Source: Catenaria anguillulae PL171
Lineage: Eukaryota > Blastocladiomycota > Blastocladiomycetes > Blastocladiales > Catenariaceae
Direction: 5' to 3'
Length of the DNA stretch: 64,000 nucleotides
Assembly (NCBI GenBank): GCA_002102555.1
Contig: MCFL01000071.1
Coordinates: forward strand, 59,328-123,327
Shown here: piece by piece, positions 1 through 64,000 of the stretch
Layout of the letters: each line of letters begins with the position of its first letter
Position numbering within the stretch: the stretch's first letter is position 1
Translations under genes and position numbers: made by a program
The notes under the pieces: generated by a model
Seen by the model: the letters and a program-made list of their open reading frames with translations, nothing else
What the model was told of the DNA's origin: nothing
The model's database searches: none

Positions 1-735
1 CCCACCCCGCACACCGCGCAGCACGTCTCGCTCTTACCCGCAACACTCCGCGGCCCGCTTGCGCCCTTTGACCTGCTCTCTTCGGCGGCCTTGCCCAACC
101 TGCACGCCCTGCGCATCGACGTGCAAAACCTCGACCTCGACGGCAACCTGCTCCCACAATCTGCCCCGCTCCTCGAATGTCTGGTAGCGCAAAACCTCGC
201 GGGCGACTTTTCACGTGCAGTGGCTGTGGTCGACTTGCTTGCCACTTACCCGCGCTTGTCGCACGTGTGGCTCGACAAGAACCTGTGGTTGCCGATTGCG
301 CAAGTGCACAAGTTGGGGCAGGTGTTGTTTGCAAGCGCGCGACCACCCACATCGTCGTCGTCGCCTAAGAAGCGGCCAAGCACGGGACCTAGAAGCAGGT
401 TGGCCAGGGCCGCATTGCCGCACTTGGATCGAATCGTTATCGATAATGCGCACGCGCAGTGTTTGGTTGGCGGGTGCATGGGTGGGCCGTTGGAGTTGCC
501 GGATCCGCCCGTGGTCTTGGGCGACGATGGCAAGGAGTATTGCATGGCGGGGGCCGTGGAAGCCGGGGTTGGAGCCGTCAACATTTCACAGCCGCAGCTG
601 CAGCAACATGTCGGCATGGGGTTTGCGGATGGAGGCGGCATGGACATGGAAACGTCGCATGGGTTTCGACCGGTGGCTTTAGATGCGGCGTTGAAGTGTC
701 GCGAGTGGATTGAGCAAGTGTACCACCTTGTGTAA
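1..735 (+). CDS. 3' part of an unknown protein, cut by the window edge
   Basis: The frame is open from base 1 and ends at TAA 733-735, leaving 244 residues of a longer protein. The first half reads like a leucine-rich or F-box-associated region, with spaced hydrophobic segments such as LPNLHALRIDV and SAPLLECLVAQNL. The second half has a Ser/Lys/Arg-rich linker (about residues 115-140) and then a Gly- and Met-rich stretch. I do not recognise a family. No start codon can be assigned because the 5' end lies outside the window. An LRR or F-box protein is only a guess from the periodic leucines. Confidence 0.55.
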   Translation, partial: PTPHTAQHVSLLPATLRGPLAPFDLLSSAALPNLHALRIDVQNLDLDGNLLPQSAPLLECLVAQNLAGDFSRAVAVVDLLATYPRLSHVWLDKNLWLPIAQVHKLGQVLFASARPPTSSSSPKKRPSTGPRSRLARAALPHLDRIVIDNAHAQCLVGGCMGGPLELPDPPVVLGDDGKEYCMAGAVEAGVGAVNISQPQLQQHVGMGFADGGGMDMETSHGFRPVALDAALKCREWIEQVYHLV

Positions 736-1242
736 CGAAGAGCCGTTGAAGCACCGATCATCGTGTCTTCAGAGCAATTTCATTCTATCGTGCTGTCCCA
801 ACGACAAATACATAAAGCAGCATCATCCCAATTCGAAGGGTAAACGAAGCAATTTCGCCCCACATTTGAACCCACGCTGGCTCGGAGAGTGAGCCAGCCA
901 GGCCGGGTAGGGCAGCGGAAACTTGCCGAGGCAAGTCCCTGTCGTCTTCCGTATGTTTTTTACGCACAAGCCCGTGGAAACTTGCCGAGGGCACGAGTCG
1001 AGGCGTCTTTGAAGTACGGGGAATTTTAAGCATTGTGTTAAAGAGTTCCTGACGGTCACGTTGCGAATTGGTTTTGTTGGTCTGGCAGACGGGCAAGACA
1101 CACGGAGACTTGCATGTGGATCAGACTTGATCAGGTGATGCGTATCCAAATGACTGCCACCAACCGAACGAGTCCATGATGGCGAGTGAATTTTTGGTAC
1201 AGAAGAACAAGAGCGTGGAGAGCAGGAACCGCCGCTCGTTGG
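736..1242. other. Intergenic stretch without a supported gene
   Basis: This holds the 3' flank of the partial gene and the outer flank of the putative transposon. The only structure seen is a 15-bp direct repeat (GGAAACTTGCCGAGG) at 917-931 and 976-990. Short open frames on the minus strand here have no recognisable content. Confidence 0.5.
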
Positions 1243-1261
1243 CATCGGGAAATGCAATTGG

Positions 1262-1420
1262 GCGATGGTCAGCAATGACTGGACATGGAATGCGATTGCC
1301 GCAGATAGGTGAAGGTGAGTCGGGCAGCAGTTTGGAGCAGTTCGGCATATCGGGCTATCTCAACCGATCGCCGTCCATCGACTTTGTTTGAAGCGTTGGG
1401 TCGCGATTGCAGCCTATCGC
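1262..1420. repeat. Left cluster of GCGAT/ATCGC pentamers
   Basis: GCGAT occurs at 1262, 1292 and 1403, and ATCGC at 1367 and 1416. That is five copies in about 160 bp, where roughly 0.3 would be expected by chance. The same pentamer is dense at the other end of the putative transposon and in its central promoter region. These are candidate transposase-binding subterminal repeats. Confidence 0.5.
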
Positions 1421-1528
1421 TCGGAATGCTGTGCAATTTACATATTGGCATTGAATACACATTAACTTCGACTTCATTCACACCTACTGCAATCCCGCCT
1501 CTGTCTCCTCAAGTAAGGAAATCCACCA

Positions 1529-4500
1529 TCAACGCAGCCGATGCAAGAACCAAGAGCTCCGTTGCTGAGATACTGCCTCCTTGTCGACAAACACGTTGAG
1601 CAACCATTTTGCACACTTCTCAACGCAATTGTCACGATCGATACCTTCTTCGGATGCGAGCGCTCCAAAGTATGGGACCAGATGTGCCGCTGAGACAAAT
1701 TGGTCCAATCCGATTACGCCGAGTCGTCCCCTTGCCAACACAGGCACACCACTTGATCGCTCGAAAAGGAGAATGTCACCGCCAGGCATGAATCGCGTGA
1801 AATATTGGCCGAATGCGACAATGTAAGAGGTTGGGGTCGACTTGGGGTCGTAAACTGCTTCAATTGAGGAAAAGTAATCGAATTGGATGAAGAGCCGGGG
1901 AAGGAAAATGGAGTAGGTATCGTTGAGATTGTCGATCTGTAAAGTGAACGAATGAACACGTTGGTCATTGCATGCATGCTGGCTTTGTGCTGGTTGCCAC
2001 CAAAAGATTGGGTCAATATTTTGACGGAAATAGACGAACCACAGCAAAATCTCGACGGACGTGCCCGTGGAACTTGGTTACTCGGCCGAATATGGACTCC
2101 TCCACCACGGCCTGCGCGAGGTTGCTCCAACGATCAATGACCAGTTTTTTCTGCAGGTGACACCTGCATATGTGGGAAAGCGATGTGGAAAGGTCAAATC
2201 GGCAATTGCTTCGTGAGATGCATAGGGTGAGCAGCGTACATTGTAAACTCGATACTTGAGCGCCTCGTTGACTGCGGCTGCATTGAATGACCCGTATTTT
2301 TTGCCCCTGTGTTGGGAGGTATATGCAAGTTAGCGGAGGCTCACGCAATGTTGCCAGCGCGACGGCACACCTTCAAACGAAACTAGGAAACGTACTCAAT
2401 CGACGTCATGACGTACTCCCCGAAAAGCCTCTTCAAACCTTTCAAATCTGCGAATCGCTGCTCCAAGTCCTCGAGCGCGTGGTACGCTGGTCCCCGTTTT
2501 GCACGTAGCTTGGTGTAAATCGACCAACAATGCTTGTCAACGCCACGTACTTCGCCCGCTGGCGGAACTGCTGGTCTTGCGCTCGCCTTTTCCCCTGTAT
2601 CTGCTCGGTTTTCGTCTATGCCATCGCCTGTATCCGCCTCGTCGGCCTCATCATCCTCGCTCACCTCGCCTGTTTCTTCGGCGGCATCGTTACCGTCAAT
2701 GCGACTGGTTGATTTGACATGCACAGCAGACTCGAGTGGGACCAAAGGGCAACGCGGATCATTGTCACGGGCGCCGTCACGCACTTCTTCAACGTGGCGC
2801 AGGATTGCCTGTGCTGTGGGACCCCAGTTGCGGAGGTTGACGAGGCCAGGATGGAAGAGGGCGAGATGAGCAAACTGGGAGCAAAATGCATCATAAGCGA
2901 TGACACGGTTGAATGCCGACAGTTCGAGGCTTCCACGCCCATTCGTGCGTTTGGCAGGTGCCTTGACTGATGACTTGTGCATGAGCTCGGCATGCAAGGC
3001 CCGTCGTGGTGCCGTGAGTTGTGCCAAATTTGGTCGTGGATCGGTCAAAATGGTTGGTCATGTGCAGAACCAATGCTTGTGGGACCGGTGCGTCAAAGAC
3101 ATTGAAAACTCCGCGACAAGGAAAAAGAAGTTGTCAAGCCTCGTCATTGAGTTCCTCCAGCATGGACGACGTGATGACGCGTGCACGGGCAATATGCATG
3201 AGAATGGCAAACGAAGTGAAAGTGCCGACGACAAGCATGTTGATGAGTTCCGAGTCAATGCCATCGAAAAAATCGACAAGGAGAAGCGGAAACACCTGGA
3301 TGCACAGCGTCAGTCAAGCATGACGGTGCCAACTCAAAAACAGAGACGTACACAGGCAAGCGAGTGCCACTCGGCTCCAGTCAACAGCGTAAAGTCTGAG
3401 ATGGATAACGCCCGAAGTGAGCTGGCGGTGCACATTGGAACAGCGTGCAGGCGACGAAAGAGTCGCTGGCGTAACCCAGGCTTCTTCGAAAACTCTGCTT
3501 GCAGTGCGCCACAGAGATGTCGACCAAATACGCCGATTAGCAGTTGGTGCAGCTCGTCCGCGGCAAAAGTCGAGAATATATTGAAGTTGTTCGGTAAACC
3601 CCATAAGCCCGACTAGAAGAAACCGACGTGTCAGCTTGTTCGCACCTCGCGAAAGTTGGAGCAAAGATGCACATACCCAAACACTCAGATGTATGCCATC
3701 ATCTTTCTCTTTGGTCTGAACGCCTGTTTTGGTAACGAGCTCCGAATTGGCGGCGGCGTACAACGCTTGAATATCCTTTGTGCTGCGCGGTTCGGGATCC
3801 TTGCATCGTTCCGCAAAAGAAGCAATTGTGGCAGGACAAATGGGACACGCGCGGTTTTGCTTCGTGAGACTGATGAGAGCGAGCTCAGGCAAGTCGGCAA
3901 TGTAGAGGAGGATGTGGGGGTGTGCCATGTAGAATTCCCCGCTGGGGAAACGCAATGGGTACCACTAAACGAAGACGGCAATAATCAAAACGGAGTACAC
4001 CATATGTCAGTCGCAAGCAAAGGTGAGGAAGGATGAGGAGCTCAGACAAGGGCAAGGGCAATGACGCACTGTTCACAGGCATTCACGAATGCGGGATCAT
4101 TGAAGAAAAGGTGGCGCATGGCCGAATGGAAAACCGTTTTGTTGATATGAGATGCGTCGGTCATAACAGAAACGTCAAGATGCTCTTCTGCGGGTTGGAC
4201 CAGGTAGCCGACAAGGATGGATGCACCTGAACTTGGGCTGGCGCGCGCATCCGAAGAGTGCATTGCACAAGTGAGGTAGAGTGGCCAGAGTGTACGGCGG
4301 TTGAATACCTGTGCATAACACAGCACAAAGGGTCAATTCGTATCCGCATCAAACACAGTAATGAACAGTACGTACAACGCTTTTATCCGAGGCGAGAACC
4401 AGTGGAATCAACACGTGGCCAAATGGAAGCAATTTGAGAGCCTCGGCCCAAGCGTCGCCAGGTTTGATGTCACCAAAGACTCGCTCAAGCCCATTTTCCG

Positions 4501-5445
4501 TTGAGCGCAGGTGCACTTCGGGCTCCATCGAAAGTTTGGTAGCGAGATGCGGTCGAGAAACGAGCGTTTCGACGCACGACATGAAGTTTCGGTAGTACAA
4601 GGGTACTCGCGGTCATGTTCGTCGTGGAAGACAGCCTTTTCGCCAAGTAAAGCAAAGTCGGATTCCATGAGTTCCCGCCCTTTTGCTGGCGACAAAATTC
4701 GTCGCGCCGTTCAGGAAAGTGGGCAAGAAGGAGATTGTTGAGTGCGTGGGCCTGGGCGTCAGATAATCGTGCCTCGACGTTGGTATAGGAGGACAATTCG
4801 AACGAAAACATGGACGGAAATGGGTCATATGGCGGCCGGTCCTGGTTGGGCGGCTTTGGATGGAGATGTTCTGGGATTGTCGCTGGATCGAGTGGAATCG
4901 GTGAATGGCAATCGGCGGCAAGAAACTTCCCTGTGAACGCAAAGAGCAATCAGTCGACCGTCAATTGTTGGAGGCTCGAGAAACGCAGCATTCCTGTGCA
5001 CACCTGCTTCATAGTAGCGGAACCCGCGAACGTTGTAACCAGACTCTTTTCCTCCCTCGCTTGACGTATCTGCCGGCCTGTCCTCATCGACTTCCATTCT
5101 GTCGTCGCCACCAGTATCCCCAGATGTCGCCGATTCGCGCAGGTCCGGCATTTGAAACAGCTCAAAGGTTGGCTCGGGACTCGGTGGAGGCCCATCAGGA
5201 AAGCCTGGCGGGACGAATGCTGGATCGTGGCCGGGAAGAAACACCTCTGCGGGCGTGCTACCTGCAGAGCGTTGGCTTGTTGGTGGGCTCGAGGCGCAAG
5301 AGCCATTAGGCTTGTGGCCCCAATGGACTTTGCGCCCATGGCTGGTCGCGAAGCGTTTCGAGCAATATTGACACGGGAACTTGAAGGGACGGTCCTGCTC
5401 GCCAGGGTTTGAATCGGCATTGTCACGGGTATTCAAGGTATTCAT
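1529..5445 (-). CDS. Plavaka/KDZ-like transposase (multi-exon or degenerate)
   Basis: The gene starts at 5445 with an acidic protein carrying an N-terminal C2H2-like finger (CQYCSKRF...H...H). An intron of about 70 bp near 4935-5005 links to a DPFPS.FSFEL segment typical of Plavaka-like transposases. Further downstream come LKLLPFGHVLIPLVLASDKS (about 4370-4450), a TLWPLYLT...ILVGYL block (4190-4310), and YIADLPELALISL with a Cys-x2-Cys (CPICP) motif (3850-3910). These blocks appear in family order. The C-terminal part (1529-3300) is spread over several frames and includes an acidic Glu/Asp-rich stretch near 2650. The breaks may be introns or decay; I could not join all exons, and coding ends at or near 1529. 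The protein would act in the nucleus to cut and move the element. It shares a divergent promoter region with the gene at 5935. Confidence 0.6.
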
Positions 5446-5685
5446 GCTGACAAGCCATCTACTCGGAAGTATTCATAGTTGAGAAGCACAAGTCGCCGCC
5501 GTTGAAGGACATGAGAGTGAGAAGAGAAACCAAATGAGGTCGCTGAGAGACTTACTCAAGTGACGCCCAGGCCCGACATGTGCTCTCATGACACCCCTCA
5601 CGGATAGCATCCTGCGTGCGCTACAAAGCGTTTCAGTCAGTGACGTGGCGGTGGAAAATAGTCACAGCATCTTGCGTTTGGAACA

Positions 5686-5733
5686 GCGATTTCCGGTCGT
5701 AGTGTGCGATCGGTGGCGATGGACAGAGATCGC
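5686..5733. promoter_or_regulatory. Central GCGAT cluster between two divergent genes
   Basis: GCGAT at 5686, 5706 and 5716 and ATCGC at 5729 give four copies in 48 bp, between the starts of the transposase-like gene (5445) and the companion gene (5935). The same word marks both ends of the element. A bound transposase could therefore also regulate its own promoter, which is inference. Confidence 0.4.
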
Positions 5734-5897
5734 AAGGTGTCGTTGCGTTTGTTCGCATTCTCTCACGCGTCGGCGTGTATCCTATTCGCCTTCGACGTAA
5801 GTGGCGGTGTTTCAGATCCATATGACGGCATTCCGTATCGAGCACGTTTTCTGTCCCCATGGCAAAGCACTGGCGTCGATTGCCGCACCAGCAGGAC

Positions 5898-5903
5898 ATA
5901 TAT
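5898..5903 (+). promoter_or_regulatory. TATA-box candidate for the companion gene
   Basis: A TATATA word lies about 37 bp upstream of the first in-frame ATG (5935). If used, transcription would begin close to that ATG, and translation may then start at a later in-frame ATG such as 5977. Confidence 0.35.
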
Positions 5904-5934
5904 AGAGCCGAACCACCCCCGCCCATCCTCGGCC

Positions 5935-7646
5935 ATGGCCTTCAACGACTGCCGAACCAAGGGTCGATCATGCCACATGTCTCACAACAGCATGGACGCC
6001 GAACAATTCAAAGCCTACCTAGCATCCATGTCCGAAGCCGAGCGGGCTGGATTCCTTGCGAGCTTCCTCGCCCCTGTTGCTGGTCCATCGACCCAACCGC
6101 CGGCTGCCACCTCCAACCACCTTCCTCGGTCCGCCATCGAGCCAGTTCCGCCTTCCCCGCTCGCGCCCATGCGACTGGCTTATAACCCCACGCCCGCGTC
6201 GCCTCGTACCACTGCACCCGCCGCATCCCGCGCTATGACAACAGCACCGCCTAACTTGAGGCCAACCACGACCACATCTGTCCCTAGTACCGTGATCAAC
6301 ACCAACTCGTCCCCGCTTGGACACCCCATGGTCCCAAACGGTGCTTCTCCGTTGACTTCCGCATTGTCTACGGCCACCTCGACGCCCACGCACACTATGT
6401 CGCGCCAAGCTCGCAAGTTCCGCTCGATTGACGACGCCGCCGCGACCATGTCTCAAGATGAAGTTCTCGAGTCGCTCAAGCGTCCTTTGGAGGCTGAAAC
6501 GACGCCGTTAAAATCCAACAAAAAGTCGCGGTCGTCCGGCGCAAAGGCCAGTTCCGCTGCCAAGGACGACAAAGATACTGAAAACTGGAAGACTTTGGTC
6601 TCCGGGTACATCCGTGCGCGCCTCTATGCGCTCCTTCCATCAGATTTCCAGGAAGCGGCCATCGTTATTCAACTTGCAACTGGAGCGCCGGACGACTTCT
6701 TCACTGTGTCCGAGGTATGACTCGCATTCATTCGCTGATCGATGACCACGCAACAATGCTTTACCTCATGTTGCTGACCGTCTCTCTGTAGTACTCGAGT
6801 CTCCTCGGTCGCGCAAGAAAGACTTTGGCGACACGGCAGGCAACCGCGATCAGCACCCTTCTCAGGGTTCGGGCCAACGTGACGCTCATGCGCCAGCTTG
6901 GCGTGGAGCTGGCGTCTGCATCTGTCGACCCAACAATGGTTGTGCGCCGGTTTTCCGCCAAGCCTGACGACTGGGCTACCATTGTCATGGTGGAGGCAAG
7001 CAAGGTGACCGGTCAAGAGACAACTTTCAAGATCCGCTCGCTTTTTGCGAAATTCGTTCTTCTCGTGATCGAGAAGTCTTGTATGTCTGCAGTCTCAAGT
7101 TTCCGGATGTGCTCGTTGACTGATCACCTCGTTTCTCGTTTCACAGCGCCCAACTTCGCTGATGCGCTGTCAAAGCAGCTCATCGCCGCACACAATCTGG
7201 ACAAGGAGGCGAAGAGTCCCCAACCGTCTTCTCCCTTCCTCAAGGACCACCTGGTTGGTCTCATCGCCGTCTCCGTGGTGATGGTATGCCTATCCCGCTC
7301 GCTCCAGCCATAGTCATGCACATCCTCAAACTCAAACCGTTGATTGTGCTTCCATTTCTAGTTCATTGTCGGCTCGATTCCGCATCTTCCCGACGACTCT
7401 GTACTTGCCTCGCAAATGACAGGGTCCAAGGAACGGGAAACCAAGGCCAATGCGATTGCCGCCTACTTTTTGGCAAATCCGCAGGACCGCCTCTTGCAGG
7501 CGGTTGTGGACGGCCTGCGCGACGTGTACCACACCGTTGACGTGTTTGCGGCCAAGAAGTGCGGCCTGGCGGTTTCGGAGGAGCCGGACGATGGCGAAGA
7601 CGAGAATGGGCAGCAAGAAGGTGGCGGCGAGGATGAGGGTGTTTGA
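5935..7646 (+). CDS. Unknown protein, companion gene of the putative transposon
   Basis: Four exons join in phase: 5935-6714, 6792-7080, 7147-7283, 7362-7646. Introns are about 66-78 bp with GTATG-type donors. The product would be 496 aa. Residues about 20-190 are low-complexity Pro/Thr/Ser/Ala. A basic, NLS-like patch (KSNKKSRSS) lies near residue 200. From about residue 215 a helical domain follows (WKTLVSGYIRARLYALLPSD, then RARKTLATRQ and KIRSLFAKFVLLVIEKS). The tail is acidic and Gln/Gly-rich. I do not recognise a family. It lies head-to-head with the transposase-like gene, inside the GCGAT clusters, so it may be an accessory transposition protein. The start could also be 5977 (MSHNSMDAEQ), which fits better behind the TATA word. 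Confidence 0.65.
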
Positions 7647-7795
7647 GTCGTTTGCTGCTGTCGGTTGTTCTAAAGAATGTATTTGTGAAATAATGTATAC
7701 GCCGCTGTACCGCCTGAACCTCGTTATTACCGTCATCGTGCGTGAAGTGCGCATGAGACGAGCCGATGTAGTCGCCTTGTACTCTGCCATTCGTG

Positions 7796-8095
7796 GCGAT
7801 AGGCCACCATCGCCCAAATGTGCTGGCTGTACATCACTTGCGATAGCTTGCGATTGAACAATGAGAATCGAACGATTTCGCATAGTATCGCTCAAGATGG
7901 CCACACCACCATGCCAGGTAATCGCTCGCCATGGGCAGCGATTCCAAACGATTGCTTGACTAGAATGTGCGGCGATGTATCGCCATGTCGAGCCAGCACC
8001 AAGGCAACTGGGCGATCGACGTCAGTAGCCAGAAATCTATTTGCTATCGAAAAATGGCACGACATCACTGAGCATCTCGTGAAATCGACGGCGAT
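7796..8095. repeat. Right cluster of GCGAT/ATCGC pentamers
   Basis: Eleven copies occur in 300 bp: GCGAT at 7796, 7840, 7850, 7938, 7972, 8012 and 8091, and ATCGC at 7809, 7887, 7921 and 7979. Chance expectation is about 0.6. The rest of 7647-8173 holds no supported gene. Confidence 0.55.
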
Positions 8096-8173
8096 TCTGG
8101 CCAGAACGGTTTCCCGATGGGGATGTTGGATCATTGCAGGAATTCTAGAATTTCGAGCACAATCATGTTCTAC

Positions 8174-9007
8174 TCAACATCCAACCTGGCTCGCACTCAC
8201 TTCAATGACATCCCCATGCACCAGTTCCAGGTCGTTGACTGTCCTAGACTCACGATCCTTCCACTCTCCCTTCCAAAGCAGAGTCCCATCGAAGTCAAAC
8301 CGGAAGTCCTCCATCATGGCGCCCTTCTTGTCGGCATACGCCTTGACAATTTTGTCAAACGGTGCTGACGAGCGGACATTAAACTCCATCTCAGATCCGG
8401 TTATATCACGGAGTCTGAGATTGATGCGGTCCGACAACCTACAATATACGGCAGGGAAAGGAGGCACGTTGAGTGACAATACTTGAGCGAATCGAGTAAG
8501 CGAATAGGGCGTGCCGTGTGCATACTCGAGGCCGGTCTTGTTGGCAGCTGCCGACGGCAACTTGGGTAGTTCCAAGCCCATGTCCCACACACGCGCATCC
8601 ATGTCGGGCCCAAACCGGGCCTTGTACAAATCCACCGTGTTTTGACGGCGGCGGGCACGGTTGGCGGCGTCTTGGGCGTTGGCGCCATCCGGGTCATGAT
8701 GAATCCAAAGGCCGATGGCCAAGCACATTGGAATGTAGGATTGGGTGTCGAGGATGTGGTCATGCCAGACTTTGTCAATCATCGGCGAGGGAGACAAGAG
8801 CTTGGCATGTTCGTCGCGGTGAGCATACTTGAGCACCAAGAACCGACGGTACTCGCGCTCGAGGATGTTGGCATCAACCCTCGGAAACTTGACTTCCAAG
8901 CGGCGACGGAGGGCGGTGAGGTCCAGACCGTAACGCCATTCGAGCAGGTAGGCAATTGGGTCGGCGACCGTTGCGACGAGCGAATCAGAGGCGGTGGTGA
9001 TGGCCAT
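8174..9007 (-). CDS. GRDP-like (DUF1399-type) domain fused to a SUMO-like domain (GRDP1)
   Basis: A single exon of 277 aa starts at ATG 9007 (MAITTASDSLVAT), the start shared by all family members here. Residues about 10-150 form a GRDP-like domain, with EYRRFLVLKYAHRDEH, then KVWHDHILDTQSYIPMCLA and a WIHHDPDG motif; the invariant Trp-His and His residues are the family signature. Residues about 195-277 resemble SUMO (FDGTLL, then LELVHGDVIEV) and end in SQVGC rather than a Gly-Gly. The molecular role of GRDP domains is not settled. The SUMO-like tail suggests protein-protein interaction or a modifier-like fold, which is inference. It is divergently paired with the PEX1-like gene, 260 bp apart. 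Confidence 0.7.
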   Translation of the reverse strand: MAITTASDSLVATVADPIAYLLEWRYGLDLTALRRRLEVKFPRVDANILEREYRRFLVLKYAHRDEHAKLLSPSPMIDKVWHDHILDTQSYIPMCLAIGLWIHHDPDGANAQDAANRARRRQNTVDLYKARFGPDMDARVWDMGLELPKLPSAAANKTGLEYAHGTPYSLTRFAQVLSLNVPPFPAVYCRLSDRINLRLRDITGSEMEFNVRSSAPFDKIVKAYADKKGAMMEDFRFDFDGTLLWKGEWKDRESRTVNDLELVHGDVIEVSASQVGC

Positions 9008-9267
9008 GATAGGTAGGGATTGAGCAGTTGAGTAGTTTAGTATCGGTGTCGGCGAGTTTTTCTTGGCCGATGCATACATGTACATGGACAGCAGACACAG
9101 AAGAGCCGGACTTGACGGCCATCGCATTCACACCATTCGCCACGCTGATTCATGTCTCGCAGGCACCTTGAGAAGACGAAAGACAAAAGACCACATCGAC
9201 ATCGACATCGACGGATTGCGGCTGTGATGTAATACAAATAATTGAAAAGCTCATCTCTGAATGCACT
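9008..9267. promoter_or_regulatory. Shared upstream region of the divergent GRDP1/PEX1-like pair
   Basis: This 260-bp spacer separates two divergent start codons, and a homologous spacer (54372-54612) separates the duplicated pair. It contains three tandem copies of CATCGA near 9202-9220, against two in the right copy. No TATA word is obvious. Confidence 0.35.
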
Positions 9268-11394
9268 ATGAAAATGACCAGAGACACAATGCAATCCCCT
9301 GTCGGCATGCTGTATCAGGCATTCCCAGGTGCAACCACCCAGTATGTTGGCGCTCACCGTCGGCACGCCCCAATATTTGAACCCAACCACGACAACAGTG
9401 ACACTCACAATTCACCGTTGCTCCAAAGATTGAACCAAGTCGTCCAAGCGTATTCGGCCGCGGCATCCAACTCACCACATCCAGCCACTGATCTGCTCAA
9501 GCAAGCGTCGCCGTACCTTGCCCAATCGCCGCTTGTCCTCGTCAGCGGACCCACTGGCGTTGGTGTGATCATCATCCTTCGCATGCAGTGGACGCCATCC
9601 TTGAGTACAATCGTTGGCTGACCTGATCCCATTGATTTGTCCATAGGAAAGTCATTCTTGATCCATCATGTCGTCTCGCAGTTTGACATTACCGTTCGTT
9701 TGTCTCCTGGCATTTGGCCTGACCGCTCGCTCGCTCCGCACTTTACTGACTTTCCCCGCTGACAGACAAGGACGCTCTTGCCTGGGTTGATTGACTTGCA
9801 CTTTCCACACTTGCCCGAGCGCGGGATCGATTACCACTTTTACGCTGCCAAGAAGCGGGCCGTCGAGCTTGGGCCGGGTCGTTTTGCTCGTGCGTCGCGC
9901 CATGTCACCCGCAATCGACCAGTTCTGAGGCCATGATCCGCTGACACATTCAAGTCGGTCCTTGCTCGACTCTCAGTGATCCTGGACAATATCGACACCT
10001 TCTTTGACAATGCGGAAATGGGTTTTGCGCTCATGCACAACCTGCGCACCATGCTTGCCGCTGACTCGCGCTCGTCGTTTCTTGTGATTGCCACTATTCG
10101 CGAGACAAACCGAGTGCCCGACGCATTTCGCTCGCTTGTTACAGTACGTAAATATTGTCTTCAGTAACTCGTACGATATCCCTTATGATCTCTCACCATC
10201 TCTTGATGGTTTTTGTAGGATACAATCAACATTGAGCTGCCCACGCAACACACTCGCCAACCGCTCCTCTCGCTCGCTCTCGACACGCTCAGTCCCAACA
10301 ACAAGTCGACTGTTCCACACGAATACCTGTCACTCGCAACGCACCCATCCTGCTCGAGCTTTCTCTTTGCCGACTACGTGTCGCTCGCACATCTGTTATC
10401 CATGGAATCTCCACTGTCGCCATCCCGTCTGCACACCCTGCCTACCCGGATCCGCGCCTCAACACTTGACGCGTCCACCTCGACCTCGTCACTCATTTCC
10501 CCAACCTCCACGTTTTCCACGCTGGGCGGCTTCCACCACGTCAAATCCCAACTCACACGCCACCTGTTATGGCCCCAGCCCTCCAACCCATACGCCGCAG
10601 CCTACACCCGCTTGCACCTGACGCCCACCGCAGGCATCCTCCTGTATGGCCCACCCGGCACTGGCAAAACCTTGCTCGCGAGCGCACTCGCGGGTGAATG
10701 CGGCCTGCCGTTCCTGTCCATCAGTGTTTCACAGCTCGTCCGCGGATATGTCGGCGAGTCCGAAAAACAGGTTGCAAAGGTGTTTGCACAGGCGCGGGCG
10801 GTTGGTGGTGGATGCGTGGTGTTTGTGGACGAGGTGGATGCCGTGTTTAGCGGCGGCGTGGGAGGCAGCGAGTTGGCGAGCAAGATGGTTGCACAGCTCG
10901 TCATGGAACTCGACACGTGTGCGAGTTCAAGTGCGGCGAGCAATGGGGACGGAAGCACGGGGGCGGGCAGGGTGGTGGTCGTGGCGGCGACCAATCACCC
11001 GTGGATGTTGAGCGAGGCGTTGGTCCGGCCTGGTCGGTTGGATGCACATGTGTATGTTGGGTTGCCCGATGAGCGTGACCGAGGCGAGATTTTGCGCAAC
11101 TTGGTGGCAAACGAGGGCGAGACGGTGACGGGGGCAGAGTGGATCGCTGAGGTTGCAAGGCAGACAGAGGGGTACTCGGGTGCGGATTTGAAGGCACTTG
11201 TTGTGCGCGCGCGGGCGATACTGGCGGTGGCAACGCAGGATCAGGAGATCCAAGGGCCGAGGGAACAGCAGAAGCTTGGAATCGAGTGGGCAGTCAAGCA
11301 AGCGTTGAGTAAGGTCAAGCCAAGTGTCAAGCCAGCCGAGGTGGAGCGGTTTGAAAGGTGGATGCTGTTGAGCAGAGGAGCCTGTCGAACGTAA
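9268..11394 (+). CDS. PEX1: PEX1-like double AAA+ ATPase lacking the usual N-terminal region
   Basis: Exons 9268-9562, 9647-9693, 9766-9889, 9977-10143 and 10219-11394 join in phase to 602 aa. D1 has a Walker A GPTGVGKS (residues 94-101, split by intron 1) and a Walker-B-like ILDNID in which Asp-Glu is replaced by Asp-Asn. D2 has GPPGTGKT (355-362), Walker B VVFVDEVD, and RPGR in the second region of homology. The C-terminus (KPSVKPAEVERFERWM) is PEX1-like. PEX1 with PEX6 extracts the import receptor PEX5 from peroxisomes. PEX1 is usually about 1000 aa or more; the N-terminal adaptor domains are absent here, so this may be a shortened paralogue. PEX6 or an AFG2/SPATA5-type ATPase is the alternative. 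The N-terminal exon is the least certain. Confidence 0.65.
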
Positions 11395-11664
11395 ATCTCT
11401 ACGAATCAAAAAAAAAATGGATTGATGGTATAGCCGCCATGGGAATCAATCATGCGACTCTAAGTCTCCTCTGTAACAGTGGTAAATATTTACATCGTAG
11501 GCTCGGTCTTGATTGCGTCTGATTGACATCAACGGTCCTCTCGTGATGCCCTGTCTCCTCTCCTCTTTGAGAACAATCACATAGTGCCCGCCACGTTGTA
11601 CTGATATCAACTCGATGCATTCAGCCTCCATGCTGCACTGACTCTCAGTCAATCTTCGACATTC

Positions 11665-13897
11665 ATGCCCACGACCTGTCCGCCGCTGCTGCCATTTGGC
11701 CGAGCCAAGACCATCATTGCACTCTGTGTCCACTTGGCCGCCCGCTCCTTGAATCGTTCCGCGCTGCAGTATCCGGCCATGACCGCATCCATATCCGCAC
11801 TCGCTACCCGCCTGCCCACGCTCCTCTCGCGCACCTACGCTCCGCTTGTGACCAAGGCCGCTCTCATGCACCAGCCGGATGTGGACCTCATGTGGGCCGC
11901 TCGCGACGATAATCTCAAGTTGCTCAAGTTTATGGTGGATTGGAGCAAGGAGCCCGAGGGCCGGCCCTTGCACTACTGCTCGTGGCAGACTGTAGAGGAG
12001 GCATTGGAGCTGGATTCGCCGCGGGTTCTGGACTGGTTGTTGAGTCAGCCCGGTCTGTTTTTCAGATGGGAGTGGGGGTATCAACTCGCAAGTGCCATGT
12101 GCGGCGGCAAGGGCCGAGTCGAATGGCGTGAATGGTGGCAATCGAGCGGGTCGCGGCGATTCAAGGATCGCATTTCGTTTGCAGATGCGGCCGTGGAAGC
12201 GAGCCGCGCTGGTCGACTGGATATCTTGGATTGGTTGCTTGAGGAGCTGGGTGCGGAAGGCATGACTGAAATTGCGTCCAATGACGGTGGGAGTGCAATG
12301 GTAGCTGCCGCGCGTGAAGGACATGTTGATGTGCTGGATTGGTGGTTGGACCAGGTGCAGAGTGGTTCGATTTCTCTCACAATCAATTGGGTCAAGGTGA
12401 TTGAAGCAGGGTTCGACCAAGGTCATGTTGCAGTACTGGAGTGGTGCAAGAGGCGGCCGCAAGCCGTTGACGCTTGGCAGCATGCGATGGAAGGGACCGA
12501 GCGCCAACGGTTTCAAACTTTGTGCTCTCGAGCCGTGTTTCAAGGAATCGGTGTGGAGTGGCTCAAGCCTTTTGGTCTGCTCGCATTTGCGCATGGAGAC
12601 TTGTTTGTTTCCCTCCAAGCCTGTGCAAGGGGAGACGTTGGACTGGTCAAGGAGCTGCACGCCATGGGCAACCTGGTTGGATCGCGCAAGGATTTGGTTC
12701 AGGCCGCACTGGAATCGGGCAATTTGGCATTACTGGATTGGATCCAAGCGACCGTCGACTGCATGATCCCTGACAGATCCGATGCTTGGTCCTGGCAAGA
12801 CCCATTCGTCATTGCTGGCCGAGTGGGAAAGGTTGATTCATTGGATTGGTTGATTTCAAACGGCTATCTGTTCCCAAAAGCTGCACAATCTCGCGCGGCC
12901 ATCATTTCGTCCGCCATTCTTTACAAGCAAGATGCCGTCGTGCAATGGATTTTGAAGAATGGTTTTGCAGAAAGCTTATCCAAGCAAGACTTGGGCGAGT
13001 TGTTTGGTGCAGCAAGCACCCAAGATTCTGGAGTTGTTGGCGGATCACTTTTCTCAACTTGGCGCTTCAAATGCAAGCGCTTCAACACCGTCCACCGTGA
13101 GCCTTCAAGGCGCTTTTTCCTCTGGACATGCCAATGTGGTTGAATGGTGGATGAGGCAATCTGGCTCACTCAAGAACGCTTTTTCCCTATGCCGAGGTCA
13201 ACCGTCGTTGGCTGAATTTGGCAATGACACTGGCCCAAAGCAACTTGATGCGCTTCAGGTTTGGTTTGAAGCAGGCCGAGCCATTGATTTCGCCAAATGC
13301 ATTCACGAGGCGAGTGTGAAAGGCCGTGTCGATGTACTTGATTGGTTGCTTCAATCGGCTAAAGCTCCTGAGGATGACTTCGTCAAGGCTTGGTCGAACG
13401 ATGACGAGTTTCCGGATGAAGAAACCTGCGGTGAAATGTATGCATTCTTCTGGTTTGATATGGAAAACCATGGCGACTCGCTTGTCTGGTGGCGAGCAAA
13501 CTTGCCTCACATTGCTGCACTGCCAGTGAACCGTGGGCCGTACAAGAACCCGATTCATGCTCACTTTCAGCAGCATATGCTGAAAAATTCTTCGTTTGAG
13601 CTTCTCGATCCGCGCCATGCAATTGAAGAATACGGTGGGCTTGTGGGTCTGCTCGAGTATTGGAAAAAAACGGGCGGAGGGCACAAGTTGGAGGACGATG
13701 CGGATCGGTGCTTGACTGAGGCAAGTGAGTATGGGCAGTACCATGTCCTTGACTGGTGGAAATCATCAGGTCTGATGATGAAGTGCCCAGAAGCCGTCTT
13801 GACTGGTGAGACAAGGGTCCGTTGGCGTGCAAAGGAGTGGTGGGCAAAGTCGGGATTGGTTGACGAGTCGGAGATTGCTAGAATTCAGGTCCGGTAG
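11665..13897 (+). pseudogene. Ankyrin-like repeat gene A, chimeric and frameshifted
   Basis: The frame opens at ATG 11665 (MPTTCPPLLPFG) and runs to a stop at 13143. The remaining third continues in another frame to a stop at 13897. Compared with gene C, roughly ten bases are missing near 13035-13045, between STQDS and LELLADHFSQ, which causes the shift. The first 295 residues are almost identical to gene C, while the end (TRVRWRAKEWWAKSGLVDE) matches gene D, so A is a mosaic. The repeats are of the form EGHVDVLDWWL. If translated it would stop after 492 residues. A sequencing error is the alternative explanation for the shift. Confidence 0.65.
11728..12549 (+). repeat. 822-bp tract identical to 17748-18569
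   Basis: Every base I compared matches the tract in gene C at a constant offset of 6020 bp, and three different reading frames through it are identical. Differences resume on both sides: T/C at 11727 and GGTGTGG versus AGGCTCG from 12550. This is the footprint of recent gene conversion or a very recent duplication. Confidence 0.75.
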
Positions 13898-14279
13898 TAG
13901 TCTTGGTTTTTCATTTTCTTGTGTAAGTATTGCGTTTAATCAACACGGTTTCATTACCATATAACGGTTCCGTGTCTTTTCCTTTCGCTCTTTCAACCTG
14001 CCCCGTTGACCAAAGGTTATTTTGAAAATGATGAGCAAGAATGAGGCGTGGGAAAGACGACGTTAGCGTGCTGACAATTTCGTGACATGGCAATATATTC
14101 AAGGTTGAAGGAATCCCCGTCATCGTCGCTTGTTGTGGGATTTCGTGCGCCGGGACCGTCGATCCGGACATGTCAATCCCGTCGCCAGAAATGGCTTGAA
14201 TTCCAAACTTGAAGGACTGGTTCAGTCACTTTGGCGCAGGCCGTACACAGGCATTCTCCTACCCATGCAATAACTAGAC
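13898..14279. other. Intergenic A-B spacer, member of a repeated spacer family
   Basis: There is no gene. It shares TAACGGTTCCGTGTCTTTTC and a GAATGAGGCGTGGGAAAGAC block with the D-E spacer (22832-23303) and, inverted, with the B'-D' spacer (46400-46846). The duplicated unit was therefore gene plus spacer. Confidence 0.6.
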
Positions 14280-16589
14280 ATGAATGCAGCCTCAATGAAT
14301 CCTCAACTCTGTGCGCTCGCCACCACGGCCAGCCCGCCGCTGCCGCTTACCGTCGCCGAGCCCATCATCGCCATCTGCGTTCACCTCGTCGCCGCTTCCT
14401 CGCTCTGCAAACCCACGGCCATCGCCCAACCTCTCAACGTTCTATCACGCACCCATGCACCGCTCGTGACCAAAGCCGCCCTCATGCTGATGCCACAAGT
14501 TGACATGAACTCGGCAACCCGCCTCGGCGACATTGCCCTGCTCGAATTCATGTTACAGTGGAGCAAGCAGCCGGCGGGGCGGCCGCTCAATTATTACGAT
14601 CCGCAAAACGTGCTCTCGTTTGCGCTGAAATGCGGATCCACGGATGTCCTTGAATGGTGGTTGAATCGGCCAACTGAGTTGTTTGTGGATTGGGACTGGA
14701 GTGACTGCTTTTTGATGGAGGCGTTCTGCGAGCGCAAGGATCACATGTGGTTGGACTGGTGGAAGGCCCGCGGGTATCCATACTTGGAGCTGAAGGAAGG
14801 CGAAGACCCTAGCACTTTTGCACTGGTTGCCGTGCATGCTTCACATGAGGGTCGAGTGGATCTTCTTGACTGGTTGCTCGAGAATGTCGGTGTGGTTCGC
14901 ATCGAGTCGGCCAGCGCCGAAGCGGTTCTTGCCGCTGCACGGAACGGGCATGTGCACATATTGGACTGGTGGGTTACAAGGCTGAAGGCGGTCATGATGG
15001 GTGCAAAGATGGATTGGATCGAATTGTTTTCGACCGCATTCCACCTTGCCCAGGCCGCCGTATTGGACTGGTGCAAGACACAACCCAACGCAATGGAGGC
15101 GTGGCGGCATCGGATCGAGCAAAGTAAGCTGGAAGGTGAGGCAAGTGCCAGCCACCGCTCACAATTCCGATCCATGTGCCACAGCGTGGTGGCCAAAGGA
15201 CATGGACTGGAGTGGTTGCAAGTGTTTGATTTGCTTCCGTTTGCGGATGGAAACACGGCCGTTACCCGTGAAGCTTGCGGAAAGGGCCAACTGGAGCTTG
15301 TCAAGGAGCTGCACAGCCGTGGGTACCTGTTGGGATCGCGCAACCAATTGGTGTGGTCGTCGTTGCCATCTGGCAAGCTGGAGCTGCTCAAGTGGATTCA
15401 TGCCAACGTGGACCCGTCCATTCCAGACATGCCAGGATGGTATTTTGGATATGATCCATACGATATTTCGCAAGGATGTGGTAAAGCAGGTGTCGATATT
15501 CTGGCTTGGCTGCTCGCAAATGGATTCCAGTTCCCAGCTCCCGGCGATAACAAGCGGGCCAAAGTCTTTGGCTCAGCCGCTTACTACGGGCGCCTCGATG
15601 TCTTGGAATGGATGTTCATGAATGGGTTTGCAAAGGACATGACCATGGAAGATTGGAGTGAGCCGTTTCAGTCAGCAAGTGAGGCGGGCCATGTCCATGT
15701 CTTGGATTGGCTTGCAGAGCGCATTCCGTCAGTTACGCCAGCAAGTCCAATTCCGACTAGCATGATCTGGCATGCCTTTTCTGACGGTCGAGTGGATGTG
15801 ATTGACTGGTGGGTACACAAGTCTGGGTGGCTCAAGGACGTGTATGACTTGAATCCTGGTCGGCCGTATGTGCATGCTTGCGATTCCTGTTTCGTTAAAT
15901 GCGACGCCCCATCCAAATTGGCCACGCTCAAGGTGTGGGTCAATGCAGGGCAGCCCGTGGATTATGCTCAATGCATTCACGCCGCATCAATCGAAGGGCG
16001 AGTTGATGTGCTTGACTGGTTGCTGCGCTCGACTCGAGCATCCGAGGAGGATTTCGTCAAGGCATGGTCGAGCGACAAGTATCCCGACGAATCTACCCTG
16101 AGCAGCATCCATGCACGTTACGGCTTCGACATCGACAACCATGCCATGTCGTTGACGTGGTGGCGAGCAAACTTGCCTCGCGTTGCATCATTGCCCGTGA
16201 ATCGAGGGCCATACCACAACCTGATCTACTCGCATTATCTGCGACATATGCTCCACAATACGTCGGCTCAGTTGCTCTCGCCGTACGACGCTATTTGTCA
16301 GTACGGTGGATGCGTGGATTTGTTGGATTATTGGCGGAAAACAGGGACCGCAGACAAGATGGACGAGTTTACGGAGCAGGCCAGTTGGTGCTTGGAGGAG
16401 GCCAGTGGGCGAGGGCATTGTGATGTGCTCGAGTGGTTCAAGGTGGCCTCCGGATTAACCATTGAATGCCCCTCGTCGATACTCAACGGCGACGAATATG
16501 TGCCGAGACGTGTGAAATCATGGTGGGCCAAATCTGGATTGGTGGATGAGAAGCAGCTTGCCAGGATCAACGTGCTCGAGGACATATAA
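14280..16589 (+). CDS. Ankyrin-like repeat protein B (intact)
   Basis: A single exon encodes 769 aa from ATG 14280 (MNAASMNPQLCALATTASPP), a start context conserved in genes E and B'. Residues about 25-70 form a conserved head (EPIIAICVHLVAASSL, then LNVLSRTHAPLVTKAALM) that may act like an F-box-type or capping helix. About a dozen degenerate ankyrin-like repeats follow, each centred on words such as GRVDLLDWLL and GHVHILDWWV, with a Trp pair replacing the usual ankyrin Leu-Leu. A conserved C-terminal module has WWRANLPRVASLPVNRGPY and ends KSWWAKSGLVDEKQLARI. No transmembrane segment or signal peptide is seen. Ankyrin-type repeats bind proteins; the ligand is unknown. Its copy is B' (44086-46399). 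Confidence 0.75.
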   Translation: MNAASMNPQLCALATTASPPLPLTVAEPIIAICVHLVAASSLCKPTAIAQPLNVLSRTHAPLVTKAALMLMPQVDMNSATRLGDIALLEFMLQWSKQPAGRPLNYYDPQNVLSFALKCGSTDVLEWWLNRPTELFVDWDWSDCFLMEAFCERKDHMWLDWWKARGYPYLELKEGEDPSTFALVAVHASHEGRVDLLDWLLENVGVVRIESASAEAVLAAARNGHVHILDWWVTRLKAVMMGAKMDWIELFSTAFHLAQAAVLDWCKTQPNAMEAWRHRIEQSKLEGEASASHRSQFRSMCHSVVAKGHGLEWLQVFDLLPFADGNTAVTREACGKGQLELVKELHSRGYLLGSRNQLVWSSLPSGKLELLKWIHANVDPSIPDMPGWYFGYDPYDISQGCGKAGVDILAWLLANGFQFPAPGDNKRAKVFGSAAYYGRLDVLEWMFMNGFAKDMTMEDWSEPFQSASEAGHVHVLDWLAERIPSVTPASPIPTSMIWHAFSDGRVDVIDWWVHKSGWLKDVYDLNPGRPYVHACDSCFVKCDAPSKLATLKVWVNAGQPVDYAQCIHAASIEGRVDVLDWLLRSTRASEEDFVKAWSSDKYPDESTLSSIHARYGFDIDNHAMSLTWWRANLPRVASLPVNRGPYHNLIYSHYLRHMLHNTSAQLLSPYDAICQYGGCVDLLDYWRKTGTADKMDEFTEQASWCLEEASGRGHCDVLEWFKVASGLTIECPSSILNGDEYVPRRVKSWWAKSGLVDEKQLARINVLEDI

Positions 16590-16660
16590 ACACACTGTCC
16601 GGCTAAGTGGATGCAGTTCGTTGATGAGGTGTGTGTAGAAAACCAGTTCTTTCCCTCTTC

Positions 16661-16889
16661 TGTCAAGGTAACGCCAATCGCTCGTATTTCCACCACATTC
16701 CCAACGCTTCCATTGATCAGTATCGTGCCATCTGCGCCGATCACTCTTGGTTCTGCTCTTGTCTGCTCTTGTCTCACCTTCCGTTTCCGGCTCCTCTACG
16801 TGTCGTCCGCCACAAGCCCGTGTTTCATTCATGCCCTTCATGCATTCATGCACTATTCACAAACATTCATTTCACTCTCACTTCATGCA
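16661..16889. other. About 229-bp insertion between B and the DnaJ fragment, absent from the other arm
   Basis: In the right arm the flanks CCAGTTCTTT and GTCACGTAT...AAACAGTTG are nearly adjacent (around 44000-44030); here they are separated by about 229 bp. The insert is open on the minus strand and could encode a segment such as RVIGADGTILINGSVGNV, but it has no start or recognisable domain. No terminal repeats are obvious. The rest of the 16590-17124 spacer shows nothing else. Confidence 0.5.
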
Positions 16890-17124
16890 AGTCACGTATT
16901 TATAAACAGTTGTCACCAGAGAACCAGAGAGCGATGAGCTTACAAATGAGAGAATGCGTGCTCGAGTGAGCAGCTGCTCGCAGGAGCAAAGTCGCACTGA
17001 TCGAGAGTAGGGATAATGTCCAGAAATTCAAGAAAGGTGTGCATCCATTGGGGTCTGCTGGGTGACTTTGCCGAACAAATGGCTGCGAAACATGATGTGG
17101 CGGGGGACATTTTGGCCCTTACAT

Positions 17125-17590
17125 TTACTCCTCCTTTTTTTTTGTTACCTGGCCGCTCCGTATTGGCTTGCCGCCCGTGCATCTGAGACCAACAGGCAAA
17201 CACCACCGGCACAACCAGTCCGACTCCAGCTGCCGCTGCTAGCAGCCCCAAATGGTCGCAGACTCGCGCAAAGGCAAACGAAATGTCCCTGAATGCGAAA
17301 TGCACCCACATTCCCTTGACGCTTTGTGGCGACTTGATACTCTGGCTCACCACATGGTACGCTCGAGCAATCTGGCTGGCGGCCTCTTGGATGTGCGCGC
17401 GACTTCGGCCTTCGGGCCTGTCGACTCGCAGTTCCAGCATGTGCGACCGGTATGCGCGCTTGACTTGTTGCATGTCGCGCCGAGTCGCAGTGAGTGGCGA
17501 CAGAGTGGCGTCGAGACCGAGGAAGGTGTATGGGTTCCAGGTTTCGCATGTGAGGAGGCGGTGGGAAATGATGGCAAATGCGACGTGGGC
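17125..17590 (-). pseudogene. 5'-truncated DnaJ-like membrane protein gene
   Basis: This matches residues about 85-240 of the intact gene at 43054-43776, including TWNPYTFLGLDATLSPLTAT and IQEAASQIARAYHVVSQSIK. Homology ends abruptly at 17590 (ACGTGGGC|GTCTG), where sequence upstream of ankyrin-like gene C begins, so the N-terminal membrane segments are lost. One extra A in the run near 17134-17143 puts the normal stop out of frame. There is no promoter or start of its own. Confidence 0.75.
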
Positions 17591-17684
17591 GTCTGTAAGT
17601 GCCCACAATCAAACACAGAAATCAACTCGATGCATTCGGCCTTCAACGTTGAATTGATCCTCCTCGTAAATACCGTCCACATTC

Positions 17685-19964
17685 ATGCCCGCGACCTGTC
17701 CGCCGCTGCTGCCATTTGGCCGAGCCAAGCCGATCATTGCACTCTGCGTCCACTTGGCCGCCCGCTCCTTGAATCGTTCCGCGCTGCAGTATCCGGCCAT
17801 GACCGCATCCATATCCGCACTCGCTACCCGCCTGCCCACGCTCCTCTCGCGCACCTACGCTCCGCTTGTGACCAAGGCCGCTCTCATGCACCAGCCGGAT
17901 GTGGACCTCATGTGGGCCGCTCGCGACGATAATCTCAAGTTGCTCAAGTTTATGGTGGATTGGAGCAAGGAGCCCGAGGGCCGGCCCTTGCACTACTGCT
18001 CGTGGCAGACTGTAGAGGAGGCATTGGAGCTGGATTCGCCGCGGGTTCTGGACTGGTTGTTGAGTCAGCCCGGTCTGTTTTTCAGATGGGAGTGGGGGTA
18101 TCAACTCGCAAGTGCCATGTGCGGCGGCAAGGGCCGAGTCGAATGGCGTGAATGGTGGCAATCGAGCGGGTCGCGGCGATTCAAGGATCGCATTTCGTTT
18201 GCAGATGCGGCCGTGGAAGCGAGCCGCGCTGGTCGACTGGATATCTTGGATTGGTTGCTTGAGGAGCTGGGTGCGGAAGGCATGACTGAAATTGCGTCCA
18301 ATGACGGTGGGAGTGCAATGGTAGCTGCCGCGCGTGAAGGACATGTTGATGTGCTGGATTGGTGGTTGGACCAGGTGCAGAGTGGTTCGATTTCTCTCAC
18401 AATCAATTGGGTCAAGGTGATTGAAGCAGGGTTCGACCAAGGTCATGTTGCAGTACTGGAGTGGTGCAAGAGGCGGCCGCAAGCCGTTGACGCTTGGCAG
18501 CATGCGATGGAAGGGACCGAGCGCCAACGGTTTCAAACTTTGTGCTCTCGAGCCGTGTTTCAAGGAATCAGGCTCGAGTGGCTCAAGACTTTTGGGTTGC
18601 TCCCGTTTGCCGGCGGAAATGGGCGGGTCTCCACTCAAGCTTGTGCCAAGGGAGACTTTGAGTTGGTCAAGGAGTTGCATGCCATGGGCAACCTGGTTGG
18701 ATCGCGCGAGGATTTGGTCAAGGATGCACTGGAATCGGGCAATGTGGCACTACTGGATTGGATCATCACGACCGTCAACACTTCACATCCTGACACGGGG
18801 GATGGTTGGACCTGGCAAGACCCGTTCGCTGTTGCTTGCCGAGTTGGACGGGTTGATTGTTTGGACTGGTTGATTGCGAATGGGTTCCAATTCCCATTGC
18901 CTGGCGACAAGCGGGCATTTGTCTTCCAGACTGCCGTGCACAATTCACGAATCGATGTCCTTGATTGGTTGTTCAACAAGGGCTTGGCAGATAGCATGTC
19001 GCTGCAAGACTGGGGCAGGTTCTTTGGCATTGCCAGCAGCCAAGGATCTGTCGATATGTTGGAGTCGCTGTCGGGTTACTTTTCTCAACGTTTCGCCGCC
19101 TCTGGTTCACGTGCACCAGCATCATCAATGGCACCACAACCGGTTCCAACTCCGGCAGTCATCATGCTTCAAGGCGCATTTTCGTATGGCCATGTCGATG
19201 TGGTTGAATGGTGGATGAAGAGATCTGGCTCACTCAAGGACACGTTTGCTCTCTGCCAAGGCCACCCGTCCCTGGCTGCATGCGACGACAAAGTCTTGGG
19301 CCCAAAGCAACTTGCTGCACTTCAGACTTGGTTTGAAGCGGGCCGACCCATCCATTTTGCCGAATGCATCCATCGTGCGAGCATCAATGGACGTGTCGAT
19401 GTGCTTGATTGGTTGTTGCACTCGGCCAAGGCGCCAGAAGAGCATTTCATCACGGCCTGGTCCGCTGACGGTGACGGTGATGACGAGTTTGTCCCTCGAG
19501 ACATGTTTGTGCACTACTATTTCGACATTGACAACCATGGCGACTCGCTCGCTTGGTGGGGTGACAATCTGCCTCACGTTGCTGCACTGCCAGTGAACCG
19601 TGGGCCGTACAAGAACCCGATTCATGCTCATTATCTGAAGCATGTGGTTGGAAATACCTCGTTTGAGCTTCTCGAGCCGTTTTCAGGGATTGAAGAGTAT
19701 GGCGGGCTTGTGGATCTGCTCGAATACTGCAACAAGACCGGCAAAGTGCGAGAGCTGGAGGAGGATGCGGAGCGGTGCTTGACGGCGGCCAGCGAGTCTG
19801 GCCAGCGTCATGTCCTTGACTGGTGGAAAGCATCGGGTCTGAAGATGAAGTGTCCCGAGGCAATCTTGACTGGTGAGACAAAGATTCTCAAGAGCGCGAA
19901 GGAGTGGTGGGCAAACTCGGGACTGGTGGAAGAAGCCCAGCATAAAAGAATTCAAATCCGGTAG
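17685..19964 (+). CDS. Ankyrin-like repeat protein C (intact)
   Basis: A single exon of 759 aa starts at ATG 17685 (MPATCPPLLPFG). It has the family head (KPIIALCVHLAARSL, then LLSRTYAPLVTKAALMHQ), DVLDWWL-type repeats from about residue 70 to 540, and the C-terminal module (NLPHVAALPVNRGPYKNPIH and KEWWANSGLVEEAQHK). A Ser/Ala/Pro linker interrupts the repeats near residue 475. Its first third is identical to gene A over 822 bp. The upstream flank joins directly to the truncated DnaJ fragment, so its promoter may be newly assembled. A cytosolic or nuclear scaffold role is likely for ankyrin-like proteins but is inferred. C' (49731-52011) is its broken copy. Confidence 0.75.
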   Translation: MPATCPPLLPFGRAKPIIALCVHLAARSLNRSALQYPAMTASISALATRLPTLLSRTYAPLVTKAALMHQPDVDLMWAARDDNLKLLKFMVDWSKEPEGRPLHYCSWQTVEEALELDSPRVLDWLLSQPGLFFRWEWGYQLASAMCGGKGRVEWREWWQSSGSRRFKDRISFADAAVEASRAGRLDILDWLLEELGAEGMTEIASNDGGSAMVAAAREGHVDVLDWWLDQVQSGSISLTINWVKVIEAGFDQGHVAVLEWCKRRPQAVDAWQHAMEGTERQRFQTLCSRAVFQGIRLEWLKTFGLLPFAGGNGRVSTQACAKGDFELVKELHAMGNLVGSREDLVKDALESGNVALLDWIITTVNTSHPDTGDGWTWQDPFAVACRVGRVDCLDWLIANGFQFPLPGDKRAFVFQTAVHNSRIDVLDWLFNKGLADSMSLQDWGRFFGIASSQGSVDMLESLSGYFSQRFAASGSRAPASSMAPQPVPTPAVIMLQGAFSYGHVDVVEWWMKRSGSLKDTFALCQGHPSLAACDDKVLGPKQLAALQTWFEAGRPIHFAECIHRASINGRVDVLDWLLHSAKAPEEHFITAWSADGDGDDEFVPRDMFVHYYFDIDNHGDSLAWWGDNLPHVAALPVNRGPYKNPIHAHYLKHVVGNTSFELLEPFSGIEEYGGLVDLLEYCNKTGKVRELEEDAERCLTAASESGQRHVLDWWKASGLKMKCPEAILTGETKILKSAKEWWANSGLVEEAQHKRIQIR
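17748..18569 (+). repeat. 822-bp tract identical to 11728-12549
   Basis: This is the partner of the tract in gene A at constant offset 6020. The positional counterpart C' in the other arm differs in this interval (for example SFKMSAPQ for SLNRSALQ), so the A-C identity arose after the arms separated. Confidence 0.75.
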
Positions 19965-20420
19965 ACCACTAGCATTGTCTCGGCTTTCACGGTTCATTGC
20001 ATCTGTCCCTGTTCCAGCATTAGTACGTATTCATGTTTACATGCACAATCTGTCGGGTTTTTTTTTTTGCTTGCGGGCGACCTGGCAACAGCTGCTCCAC
20101 TGCCACCATCAGCCACGGCAGTGGAGCAGTTGGATTGTGTGGACAGTGTATGTGCGGCATGGGACGCAAACTTAGCATCACATAAAGATAAGTATGTATT
20201 TATCATGCGCATGAAAGAAAGAAGCCAGCATCGAGTATCTTCATGGGCTACACCCAGCTTCGCTCTTGGTCCGCAAACAGAGTCGCGTCCCCACTGCGGC
20301 CGCTCCCAACAAACCATCCTTCGTACGACGCCCGATATGGAATCACTTTCCAGCTGCTGAAGTGAGAATCAAGATACATATAAGAACCTTCTCCCTCCCC
20401 ATGGATGCAGACCCCATGCA
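19965..20420. other. Intergenic C-D spacer
   Basis: There is no gene. The sequence is shared, inverted, with 49263-49730, including the CTGCCACCATCAGCCACGGC block and a T-run near 20061-20070. It ends with a short 5' flank before gene D. Confidence 0.55.
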
Positions 20421-22831
20421 ATGTTTGCTATGAATGCAGCCTCAATGAATTCTCAACCCATCATGCCCAACGCTAGCCCAAATGGGGGACCACCACCAAT
20501 GCCGAAACCGTTGCTCATTGAGCTCGCCGAGCCCATTCTCGCCACATGCGTCCACCTCGTTGCCGCTTCCTCGCTTTGGGAACCCTCGGCCATTGCTCAA
20601 CCTCTCAACGTTCTCTCACGCACTCATGTGCCGCTCGTGACCAAAGCGGCCCTCATCCAAATGCCGCATGTGGACATGAACTTGGCCACTCGCCTTGGCG
20701 ACACTGCGCTTCTCGAATTCATGTTTCAGTGGAGCAAACAAGCAAAGGGGCGCCCGCTCAATTACGACTACAACGTGCTCCATTTTGCGCTCAAATGCGG
20801 CACGACGGAAGCGCTTGAATGGTGGTTGATTCGCCCACAATCGCTGTTTTTGAAGTGGGACTGGGACAACCGCGATGTGATTGAGGCGTTTTGCAAAAGG
20901 GAGGATCGGATGTGGTTGGACTGGTGGAAGGCCCGCGGATATCCGTACTTGGAGTTGCCGGAAGGCGACCATCCGACCACGCTTGCGCAGTTGACGATTC
21001 ATGCCTCGCAGTCTGGGCGAGCGGATATCCTGAATTGGTTGCTCGAGAATGCGGGTGCAACTCACATGGAGTCAGCCAGTGCCGACGCAGTTGTGGGTGC
21101 AGCGCGGCGAGGACATGCTCACGTCGTGGAATGGTGGTTCTTGCAGATGCAAGCTGGGGTGCTGGCCGCTGACATTGATTGGATCCAAGTTTTTGCGGCG
21201 GCCTTTTCTGGCGGCCATGTTGCAGTGCTGGAATGGTGTGGAAAGCAACCGCCTGTGATGGAGGCGTGGTTGCAGCAGCCAATGATTGATTGGACTGGTG
21301 TCTTTTCTGCACTGTTCTCATCAGAGCAGGTTGCCGTTTTGGAATGGTGCAAGAGCCAACCGTCGGTGATGCATGCGTGGCAGCAAGGCATTGAGCAGTG
21401 TGAGCGTACCGGCAATACGTCGGAAATCTTGTCCATGTGCCTCAGCGTGGTGGAAAAGGGGCATGGTTTGGAGTGGCTGTATGTGTTTGATTTGCTGCCA
21501 TTCGCTGAAGGGAACAGCAGTGTCTCGGGTGAAGCTTGCGAGCAGGGTCAACTGGAGCTTGTCAAGGAGTTGCATAGCTATGGGTACTTGATGGGCTCGC
21601 GCAAGCAATTGGTTCAGTCTGCATTCGTATCTGGCAAGCTTGAACTGCTGGGGTGGATCGACGCCAACATTGACCCATCCATTCCAGACGTCGCGGATTG
21701 GGATTCTGGCAACGATCTGTATGACATTTCGCAAGGTGTCGCGTGTGTTGACATTCTGGATTGGTTGCTCACGAATGGATTCCGATTCCCAGCTCCTGGC
21801 GAAAAGCGGGCCAATGTATTTGCATCGGCTGCTTCGTACGGGCGACTCGATATCTTGGAATGGTTGTTTATGAATGGTTTTGCACAGGACATGACCATGA
21901 AGGACTGGTGTGAGAGTTTTTGCTCGGCGAGTGGTGCTGGGCATGTCAATGTATTGGAATGGCTCGCAGAGCATATTCCAAAACCACAGGCGGACACTGC
22001 AAACGCACCAGCGAGTCCAATTCCAACCAATATGCTCTGGCACGCATTTGGCACTGGTCAGGTTGACGTGATTGAATGGTGGGCGCACAAGTCTGGTTGG
22101 CTCAAAGATGCATATGACTTGAATCATGGCCTTCCTTACTTGAATGCTTGCGATTCAAATTACGAATCCCGTGTGCCGTCCAAGTTGGCGGCGCTCAAAG
22201 TGTGGGTTAATGCCGGGTACGAGGTGGATTATGCTGAATGCATCCAAGAAGCCAGCACTGAAGGGCGAATCGATGTGCTTGATTGGTTGCTGCACCCGAC
22301 TCGGGCATCTGAGGCGGATTTCATCAAGGCGTGGTCGAGCAGCGAGCTTCCTCATGAAGAGGACCTTGCTTCTCTACAAGCTCATTATGGTTACGACATT
22401 TTTAACCATGGTGGCACACTTGTGTGGTGGCGAGCAAAGTTGCCTCACATTGCTGCATTGCCAATCAATCGTGGGCCGTATTACAACCCGATTCATGCTC
22501 ATTTTCTCGAGCACATGCTTGGGAATGCGTCGTTTCAACTCCTTGGGCCATTGTCTGCAATTAACGAGTTCTATGGCGGGCAGGTTGTGTTGCTCGAGTA
22601 ACGACGGATAGAGTGGCCGACTTGGAGGAAAATGCGGATCAGTGCTTGGCCGAGGCCAGCCAGCATGGGGACCGCCATATCCTTGACTGGTGGAAGGAAT
22701 CGGGGCTGGAAATGAAGTGCCCAGAGGCCATCTTGACTGGTGAGACAAGGGTCCGTTGGCGTGCAAAGGAGTGGTGGGCAAAGTCGGGATTGGTTGACGA
22801 ATCGGAGATTGCTAGAATTCAGGTCCGGTAG
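20421..22831 (+). pseudogene. Ankyrin-like repeat gene D, truncated by a 7-base deletion
   Basis: ATG 20421 (MFAMNAASMNSQPIMP) opens 726 residues with the family head and about a dozen DWWL-type repeats. Next to LLE at 22595-22601 the frame reaches TAA because seven bases present in D' (GAGTACTGCAAAATGACGG against GAGTAACGACGG) are missing. The last 70-80 residues (LEENADQCLAEASQHG to DESEIARIQVR) are still readable in another frame to 22831. The truncated product would keep all repeats but lose the KEWWAKSGLVDE tail, so it could still be functional. A sequencing error is possible. Confidence 0.7.
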
Positions 22832-23303
22832 AGTAGTGTTGGTTTTCATTCCCTTGTGTATTGCTTTAGTACGATTTCATTACCATGTAACGGTTCCGTG
22901 TCTTTTCCTTTCGCTCTTCAGTCAGGCTGCCACGATGACGTCGCGTTGAACTGAAAAGCAAGAATGAGGCGTGGGAAAGACCATGGTAGCCTGCGGACAA
23001 TTTCGTGACATGGCATATGGCAAGATTCAAGGCTGAAGGAATCCCTGTCCTCAATGCTTGTGAGATAGGCATGCAGAATCGAATGCAACATATACAGCAA
23101 TCGAGTTCCGCCAGCGTCAGCCGTTGCCGCGGACTCGGGTTCAAAGCGCAAGGACCGTCGATCCGTCCATGTCAACGATTCAAGTTGAAGTTGCCGCTGT
23201 GGGAATGACTTGGATTCCAAACAAACATAATGGACGGGATCATTCTCTTTGGCGCAGGCCGTGCACAGACATTCTCCTCAGGCTGCCCATGCAATAACTA
23301 GAC
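22832..23303. other. Intergenic D-E spacer
   Basis: There is no gene. It belongs to the same spacer family as 13898-14279 and 46400-46846, sharing the TAACGGTTCCGTGTCTTTTC block and a pre-start AATAACTAGACATGAATGCA block. Confidence 0.55.
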
Positions 23304-25781
23304 ATGAATGCAGTCTCAATGAATCCTCAACTCTGTGCGCTCGCCACCACAGCCAGCCCGCCGCCGCCGCCGCTTACCGTGGAGCTCGCCGAACCCATCC
23401 TCGCCATCTGCGTCCACCTCGTCGCCGCTTTCTCACTTTGGCAACCCAAGGCCATCGCCCGACCTCTCAACGTTCTCTCACGCACTCATGCGCCGCTCGT
23501 GACCAAAGCCGCCCTCATGAACCTGCCAGACATCGATCTGACCTGGGCGACCGAGCGAGGCGACGTCAAGATGCTCGAGTTCATGCGTCAGTGGAGTAAA
23601 CAGCCAAAGGGACGGCCGATCAATTACTTGCCAGCGGAAATTGTGCCGCTGTCGCTCCGCCTCGGTTCATCGGCCGTGCTTGATTGGTGGCTGGACGAGT
23701 CTGGATTGATCATTGGTTGGGATTGGGCCGACGAGAAGGTGGCACCGGCATTTATTGGGGATGGCAATGGTGTCAAGTGGTTCGAATGGTGGAAGTCCCG
23801 TGGGTTGCCGCACTTGGACGATCCAACGACGTTCGGGAATGTCATTGTGCAAGCATGCAGGCAAGGGCGGGTTGATGTGCTGGATTGGGTGCTGGAAACG
23901 CTTGGACCCAAGTGGATTGTGCCAGAAGCGGATCACGTTGGTGCGATCAAGGTGGCCGCCGAGGCCGGCCATGTGCACATCCTGGACTGGTGGATGAGCA
24001 AGTCTCGCGCCGGTTTGATTGTGGAACCCGATTTTCGGTTTGCATTCTCGGAGGCGATTCGAGAACATCATGTTGCCCTGTTGGAATGGTGCAAGCAGAT
24101 TCCGCAAGTGATTGGGGTGCTGCGGCAGGAGAGGTTGGACAAGGTCCGTCCAAAGTTGTTGGATGAATTGGTGTACCCGGATGCTGTTCGAAATGGGCTC
24201 CTGGATTGGTTTCCTGAGTTTGACTTGATCCCGTACAAGCAAGAACTCAACAACGCAACTGTCGAGGCATGCAAAAAGGGCGATTTGGATTTGGTCAAGC
24301 AAATGCATGCAAACCGGCATCTGGCCGGCTCATGGGCGTGCTTGTTTAAGGCGAGTATCGTATCCGGTAACCTGGAGATGCTCGACTGGCTTCATTCGAC
24401 CTGCGGCCCATCGAATCTTGCCGATGCTGCCAGTTCATTGTTCCGGGAGGCGTGTAGGACTGGCAAAGTGGGAATTCTAGATTGGCTGGTCGCGAATGGG
24501 TACCTGGTTCCCGATTCCGATCATGAACCTAGAGCACCTCGGCGAGTGCGCGATTCGCGGCGGCGGCAGCAGCAAATAGACGAACGACATGTACCGAGTC
24601 CGCTTGGGGACGTACTGTTGCTTGCTGTCCATTATCAACACGTTCCCGTGCTCGACTGGTTGGTCGCAAATGGAGCCGCCAACAAGGTCAGCGATCAAGA
24701 TTTAGGCGAATGTCTCGTTTGTGCCAGCGAGAAAGGCTATGTCGATGTGCTGGACTGGTTTGCTCGCAATTTGAATCGGCTTTCATTGTCGCTTCACTCG
24801 ATTGGCGACTTGCCCGTCACGTTCCTCGCCCGGGCACTGAAATCGGCGACCAAAGAATGCCATTTATATGCCTTAGACTGGTGGTTGATTCAGCTCACAT
24901 CGCTCAAGGTGGACTTTTCAAGATTTGACTGCGCCCAGACTGCAATGCTTTACAACGCCTTTTTCCATGGCCGCGCCGATATCGTTGACTGGTGGCTGCA
25001 CAAGTCAGGTCCGCTCAAGCGATGGTTTGACTTGGGCTACTGCCGTCCATACTTGGCTGCATGCCGGCCCAACTGGGACGAGGATGGCCTCCGTTTGGAC
25101 CCAATCAAGGATGGGTCGGGCAAGCATGCGGCGCAGCTATCCGCGTTGAATGTCTGGCTTGGCGCCAAGCAGCCCATGGACTTGGCCAAGTGCATTCACG
25201 AGGCAAGTACCAGCGGCCGCATCGACGTACTTGATTGGTTGCTCAAGGTGGCCAATCCGCCCACTTCTTCGTTTGCTGAATCGTGGACGAGCTCTTCGTT
25301 CCCACAAGTCGGCAGCGATGACGACGACGACCCATACTACGAACCTCTACCCGAATCTGCAACCCACGAGCGCTCGCTGCTCTGGTGGCGCGCAAACTTT
25401 CCCGAGATCTGCTGCATGCCCGTCAACCGCGGCCCGTACACCAACCCAATTCATGCATACATGCTCGAGCACATGCTGCGCAACACGTCGTTTTCCTTTA
25501 TCAGGCGCGGGTCGCGGTGTTTGTCGGCATTGGAGTATCAAAGGAACACGGTCGCTTTGAGGTCCGTGGACGTGGAGCAGTGCTTGATTGAGGCCAGTCA
25601 GTGGGGTGGTCCGTGCCACGTGCTCGAGTGGTGGAAAAGAGAGCTTGGGAACAAATTGACGTGTCCAAAGGTGATCGTGTGTGGAGACAAGGCGATTTCG
25701 GCACGGGCAAAGAGGTGGTGGGCAAAATCTGGATTGGTGAGCGAAGAAGCGGCCGCCCAAATCAAGACGAATGACTACTGA
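23304..25781 (+). CDS. Ankyrin-like repeat protein E (intact, no copy in the other arm)
   Basis: A single exon of 825 aa starts at ATG 23304 (MNAVSMNPQLCALATT). It has the same head (EPILAICVHLVAAFSL, then SRTHAPLVTKAALMNLP) and repeats such as GRVDVLDWVL, GHVHILDWWM and GRADIVDWWL. The C-terminal module is WWRANFPEICCMPVNRGPY and KRWWAKSGLVSEEAAAQI. It is the most diverged member, with an Arg-rich insertion (residues about 410-430) and an Asp-run (DDDDD, about residue 672). It sits at the inner edge of the left arm, next to the single-copy CLC gene. Confidence 0.75.
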   Translation: MNAVSMNPQLCALATTASPPPPPLTVELAEPILAICVHLVAAFSLWQPKAIARPLNVLSRTHAPLVTKAALMNLPDIDLTWATERGDVKMLEFMRQWSKQPKGRPINYLPAEIVPLSLRLGSSAVLDWWLDESGLIIGWDWADEKVAPAFIGDGNGVKWFEWWKSRGLPHLDDPTTFGNVIVQACRQGRVDVLDWVLETLGPKWIVPEADHVGAIKVAAEAGHVHILDWWMSKSRAGLIVEPDFRFAFSEAIREHHVALLEWCKQIPQVIGVLRQERLDKVRPKLLDELVYPDAVRNGLLDWFPEFDLIPYKQELNNATVEACKKGDLDLVKQMHANRHLAGSWACLFKASIVSGNLEMLDWLHSTCGPSNLADAASSLFREACRTGKVGILDWLVANGYLVPDSDHEPRAPRRVRDSRRRQQQIDERHVPSPLGDVLLLAVHYQHVPVLDWLVANGAANKVSDQDLGECLVCASEKGYVDVLDWFARNLNRLSLSLHSIGDLPVTFLARALKSATKECHLYALDWWLIQLTSLKVDFSRFDCAQTAMLYNAFFHGRADIVDWWLHKSGPLKRWFDLGYCRPYLAACRPNWDEDGLRLDPIKDGSGKHAAQLSALNVWLGAKQPMDLAKCIHEASTSGRIDVLDWLLKVANPPTSSFAESWTSSSFPQVGSDDDDDPYYEPLPESATHERSLLWWRANFPEICCMPVNRGPYTNPIHAYMLEHMLRNTSFSFIRRGSRCLSALEYQRNTVALRSVDVEQCLIEASQWGGPCHVLEWWKRELGNKLTCPKVIVCGDKAISARAKRWWAKSGLVSEEAAAQIKTNDY

Positions 25782-25961
25782 GCTTACAGCATGTTTTCTC
25801 AATGCTAGAGGCGTGTAACTAAACAACGCAATATACTGTTCTGTTCGGCAGTGAAGAAAGTACTGTACATTCGAGTCAAAGTGAGGGTGTATTCTTGCCA
25901 AAAAAAGCGTTTCTCGGGAATTTTTTAATTGAATTCAGCAATCACCACACTGTGCACGCAT

Positions 25962-28626
25962 TCACATCGTCCCACCACGATCCCGCCTCGGCCTCATGGG
26001 CGCAGCCATTGCCCCCTCGCCACCTTGCACAGGCTCGTCGTGATCATGTGCAAGCTCGCCCTCATCCATGTTTGGCGAAGCGTCAGGAATTGTTGGCAAC
26101 ACGTCCATTTCCGGAGACGCAACCAGCGCCGCCCGATCCGTAAACAGCAGCGTTGCTGGTGCAATCGCATCATCTGGCCTCGCTTGTACCTCTTGAGAAG
26201 CCTCGGGCGACGACCCACGTCTCCTTGTCAAATTGACTGCGCCGGTACCTGGCCGCGTCCGCACCAAACTATTGGGCGTTGTACTGGCCCGACTTCGCGC
26301 CAAGACGCGCCGGCGAATCGACGTGTCGGGAACGTTCCCGCCCGCCGCAGCGGCTGACCTTCTTGTCTGGCCGCCCGACGAGCGCGACCGTGGCGAATCT
26401 GTTCCTGGCGTGGCGCTCCCGTGATGCGCGCGTGGAACGGCAATGAATGGCGGCGGGGTGCGAGTGCGTGATGGCGCGGTGGCGCCAAAGTGGAAATGGC
26501 TGTCGGAAAATGTGCGTGAACTGAGAAGTGGGCGACGGCGAGATGCCGACAAGGCGGATGTGGATGGTAGTGGTAAGGTAACGGTTGCGTCTGTGAGTGA
26601 GTGTGGAATGAGATGAAATGGTGGGGTGTTGGATGAGCCTGGGGTCGGGAGAAGCGGCATGGTTGCAAAGCGCATGTTGTCGGTAAGTTTGCGACTGGCC
26701 GACTTGCTGCTGTTGTGTTGCATGGTTGCGCCAGGATTAGGTGGAGGAGGTTGCACAGATACTTGCGTTTCCGGAGCGGTTGCAAGTGTGGAAGGGGGTG
26801 GCGGCGATGTCGATGATGGCGGGCGGAAACCATGGGAAACGTATGGCAACCATTCCTGAGGGCTGCGGTGATGATGGAGCTGCTCAATGACGTGTGAAAA
26901 GTCGGTGCGAGTGAGGATGCCGACGACCTTGTTGGTTTTCGAAACGACCTGTAATCATGTCATGGACAAGTCAGCCAAGCGGCCTGTTTTTCCGGAGAAA
27001 GTGACACAGGCAAACAAAACGCACAATCAAATGCCGCAACCCAAGACTCCGAAACAGCGTATACGCCTTGCTCGCGCTCGTCTCGGGATGGACTGTGCAC
27101 GGCGACCGATTCATTTGATTCTCCACATCCTGCATGAGCGAAAAATCCAAGATGCTTGGGTCCACCATGTCGGTCGCATTGGCATTGTGATCCAGCGAGC
27201 CCGGCGGCATCTCAAACAAGGGAATATCATCGACAGCATCCCCATGCTGCGTACGCTTACCCTGACGCATCCAACTTACCCGCTTCCTCTTTCTATCCCA
27301 TTCGACAACGTCGCTCGCAACATCGGGGGCGTGAAACGCCAAGATGCGTCTGATCTGGCTCCGCAAAATCAATCCCAACAACCGCCCGTTTGTGTCCACC
27401 ACAGGGTATCCATTGTGCACGGCTGTACCAAGATGGCCCTCGTCTTCTCCGTCGCCATCCACATTTTCCGCTTGAACAAACCCACCATGCATCCTGGGAT
27501 CCAACAAGTCGACGGCTGCCTTGACGGTAAACGAGCGACACAGTTCTACCACATGCAACCTCCTGGACCGAATCCCAGGCAACATGCTCATCAAATTTGC
27601 GACCGTCATGACCTTGAAAGGCGCGGGTGCCTCATGCGGCAGGTACGGCAGACGCAACGCCTCAATCTCGAAATGAAACATGGACGGGCCTAGCATGTTG
27701 CCAATAAACGTGGCAATCAAGACAATGATGGTGACGCCCGAAATGTACGTGAGATCGCCCGTGGATTGCATGGCCAGAATCACCACCGTGAGCGTGAGCC
27801 TCGATGTGCCTGCCCAGAAAGCAGACATGCCGAGCAAGGCCATGGCGCCGGGATCCACAATAAACGCGCCCGTGTTGAGGCGCCGGTGCATGTGGTTGAT
27901 GCCCACGCCAAACAAGCGGCCAAAAGAGGCGCCAATCACAAGTGTCGGGATGACCATGTCAGTTGGCATGGACACGTGGTGTGTGGCGAGCGACAGTACC
28001 AGGTACATGCCCGTAAAGTAGGCGAGAACGTCGGCGCGGAACATGTAAAAGTAGCCGCGCGAAAACAGGTTGATGATTTGTTGCTCGGGCTGGTTGAGGA
28101 CTAGCGAGGGCATTTGGTAGTAGCAGTCGCTGGATGGTGAGTCGGAGGGGGCAAGGTCGGGTCGATCTTTCCCATTGGGCGTTGACGAGGTGGCCGAGCT
28201 TGCGTTGGGGCTCAGGTATAGAAACTGTGGGAGCTGTAGCTTGACGCCAGAAACGGAAAAGAGATTGCCAAGGTCTGTGTCGACGGGAAGAAGTGGAATT
28301 GGAGTCGGGTCGTCACGAGCGCAGGTGCGTACGACTTGGGCTTTGCGTGTGCGGATGTACTGTTTATTCGGGGTTGAATTGTCTGTTAGCGCAAGAGAGA
28401 GAGAGACACGATTGAAGCGTACCGATCCAATCGCGTTCAAGACGTCGTTTTCAGCGCAAATGCCTTGATTCAAGTAGTTGTCACACGCAATGACGAGGGC
28501 ATCGTTAGCGTCGGCAGCCCACTCGCTGCATGGGCGGGAGCACTGCTCGGACGGTGGAATCTTTGTAATGTGGGAAATGACACGTTCGAGAGGCGTACAG
28601 GACGGCTGTAAAGTACGATAAGCGCA

Positions 28627-28662
<36 letters not shown>

Positions 28663-30382
28663 AAGGGAGAACAATGATGCTATTTACGCTACCATGAGGG
28701 AACAAACGAAAAAGAAAAACCTACCGAAGTCATGGACTCGAAATTTGGCCCGTAGAACGACAAGGCTGTGACCAAGCTGGTGACAAAGACCAATGTAAAG
28801 ACTTCAAAGATTTTGGCAGTCGCTGTGCGCTGAAACAACTTTGTGCGTCCAATTCGAATCCGGGCAACAATGACATTGTAGTAATGCCCACACACGCCGC
28901 CGAGAATGCCGAGAATCACATAGGAAAGGTAGTCCCAAGGCCCCAGTGTGACGTTGCAGTAGGTCTACAACCACAGCCATGTGAGCAAGGTAGCGCTGAT
29001 GAAGACAGAGAAAGAACAGAGGTGCACCCACATTGATGGCGTAAATGGAGTAGTCGGCACCATTCTTCTTTTTGCCAAACGAGGCGAGTGAGTAGGCGAC
29101 GAGTGCCATGCAGCATGCAAAAAGCGACTTGAAGGTCAAACTCGGGTCGAAAAACGAAATGGTTTCCTCGACCGCAAACGATACGCCAGCCAGCGGGGCT
29201 GTGCGATACGGCAAGTGTCAAGTGTCAACTGGTGTCAGACGGTACCGCTGGATATCAATATCTCGCCAAACCAAGATATAGCGTACCTTGAAATGCGCTG
29301 GCCAATCCGGCAGAAGCCCCAATCGTCGTGAACAACCTCAAGGCATTCGTCCTTGCGATCCGTACGAGCGCCTGCACCCCGGGATCCGTTGACCGCTGGT
29401 CGTTAAATAACCACTTGGCCATGAACGGCACCTTTTTCGCATTTCGCACAAGCACCATCGCGAAAATCGCACAAACATGAATGAGCGGGCCGTCGTATCC
29501 CGAAAACAGGCCACTGTTGGTCATGGCAAACATGCCAATGGCCTTGCTGACCATTGTGCGCCACGTCATGTAGCTCGGGCGCTCGAGCCCGTTCAAGTAG
29601 GCAATGATTTCGGGCATACCTGACCCTGCGCCAGCAGGTTCCCAAAGGGTGAGCGCGAGCCCCACAAACGACCAAGCGAGCGACCACGCAAACAGCACGC
29701 CCCACAGATTGCCGACCGAGTCCAAGTGCTCACGCACAATCTTGAAGCGCCACGTGTGAATCACATTTGAAAAGTTGTGCAACCCCCAGTAAAACAAGCC
29801 ACAAGACACGCCAATGATGGCTGCGAGCAGAAACTGGGCCAGTGTCGGCATGAATGCGGCCCATTTCACGGCCGCGGCGCGGTGCTGAAAGCCCGCAAAG
29901 TAGTCGCGCACAAACGAGTTGTCGATTTCTTCCGTGTCAACGGAATGCCACAGCTTTGCGAGGCGTGCGCGCTGCGCATGCAAGGAATTGAGCGACGAGA
30001 TGGACGTGCGAGAGAGAAGACGGGATCTCGGCGCGCGGGTCGGCGAGGTACTGCCTGAGGGAGCGAGCGATGGAGAGGTCGCTAACGAGCCGGGTGGGAA
30101 TGCAGCGAGTGGTGGAGCGAGGTGAGTGGCGTTGGAGTGATCGGCCGTATGCTGGCGACATGGCGGCACCTGGTGCTGGGTTTCATCAAGAGGATCAACG
30201 GCAATGGTGGCGCTGCTGTCGTTGGGAACAGCCTGAAGCAAGTGTTCGTGCGTCGAATCGCCGTGAATGTGAATGAGAGGAGGTTGGTCCGAGTCTGAGT
30301 CGACGGCAGGGGTGAACGACACGGTTGGGACATCTGTGGGCACGAGGTTATTCATGGCGGATGACGATGCGGCATGAGTCAT
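25962..30382 (-). CDS. CLC-family chloride channel/transporter with CBS pair
   Basis: Six exons join in phase: 30382-29287, 29198-29032, 28964-28725, 28605-28423, 28359-27025, 26948-25962, giving 1335 aa. A polar Ser/Pro N-terminus (1-175) precedes the membrane core. CLC signatures are GSGMPE (253-258), GYDGP (295-299, usually GKEGP) and AGLASAF followed by a spliced APLAGVSFAVEE. The third motif is altered (TDMVIP near 695-700, usually GxFxP), followed by IGASFGRLFG. Two CBS domains follow, about residues 845-940 and 985-1045, with GILTRTDF at the end. The last 270 residues are low-complexity Pro/Ser/Arg. Family members move chloride across plasma or vacuolar membranes. Replacement of the gating Glu by Asp is notable. 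Start at 30382; the next Met is at residue 10. Confidence 0.85.
28628..28660. repeat. (GT)16 microsatellite in a CLC intron
   Basis: A pure TG/GT run of 33 bases lies in intron 3 (28606-28724) of the CLC gene. It is outside the inferred coding sequence. Confidence 0.9.
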
Positions 30383-31232
30383 GTCAACACGGTGATGGAT
30401 GATTCATTGAGCGATTGATTGCATTGAGTGCCGATGCCAACAGTACTAGTGAGCTTTGACGGTGGAGGTGGTTCGAGCGAGACTCGGCTCGTGGGCGTAC
30501 GAGGCTATCGCTAGTATAGATATGACTCTGGCCATGGCCCAAGGGCCCGTGTCCGGGACACTTTCAACACCGCCGACCGACATTGCGGACCGCAGTACAT
30601 GCTATCCGGCATCACCCGCTCTTGACGAGCATGTGTTAACCTGTATACGTAACAGATCGTGTCGTGCGTGGGAACCTGTAACGTTAACGCAACGCCAAGA
30701 AAACGCCGCGGGAAACACACAAGCCCCGCCATGAGAAGGCAGACCCGAGGCCATTCGGATCTACAAGGGGGAGCCCTTCTCGGGTATCTTTCGGTTATCT
30801 GCACGCCAGGCAGGTGGACGGTATGCCTGTGGCCGGTGTGAAATATCATCCTTGCAGTGAGGAAATTTCGTCTCCGCGACTCCACTGGCAGTGGCCCGCT
30901 GTCTCACATGGATCAACGACAAGAAACCGCGACAAATCACCCGAGCTGGTGCCCAAGCGCCAAGACATGTACAGCCGCCCACTGTAACATATGGCGTCGG
31001 AGTGTGCGTGCCATGCAGGCACCGCAGTCATCGATATTGCGAGCGAGAGGGAAACGTGGTTGCCGCCACTCCCGCCCTTATCTTCCTAGCTAGACATGTG
31101 GCCTTGCGGCCGCAGCCTGCAGCCCGCCGTCATGGCACTCAACACGCACGCAACACAAGCATGAGGATTAGCGATGGCGACGGCGTTGACATTCACTTCA
31201 AAGGTGAACCTGAATAAGCCGTTGCAATAAAT
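30383..31232. other. Intergenic region of 850 bp
   Basis: It separates the divergent starts of the CLC gene and the membrane/glycosyltransferase gene. No open frame with recognisable content, no tRNA and no repeat was seen. It presumably holds both promoters. Confidence 0.5.
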
Positions 31233-33711
31233 ATGCAAATTGAGCACATACCACTAGTAGTACAACATCCCAATGCAGTCTTCAGCATGATTCCTCCACT
31301 GGCAAGACTGCAATCGCGACTCGGCCCTCTGCTCTCATCCACCCTGCACGGCAGCCTCCTGCTGGTCGTGCGCACTCTGATCGTCGACTGGCCACGCCCC
31401 GCCCTCTTGGCCTTGATCCACCTGCTCACCGTCTCGGCCGCTGCCCGCCTTGCATCCCGCAAGCCGTCCTTTGTCCCCATTCCGCCGGCCTCCTCCTCTT
31501 CGTCAGCATCGTCCAATCGTGAAAGGCGACAGGTCTGGCTGTTGGCTGCCGCCTTGACACTGGCGCTCGTGCTCACGTATTGGTCGCTTGCACTCGCATC
31601 GCTTGCGTCCGTGCAATTGCTGCTCGTGTGCATCGGCTCGCCGATTGCCGATGTAGTGTCGGCGCTGCTCGTTGGCCAACACCAACCTTTGGCGTTCGCC
31701 AGCTTGGACGGAATGATCTCGCTTGCGCTCATGTGGCCGGCAGCTTTGCTATTCACTTTCCGTGACGTGATCGCATTTGACGGCAACATCCCTGTCGTGT
31801 GTGGTGCCGTCCTTGCATGTGCCGCTGCACGAGTCCTCGGGTCGCACATTATAGACGGCGGCAACGTCTCGCCGAACAAGTTGCTCCAAGCGGTCGCCCC
31901 GCGCTCGGCCCTGCTCGCACTTCCGCTTTTCCTCTTCATTGAGCTCCCATGGCTCTGGTCGCGCGACATTCAATCCCTGGCTGACACTTCGTCTGCACAC
32001 ACGTTTCCCGTCTTGTGGGTGTGGCTCGCCCTGTCCACGGTGCTCTCTGGCCTCTCTGTGCTCGTTCTCGTCAAGTTCAAGTCTTGCAGCTTCCTTGCCT
32101 TTCCAATTCACACGTCCCCCACAAGCATGCTCGGCATTGGCGAAACTCTTACGCTGGTGCACTTGGATTTAATTGCCACCAACATCAAAATTGCACAAGT
32201 TGATTTCAGGACCATGTTTGTGACATTGCCGATTGTGGTGTTGGGCATGGTCATGTACGAAAAGCACATTGTTGTGCGAACTGGTCGGCATGCTTTACGG
32301 CTTGGTGGAAAGCGACCCAGTGGCGAGGTGTTGCCCATGATGTCGGCAACGGATGAGATTGTGTATGAGCAGCTGGACATGCCAACGTATGTGTTTCTCT
32401 GTTTACCTTCTATTGTAATCATCCTGACCCAGCATGTGCGTGTGACACAGACGACAAACATTCAAGCAAGCCGATTCGCAAACAGTCCTCCCGTCCGTTC
32501 ACACGCAGGAGCAGTTTACTCTTCAACACAGTGATTTGGATGGAGAAGTTGAGGTCGACCACCCAGCCGCCAACTCGTCGTTGAGCGTCGCTGCGAGCCA
32601 CTCTTGCTCAACAACGGCATCCATACTCGGCTTCCTGACGGCCCTGATCTGCCTGCTTGTCCTCCCCGCAACCCTCTTCAAATCCCTGACCCCACCCACG
32701 CCATCGTGTCCGGCACCCTACACGCCCACGACCGTCCGACGCTCTGGGCAACCAACCATTCCTCGCCTCCTCCCACCCACACTTCCACCGACCTGGCCCG
32801 GCCAATCCGAACCCGTCGCTCACCTGCTCTACAAACTCTTCAACGCCCACCCGTCGCAATACTCGTGGGACTACCGGCACGTGCAACCCAACCCACACGC
32901 GCACCGCGTGCTCGTCGTGCATGCCGACGACCGGCCACTCCGGTCGGTCGCGTCGCTGGGCGGCAACGCCTGGGCACTCCCACACGCAACCATGGGGCCG
33001 CTATACGGCGCCTGGTGGGCCGTGCGCCACGGGTATGACTACCGGCGCGTTGGGCTTACCCAAGGGCATACGCCGCAGGGCGGGTGGGGCAAGCCAAAGG
33101 TCGTGTATGATGCGCTCATGCGCGGGTACGATGTTGTTGTCATGTTTGATAGCGACGCGTATGTGCAAATGCCCGAGGTGGGTGTGGAGGAGATGATGGC
33201 CAGGTGGGGGATGACGAGGGCGAATGCGAGCTTGTTGCTTGCGTTGGATCCACCGTATCAGTCACGGGCAAATGAGAACGCGACAAATACGGGCTTTTGG
33301 ATTGTGCGCAACACGCCTGTGGCAAAACGGGTCATGCGCGAGTTGGCGGCGTGTCCAGAGTCGATCGAGTGTCGCAAGTGGTGGACGACGTGGCCCGCAG
33401 AGCAAGCCGCGTTTACAAAGCTGGTCAGGACAAAGATGAAGGAGGGCGAGGAATTGATTGTTGCACCGTGTGACGAGGCGAATGGGTGGTGGGAGTTTGG
33501 CGCATGTCAGGGGCGGGTCGTGACGCACGCGTGGTCGGGAAAGCATTTGGTCACGGCCAACATGATTGAGCGCATGGTCGAGTGGCTGGTCGAGGTGTTG
33601 GAGAAGCTGGTACGGGCGGATCATTACCATTTCCAGGATTCGTGTGTGCCGTGGAAGAGCGGGAGTGACGAGGGCGAAAGGTGCAAATTTTTGGAGGATG
33701 AGCTCAAATAG
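31233..33711 (+). CDS. Multi-pass membrane domain fused to a glycosyltransferase
   Basis: Two long frames are separated by a 64-bp intron (GTATGT donor at 32387, ACACAG acceptor ending 32450). Exons 31233-32386 and 32451-33711 join in phase to 804 aa. Residues 1-385 have about nine or ten hydrophobic helices, resembling drug/metabolite or nucleotide-sugar transporters in outline only. Another helix lies at about 442-461. The C-terminal domain (about 510-780) has GYDVVVMFDSDAYVQMPEVG, whose DSD (about 618-620) fits a metal-binding DXD. PPYQSRANENATNTGFWIVR and KWWTTWPAEQAAF follow. This looks like a GT34-type or related GT-A sugar transferase in the secretory pathway. The alternative is two adjacent genes, the second starting without a nearby ATG, which makes the fusion more likely. 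Confidence 0.6.
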
Positions 33712-34106
33712 CTCTTGATTGATACTTGTGCACTTGACACTCGGTCTTTATCTTGCCCATATGCACTTAATTTTACACTGCGGCCTGGAAGAACATCTTA
33801 ATACAAGGTGGAGTTGTGGACACGATTTGGACATGATGCGGCCCGTGGTCTACATAACTTGATGATTTCGTTATGAAGTTCAAAGCATAGAGAGCGTGAC
33901 AAGTCCCAATACGACACAATGACATCGAGCAATCTCGCCCACTCGAATCCTCCCGCAACCTCCGTCCGGTTCGCCGCCGCCCCGGCCACCACCCCCAGTC
34001 GGCATTGTCGCCTCCCAAGTATGTCGAGGCGGAAGCGCCATTGGTCGCTGAGACTGGTTCTCAAATCGCCGCAAAGTCGTAGCACAACGCAAAGGCTGCT
34101 TGGCCC
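33712..34106. other. Intergenic or 5' remnant of the following gene
   Basis: A stretch in frame with the next gene (YVEAEAPLVAETGSQIAAKS) ends at a TAG just 36 bases before ATG 34107. That TAG could be a stop or a splice acceptor. Nothing else is seen. Confidence 0.35.
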
Positions 34107-35553
34107 ATGCTGAAAATCGACGACAAGAGCGCCGGCCAAAACGCCAATCCGCACTGCCCTTGCCTGTTCCCAATGTGGCCACATCCGGCCTTTACGTCTC
34201 CTGCCGAAGCTCTCGCATACATGTTACAGTCCCACGCCAACGGCCTGTACCGCTTGGCACGGCGGTGCCCAGACCTATTGAGCGCCACCTCGGATTCCGC
34301 CACCGTCCTCGACCCGCACGCCATCGCAAAGGCCATTCAATTGCTGTGGCCCCTCGGCAATGGCCATTCGCATTCTGCCCGGTATCACCACTACAAATCA
34401 AGTGCCGACGGATCCAACGGTTGTTGGTGCCACCCAAGTCCACGATCTGTACATTTCCAACGCAATCAAGCGCCGTGGCTACGGCTCTTCCGCGGCCGAC
34501 ACGCAAACTGCTGCTATGCTGCATGCCGTACTTGCACTGTGCGATAACCCACCCAAGCTCGCTGCCAAGTTTGCCTCGCGGTTGAAGCTGGTCGATTTGC
34601 CCGCTGCGATTCCCGAATGCGAGCGGCGCTGTTCCTGCAGCCATCGAGGACCATTATCGAGTTGCCGCTGCACACCCACCAAATTCGTCGTCGTTTACGC
34701 CCGATTCGCTTCGCGCCATGTTCCAGCGCGAGCACTTGCAACTGGTCCATCATCCCAAGCAGCTGCAGCTCAAGCTCAAACACATGTCCGTGTCGTTGGT
34801 GCACAAGCTCGGCATCGCGCTTCCGCATTCATTCACATTCATGCACATGCTCTCGGGCCCGACCAAATCTCTCATTCGCGTTACACTTTCCACGGCACAC
34901 GTGACGGTCCACGGCGACACTCCATCGGTGATTCCGGCGTGGATTGCCGCCCCTCACCACCTCGTTTACCTCGCCATCCGTGGCAATGAACCATCGACTT
35001 GGCGTAGTATCTGTGCGTCAGCGCGTTCGACATCCCAGCCTCCTGGGTCTATGCCGGTGGACGCAGCGAAGGAAAAGTATGCCGCCTTGCGCGATAGGCG
35101 AGAGTCAGACACGGAAAAGTGGGAACATGATTTATTTGGCAAGTCCGTGCCTGGCCAACGTGCCAAGGAAAAGAAAAAGGCCAACCGCAAACCTAAAGTG
35201 AGCAAGGGTGGGAAAGAGTTTGACGAGGCCGAACCAGGGCACGATCGGCGCAGTGTCGAGCGTATCGATTGGTCAGAGAGACGGAGCCGGAGCCGAAGCC
35301 GAGATTGGGCCGACCAGCGCCATGACCATCGGTCATCGACGCAAATAGAGCTGAAGCTGCAGTCCGCGCCCACGCAGGAATCGTCGCTGCAGTCGTAGCC
35401 GCAGCCGCAGCCGTGGACGGCGGCCGAGGAAGATGAGCCGTGAGCGTGAGCGTGACCGCCGCTCGATTCGGGATCGTTCGAGTGGACCCAGGCGGAGCTG
35501 GTTCCACGAAAGTGTCGACCATCGACAAGAACATTGGCACAAATCGCCCTCAT
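34107..35553 (+). other. SR-rich protein gene, exons unresolved, possibly decayed
   Basis: Plausible coding blocks lie in order but in different frames. They are 34107-34350 (AEALAYMLQSHANGLYRLAR), about 34360-34600 (VHDLYISNAIKRRGYGSSAA), and 34601-35398 (AIEDHYRVAAAHPPNSSSF, then KWEHDLFGKSVPGQRAKEKK and SERRSRSRSRDW). An RS-rich block follows at 35380-35553 (CSRSRSRSRGRRPRKM), ending at TAG 35551-35553. An Arg/Ser-rich tail behind a basic region is typical of splicing or mRNP factors. I could not join the blocks with convincing splice sites, so the gene may be a pseudogene. No family was recognised. Confidence 0.35.
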
Positions 35554-35937
35554 AGCGCCGTACCCGGAATCGAAGCGTCGAGCACGGAGTGGCCGTCAAG
35601 AAACAAGAGTCTGTCTCTACATTGGCAAGCGTGAGCAGTGGCAACTATCCGGGTGCGAGTGGGGTGCTCTACGGTCGAGCTTGGTGGACTATACTCATCA
35701 TTCGCTCACGACTTGAGTTTGCATTAAATATCAGGCAGCAACGAATTGCAACCGCATCAAGACGCTCGAGACTGAGCTTGCCGCCGGCAGTGGGCCAGCG
35801 AGGCCCCCTTCCGGACCTGCCCCACTCGGTCCGATCCGGCAATACCCAACTTGACCTTTCGGCTCCGATACCATGCCGCGCTAAGCGACCTCGTTTGCAC
35901 ATCAATCGCCCACCCAGTTTCAATCTCTCGGAGCATG

Positions 35938-36552
35938 CTCATGCACAATCCCATGCAACCTGTATTCTCACACTACTCTACCACTCATCATCACCCGGTG
36001 CGTTTTCCGTCCGACTGCTATCCGAACACCGGCCAAAACGGCCTCCCGCCCAATGCATCATTTGCCACGTATTCCCACCCCGATCCCTTGCGCAACAATG
36101 ACCCATATCCAGCTCCAAATTTCCCATCCCACTCGACGCTGCCCTCTGCAACCTTGACCGCCGCAACCCCTACCCCGCACGCGACGTCATCATCAACCTC
36201 TGTGTCGACACACTTGCCGGCGTTCACGCCTCTGGAATCGCCGGCCGTCGGTTCCATTCACTTGATTCCGGCGCTCGCACACATTCCGGCTGCTCCTCGT
36301 GACCACCTCATATACCACCAACTGTTTTCGCGATGGATCCAGGATCCCGTCGCTGCCAGGCAATTGGACAACTGGAACAAAAATCAGATCATGGTAAATG
36401 TGGACGCCGTGTCGGTCGTATGCATTGCGGCAAGCAATTGGCGCGCAAGCGTGCGGATTGGAATGAACGGCTGGGTGGTTGAGGAGGAAGTACCGACAAA
36501 TGAGTCTGACGTTAGGCGGGTAACGGCCAGACTTCTTGTTAGTGGTGGGTGA
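35938..36552 (+). CDS. Hypothetical protein with Pro/Ser-rich N-terminus
   Basis: The frame from ATG 35938 (MLMHNPMQ) encodes 204 aa. Residues 1-105 are His/Pro/Ser/Thr-rich. The last 100 residues look like a compact domain (LIYHQLFSRWIQDPVAARQL, then VDAVSVVCIAASNWRASVRI). The frame extends upstream to 35851, so an earlier start is possible. It is not recognised. Confidence 0.4.
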   Translation, partial: LMHNPMQPVFSHYSTTHHHPVRFPSDCYPNTGQNGLPPNASFATYSHPDPLRNNDPYPAPNFPSHSTLPSATLTAATPTPHATSSSTSVSTHLPAFTPLESPAVGSIHLIPALAHIPAAPRDHLIYHQLFSRWIQDPVAARQLDNWNKNQIMVNVDAVSVVCIAASNWRASVRIGMNGWVVEEEVPTNESDVRRVTARLLVSGG

Positions 36553-36744
36553 GCTCACGTTGCGTGTGATTTCACATACAATCAGCACTCGGTTCCTCGC
36601 ATTCTTGAAGAGCAGCAAGAAACCGATATTTAGTTCTGGCGAATGCCATCGCCTCATGATGGCATTTATTTACGTGAAACAATCACAAAACTAAACTCAC
36701 AAACAGGGAAACAATTAAGAATGGTTGACAACCCCACAACTCTA

Positions 36745-37197
36745 CTACCTCCCACCAATCAACACATACACTACATCTCTCTCCTTCATCCCTAACCCAC
36801 CGCCCTTGACCCTACCGACCTTGACCTCCTCACTCCACCCATACCGATACCCGTTGTAAAACAAGCGCATGTCCCAGGCGTTGGCACCATACTCGGCGGC
36901 CACTTGGGCCGCGAGCTGTGCCAAGGTACAGTCTTTGCTTGCGAGCCAGGGCTGCGGTGGATCACCGCCGAGGGTGGGAATGTCGATGAAGATGACGATG
37001 GTGTCGAGCTGATGCGCCAAGGTGGGCGCTAGAGGCGATGTGAAGGGAACAATAGGTGGGAGGCCTTGTGTAGGTTGGGGCGACGAGTGGTGGGGTCGGG
37101 TAGAAAGCGAGGCGCTTGGCCGGCGGACAAGTGGACTGGGGTGCATGGTGGACGACGAAGGTGGTGGGAAGTGGCCGGGAGTATGGATATGCGTCAT
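36745..37197 (-). CDS. Ubiquitin-like domain protein ending in Gly-Gly-Arg
   Basis: A single exon of 150 aa starts at 37197. Residues 1-65 are a Pro/Ser/His-rich tail. Residues about 66-150 read like a beta-grasp (ubiquitin/SUMO-type) domain: IVIFIDIPTLGG, a helix TLAQLAAQVAAEYG, MRLFYNGYRYG, and a final strand ERDVVYVLIGGR. A diglycine followed by one residue at the end recalls unprocessed modifier precursors. The assignment rests on pattern and predicted fold, not on a named family. If real, removal of Arg would expose Gly-Gly for conjugation; alternatively it is a non-conjugated UBL adaptor. It is single-copy here. Confidence 0.5.
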   Translation of the reverse strand: MTHIHTPGHFPPPSSSTMHPSPLVRRPSASLSTRPHHSSPQPTQGLPPIVPFTSPLAPTLAHQLDTIVIFIDIPTLGGDPPQPWLASKDCTLAQLAAQVAAEYGANAWDMRLFYNGYRYGWSEEVKVGRVKGGGLGMKERDVVYVLIGGR

Positions 37198-37886
37198 TGA
37201 ATGGGAGCTCGTGGAGGTCTGGGGTGGGTATATGTGATGATGACTTGTGCGCGGGTTTCAAAACGTAGGATGTGGTGGCGGTTCAAGCGCAAGCTGAACG
37301 GGCCGCATGCTGGTTTTGTATCGATTTCGTAGATCGAGGGAAGAATTGCCGAGCGGATTATGTATTGACCTAGGTGCTTGCCGGGTATGTATATGTGCGT
37401 TGTTGTCTTTGCTTCTGTCTCACGCGAAAGGTAGTGAGTGATTGAACATGGTTTGGCAGGGTAAGTGCGAGCTCGATTTGGTGAGGAAGGGATGGAAGCG
37501 CGTTCGTTGAACCTGCACTTGCGAACACTAGCGTGTTTTTGCCACGCGCAGGGGCAACTGTTTGGCCTGCGGTGACCTGATAAGTTGCAAGGAGCAGGGA
37601 GTGCCTAATCGCAGGGAAAACATGTGCAGCCTTGCAGGTAAATGATATTGTGTATGAATTTGAAAAAAACAAGCAAGTGACAAAAGACAAGAAGGAATGA
37701 AGCCGTTGCGATTGTTGGAAGTTGCGGAAGAATACAAGTGAGTGGACGAATACTGGATGTAAAATTGAATCAGGGCGCCAAATGCAACCGTCAGAGTGCG
37801 GGAATGAAGACTGCCCGCTTGCCCAGCGTGCGAGACAAATGTATCGTACAAAATCCTCGACCCGTATCGCCGACCGCTCCCTCAAC
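37198..37886. other. Intergenic region of about 690 bp
   Basis: It holds the 5' flank of the ubiquitin-like gene and the 3' flank of the fungalysin gene, both on the minus strand. An open frame at 37370-37963 overlaps the fungalysin 3' end and has no recognisable content. Confidence 0.5.
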
Positions 37887-40050
37887 TCAAAACTTGACCA
37901 TCCTGCGATTGGCCGAGCACTCGGGCGGCACAGAGAAATCTGCCTGCCCCTCGGTCCCAGCATTCAGGCCCAACCCACGTTTCGCAAACCCGCGCCACAG
38001 CTCGCACTGGTTCTGGCCCTGGTTGTTCTGCCTATCGGCCAACAAAATCGCATCCCTGGCCTGCCTAAACGTCGGATTGCACCCCTGCAGTTTCATGCCA
38101 TCCACCAGCAATTGCATAAACAAGACATTGCCTCCCAACTTTGCGCCGCGCTCGGCCGTCGCGGGCGTCAACCGCCAATCCGCGCTGAACCCGTGCTTGT
38201 CGACCATGTTCCAGTACGCTTCAAACAGCATGGACGCCCAGATTTCGCCCAGCTGGTGCACAATGCGCTGTTGCGGGAGCTCGCGGTACGTGAGCGGATT
38301 GGTTGATGTGGATGTCGAGTAAGGGAACCGGCGAATCCCCGAGGCTTTGCCCATGTTGAACACGGCAATCGCCGCGTTGGTGTCCCGGGTAGCACCGGCG
38401 CGCTGTTTGAGCATCACGGCAACAATGTCGGCCCAGCCTTCGTTCATGCCGCCAGCTTCGCGGCCGGACAAGCAGTTTGGGTTTGAGCCGCCGCCAGCTA
38501 GTAAAGGGAATCGCAGAGGTTTGAAAGTGAGTTGACGTGTGAGAGCCAAACAACTGGAAGAAAAACAATCCAACGTACTCAACCGACTCACCATGCCGTG
38601 AGTGTACTCGTGAAAGATGATATCGTTGGACATTGCCCCGTCCGTCAACTTTCCGCTGGCATCAAACAAGAAGGCATTCATGACGCCTGGCTGGCCATCG
38701 GGCGGCGTGCGCATGTTTGCATTGTTCAAGGACGAGTCGTCCTGGACATTGACAACAACGGCATCGCCAGCCTGGCCGCCGCGTCCGAAATTGTCGTTTT
38801 GGAAGTTGCCCGATTGCTCATTGAACCCGTATAGGAACAAGATGTCGTGCATGAGGTTGGACGCGTAAAAGGCGTTGGTCAGGGAGGCGTCGAGCGCAGC
38901 CTTTGGGTTGCCCGAGTTGGGGTCGGCGCGGAAGTTGAAGGCGAGTTTGTTGAGTTGTGGGTCAATTGAGCCTTGCGCCAAGGGGTTTTCACGGGTCCGG
39001 CCACCTGTTCTCATTCACGCTCAAAGTGGGTGAGCATGTGAAAAGAAACGAGAGAAAAACAAGAATGTGAGTGATCGTACGTGCACTCTCCTGGGCAATG
39101 ATATTGTTCCCACTGGTTGACTGCTGCGCAACCCACCCGCGCGGACTGGCCCGTTGCGTATCCTCAGGATCCTGAACGAGCGCGGCCTGGCCCTCGCCCG
39201 GATCGCTTGCAAACCCAACACTGGGGAACACGCGATACAACGCGGCCGACGTCCAATCGACCAGCCCAATCACCTTGGCGGTTTCGGGGGCATTCGATAC
39301 CTGTGCATTGAACCAGTTCTCGGCCGTCTTGACACGCACATCAACGACCCACTGCAGCGACTCGTTGCCCTCGTCTGGGTTGGCCACGAGCAACCTGGGT
39401 TTTGTCCAAATGCGATCCTCGGCAAAGCTCGCGCCCTTGACCCACACCACCTCGGCATCCTTATCGTCCGGATTGGTAGACAAGTTTGTCGCGGCACTAT
39501 TGGGAATCGCCATCTTGAGCTCGCCGCGCAAATGATCCGCCACCTTGGCCACCGCCACAGCGGGGTCCAGCTTGGACTTGCGTTCCGCAAGCGACGCCAC
39601 GGCCGTCTTGCCCGCAAACGTTTCGGAAAAGGCAATCACATTGCCTTGCTTGTCCACACTCACGCTGGCAATCCCATTTGTCACCTCCGTCCCACGCACC
39701 ACTTGCATGAAATGCACATGCGTCACGCCATTATGCTCGTCCGTGAACGCATCCTGCTGCTTAAACTCGTTGGGCTGCAACCGCAGCTTTTCCGCGAGAA
39801 ACGCGCGGGCTACGGCATCCGCGCCCGCTTGGCGCTTGATGAGGTGTGCCGTGGGCGCGGCAGCGTGCGGCAGACCGCCAGCGAGTGCGGGTCCAGTGTA
39901 CATGGCGACGCGCGGCGTCGCATTGTGGTTGAGCGTTGGCAACGGGTCGGCGCGCGTGGGGGCGGGAGCGAGCAGGACAACGAGCATGGCCGCCAGGGCC
40001 AGCGTCGCGAGCAGCGCGGTGCGGTGACGGCGGCGAGTTGGAGTGTACAT
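37887..40050 (-). CDS. Fungalysin-type secreted metallopeptidase (M36)
   Basis: Exons 40050-39081, 39004-38579 and 38497-37887 join in phase to 668 aa. An N-terminal signal peptide is clear (RRRHRTALLATLALAAMLVV, about residues 7-34). A propeptide (about 40-330) carries the FTP-like motif region ending in SGNNIIAQESA. The catalytic domain has the zinc motif HEYTH (455-459) and the third ligand Glu in GGMNEGWAD (485). Intron 2 splits the conserved HGMVSRLTGGGSNPNC exactly between Leu and Gly, which supports the join. M36 enzymes digest extracellular protein such as keratin or elastin and mature by propeptide removal. Length fits the family (about 600-680 aa). A dibasic KR follows near residue 72. 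Confidence 0.9.
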
Positions 40051-40829
40051 GATTGAGAACTGGAAGGGGGGAATGTCGGGGTAAATTCTAGGTTTGGAAG
40101 TTGGTCGGTGGTGTCAACGTTCAGAGTGGATGCATTGAAGAACTGGCGCCAGGCCAGTCACAGTAATAGAATATGTAATCGGGTCGACTTCAAGCAAAAG
40201 AGTGCGAGAAAGAGTGAGAGCGGAAAGAGGAGACACTCGAAATGCTTGGCGTGGGGGGCACCGACGAGGATTTAAAAATTGGGCGGGGATGGAAATCGCT
40301 CATGACCTGACCGATGGATTGCAACGGCATCCGCAGAACACAAATACATTTCAAAAAGCAAAGAAGCTCATTTGGTGGCTTTCGCTCTCTGCCGGCCGGG
40401 CGTCGACCATGGCGTGTCATGAATTGGACCTTGCGCCGCGGTTCCCAGCCCCAGTGAGGCGAGAAACAGCCAGCGACGCGTTCATGAAGACGTGGGTTTC
40501 TCATCGGGCTGGTGAAGCACATCATGATAGCCACTGATGTCGTCCGTTCAATTTGCACAGTTAAAATGAACAATAACAGAGTACAATCGTGCAGTGCAAG
40601 TACTACTGTACACCATGTCCGGCGCCAGGCGCTGTCAGAGGCGGTGCTGGGGGTCGAGCTCTACACTTGCGCAGGTACATGACCGCCACCAAGGCAATCT
40701 GCTGCACTGAATGCCGTCTTGCGCACGGGCTGGCTACCTTGAAAAAACGAACAGAATCGAACCAATAAATTGCCAACCATTTCATTTGTCACCACATGGA
40801 CCCACCAACCCACAGCACACCCCGTAATC
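40051..40829. other. Intergenic region of about 780 bp
   Basis: It lies between the fungalysin start and the 3' end of the Y14 gene. Short open frames (for example 40202-40537) show no domain. It holds the fungalysin promoter; no TATA word stands out. Confidence 0.5.
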
Positions 40830-41438
40830 CTAATCTGCCGCAACCCTGTCCAATCCCTTGACCGAACTCTTGCTAAACGCAAAATCCACGCTGATAATCT
40901 GCTCCAGCAACTCTGTGCCATTCATCTGGGCGACCGCCTTTTTCGCATGTGCAAACTGTGCATACTCGACCAGGGCATATCCCTTGACAAACCCGGATCG
41001 CCGATCCAGATTGAGATGAATGTTTGAAACGGGCCCGAAATCGGCAAATGCGTCGAGAACGTCCTCCTCTGAGGCTTCTGGGTGAATGTTGGTTGCAATG
41101 ATGACATAGCCTTGGACGGCTGTTTGTTTTGGGAAAATTGAGTAGGTCAATGTTAGTGCATGGATTGACGCAGGCAGAGTCGCAGTCGCAGTCAACTAGA
41201 AGAGCGGATGATGCGGTACATTTCTGTGCGCGGCCCGTGTTGACATCGGACTGGTCGTAGGTCTCGTACTCGACTGATTCGCGTGGGTCACGGCCAGAGT
41301 TGAAGCCGCGGCCGCGCCGTGTGCGGTTGCCCACTATTTCGTTGATGCAAGTTCCAGAAAGTGAGTGGATCAGAATCAGGATCCGAATCGACGGTTGGAG
41401 CGGGGCCGGTGAGGGCCATAAGTACGATCAAGGTCCAT
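40830..41438 (-). CDS. RBM8A: Y14/RBM8A-type RNA-binding protein of the exon junction complex
   Basis: Exons 41438-41393, 41333-41220 and 41119-40830 join in phase to 149 aa. The first exon codes only 15 residues. The single RRM (about residues 55-135) has RNP2 YVIIATNI and RNP1 KGYALVEY, with NIHLNLDRRSGFVKGYALVE matching the almost invariant Y14 core. The splice to QKSVQGYVI matches the RSVEGW start of the Y14 RRM. The N-terminus is Arg/Gly-rich and is followed by an acidic YETYDQSD stretch. Y14 pairs with MAGO to lock eIF4A3 on spliced mRNA and couples splicing to export, localisation and nonsense-mediated decay. Unlike animal Y14 it lacks an RS tail. The tiny first exon is the least certain part. 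Confidence 0.85.
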
Positions 41439-42301
41439 TGCGTTGCGGTCTGCGTCCCGGTCAATAAATTGGATTTGTTTGCTCATTGTGTTATAGCTTG
41501 GATTGTGATGCTTTGCGTGGCAATTTTTACATTGAGTACATATATGTATATACTGTATAATGATTTGTAAAACTTTTTTTCGCATTGTGTCTCTGTTTTT
41601 ACATCCATAGTGACAAGCGAAATGCCAACGATCGGCGGCCGCCCTGACGTGAAGGATGGATCGGCGGCCCCACTTTTGGCAACGAGTGCTAGTGTGAGAC
41701 TGTGTGACGCCACAGTCAGTCGTCGACCCGTCCGGCCAATCGCCAAACGACTGCCAACGATATGTAATTACAAAGGACACGACGGGAACTACGTAACAGG
41801 ATTCAATACATTCAATGTAAGTGTTCGGAATCTCTTTGTTTCTTTCTCCATGTACCCCGCCGCGCCACGCAGTTATGGATAGACACACGCCGCCGGTCAG
41901 AGGTACCTCGACACGACCCGCCCCGCCCGTGTCGTGTCTCGGGCGCCCCCTACTCGAATCGGCTGCTGCATCCGCATCCCGCGGCCGGTACACGTAGCCA
42001 GAGGCACCCGGATTGGCCGCTCACCCGACTTTGCTGCATGCAGCAGAAGCAATGTCTCGCGCGATCCAGCCGTGCTGTGTCGTGCTGTGCCCAGACTGTC
42101 GGTGCCCTGACGCATCATCAACGAACCGCAACGCTCCTCCGACGCTGTTGGAACTGGCTTCCCTTGGCGAATCTCGAACCAACCGAAACACTCTCACTCA
42201 GCTTTGTTTATCACACATTACTGACTTTGGCCGTGACTCGTTCTCACTCAGTGCGCCCCCGTTCATTCCGTTTCGCTTGTGACACCCGACAATCCATTAT
42301 C
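41439..42301. other. Intergenic region of about 860 bp
   Basis: It separates two divergent genes. The part from about 41890 to 42250 is GC-rich with many CpG and looks like promoter sequence. No gene or repeat is supported. Confidence 0.5.
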
Positions 42302-42637
42302 ATGCCAACCACCTCAACCAACACCTCGACAGCAGGCAACGGCGCCCTCGTTCCCGCCTCTTCCGGCATCTCGCTCGCCGCCCATCTCCCGCCCTGGCTC
42401 ACCAAGTCGCTCGCCAACCTGTCCAAATGGCTCGTGTGGCCATTTATTGGTGGCATCATGTACGGCGTGGGCGAAATCACGGCAAAGGAATTGCTTGCGC
42501 GCAAGGCAAAGTGGGGCGTTGCCCCCTCGGCACAGGCTGCGGTGGCAAAGGCACATGTCGAGGCACAGAGGAGGTTTGAGGAGGAGCAGAGCAGTGGCAG
42601 AGTCTTGGCGATTGGATCGACAACTGTCCGGCGGTAA
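42302..42637 (+). CDS. Small single-pass membrane protein, unknown
   Basis: The 111-aa frame starts at ATG 42302 (MPTTSTNTSTAGNG), the first ATG after a long GC-rich leader. A Ser/Thr-rich N-terminus is followed by one hydrophobic segment (about residues 40-58, WLVWPFIGGIMYGVGEI) with small-residue GxxxG-like spacing. A basic, helical C-terminus (ELLARKAKWG, then AHVEAQRRFEEEQ) follows. The layout resembles small mitochondrial outer-membrane or assembly proteins, but I cannot name it. It is single-copy. Confidence 0.5.
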   Translation: MPTTSTNTSTAGNGALVPASSGISLAAHLPPWLTKSLANLSKWLVWPFIGGIMYGVGEITAKELLARKAKWGVAPSAQAAVAKAHVEAQRRFEEEQSSGRVLAIGSTTVRR

Positions 42638-43053
42638 GGTGATTGGCAGCCAAGACCCCATGGCAGGTTGTGGACAATGTTTGCATGATGATTGGGGTCC
42701 CCACAGTTCCTGTCGCGTGAATGTAATCGCAGGCAAATCAATCTTGACATTTTTTTTTCTGCTGCTCGCAAGCACCTTGGCCGAGCTCCCTTTGTTTCTT
42801 CAAATGAACACTTGCTTGCATCGAAATCTGCTGGGCACTCGCCACGCCACGCTCTTGCCGCTTTGCCACGTCGACGACAATTTCGTTCACATCCCAAACA
42901 ACATCTTCCCAGTACGACTCATTTTTGAGCTGTTGAGAGCATGCGATCGGCCATACAAATACTCGGGGAAACCATAAGTTGAAGGGATTGGGGAAAACAC
43001 ATCAACCAACGCACTGCATTGCACTCACCAACACAATGTGAACCAAGATCATC
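42638..43053. other. Intergenic region of about 415 bp
   Basis: It lies between the small membrane protein gene and the DnaJ-like gene, both on the plus strand. Nothing distinctive was seen; the inverted duplication begins inside or just after it. Confidence 0.45.
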
Positions 43054-43776
43054 ATGACCCAAGAAATGGACCTGGACCATCGACCGCCGTCGGTTATTGC
43101 CTACGTCTTTCAACAGCTCTTGCTTCCTCTCGTTTGGCCCGACAAGTATGTACACGGCACACTGTACCCGGTCGGGACCATGTACCTGCTGCTTGGCGTC
43201 CTGGCCCTTCTTCTCTTGGCATCGACATTCCACACCCTCACCGGCATCCGCACCCACGCACGTTCCGGGTCGGCACTCGTCAGACGTCTTCGCCTTCTGC
43301 TTCTGTTGACGGCCCACGTCGCATTTGCCATCATTTCCCACCGCCTCCTGACATGCGAAACATGGAACCCATACACCTTCCTCGGTCTCGACGCCACTCT
43401 GTCGCCGCTCACTGCGACTAGGCGCGACATGCCGCAAGTCAAGCGCGCATACTTGTCGCACATGCTGGAACTGCGAGTCGACAGGCCCGAAGGCCGAAGT
43501 CGCGAGCACATCCAAGAGGCCGCCAGCCAGATTGCTCGAGCGTACCATGTGGTGAGCCAGAGTATCAAGTCGCCACAAAGCGTCAAGGGAATGTGGGTGC
43601 ATTTCGCATTCAGGAACATTTCGATCGCCTTTGCGCGAGTCTGCGACCATTTGGGGCTGCTAGCAGCGGCAGCTGGAGTTGGACTGGTTGCGCTGGTGGT
43701 GGCTGCCCGTTGGTCTCAGATGCACAGGCGGCAAGCCAATACGGAGCGGCCAGGTAACAAGAAAAAGGAGGAGTGA
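43054..43776 (+). CDS. DnaJ-like multi-pass membrane protein with degenerate J motif
   Basis: A single exon encodes 240 aa. Hydrophobic segments lie at about residues 40-58, 78-97 and 203-223. Between the second and third is a J-domain-like region: WNPYTFLGLDATLSPLTAT matches the DPYxxLGL start, and QVKRAYLSHMLELRVDRPEG fits helix II. The catalytic His-Pro-Asp is absent (RVDRP at that place). Helix III is IQEAASQIARAYHVVSQSI. The arrangement recalls Sec63 or other ER J-proteins, which recruit Hsp70 at the translocon, but loss of HPD argues against Hsp70 stimulation. The tail is basic (ERPGNKKKEE). A 5'-truncated copy is at 17125-17590. The start could also be the Met at 43066. Confidence 0.6.
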   Translation: MTQEMDLDHRPPSVIAYVFQQLLLPLVWPDKYVHGTLYPVGTMYLLLGVLALLLLASTFHTLTGIRTHARSGSALVRRLRLLLLLTAHVAFAIISHRLLTCETWNPYTFLGLDATLSPLTATRRDMPQVKRAYLSHMLELRVDRPEGRSREHIQEAASQIARAYHVVSQSIKSPQSVKGMWVHFAFRNISIAFARVCDHLGLLAAAAGVGLVALVVAARWSQMHRRQANTERPGNKKKEE

Positions 43777-44085
43777 ATCTAAGAGCCAAATGCCCCCCGC
43801 CACATCATGTTTCGCAGCCATTCGTTCGCCAAGGACACACAGCAGACACGATAGTTGAACAACCCTTTCATGCACTTCTGGACATTATCTCTACTCTCGA
43901 TCAGTGCGAGTTGGCTCCTGCGAGCAGCCGCGGACTCGAGCACGCTTGTGTTCTCTCATTTGTAATCTCACCGCTCTTCTGGTTCTCTGGTGACAACTGT
44001 TTATACGTGACTGGGAAAAGGCAAAGAACTGGTTGTATACACACACCTCATCAACGAGCAGCATCCACTTTGCCGGACAGCGCGT
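43777..44085. other. Spacer between convergent DnaJ-like gene and B'
   Basis: There is no gene. It is homologous to 16590-17124 but lacks the roughly 229-bp insertion found there. Confidence 0.55.
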
Positions 44086-46399
44086 TTACTCCACCTTGAT
44101 CCTGGCAAGCCGCTTCTCATCCACCAATCCAGATTTGGCCCACCATGATTTCACACATCTTGGCACTTTTTCGTCGCCGTTGAGTATCGACGACGGGCAT
44201 TCAATGGTTAATCCGGAGGCCACCTTGAACCACTCAAGCACATCACACTTCCCACACCGACTTGCCACTTCAAGGCACCGAGGAAGACTCTCATTCGTCA
44301 ACTCCTCCAATTCCTCGGCTTTACAGTGCCGCCGCCAATAATCCAGAATGGGGACACATGCAACGAGCTCGTCAATCACGTTTCCAGGGTCGAGTAACTC
44401 AAAAGAAGGGTTTTTCAGTAGGTGCTTGAAGAGATGTGCTTGAATTGGGTTGACAAATGGCCCTCGATTCACGGGCATACGAGTGCATACTTGTGGCAAA
44501 TTGGCATACCACCACAGAAGCGATTTGCCGTGGTTATCAATGTCGTACCAGTAGTGTGCATACATGTTGCCCCGTGTTGCCTCATCTGGGAACTCGTTGC
44601 TCGACCATGCCTTGGCAAAGTCCTGCTCGGATGCACGGGTAGAGTGCAACAACCAATCAAGAATGTCAATTCGGCCATGAACGCTCGCGTTGTGGATGCA
44701 CTTGACGAGATCGACAGGTTCGCCCGCATCATACCATGCTTCGAGCGAAGCCAACATGGAGTCTGATGTCTCACCTCTGCTTCGCTCACAAGCGTACAAG
44801 TAGGGTTGCCCTTGATGCAAGTCGTACACGTCCTTGAGCCAGCCAGCCTTTTGCATCCACCATTCAATCACACCAACCCGACCTTCGGAAAACACTCGCC
44901 AGAACACGATCCGAATTGATGGCGTTGTCGCGGTGCCTGATACAATCTTTGGAATGCGTTCTGCCAGCCAATCCAATACATGGACATGGCCCGCCTCACT
45001 TGCCGACCCAAAACTCCCACTCCAATCTTCCATGGTCATGTCCGTTGCAAACCCATTCGTAAACATCCATTCCAGGACATCGAGGCGCCCGTAGTAAGCG
45101 GCTGAGCCAAAGACTTTGGCTCTTTTGTCGCCCGGAGCAGGAAATGGAAATCCGTTTGCGAGCAGCCAGTCTAGAATATCGACACCTACTTTACCGCATC
45201 CTTGCGAAATATCGTATGGATCATATCCAAAATACCATCCCTTCATGTCTGGAATGGACAGGTCCACAGTGGCATGAATCCACTTGAGCAGCTCCAGCTT
45301 GCCAGATCCCAACGATGACTGCACAAGTTGGTTGCGCGATCCCAACAGGTACCCACGGCTGTGAAGCTCTTTGACAAGCTCCAGTTGGCCCTTTTCGCAA
45401 GCTTTACGAGAAAAAACGCTGTTGCTCTGAGCGAAACGCAACAAACCAAACGCATGCAACCAATCGCCGCTCGGCCCATTACACACGGCGTTGTAGCACA
45501 TGGATCGGAATTCCGAGCAGTGACTGGCACTCGCCTCGCCTTCAAGCACACTTTGCTCGATCCCATGCTGCAATGCCTCCATTGCGTTGGGTTGTGTCTT
45601 GCACCAGTCCAATACGGCGGCCTGGGCGTGGTAGAATGCGGTTGAAAACAATTCGATCCAATCCATCTTTGCACCCATCACGCCCGCCTTCAGCCTTGTC
45701 ACCCACCAGTCCATTACGTGCACATGTCCACGCCGGGCAGCGGCAAGAACCGCTTTGGCGCTGGCCGACTCGATACGAACTGCACCGACATTCTCGAGCA
45801 ACCAGTCAAGAAGATCCACTCGACCCTCATGTGAAGCATTCACGGCAACCAGTGCAAATGTGCTGGGATCGTCGCCTTCCTCCAGCTCCAAGTATGGATA
45901 CCCACGAGCTTTCCACCACTCCAACCACACGTGATCCTTTCGCTCGCAGAACGCCTCCATCAAGAAACAGTCACGCCAGTCCCAATCTACGAACAATACA
46001 GTTGGCCGATTCAGCCACCATTCAAGAACATCCGTGGATCCGCATTTCAGCGCAAACGTGAGCACGTTTTGCGGATCGTAATTGAGTGGCCGCCCCGCCG
46101 GCTGCTTGCTCCACTGTAACATGAATTCGAGCAAGGCAATGTCGCCGAGGCGGGTTGCCGAGTTCATGTCAACTTGTGGCATCAGCATGAGTGCGGCTTT
46201 GGTCCGAGCGGTGCATGGGTGCGTGATAGAACGTTGAGAGGTTGGGCGATGGCCGTGGGTTGCCAAAGTGAGGAAGCGGCGACGAGGTGGACGCAGATGG
46301 CGAGAATGGGTCGGCGAGCTCCCACGGTAAGCGGCGGGTCGGCGGGCTGGCCGTGGTGGCGAGCGCACAGAGTTGAGGATTCATTGAGGATGCATTCAT
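44086..46399 (-). pseudogene. Ankyrin-like repeat gene B', broken near the start
   Basis: ATG 46399 (MNASSMNPQLCALATTASPP) matches gene B, but several one-base changes between about 46340 and 46200 throw the head domain through all three frames. The segment reads LAICVHLVAASSLWQPTAIA in one frame and TKAALMLMPQVDMN in the next. From about 46205 to the stop at 44086 the frame is intact and matches B (GRVDLLDWLLENVG and WWAKSGLVDEKRLARI). Translation from an internal Met at about 46196 would give a protein without the head. It is followed convergently by the DnaJ-like gene, as B is by the DnaJ fragment. Confidence 0.7.
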
Positions 46400-46846
46400 G
46401 TCTAGTTATAGCATGGGCAGCCTGAGGAGAATGTCTGTGTATGGCCTGCTCAAAGAGACGAACCCGTCCTTTATGTTTGTTTGGAATCCAAGTCATTCCC
46501 CGGCGGCAACTTGATCTTGGTTGACATGAGTGACGGATCGACGGTCCGGCCGTTGAATCCGAGTCGGCGGCAACAGCTCTCGTCGGCGGAACTCGAACAT
46601 TTTGCATTCGATTCTGCATGCCTATCTCACAAGCATTGAGAAGAAGGTTTCCTTCACCTTGAACCTTGCCATATGTCATGAAATTGTCCGATACCGTCGT
46701 CTTTCCCACACCTCATTCTTGCTCATCAGTTCAACGCGACGTCAATGCGGCATGAACGAACGAAAGGAAAAGACATGGAACCGTTGTGTGATAAGGAAAC
46801 CGTATGTTAAATGCAATACACAAGAAAATGAAAAACCAACACTGCT
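46400..46846. other. Spacer between B' and D'
   Basis: There is no gene. It is inverted and related to 13898-14279 and 22832-23303, and contains the AACGGTTCC-type block in reverse near 46780. Confidence 0.5.
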
Positions 46847-49262
46847 CTACCGGACCTGAATTCTAGCAATGTCGGACTCGTCAACCAATCCCGACTTTGC
46901 CCACCACTCCTTTGCACGCCAACGGACCCTTGTCTCACCAGTCAAGATGGCCTCTGGGCACTTCATTTCCAGCCCCGATTCCTTCCACCAGTCAAGGATA
47001 TGGCGGTCCCCATGCTGGCTGGCCTCGGCCAAGCACTGATCCGCATTTTCCTCCAACTCGGCCACTCTGTCCGTCATTTTGCAGTACTCGAGCAACACAA
47101 CCTGCCCGCCGTAGAACTCTTTAATTGCAGACAATGGCCCGAGGAGTTGAAACGACGTATTCCCAAGCATGTGCTGGAGAAAATGAGCATGAATCGGGTT
47201 GTAATACGGCCCACGATTGATTGGCAATGCAGCAATGTGAGGCAACTTTGCTCGCCACCACACAAGCGTGCCACCATGGTTAAATATGTCGTAACCGTAA
47301 TGAGCTTGTAGAGCAGCAAGGTCCTCTTCATGAGGAAGCTCGTTGCTTGACCACGCCTTGATGAAATCCGCCTCAGATACCCGAGTCGGGTGCAGCAACC
47401 AATCAAGCACATCGATTCGCCCTTCAGTGCTGGCTTCTTGGATGCATTCAGCATATTCCACCTCGTACCCGGCATTAACCCACACTTTGAGCGCCGCCAA
47501 CTTGGACGGCACACGGGATTCGTAATTTGAATCGCACGCATTCAAGTAAGGAAGGCCATCATTCAAGTCATATGCATCTTTGAGCCATCCAGACTTGTGC
47601 GCCCACCATTCAATCACATCAACCTGACCATTGCCAAACGCGTGCCGGAGCAAATTGGTTGGAATTGGACTCGCTGGTGCGTTTGCAGTGTCCGCCCATG
47701 TTTTTGGAATATGCTCTGCAAGCCATTCCAGGACATTGACATGCCCATTACCACTCGCCGAGCAAAAACTCTCACACCAGTCCTCCATGGTCATGTCCTG
47801 CGCAAAACCATTCGTAAACAACCATTCCAAGATATCGAGTCGCCCGTACGAAGCAGCCGATGCAAATACATTGGCCCGCTTTTTGCCAGGAGCTGGCAAC
47901 CGGAATCCATTCGCGAGCAACCAATCCAGAATGTCAACATGCGCGACACCTTGCGAAATGTTATACAGATCGTTGCCAGAATCCCAATCCGCGACGTCTG
48001 GAATGGATGGGTCAATGTTGGCGTCGATCCACTCCAGCAGCTCAAGCTTGCCAGATACCAATGCAGACTGAACCAAATGCTTGCGCGAGCCCATCAAGTA
48101 CCCATAGCTATGCAACTCCTTGACAAGCTCCAGTTGACCCTGCTCGCAAGCTTCACCCGAGACCCTACTGTTCCCTTCAGCGAATGGCAGCAAATCAAAC
48201 ACATACAGCCACTCCAGAACATGCCCCTTTTCCACCACACTGAGGCACATGGACGAGATTTCCAACGTATTGCCGGTACGCTCACACTGCTCAATGCCTT
48301 GCTGCCACGCATGCATCACCAACGGTTGGCTCTTGCACCATTCCAAAACGGCAACCTGCTCTGATGAGAACAGTGCAGAAAAGACACCAGTCCAATCAAT
48401 CATAGGCTGCTGCAACCACGCCTCCATCACAGGCGGTTGCTTTCCACACCATTCCAGCACTGCAACATGGCCGCCAGAAAAGGCTGCCGCAAAAAACTTG
48501 GATCCAATCGATGTCAGCGGCCAGCACCCCAGCTTGTGTCTGCAAGAACCACCATTCCATGATGTTGACATGTCTTTTCTTTGCAGCAGCCACAATTGCT
48601 TCGGCGCCAGCCAGCTCCATTTGCGCTGCACCCGCATTCTCGAGCAACCAATTCAGGATATCCGCTCGCCCAGACTGCGAGGCATGAATCGTCAACTGCG
48701 CAAACGTGGTCGGATGGTCGCCTTCCGGCAACTCCAAGTACAGATATCCGCGGGCCTTCCACCAGTCCAACCACATCCGATCCTCTCTTTTGCAAAACGC
48801 CTCAATCACATCGCGGTTGTCCCAGTCCCACTTCAAAAACAGCGATTGTGGGCGAATCAACCACCACTCAAGCACATCGGTCGTGTCGCATTTGAGCGCA
48901 AAATGGAGCACGTTGTAGTCGTAATTGAGCAGGCGCCCCTTTGCTTGCTTGCTCCACTGAAACATCAATTCGAGAAGGGCAGTGTCGCCGAGGCGAGTGG
49001 CCAAGTTCATATCCACATGCGGCATTTGGATGAGGGCCGCTTTGGTCACGAGCGGCACATGAGTGCGTGAGAGAACGTTGAGAGGTTGAGCAATGGCCGA
49101 GGGTTCCCAAAGCGAGGAAGCGGCGACAAGGTGGACGCAGATGGCGATGATGGGCTCGGCGAGCTCAATGAGCAACGGTTTGGGCATCGGTGGTGCCCCG
49201 TTTGGGCTGGCGTTGGGCATGATAGGTTGAGGATTCATTGAGGATGCATTCATAGCGAACAT
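46847..49262 (-). pseudogene. Ankyrin-like repeat gene D', split by a one-base insertion
   Basis: ATG 49262 (MFAMNASSMNPQPIMP) opens the head and first repeats. Near 48490 a run of six T (AAGTTTTTTGCGG) replaces five in gene D, shifting the frame, and translation stops at 48396. The rest of the protein is intact in the new frame from about 48500 to 46847, including the C-terminal module that gene D lost (EYCKMTDRVAELEENADQ to DESDIARIQVR). D and D' thus carry different lesions. A homopolymer sequencing error would restore an intact gene. Confidence 0.7.
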
Positions 49263-49730
49263 TGCATGGGGTCTGCATCCATGGGAAGGGAGAGCTTCTT
49301 TTATGTATCTTGATTCTCACTTCAGCAGCTGGAAAGTGATTCCATATCGGGCGTCGTACACGATGGTTTGTTGGGAGCGGTCAGTTGGGACGCGACTCTG
49401 AGCGCAGCCCCTAAGATACCCGATGCTCGATGCTGGCTTCATTCTTCCATGCGCACGATAAATACATACTTATCTTTATGTGATGCCAAGTTTGCGTCCC
49501 ATGCCGCACATACGGAAGCATCTGCCTTTGGATCATGTACTTACACTGTCCACACAATCCAACTGCTCCACTGCCGTGGCTGATGGTGGCAGCGGGAAGC
49601 AAGCAGCTGTTGCCAGGTCGGTTGACAAGCAGAAAAACTTGACGGAAATTGCATGTAAACATGAAAACATACGAACACTGGAACAGGGACAGATGCAATG
49701 AACCGTGAAAGCCGAGACAATGCTAGTGGT
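49263..49730. other. Spacer between D' and C'
   Basis: There is no gene. It is inverted and homologous to the C-D spacer (19965-20420), with small indels. Confidence 0.55.
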
Positions 49731-52011
49731 CTACCAGATTTGAATTCGTTTATGCTGGGCTTCTTCCACCAGTCCCGAGTTTGCCCACCACTCCTTCGCG
49801 CTCTTGAGAATCTTTGTCTCACCAGTCAAGATTGCTTCCGGACACTTCATCTTCAGACCGGATGCTTTCCACCAGTCAAGGACATGACGTTGGCCAGACT
49901 CGGTGGCCGCCGTCAAGCACCGATCCGCATCCTCCTCCAGCTCTTGCACTTTGCCGGTCTTGCTGCAATATTCGAGCAGATCCACAAGCCCGCCGTACTC
50001 TTCAATCCCTGAAAACGGCTCGAGAAGCTCAAACGAGGTATTTCCAACCACATGCTTCAGATAATGAGCATGAATCGTGTTCTTATACGGCCCACGGCTC
50101 ACTGGCAGTGCAGCAACGTGAGGGAGATTGTCACCCCACCAAGCGAGCGAGTCGCCATGGTTGTCAATGTCAAAGTAGTAGTGCACAAACATGTCTCGAG
50201 GGACAAACTCGTCATCACCGTCACCGTCACCAGACCAGGCTGTGATGAAATGCTCTTCTGGCGCCTTGGCGGAGTGCAACAACCAATCAAGCACATCAAC
50301 ACGTCCATTGATGCTCGCACGATGGATGCATTCGGCGAAATGGATGGGTCGGCCTGCTTCAAACCAAGTCTGAAGTGCAGCAAGTTGCTTCGGGCCCAAG
50401 ACTTTGTCGTCGCATGCAGCCAGGGACGGGTGGCCTTGGCAGAGAGCAAACGTGTGCTTGAGTGAGCCAGATCTCTTCATCCACCATTCAACCACATCGA
50501 CATGGCCATACGAAAATGCGCCTTGAAGCATGATGACTGCCGGGGTTGGAACCGGTCGTGGTGCCATTGATGATGCTGGTGCACGTGAACCAGAGGCGGC
50601 GAAACGTTGAGAAAAGTAACCCGACAGCGACTCCAACATATCGACAGATCCTTGGCTGCTGGCAATGCCAAAGAACCTGCCCCAGTCTTGCATCGACATG
50701 CTGTCTGCCAAGCCCTTGTTGAACAACCAATCAAGGACATCGATTCGTGAATTGTGCACGGCAGTCTGGAAGACAAATGCCCGCTTGTCGCCAGGCAATG
50801 GGAATTGGAACCCATTCGCGATCAACCAGTCCAACAACTCAACACGTCCAACTCGGCAAGCAACAGCAAACGGGTCTTGCCAGGTCCAACCATCCCCCTT
50901 GTCAGGATGTGAAGTATTGACGGTCGCTATGATCCAATCCAGTAGTGCCAAATTGCCCGATTCCAGTGCATCCTTGACCAAATCCTCGCGCGATCCAACC
51001 AGGTTGCCCGTGGCATGCAACTCCTTGACCAACTCAACGTCTCCCTTGGCACAAGCTTGAGTGGAGACCCGCACATTTCCGCCGGCAAACGGGAGCAACC
51101 CAAAAGTCTTGAGCCAGTCGAGTCTGATACCTTTCCACACGGCTTGAAAGCACAAAGTTTGAAACCGTTGACGATCGGTCCCTTTCATTACTTGCTGCCA
51201 AGCGTCAACAGCTTGCAGCCGCCCCTTGCACCACTCCAGTACTGCAACATGGCCTTGGTCGAACCCTGCTTCAATCACCTCGACCCAATTGATTGTGAGA
51301 GAAATCGAACCGCTATGCAACTTGTCCAACCACCAATCCAGCACATCCACATACCCCTCGCGCGCGGCGGCTACCATTGCACTCTCACCGTCATTGGACG
51401 CAATTGCGGTCATGCCTTCCGCACCCACCTCACCAAGCAACCAATCCAAGATATCCAGCTGACCAGCGCGGCTTGCTTCCACGGCCGCATCTGTAAAGGA
51501 TAAGTATGTGATCCTTGAATCGCTGCGACCCTGTTGATTGCCACCATTCACGCCATTCGACTCGGCCCTTGCCACACATGGCACTTGCGAGTTGATACCC
51601 CCACTCCCATGTGAAAAAGAGACCGGGCTGACTCAACAACCAGTCCAGAACCCGTGGCGAATCCAGCTCCAATGCATCCCGTACAGTCTGCCACGAGCAA
51701 TAGTGCAAGGGCCGGCCCTCGGGCTCCTTGCTCCAATCCACCATAAACTTGAGCAACTTGAGATTATCGTCACGAGCGGCCCACATGAGATCCACATCGG
51801 GCCGGTGCATGAGAGCGGCCTTGGTCACGAGCGGAGCGTAGGTGCGCGACAGGAGCGTGGGCAGGCGGGTAGCGAGTGCGGATGCGGATGCGGTCATGGC
51901 CGGATACTGCGGAGCAGACATTTTGAATGAGCGGGCGGCCAAGTGGACACAGAGTGCAATGAGAGGCTTGGCTCGGCCAAATGGCAGCAGCGGCGCACAG
52001 GTCGTGGGCAT
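49731..52011 (-). pseudogene. Ankyrin-like repeat gene C', frameshifted
   Basis: ATG 52011 (MPTTCAPLLPFGRAKP) starts a frame that matches C for about 170 residues. Near 51490 four extra bases (GATCACATACTTATCC against GATCGCATTTCG) shift it, and translation ends at 51430. The remaining 590 residues are open in another frame to 49731, with DVLDWWL repeats and the family C-terminus. It differs from C and A in the region where those two are identical. It lies directly downstream of the PEX1-like copy, as A does of PEX1 in the left arm. Confidence 0.7.
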
Positions 52012-52212
52012 GAATGTGGAAGGTTGACTGAGAGTCAGTGCAGCATGGAGACTGAATGCATAGAGTTGATATCAGTATACAACGTGGCGGGCACTATGTT
52101 AAATATTGTTCTCAAAGAGGAGAGGAGAGAGGGCATCTCGAGAAGACAGTTGATGTCAATCAGACGCAATCAACAGTCGCATTGATTCCCATGGCGGCTA
52201 TGTACACCATCA

Positions 52213-52216
<4 letters not shown>

Positions 52217-52253
<37 letters not shown>
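52217..52253. repeat. T37 homopolymer just past the PEX1-like copy
   Basis: Thirty-seven consecutive T occur 13 bp after the stop of the minus-strand PEX1-like gene. The matching place in the left arm (11408-11417) has ten A in the opposite sense. The expansion therefore post-dates the duplication, or is an assembly artefact. Confidence 0.85.
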
Positions 52254-52254
<1 letters not shown>

Positions 52255-52266
52255 AATCGCATAGAT

Positions 52267-54371
52267 TTACGTTCGACAGGTTCCTCTGCTCAACAGCATC
52301 CACCTTTCAAACCGCTCCACTTCGGCTGGCTTGACACTTGGCTTGACCTTACTCAACGCTTGCTCGACTGCCCACTCGATTCCAAGTTCCTGCTGTTCCC
52401 GCGACCCTTGGATCGCCTGATCCTGCGTTGCCGCCACCAGTATCGCCCGCGCACGCACAACAAGTGCCTTCAAATCCGCACCCGAGTACCCCTCTGTCTG
52501 CCTTGCAACCTCAGCGATCCACTCTGCCCCCGTCATCGTCTCGCCCTCGTTTGCCACCAAGTTGCGCAAAATCTCGCCTCGGTCACGCTCATCGGGCAAC
52601 CCAACATACACATGAGCATCCAACCGACCAGGCCTGACCAACGCCTCGCTCAACATCCACGGATGATTGGTCGCCGCCACGACCACCACCCTGCCTGCCC
52701 CCGTGCTTCCGTCCCCATTGCTCGCCGCACTCAAACTCGCACACGTGTCGAGTTCCATGACGAGCTGCGCAACCATCTTGCTCGCCAACTCGCTGCCTCC
52801 CACGCCGCCGCTAAACACGGCATCCACCTCGTCCACAAACACCACGCATCCACCACCAACCGCCCGCGCCTGTGCAAACACCTTTGCAACCTGTTTTTCG
52901 GACTCGCCGACATATCCGCGGACGAGCTGTGCAACACTGATGGACAGGAACGGCAGGCCGCATTCGCCCGCGAGTGCGCTCGCGAGCAAGGTTTTGCCAG
53001 TGCCGGGCGGGCCATACAGGAGGATGCCTGCGGTGGGCGTCAGGTGCAAGCGGGTGTAGGCTGCGGCGTATGGGTTGGAGGGCTGGGGCCACAGCAGGTG
53101 GCGTGTGAGCTGGGATTTGACGTGGTGGAAGCCGCCCAGCGTGGAAAACGTGGAGGTTGGGGAAATGAGTGACGAGGTCGAGGTGGACGCGTCAAGTGTT
53201 GAGGCGCGGATCCGGGTAGGCAGTGTGTGCAGACGGGATGGCGACAGTGGAGATTCCATGGATAGCAGATGTGCGAGCGACACGTAGTCGGCAAAGAGAA
53301 AGCTCGAGCAGGATGTGTGCGTTGCGAGTGACAGGTATTCGGGTGGAACAGTCGACTTGTTGTTGGGACTGAGCGTGTTGAGAGCGAGCGAGAGGAGCGG
53401 TTGGCGAGTGTGTTGCGTGGGCAGCTCAATGTTGATTGTATCCTACAAAAACCATCAAGAGATGGTGAGAGATCATAAGGGATATCGTACGAGTTACTGA
53501 AGACAATATTTACGTACTGTGACAAGCGAGCGAAATGCGTCGGGCACTCGGTTTGTCTCGCGAATAGTGGCAATCACAAGAAACGACGAGCGCGAGTCGG
53601 CGGCAAGCATGGTGCGCAGGTTGTGCATGAGCGCAAAACCCATTTCCGCATTGTCAAAGAAGGTGTCGATATTGTCCAGAATCACTGTGAGTCGAGCGAG
53701 GACCAACTTGAATGTGTCAGCGGATCATGGCGTGTGCATGAATTGATTGCGAAGACACGCACGAGCGAAACGACCCGGCCCAAGCTCGACGGCCCGCTTC
53801 TTGGCAGCGTAAAAGTGGTAATCGATCCCGCGCTCGGGCAAGTGTGGAAAGTGCAAGTCAATCAACCCAGGCAAGAGCGTCCTTGTCTGTCAGCGGGGAA
53901 AGTCAGTAAAGTGCGGAGCGAGCGAGCGGTCAGGCCAAATGCCAGGAGACAAACGAACGGTAATGTCAAACTGCGAGACGACATGATGAATCAAGTATGA
54001 CTTTCCTATGGACAAATCAATGGGATCAGGTCAGCCAACGATTGTACTCAAGGATGGCGTCCACTGCATGCGAAGGATGATCACACCAACGCCAGTGGGT
54101 CCGCTGACGAGGACAAGCGGCGATTGGGCAAGGTACAATGACGCTTGCTTGAGCAGATCCGTGGCTGGATGTGGTGAGTTGGATGCCGCGGCCGAATACG
54201 CTTGAACGACTTGGTTCAATCTTTGGAGCAATGAGTGTTGTCGTGGTTGGGTTCAAACATTTGGGCGTGCCGACGACGACGGTGAGCGACAACATACTGG
54301 GTGGCTGCACTCGGGAATGCATGATACAGCATGTCGACAGCGGATTGCATTGTGTCTCCGGTCATTTTCAT
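52267..54371 (-). pseudogene. PEX1-like copy, D1/D2 intact but first exon frameshifted
   Basis: Exons 54371-54087, 54005-53959, 53886-53763, 53684-53518 and 53442-52267 mirror the left copy, with exons 2-5 of identical length. D2 keeps GPPGTGKT and VVFVDEVD, with scattered substitutions such as VAQLV for VSQLV. Exon 1 is ten bases shorter (+6 and -16 relative to the left copy), which breaks the frame before the D1 Walker A GPTGVG. There is no in-frame ATG between that break and Walker A. Either this copy is dead, it uses another first exon, or the true start of both genes differs from my model. Confidence 0.6.
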
Positions 54372-54612
54372 AGTGCTTTCAGAGATGAGCTTTTCAATAT
54401 TAGTATCGTCCGAAATATATCACAGCCGCAATCCGTCGATGTCGATGTGGTCTTTTGTCTCAAGGTGAGACATCAATCAGTGGAATGATGTGCCTGCGAC
54501 GGCCGTCAAGTCCGGCTTTTCTGTCTGCTGTCCATGTATCCATGCGCAATCGACCAAGAAAAACTCGCCGACACCGATACTAAACTACTCAACTGCTCAA
54601 TCCCTACCTACC

Positions 54613-55293
54613 ATGGCCATCACCACCGCCTCCGACTCCCTCGTCGCAACGGCCGCCGACCCAATCAAGTTCTTGCTAGCATGGCGGAACGGTCTGGACC
54701 TCAACGCCCTCCGTCGCCGCTTGGAAGTCAAGTTCCCAAGGTTTGACATCGACCTCCTCGAGCGCGAATACCGCCGCTTCTTGGCCTTCAAGTTTGCTCA
54801 TCGCGACGAGCATGCAAAGCTCTTGTCTCCCTCGCCGATGATTGACCAGGTTTGACACAAGCATGTTTTGGACAAGTCATACATTCCCATGTGCTTGGCC
54901 ATTGGCTTGTGGATTCATCATGAGCCGGATGGCGCCAACGCCGAAGACGCCGCCAACTGTACCCGCCGCTGCCAAAATACTGTGGATTTGCACAAGGCCA
55001 GGTTTGGGTCAGGCATGGATGTCCGCGCGTGTGAGATATGGGGGGCAACGACCGGTTTACCATCTGCTTCCGTGACCAACAAGCCGGATCCGAAGTCGAT
55101 TTCAAAGTCGACTTGACGACCAAGATTGACAAGGTCGCACGTATATATGCCGAAAAGATGGGGCTGGATGTGCAGCAATTGCGTTTCGACTTCGATTGGA
55201 CTCGCATCAGGAGGGAGTCCGGCCAGACCATCGAGGAGCTTGACCGAGGATGGGGATAGGATTGATGTGACCATCAACCAGTGCGGTTGCTGA
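54613..55293 (+). pseudogene. GRDP-SUMO-like pseudogene (GRDP2)
   Basis: It starts at ATG 54613 (MAITTASDSLVAT) and is closest to GRDP1. TGG is replaced by TGA at 54853-54855, destroying the Trp of the V-W-H motif, so only 81 residues would be made. Further lesions are a three-base in-frame deletion (Thr-Gln to Lys) and frame changes around 55030 and 55245. The SUMO-like part is still readable (ICFRDQQAGSEVDFKVDLTT), and the end (IDVTINQCGC, stop 55291-55293) keeps the family Gly-Cys terminus. Confidence 0.75.
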
Positions 55294-55563
55294 GCAATTG
55301 ATGTACTTTGGAGTAATGCAATCGTTATTCTGGGCACGACACAGAGTCGCTCGTGGTCGCTCGTTGCTGTCGCCGCGAGTCGGAAGACGAGACGTTTTTG
55401 TTGTGGCAAGCAGACTCGAGCCAGTCAGTATACGAGGGCAGCCACCAGAAACCTCTGGCATGAAGCATGGCGACACATGTCCCACCACCGCAAACACCCA
55501 TACCGTCATGATACTTTAAGCAATTCCGCCCACCCAACTCGAGCAACCCCCACCCAAGCCGTC

Positions 55564-56487
55564 ATGTCCATCGCCACCGCTTCCGATTCGCTCGTTGCCA
55601 CCACGGCCGACCCAATCAAGTTCTTGCTCAACGATCTCAACCTCGAGGGCGTGACTCGCCGCCTCGAAACAAAGTACCCAACGCTCGATATCCAGCTCAT
55701 GGTCAAGGAATATCGCCGTTTCCTCGTCCTCAAGTACGCGCATCGCGACGAGCACGCAAAACTCGTATCGCCGTCGCCTCTCATTGATCAGGTTTGGCAC
55801 GAGCATGTTTTGGACACGCAGTCATACATTCCCATGTGCCTCGCCGTCGGCCTGTGGATCCATCATGACCCGGACGGCGCCAGCGACCATGATGCCGCCA
55901 ATCGTGCCCGCCGCCGCGAAAACACGGTCGATCTGTACACGGCCAGGTTTGGGCCAATGGACCAAGACGTGTGGGACATGGACGGCGTGCGTCGGCCGTA
56001 CTTGCGGGGCAAAGGTCCGTCGCAAGGCCACAGTGAGGCGAGACGTAAGCGCAAGGCCGAGAGTATTGAGTTGGCGTTGGGAAAGGGGAACGCCGCAGCG
56101 AGTGCCGGCGTGCATGATGCGATCGGGTCAGCCACCAAGAAACAACGGTATGTGCCGATTGATGAACGTGTCAAGCATCATTTTTTTTTTGTCCCCCTCA
56201 CTCTTTTGCTTTGCTTCTAATTACATGACGCAAATAGCCAATTGACCCGTTGTTCCATTCGGTTTCGCGACCAGACTGGATCCGAGGTCGAGTTTCGTGT
56301 TAGCAGGACGACCACGTTTGCTCACATTGCCAACGGATACGCCGATATCAAGAAGCAACCGGTAGAGGATTTTTGGTTCACGTATGATGGCAGCCGGCTC
56401 AGAAAGCATGACGAGGCGACCTTGGAGGACTTGGACTTGCAAGATGGGGATGTGATTGATGTTGGCCTGTTGCAAATTGGGTGCTGA
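55564..56487 (+). CDS. GRDP-like domain fused to a SUMO-like domain (GRDP3)
   Basis: Exons 55564-56147 and 56238-56487 join in phase (donor GTATGT, acceptor CAAATAG) to 277 aa, the same length as GRDP1. The GRDP-like part (about 10-150) has EYRRFLVLKYAHRDEH, QVWHEHVLDTQSYIPMCLA and WIHHDPDGA. A basic linker (ARRKRKAES, ATKKQR; about 160-195) could be a nuclear localisation signal. The SUMO-like part (about 197-277) has RFRDQTGSEVEFRV, YDGSRL and LDLQDGDVIDVGLLQIGC. The intron falls exactly between the two domains, consistent with fusion by exon joining. It is an intact neighbour of the pseudogene GRDP2, in tandem. Confidence 0.7.
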
Positions 56488-56567
56488 GTCACTTGTCATG
56501 CCGGACTTGCTGTTGGACATGCATGGCGAGTCTTACAAGCGCAATTCTTTCAACTTATTAATCAGCC

Positions 56568-57327
56568 CTAAAGGAAGCCACGGTATGGGACGATACTCAG
56601 TTGTTGCACCGACCGTCCGAGTGTCCGTCGACCAATGTAACACACACCCACAAACGCACAGATGATGGAGCCAGCGATGTATGTAATGACCAAAATGATA
56701 ATCGGTCGAACATAAGTCAAATAATTGACGGTGCCAAGGCCATACAAACCGCCAGGCGCACAGGCACCCATGGCAAAAAAGGGGTGCGCGGGTAAGACAG
56801 AGATTAGGTCGATTGAACAAGAAGGCCACAAACAAACAGCAAACGAGCAGGGAAGGGGAAGAACAAAAGGAAACAAAAGACAAAAAAAGGGACAGAGGAA
56901 AGAGACCAAGTTGCCCCTCGCACACACGACCGCATCGTGCTTCAGTCACGGTACACGCAGTGACCGAGCTCGAAAAAAGTGGTGTGCGTGGAAAGTCTGA
57001 AGCATTCCACGGTCAACTGACAAGGGGAAACAATGGGTACGCCAAAGGAGGGTGGAGGGGACGGGAGGGGGGCAGAAAGCAAAGGACGGAAAAACACAAA
57101 ACAAACAAACCCTCCACCGAATATGCAGCCCGAACGCAGAGAACGGAAGAATGAACCCAAACAAGGACACGCCGACAAGCACCACGACAACGAATGCGTA
57201 TAGCATCCAGGACTTGGGGACCGATAATGAGCGACAAGGTTCCGACCAAGCCTTGCTGGATCTGCCAGATCAGAATCAAATACTTGACCCTTGCTCCCGC
57301 GAACATGCTGACGCGCGCTTGTGCCAT
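56568..57327 (-). other. Possible small multi-pass membrane protein, structure unresolved
   Basis: Three hydrophobic blocks lie on the minus strand. They are VKYLILIWQIQQGLVGTLSL from ATG 57327, a second in another frame around 57170 (YAFVVVVLVGVSLFGFILPF), and YLTYVRPIIILVITYIAGSI ending at 56568. A pyrimidine-rich, intron-like stretch (56800-57110) separates the last two. The first two are in different frames without room for an intron, so there is a frameshift or my reading is wrong. No family was recognised. Confidence 0.3.
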
Positions 57328-57793
57328 GATGTAAAATGATGTAGTTCTTCAAGAGCGCACGACCAACCGACTGGGTGACCGCGGTATGTATACACGAGCT
57401 TTTCTGTCTGTCACAGTACCCAATTAGTCAAGTGTCAGGACATGAGCTGAACAACGAGCAGGTCCCATACGCAAAAGAGATGAGCTTGGAAACGAACCCC
57501 CATGATCATGATCAAGCGTGCCTTTGGTGTACTACAGTATCAGCGATCCGGCGCGCTGGTGTGTGATCTGGAGTTGTGCGAGTGAGTACATGGGCGGTCC
57601 AAGGCATGATTGGAGACCAGACCTTCGAGAATGAGTCGACGTACCAAGAGAGAATGATGAATGGCAAGGTGCCAATACGTCGCCCATCTCTCACTCATCC
57701 GCCATCCGAGTCAATGCGCTCATACTGGCTTTCCACTTTGCCTTTGTCCACTTCTTCACCCATCCCACCCCCCCAATAAAAACAACCCGCGTC
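57328..57793. other. Intergenic region of about 465 bp
   Basis: Nothing is supported here. Short minus-strand frames (57512-57694) have hydrophobic stretches but no recognisable structure. An AATAAAAAC word near 57776 precedes the relic gene. Confidence 0.4.
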
Positions 57794-58250
57794 ATGTCAG
57801 CTCCTGTCAACGACGCCGCTGCTGCCCAAGCTCAAGCCCAAGCCTAAGCCCAAGCTCCCGACAATGCTGGCCAAGCCCAAGCCCAAACTCCCACCGACGA
57901 CGCCCCTCTCGCTGCTGCCGACGAGGAGGGAGCGATGAAGCCGAAAACAATGACTAATTGTTGCTCGCACTGTCACCGTCGCACTTGAAGGAAATGCACA
58001 GGTCTTTACACAACCCTTGCCGGCAACTGCACTGCACACAGCCAGCACGGCACCATCCCTGCAGCTCCAGAAATACACGTACGCCTGTCATGCTTGGACA
58101 CGGGGCTTTGTACATTCCTATGTGCCTCGCCAGTGGCATCTGGATCCACTCTAACCTGGCTGATGCCGACGCCAGCAATGCAGATGATATCAATTTACCT
58201 ACGCCGCGAAAAGACGGTGCTAGTGGGAAATGCCATGTTTGCATTCGGAT
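57794..58250 (+). pseudogene. Relic with Ala-Gln hexamer repeat and a GRDP fragment
   Basis: ATG 57794 opens MSAPVNDAAAAQAQAQA and then hits TAA at 57845. GCCCAA-type hexamers continue to about 57890, followed by an Ala/Asp-rich stretch. At 58093-58200 the DNA matches the GRDP core (TTGGACACG...TACATTCCTATGTGCC), readable as ALYIPMCLASGIWIHSN. There is no intact frame. It is a degraded GRDP-family copy, perhaps joined to another gene's 5' end. Confidence 0.5.
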
Positions 58251-58354
58251 GACGATCTTGCGATGCATTCGATAGAGCAATTGGGAAGCCCACTTCAACG
58301 CATCAGTTCTACTGGTAACACTGACATCGACAATATAGCCAAAAACAAAAGGAA

Positions 58355-59407
58355 TCACACAATCTGTCCGTCCGGTTTCTGCTTTCCCACATGAGCAACT
58401 GACTTGCCATAGACTGCTTCCGTCTGAACGCCAGCTGATGCCATCTCCGAAGCCATCGTCGCCCTGGACTTGGACTTCCAGTCTTGTCCTCGGCTCAATG
58501 TCGCAAATGTGCTAGCCAGAATGACACACGTATTCTCGATGGTGAATTGAACATAGGCACCGCCGGCGAAAAAGTTGGCCAGTGCGAGTGATGATGTAAG
58601 AAAGTAGGTCAAAACAGCGAGTAAGATGCGATACATGACCGAGCGCAGGGCCTGGTTGAGCCGGTCACCCGCGGCATGCTGGTCTTGTCCCATGGTGACT
58701 GTAGTCAAGCAATCGTTTGCGCCCGCTCGAGTTGCTTCGGCACCAGCCCGATCGGGGACTTGGGTACTGTCGGATCCACCTTGTTGTGCAGGAACCGGCT
58801 TCTTGACCAGAAATCTCCAAGCGCTATGCCTGGCAAGCGCAGTGACATACGTTACGCCAATAAGTGCATATGTTGCCAAATATGCCACTTTTCCCATGAC
58901 ATTGATTGATTGATCCGGCACGTAAAGACATCGGTCGGTAGCCAAATTGATTCCCCATTTCCCACGCACTTGACTCGTGACAATCAGGCACCATCCGATG
59001 CTAAAAACCACACTTATGCAGACACGCACTGGACGTTTCGAAAGCATCCATTCCTTTGTGCCCGTGACTAGTCCAATCGATGATGGCAGAAGTGCCGTGA
59101 CTCGAAACAAGAGCACCAAGACTGCAATGGGCTGCATCATGCCAAAGAGAATTGGCGGAATAACAGTCACGGCGACGCAGCCGCGACTAAATTCAATCGA
59201 GCTTGCGGGAACGACTAGAATCAGCAGAAAGAATATTTGGTTGGCGAGGTGCAGAAGTGCCGCGATGGCCTGGGCGGCATACACTGAGCGACGCCGCGAG
59301 TGTTGCCGGCGCCATTCCACACAGCATGCGAGTGCGAGCGCAGACGCGGGGACGAGGGATGTCGCAACCAGAATGGTGACGATTTCTGGGTTCCACAGTC
59401 GATTCAT
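58355..59407 (-). CDS. Seven-helix membrane protein, GPCR-like layout
   Basis: A single exon of 350 aa starts at ATG 59407. Hydrophobic segments fall at about residues 9-30, 43-66, 78-104, 130-148, 172-192, 256-275 and 281-303, giving seven helices. A long polar loop lies between helices 5 and 6 (about 200-250), and a Ser/Lys-rich tail of 45 residues ends in KPDGQIV. There is no signal peptide. This topology fits a G-protein-coupled receptor, but no class signature was recognised, so a transporter-like or sensory membrane protein is possible. The 3' end and flank are repeated at 63777-64000 in the same orientation. Confidence 0.6.
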   Translation of the reverse strand: MNRLWNPEIVTILVATSLVPASALALACCVEWRRQHSRRRSVYAAQAIAALLHLANQIFFLLILVVPASSIEFSRGCVAVTVIPPILFGMMQPIAVLVLLFRVTALLPSSIGLVTGTKEWMLSKRPVRVCISVVFSIGWCLIVTSQVRGKWGINLATDRCLYVPDQSINVMGKVAYLATYALIGVTYVTALARHSAWRFLVKKPVPAQQGGSDSTQVPDRAGAEATRAGANDCLTTVTMGQDQHAAGDRLNQALRSVMYRILLAVLTYFLTSSLALANFFAGGAYVQFTIENTCVILASTFATLSRGQDWKSKSRATMASEMASAGVQTEAVYGKSVAHVGKQKPDGQIV

Positions 59408-60134
59408 GATTCACAAACGGTTTGGTGAAGATTGCTCGGGTGTGTTTCAATCTTGGCCGAGACGAGGTTGTAATTGCATGGACTGACGCAACAATGATAT
59501 TTGGCGAGCTCGCCCGCCTACATTTTTCCAGAGACTTGAGGGTATGATGGCACCCAATTGACATGCACGTATTGTGGAATCTGTTGCTGTTTGCAGCAAA
59601 ACGATGCCACATGAGGTCTCGGTGCCAGCGTGGAAAGATCGATTCAAGTCTGACCCCGAGCATTTGTGTTCCATTACTTAAGACGAACTTGATCATTGAA
59701 CGGACTGGGATATGTGCCGGTACAGCGGCCGTTGTGGTAATCGGGCAAAGCCGTCAAAAGATGCTATTCGGCAAGTGTCCAAAGCTGCTGAATCCATGAA
59801 TTCCATACCTAACTGCAATATCTGCAGTCAACCCACCCCAGTCCCAAACCATCGCTGGTCCAAAGCATCCGCACCCATTAGTCCATGCAAGACTATTTTT
59901 GATTCCAATCCGGCGATAAGAGTCCGTGCAAGGCAAATCCGACAGCTAGTCAATTATTTACTTCGCCTGTGTCGATTTGACAATGATCTGAACTGAAACA
60001 CATATGCCTAGTGTGTGAGAGAGGCACGAGCATCCTCGTTGTCCGAACGAATATCCCTATGCCGCTCCATTTTGCTGTACATTTCGGAACAGTCACTACA
60101 TGTACCATACCCATTCTCTCCCGTCCCGCCTGAA
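59408..60134. other. Intergenic region of about 730 bp
   Basis: It lies between the seven-helix gene and the 3' end of GRDP4. No coding frame with recognisable content and no repeat was seen. Confidence 0.5.
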
Positions 60135-60947
60135 TCAACAACCACCTTGTTGTTTGACAACCTCGAGAGTGTCTCCCTCCTCGACATTCAACTCCCTGAC
60201 TGACGACTCTGCATCGGGCTCGATACGATTGTCGTGGACATAAAAGCGCCAGCACCCAACACTCAACCCATGCGCATTGAGAAACGCAGCCGCAATGGCC
60301 CGAAACGGGGTCGACTCGGTCACTTGCATGAACGAAGTGTAGCCCTCTGTGCTTTCCACGCGGATCGTGAATCGCTTTTCCGCCCTGCGCCGTTTCGCAG
60401 CACGACCATCTGCCTCCTCGTCGCTTGCATCCTCGACATCCTCCTCAATCTCATCATGCAGCCGAATCAATCCCGTGCGGGTCGTGGCGGGTGGTGCCCT
60501 GCCGGGCAAATACGGCCGACACATGCCATCCATGTCCCACACGTCTTGGTTCATTGGCCCAAACCTGGCCGTGTACGAATCGACCGTGTTTTCGCGGCGG
60601 CGGGCACGATTGGCGGCGTCATGGTCGCTGGCGCCGTCCGGGTCGTGGTGGATCCATAGACCGATGGCGAGGCACATGGGAATGTATGACTGAGTGTCCA
60701 AAACATGCTCGTGCCAAACCTGATCAATGAGAGGCGACGGCGACAGGTGTGTTGCGTTTTCGTCACGATGCTCGTACTTGAGGACGAGGAAACGGCGGTA
60801 GTCCTTGACCATGAGTTGGATATCGAGCGTTGGATACTTTGCTTCGAGGCGCCGAGTCACGCCCTCGAGGTTGAGCTCGTCGAGCAAGAACTTGATTGGG
60901 TCGGCCGTGGTGGCGACGAGCGAATCGGAAGCGGTGGTGATGGGCAT
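60135..60947 (-). CDS. GRDP-like domain fused to a SUMO-like domain ending Gly-Gly-Cys (GRDP4)
   Basis: A single exon of 270 aa starts at ATG 60947 (MPITTASDSLVATT). The GRDP-like part is intact (DYRRFLVLKYEHRDEN, QVWHEHVLDTQSYIPMCLA, WIHHDPDGA). The linker (about 160-190) is acidic (EIEEDVEDASDEEADG) and then basic (AAKRRRAEKR), NLS-like. The SUMO-like part (about 190-270) has RFTIRVESTEGYTSFMQVTE, VREL and EEGDTLEVVKQQGGC. Its end, Gln-Gln-Gly-Gly-Cys, resembles an unprocessed SUMO (QQTGG plus tail). Unlike GRDP3 it has no intron between the domains, and it lies on the opposite strand. Confidence 0.7.
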   Translation of the reverse strand: MPITTASDSLVATTADPIKFLLDELNLEGVTRRLEAKYPTLDIQLMVKDYRRFLVLKYEHRDENATHLSPSPLIDQVWHEHVLDTQSYIPMCLAIGLWIHHDPDGASDHDAANRARRRENTVDSYTARFGPMNQDVWDMDGMCRPYLPGRAPPATTRTGLIRLHDEIEEDVEDASDEEADGRAAKRRRAEKRFTIRVESTEGYTSFMQVTESTPFRAIAAAFLNAHGLSVGCWRFYVHDNRIEPDAESSVRELNVEEGDTLEVVKQQGGC

Positions 60948-61624
60948 AGTCGAGGGCTGTGAGCGTTGGTGATGGGAAATTGCGTGTGAGTGGTGGGTAG
61001 CAAGCCGGATGCATTAACTTACAGAAGCATGAATACACGTGAGTTGTCGGATGCATACGCTTTTATTGAGCCTGTGGCAGCGGGCGCGCCTCGATGCTCT
61101 TCCCGCAGAAGTGAGACATGAAGACGGTGGACGGAAACCTAAATGGTAGCCTATCTCAGCCGGGCCGGGAAAACTCTGATCGCGGCAGTCGAGAACCTCA
61201 ACCTCAACCTAACCGCAATCATGAGCCCGAACTGGAGCCAACTCACCGAGCATGCCCGTGCGTGCAGCAACCTGACCCGCCTGACAACCCAATCCACGAC
61301 AAAGGGCTCATGTTGGCCCAATTAGGTAGAGAGTTCGGCTCGAGCTCGTCGAGCAACGTCCTCCAACTCACAAACGTCAACGACAAAGTTGTGATGGCGG
61401 TGTCGAGACTGTGCACGTTCATGTCCAAGACAATATTACACAAAAATATGATAATGATATAAGTAGTAGGAACGTGGCCGTGAGATTAGGGGAGTGAATC
61501 ACCCAAGTCGGTCCTGCCGCCGGTGCACGTTTCCGTCCTGTGGCCTTTAAACTATCTGCCGCTGCCCGCTCACATGCTGCCTCTTAGTTGCCACATCCCT
61601 CGCACTGCTCACCACCGATACAAT
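60948..61624. other. Intergenic region of about 680 bp
   Basis: There is no supported gene. It contains AACCTCAACCTCAACCTAACC near 61195, which is not a telomeric array. Confidence 0.5.
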
Positions 61625-62164
61625 CTACTCCACCACTGATAAAAGCCACTCGGCAGACTCGTCTTCCTTGGGGCTCATCTCCCGAGCCACTGCGGCCGAC
61701 GACGCAAACGGATCTATGCCTGGCAAAAACGGCATGTTGAACCCTTCCATGTCCCACACACTCTGATCCATGGGCCCAAACATGGCCATGTACATGTCGT
61801 TGGTATTGGCCCGACGACGTTCCCGGTCGATTGTATCCTTGTCGTCCGCGCCGTCAGGATCATGATGAATCCAAAACCCAATCGTGAGGCACATGCCAAT
61901 GTACGACCTGGTTTCGAGAATGTGCTCATGCCACACTTGGTCAATCATGGGCGAGGGCGACACGAGCGTGGCGTGCTCGTCGCGGCTCGCATACTTGAGG
62001 AGGAGGAATCGGCGGTATTCGCTGACCAGCATGTCCACGTCGAGCGTGGGGTATGTGGAGCGGAGCCGGCGAGTCAGGGCCACAAGATCCAGGTCGTGGA
62101 GCAGAAAATGGGTTGGGTCGGCGACCGTGGCGGTCAATGAGGTGGACGACAAGGCGATAGACAT
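61625..62164 (-). CDS. GRDP-like protein without the SUMO-like tail (GRDP5)
   Basis: A single exon of 179 aa starts at ATG 62164 (MSIALSSTSLTATVADPTHF). The GRDP-like core is complete (EYRRFLLLKYASRDEH, QVWHEHILETRSYIGMCLT, WIHHDPDGADDKD, MFGPMDQSVWDMEG). It ends in EDESAEWLLSVVE, with no SUMO-like sequence after it. No plausible SUMO-like exon was found in the downstream 600 bp. It is either a natural tail-less form or a copy that lost the second exon. It is the second of three minus-strand GRDP copies in a row. Confidence 0.65.
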   Translation of the reverse strand: MSIALSSTSLTATVADPTHFLLHDLDLVALTRRLRSTYPTLDVDMLVSEYRRFLLLKYASRDEHATLVSPSPMIDQVWHEHILETRSYIGMCLTIGFWIHHDPDGADDKDTIDRERRRANTNDMYMAMFGPMDQSVWDMEGFNMPFLPGIDPFASSAAVAREMSPKEDESAEWLLSVVE

Positions 62165-62979
62165 TACGCAGTGGTGGTGAAGGGAATGCTTTCAGTAGGT
62201 TGCTGGAAACTGCACACGCGGACTGACACAGAAGCCAAAGAGAGAGACCGCCATCGGTCATCGACGAGCCAGTACTCTTTGTGTTTGAACGGCCCAGAGA
62301 CCGAGCCAACAGCAAGTTGCAGCACTCGGCTCCTCGTAGTCCGCAGCGTATGCATGTTACATACAGAATTCAAAGTCTTACCTATCATCCTTCCCGCAAT
62401 ACATGTACAAAAATCCGATCGCCCGTCTTCCATCCCAACCCCTCATCTCCACACACTTGCGTCGGATCCCTCACAATCGCCTAGCCGTGCCGTTCCCTTC
62501 ACCGCCAACGTCGACACCTCTTTTCACAGCATCCTTTTTGCAAGCGCCCGAAACTCCAAATGGACGCGGCATATTCGTCCTCGCGACCGTCGCTCACATC
62601 TTCAATGGTGATGTTGTGCACAATGTTGTTCAACGACGGTTGAGTTGGCAAGTCGGAGGCGGGCGAGGTGGATGGGGAGACAAGCAAAGAGACAGTGGGA
62701 CGAGGTGTGGGCGAAGAGAATGAGAATGAGGACGACCCGCGTCAGAGCGATGGTGGAGTACATGCAAGAGATCATGGCTTGAGGGTGATGTCGATGGACG
62801 CGGCAGAGCTGGCCAAGGCGATTCCAAGGAACGAGGGTCGATGTGGACGGGGTCCGATTCGCTTGTCCTACGCCATTTTCGCCCTGGACTCTCACGGCAG
62901 CGGAGGATCTTTCAAGCCGCTGGTCACGCAAGGCAGCCTGTCCTTTAAGCGGAGGGCAGTCGACAATGTGAATGAGCCG
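62165..62979. other. Intergenic region of about 815 bp
   Basis: It holds the upstream flank of GRDP5 and the downstream flank of the GRDP6 relic. Open frames here are Ser/Pro-rich or random. Nothing is supported. Confidence 0.45.
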
Positions 62980-63470
62980 ATCGCGAAGGCCGCAATGACG
63001 CTTGAACGCAGAGTCTCCTCTCCAAAGTCCCAGACCCTTTCGTCCATTGCGCCAAACTTGGCAAGGTAGCGCTCCTTGGTGTTTTGCCGGCGGCGCCTGA
63101 GATCGAATTCATCTTGAGTTTCGACGCCATCGTTGGGTGAATGATGATCCACATGCCAATGGCCAAGCACATGGAAATATATGACGGCGTGTCCAAGATG
63201 TGAAGTCGCCACGCCTGCTCAATCAATGGCGGCGGCAACAACAGCGTTTTCTTGCTCGTCAAAGGAGGTGAACTTGAGGACGAGGAACTGCCGGTACTCC
63301 TCGACAACGAGGTTAGCGTTGACCGTGCGTCCGATGTCACCTTGCAGGAGTCGAGCAAGACCAGACAGATCGAGGTCGTGAAGCAAATATCGGGCAGAGT
63401 CCGAGACGGATGGAACGAGCGAGTCGGAAGTGGCACCATGGTCAAAATCTCATTGCTCGTGGGTGTCGGC
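62980..63470 (-). pseudogene. GRDP-family pseudogene (GRDP6)
   Basis: Pieces of the GRDP domain follow each other in changing frames. They are DSARYLLHDLDLSGLARLLQ and VVEEYRQFLVLKFTSFDEQ, then IEQAWRLHILDTPSYISMCL, then RRRRQNTKERYLAKFGAMDE and VWDFGEE. At least two frameshifts are needed, and there is an in-frame TGA after the first part. No SUMO-like segment was found. It is closest to GRDP5 in the opening (LLHDLDL). Confidence 0.65.
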
Positions 63471-63776
63471 CATTCATGCATAATTATCAATGTGGCCAAC
63501 ATTATTTGCAATGGTTTGGCGGGGCGGGCTCATCTTTGCCTTCGATCAAGCAAGGAGTTCAGGCTGCTCGTGAGACATGTCATAGCTCGCATCGGCTCCT
63601 ACCATACTTGAATGATGGCTGGACAATTTTTGTTTTCCTTCGTTGTAAGGCCGCAGAGAGAGCCGCATGGGCTCATTGATACGATGATTCGATACAGCAA
63701 TTGAGCAGTCCACTTCAACGCATCAGCTCTACTGGTAACCTGACATCGACATGATTATAGCCAAAAACAAAAGGAA
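63471..63776. other. Spacer duplicated from the flank of the seven-helix gene
   Basis: From about 63690 it matches 58260-58354 (CCACTTCAACGCATCAG, CCAAAAACAAAAGGAATCA), the 3' flank of the seven-helix gene. The part before that shows nothing. Confidence 0.55.
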
Positions 63777-64000
63777 TCAAACAATCTGTTCGTCCGCTTT
63801 CTGCTTTCCCACATACGCAACAGCCGATTTGCGATCGACTGCCTCCGCCTGAACGCCAGCCGATGTCATCTCCGAAGCCATGGTCGCCCTGGACTTGGAC
63901 GTCCAGTCTTGTTCTCGGCTCAATGTCGCAAATGTGCTCGCCAGAATGGCACACGTATTCTCGATGGTGAACTGAACATAGGCCCCCCGGCGAAAAAGTT
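63777..64000 (-). pseudogene. 3' end of a second seven-helix membrane protein copy, cut by the window edge
   Basis: The last about 75 codons match the gene at 58355-59407 (SKSRATMASEMTSAGVQAEA, ending ADEQIV with stop 63777-63779). Close to the edge, GCCGGGGGGCCTATG has one base fewer than GCCGGCGGTGCCTATG in the first copy, which breaks the frame. The copy may therefore be a pseudogene, or the run of G may be misread. The rest lies outside the window. Confidence 0.55.

What the first reader, a model, noticed from the sequence alone, without database searches (positions are those of the whole stretch)
54613..63470. A clustered family that fuses a GRDP-like domain to a SUMO-like domain
Four copies (8174-9007, 54613-55293, 55564-56487, 60135-60947) carry the same two-part layout: a GRDP-like region with the W-H-x-H...YIPMCLA core, then a basic linker, then a SUMO-like beta-grasp domain. 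One copy lacks the tail and two are relics, so the family is expanding and decaying locally. In one copy the intron falls exactly between the domains. I know of no described GRDP-SUMO fusion. A fixed modifier fold on a GRDP domain could act as a built-in SUMO mimic that docks on SIM-containing partners.
Basis: partly seen in the sequence, partly recalled or inferred. Interest (0 to 1): 0.8.

Follow-up and report, generated by a model that had tools for sequence, protein, structure and literature searches.

The report
Cysteine-tipped ubiquitin and SUMO fusions
A fungal gene family joins a bacterial-type helical domain to a ubiquitin or SUMO domain whose last glycine, normally used to tag other proteins, has become a cysteine, and fused proteins from a diatom and an amoeba show the same change.

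Summary
The fusion is real. In Catenaria anguillulae PL171, copies A, C and D carry a helical head, a linker and a SUMO fold above Pfam's cut-off; in AlphaFold's model of D, 182 of 270 residues have pLDDT 90 or more. The head fails the PF07173 cut-off, but is homologous to GRDP domains and labelled PF27765 in the database.

Two things were missed. A second cluster on another contig has ubiquitin instead of SUMO tails. And the modifier's last glycine is a cysteine, directly before the stop. Of Catenaria copies whose head and tail read through to a stop, 6 of 7 end in Gly-Cys; so do 3 of 4 fused proteins found elsewhere. Five Gly-Cys ubiquitin-type tails were aligned: 4 keep Arg72-Leu73-Arg74-Gly75.

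Published UbG76C, Bacteroides BfUbb and UBL3 all form disulfides through C-terminal cysteines. Best reading: a non-conjugatable pseudo-modifier whose thiol can bond to ubiquitin/SUMO-pathway cysteines. The mechanism is inferred, not shown. Main rival: the cysteine serves the head, since 36 of 48 bacterial or unassigned relatives also carry cysteines near their C-termini.

The parts
8174..9007 (-). Copy A: head plus SUMO-type tail; exons 9007-8526 and 8438-8174, intron 8525-8439; 248 aa, ends QVGC; terminal Gly-Cys codons 8182-8177
   Evidence: intron absent from gene model P0002
54613..55293 (+). Copy B: relic (TGA, frame change) with SUMO-type tail ending QCGC
55564..56487 (+). Copy C: head, basic linker, SUMO-type tail; exons 55564-56147 and 56238-56487, intron 56148-56237 inferred; 277 aa, ends QIGC; terminal Gly-Cys codons 56479-56484
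58090..58200 (+). Relic fragment of the head (YIPMCLASGIWIHSN)
60135..60947 (-). Copy D: intronless, 270 aa; head about residues 15-140 (60905-60528), SUMO-type tail about 190-270 (60380-60138), ends QQGGC; terminal Gly-Cys codons 60143-60138
61625..62164 (-). Copy E: head only, 179 aa, no ubiquitin-like tail
62945..63470 (-). Copy F: relic of the head (stop, frame changes)

Best explanation
Shown by sequence: a eukaryotic family in which a GRDP-like (PF27765) helical domain is followed by a SUMO or ubiquitin fold whose last glycine is a cysteine directly before the stop. Inferred: the tail is a pseudo-modifier. It keeps much of the C-terminal strand by which ubiquitin or SUMO is recognised, cannot be conjugated by the normal Gly-Gly chemistry, and puts a thiol where the last glycine's carbonyl would sit in the active-site channel of pathway enzymes. 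Through that thiol it can form a reversible disulfide with their catalytic cysteine, or with another cysteine, and so park the GRDP-like domain on the modifier machinery or hold that machinery back, most likely under oxidising conditions.
For: Catenaria copies whose head and tail read through to a stop: 6 of 7 end in Gly-Cys, four SUMO-type and two ubiquitin-type. Fused proteins from elsewhere: 3 of 4, from a diatom, an amoebozoan and an unassigned contig. Glycine, cysteine and stop codons differ between copies. In the five Gly-Cys ubiquitin-type tails aligned, overall identity to host ubiquitin is only 38-53%, yet R72-L73-R74-G75 is kept in 4 of 5 and K48 in 5 of 5. C and D have nearly the same head (dN 0.058, dN/dS 0.25) but very different tails (dN 0.86, dS saturated), and both end in Gly-Cys. 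Precedents: UbG76C bonds to the Ube2S catalytic cysteine and to some DUBs; natural cysteine-ended BfUbb makes a covalent complex with human E1 seen under non-reducing conditions and inhibits ubiquitination; UBL3 is reported to modify proteins by disulfide through C-terminal cysteines.
Against: No protein, transcript or chemistry was examined. Copy Z (open 381-aa frame, diverged tail) ends Asp-Arg-Gly, and the Allomyces protein P0004 has a degenerate tail without Gly-Cys. D reads Gly-Gly-Cys, so a spared Gly-Gly with a one-residue tail is possible there. Catenaria's free SUMO1 seems to end GGCC (splices inferred), so the cysteine of its SUMO-type tails could be inherited from a SUMO precursor. 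The SUMO-type tails keep only 21-36 of 66 residues of free SUMO1. P0036 lacks the RLR. DUBs vary in their reactivity with UbG76C, and in one of the two DUB structures the bond was to a non-catalytic cysteine. The cytosol is normally reducing.
Confidence: 0.4

Rival explanations
1. The cysteine serves the head, not the ubiquitin system: this domain family works with a flexible C-terminal Gly/Cys arm (metal or thiol chemistry), and eukaryotes recruited ubiquitin or SUMO as a ready-made arm.
For: Of 48 other hits (bacterial or unassigned), 36 have a cysteine in the last 15 residues against 0 of 48 in residues 2-16, many in Gly-Cys-rich tails. Three of four bacterial loci found directly also encode Cys-rich ends.
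Against: It does not explain why both ubiquitin and SUMO were taken or why RLRG is kept. The ubiquitin-type heads have lost the first His of W-H-x-H (FWEQH, FWEHH, FWRTH, LWELQ, FWKEH). The bacterial tails carry several cysteines, not one; 12 of 48 have none in the last 15, mostly ending in a probable membrane helix or truncated.
Confidence: 0.25
2. Fixed, non-conjugatable docking domain: the tail binds partners that recognise SUMO or ubiquitin surfaces, and the cysteine only blocks conjugation.
For: Fold and Pfam matches; I44 and K48 kept in X10, X12 and P0036, V70 in X7, X10, X12 and P0011.
Against: Any residue or truncation would block conjugation, so the repeated cysteine is unexplained. 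Surface residues vary (I44 is Asn in X7; D and the diatom protein lack the EF/DF-x-V stretch).
Confidence: 0.2
3. Precursor: the cysteine is a one-residue tail that is cleaved off, exposing a glycine for conjugation, so that the whole fusion becomes a modifier.
For: D reads QQ-Gly-Gly-Cys, and free SUMO1 seems to end GGCC. The UFM1 precursor, with a Ser-Cys tail after its last glycine, is a recalled analogy.
Against: In A, C, X7 and X10 only one glycine would be left.
Confidence: 0.07
4. Neutral decay of a duplicated gene family; Gly-Cys is an inherited accident.
For: Several relics and broken copies; inverted duplication and copies on other contigs; tails evolve fast.
Against: Heads compared give dN/dS 0.14-0.25 (0.41 for the recent pair A-A'); the same end recurs on very different tails and in other phyla.
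Confidence: 0.08

Closest known systems
BfUbb, ubiquitin homologue of Bacteroides fragilis (PMC3352274; abstract, Results part 1 of 2 and Discussion read)
   Same: Natural ubiquitin-like protein with cysteine at the C-terminus and no terminal glycine pair; E1-contact residues kept.
   Different: Stand-alone, with a signal sequence, bacterial, thought to come by horizontal transfer; no GRDP-like head, no SUMO version.
UBL3/MUB (PMC6158211; passages read)
   Same: Ubiquitin fold used with C-terminal cysteines; the authors report modification by disulfide.
   Different: Two C-terminal cysteines, membrane-anchored; here one cysteine is the last residue, on a fusion protein.
Engineered ubiquitin G76C (PMC4734694, PMC10619426; passages read)
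   Same: The same replacement of the last glycine by cysteine.
   Different: Laboratory mutant; here natural, and in SUMO too.
PF27765/PF07173 GRDP-like proteins of bacteria, fungi and plants
   Same: The head: EYRRFL, W-H-x-H and IHH/LHH stretches.
   Different: The bacterial or unassigned members read here end in Gly/Cys-rich or other Cys-bearing tails, a probable membrane helix or other short tails; none was seen with a ubiquitin fold. Fusion was seen only in P0004, P0010, P0011, P0036 and Catenaria.

Membership tests
GRDP-like PF07173 | Profile score above the curated cut-off (22.7 bits) | tested here: not met
   13.2, 13.8, 14.4 and 14.6 bits for A, C, D and E
GRDP-like superfamily | Homology of the head to bona fide GRDP domains | tested here: met
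   Fungal plus bacterial head profile finds the genome's GRDPs at 57.8 and 49.7 bits, best of 400 shuffles 8.0; the fungal-only profile gives 11.8 and 10.9 against 3.2; L066 protein 27.1 bits for PF07173. Three proteins in the larger profile themselves carry a PF07173 label.
PF27765 | Match to the Pfam model | tested here: met
   Precomputed database label on D (P0001), on E (P0003) and on 49 of 54 hits. The model is not in the Pfam copy at hand, so I did not score it.
SUMO modifier | SUMO fold and PF11976 score | tested here: met
SUMO modifier | C-terminal Gly-Gly, exposed or exposable | tested here: not met
   Gly-Cys-stop in A, A', B and C. D reads Gly-Gly-Cys-stop, so it is open for D.
Ubiquitin | PF00240 score | tested here: met
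   40.8 bits in X7 and 49.1 in X10; 61.4 in P0036
Ubiquitin | C-terminal Gly75-Gly76 | tested here: not met
   Gly-Cys in X7, X10, X12, P0011 and P0036
UBL3/MUB | Prenylation-type C-terminal box, cysteine four from the end (recalled) | tested here: not met
   Cysteine is the last residue
BfUbb-like cysteine-ended ubiquitin | Disulfide with E1 through the terminal cysteine | not testable with these tools
   Only the terminal cysteine is seen in sequence; the chemistry needs protein

The most novel reading that the evidence does not exclude
Eukaryotes carry a conserved class of thiol-terminated ubiquitins and SUMOs: GRDP-like proteins whose Gly-Cys end makes redox-reversible covalent links with ubiquitin/SUMO-pathway cysteines or client cysteines, a disulfide-based counterpart of ubiquitination evolved for both modifiers.
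Probability: 0.25. Interest if true: 0.92.

Novelty: new variant of a known kind. Interest (0 to 1): 0.74.

Why it matters
Ubiquitin and SUMO are defined as modifiers by their Gly-Gly end. Here a natural family keeps the tail up to that point and replaces only the last glycine by cysteine, for both modifiers and in more than one phylum, at the very place where chemists put a cysteine to trap E2s and DUBs. If the thiol is used, it makes a simple question testable: do eukaryotes use cysteine-tipped modifiers as redox-gated inhibitors or tethers? It also gives a lead on GRDP-like domains, whose molecular role is little known as far as I recall: many of their bacterial relatives carry C-terminal cysteines too.

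Tried and rejected
Poly-SUMO genes: tandem PF11976 hits on C108, C403 and C20 looked like poly-SUMO; their 76-residue period and sequence are ubiquitin.

PF07173 as the family of the window copies fails its cut-off. NCBIfam and PHROGs, asked for D, E and the X7 head, gave no family. PADLOC, asked only for three ORFs of bacterial loci, gave two weak hits for a metallo-beta-lactamase-fold ORF and nothing for the GRDP-like protein.

Protein search with X7 residues 1-150: none of 111 candidates at E <= 10. Viral contigs scanned with A3, P0011 and A6: 61, 5 and 35 stretches matched a pattern, none confirmed. Phage records with P0036: no match. So the giant-virus proteins that Foldseek matched were not read and their ends are unknown.

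Scan of viral contigs for ubiquitin ending Gly-Cys-stop: 2 stretches, neither ubiquitin; the Gly-Gly-stop control: 2, both ubiquitin. Too few to conclude.

PDB match for the head: none among the rows shown, which the tail fills; the head alone was not modelled (both jobs used). First model of D, with six sequences: mean pLDDT 54.9, head poor.

Tree of heads (26 sequences, 125 columns, some partial; supports 21-100): P0010, P0011 and P0036 fall outside the Catenaria ubiquitin-type cluster; P0036 pairs with P0049 (92), P0004 joins the Catenaria ubiquitin-type cluster (89). Depth is too poorly resolved to say how often tails were captured.
Full report
WHERE IT IS. The window is contig C427:59328-123327 of a 41.07-Mb assembly. 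P0002, on a contig of the same length (123,327), is BCR44DRAFT_45268 of Catenaria anguillulae PL171, a blastocladiomycete fungus.

WHAT THE HEAD IS. By score it is not PF07173: 13.2-14.6 bits against 22.7 in A, C, D and E, and none of the 20 PF07173 places listed for the genome lies on this contig. A profile of fungal and bacterial heads scores the genome's own GRDPs, which are not in the profile, at 57.8 and 49.7 bits, best of 400 shuffles 8.0; the fungal-only profile gives 11.8 and 10.9 against 3.2. A Zhongshania protein found with the heads (tblastn 39% identity) scores 27.1 bits for PF07173. So the head is GRDP-like by homology and PF27765 by label.

THE FAMILY IS LARGER AND HAS TWO KINDS OF TAIL. 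On contig C334 there are copies whose tail is ubiquitin: X7 (248 aa) 40.8 bits and X10 49.1 bits for PF00240, cut-off 25.4. Frame-broken copies X12 and X13 lie on the same contig. Other pieces lie on C114, C241, C57 and C425. C114 carries A', a near-copy of A beside a near-copy of the neighbouring ATPase gene.

THE LAST RESIDUE. The SUMO-type tails of A, A', B, C and D, and the ubiquitin-type tails of X7, X10, X12 and X13, end in Cys-stop after a Gly. By spacing the cysteine stands where the last Gly of the modifier stands; in D a one-residue shift would instead give Gly-Gly followed by Cys. Counting only Catenaria copies whose head and ubiquitin-like tail read through to a stop, in one frame or across the junction intron, 6 of 7 end so: A, A', C, D, X7 and X10; Z (381-aa frame, diverged tail, 18.6 bits with my own tail profile) ends Asp-Arg-Gly. 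X10 lacks the first helices in its open frame. A and A' are a recent pair. Of the broken copies, B, X12 and X13 keep Gly-Cys; Y2 on C334 and its near-copy on C241, the C241 near-copy of Z, and the pieces at C334:429 kb and on C57 do not. Codons for Gly, Cys and stop differ between copies. Among other ubiquitin and SUMO genes read here, one polyubiquitin ends GGQ, a ribosomal-type fusion continues past GG, and two free SUMO genes end GGCC and GGKY by splices I inferred. As a rough background, 4 of 72 window ORFs of 150 aa or more end in Cys; A and D are among them.

OUTSIDE CATENARIA. Four hits pair the head with a ubiquitin-like tail. P0010, from the diatom Leptocylindrus danicus (taxid read in its name), has a SUMO-type tail (33.0 bits) ending LSGC. 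P0036, from the amoebozoan Planoprotostelium fungivorum, has a ubiquitin tail (61.4 bits) ending PLTGC. P0011, from an unassigned 1,193-bp contig, has a ubiquitin tail ending RLRGC. P0004, from Allomyces arbusculus, has a degenerate tail (16.3 bits, under cut-off) and no Gly-Cys. That is 3 of 4. Foldseek against viral models aligns long stretches of a Terrestrivirus protein (208 aa, named ubiquitin-like domain-containing) and a Gaeavirus protein (252 aa), and the head of a Harvfovirus protein named glycine-rich domain-containing protein-like. The rmsd of the first two is large, as expected if two domains are placed differently. Most other rows shown there cover about 80 columns, the size of the ubiquitin-like part. 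I did not get these sequences.

CONSTRAINT. Five Gly-Cys ubiquitin-type tails were aligned with host ubiquitin (X7, X10, X12 in part, P0011, P0036), together with relic Y2; Z, X13 and P0004 were not. The five are 38-53% identical to ubiquitin over the aligned residues, but R72-L73-R74-G75 is kept in 4 of 5 (not P0036), K48 in 5 of 5 and V70 in 4 of 5; Y2 keeps RLRG and has Arg at 76. C and D have heads 92% identical in DNA over 448 nt with dN/dS 0.25, but tails with dN 0.86 and saturated dS: either heads were homogenised or a tail was exchanged, and both still end in Gly-Cys. Other heads: dN/dS 0.14 (A-C), 0.16 (D-E), 0.19 (A-E); 0.41 for A-A' over the whole gene.

HOW IT MAY WORK. In print: UbG76C was linked by disulfide to the Ube2S catalytic cysteine (PMC4734694, passages); its reactivity with DUBs varies, and in one of two crystal structures the bond was to another cysteine (PMC10619426, passages). 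BfUbb, a natural bacterial ubiquitin ending in cysteine, gave a covalent complex with human E1 seen under non-reducing conditions and inhibited ubiquitination (PMC3352274). UBL3 is reported to modify proteins by disulfide through C-terminal cysteines (PMC6158211, passages). From these and the anatomy I infer a pseudo-modifier whose thiol sits where the glycine carbonyl would, able to bond reversibly to pathway cysteines and so tether the GRDP-like domain or hold back the enzyme. None of this chemistry has been shown for these proteins.

MAIN RIVAL. The cysteine may serve the head: of 48 bacterial or unassigned hits 36 have a cysteine in the last 15 residues and 0 in residues 2-16, many in Gly-Cys-rich tails. 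This joins the bacterial and eukaryotic members under one idea, but does not explain the choice of both ubiquitin and SUMO or the kept RLRG.

PRIOR DESCRIPTION. The listings (open-licence PMC papers; titles and abstract starts, capped lists) show no GRDP or PF27765 fusion to ubiquitin or SUMO and no natural eukaryotic ubiquitin or SUMO with cysteine for the last glycine. Most subscription papers and bioRxiv preprints are not in that library.

Noticed in passing
window about 8.7-22.6 kb and 43.3-54.9 kb: Large interrupted inverted duplication (up to 99% over its pieces) holding an AAA-type ATPase and long proteins with DVLDWW-like repeats (family names recalled); copies A and B sit in its two arms.
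   Followed up: partly
L033 and L028 (C64:36.1-39.2 kb): Two free SUMO genes side by side; by inferred splices one precursor ends QVGGCC and the other QIGGKY. The GGCC end could be the source of the cysteine in the fused SUMO-type tails.
   Followed up: partly
L015 (C108) and L017 (C403): Near-identical tandem polyubiquitin genes on two contigs, one read as ending GGQ; perhaps a duplicated or twice-assembled region.
   Followed up: no
P0024, P0028, P0029, P0033, P0034, P0042: GRDP-like proteins, one named as Telluria, whose tails are repeats such as AWCGAPSK, AFCAYPGK or AWCAAPGK; peptide-array-like tails of unknown use.
   Followed up: no
L066 and L069, with L067: Bacterial GRDP-like genes share neighbours by eye: two small unnamed ORFs upstream in L066 and L069, a ParE-like ORF in L066 (45.4 bits) and a similar one in L067; three of the four loci (L066, L067, L068) encode Cys-rich C-termini.
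   Followed up: partly
BFVD A0A3G4ZPD8, A0A3G4ZYS9, A0A3G5A0N6: Predicted structures of giant-virus proteins resemble the two-domain fusion or its head; sequences and last residues not seen.
   Followed up: partly
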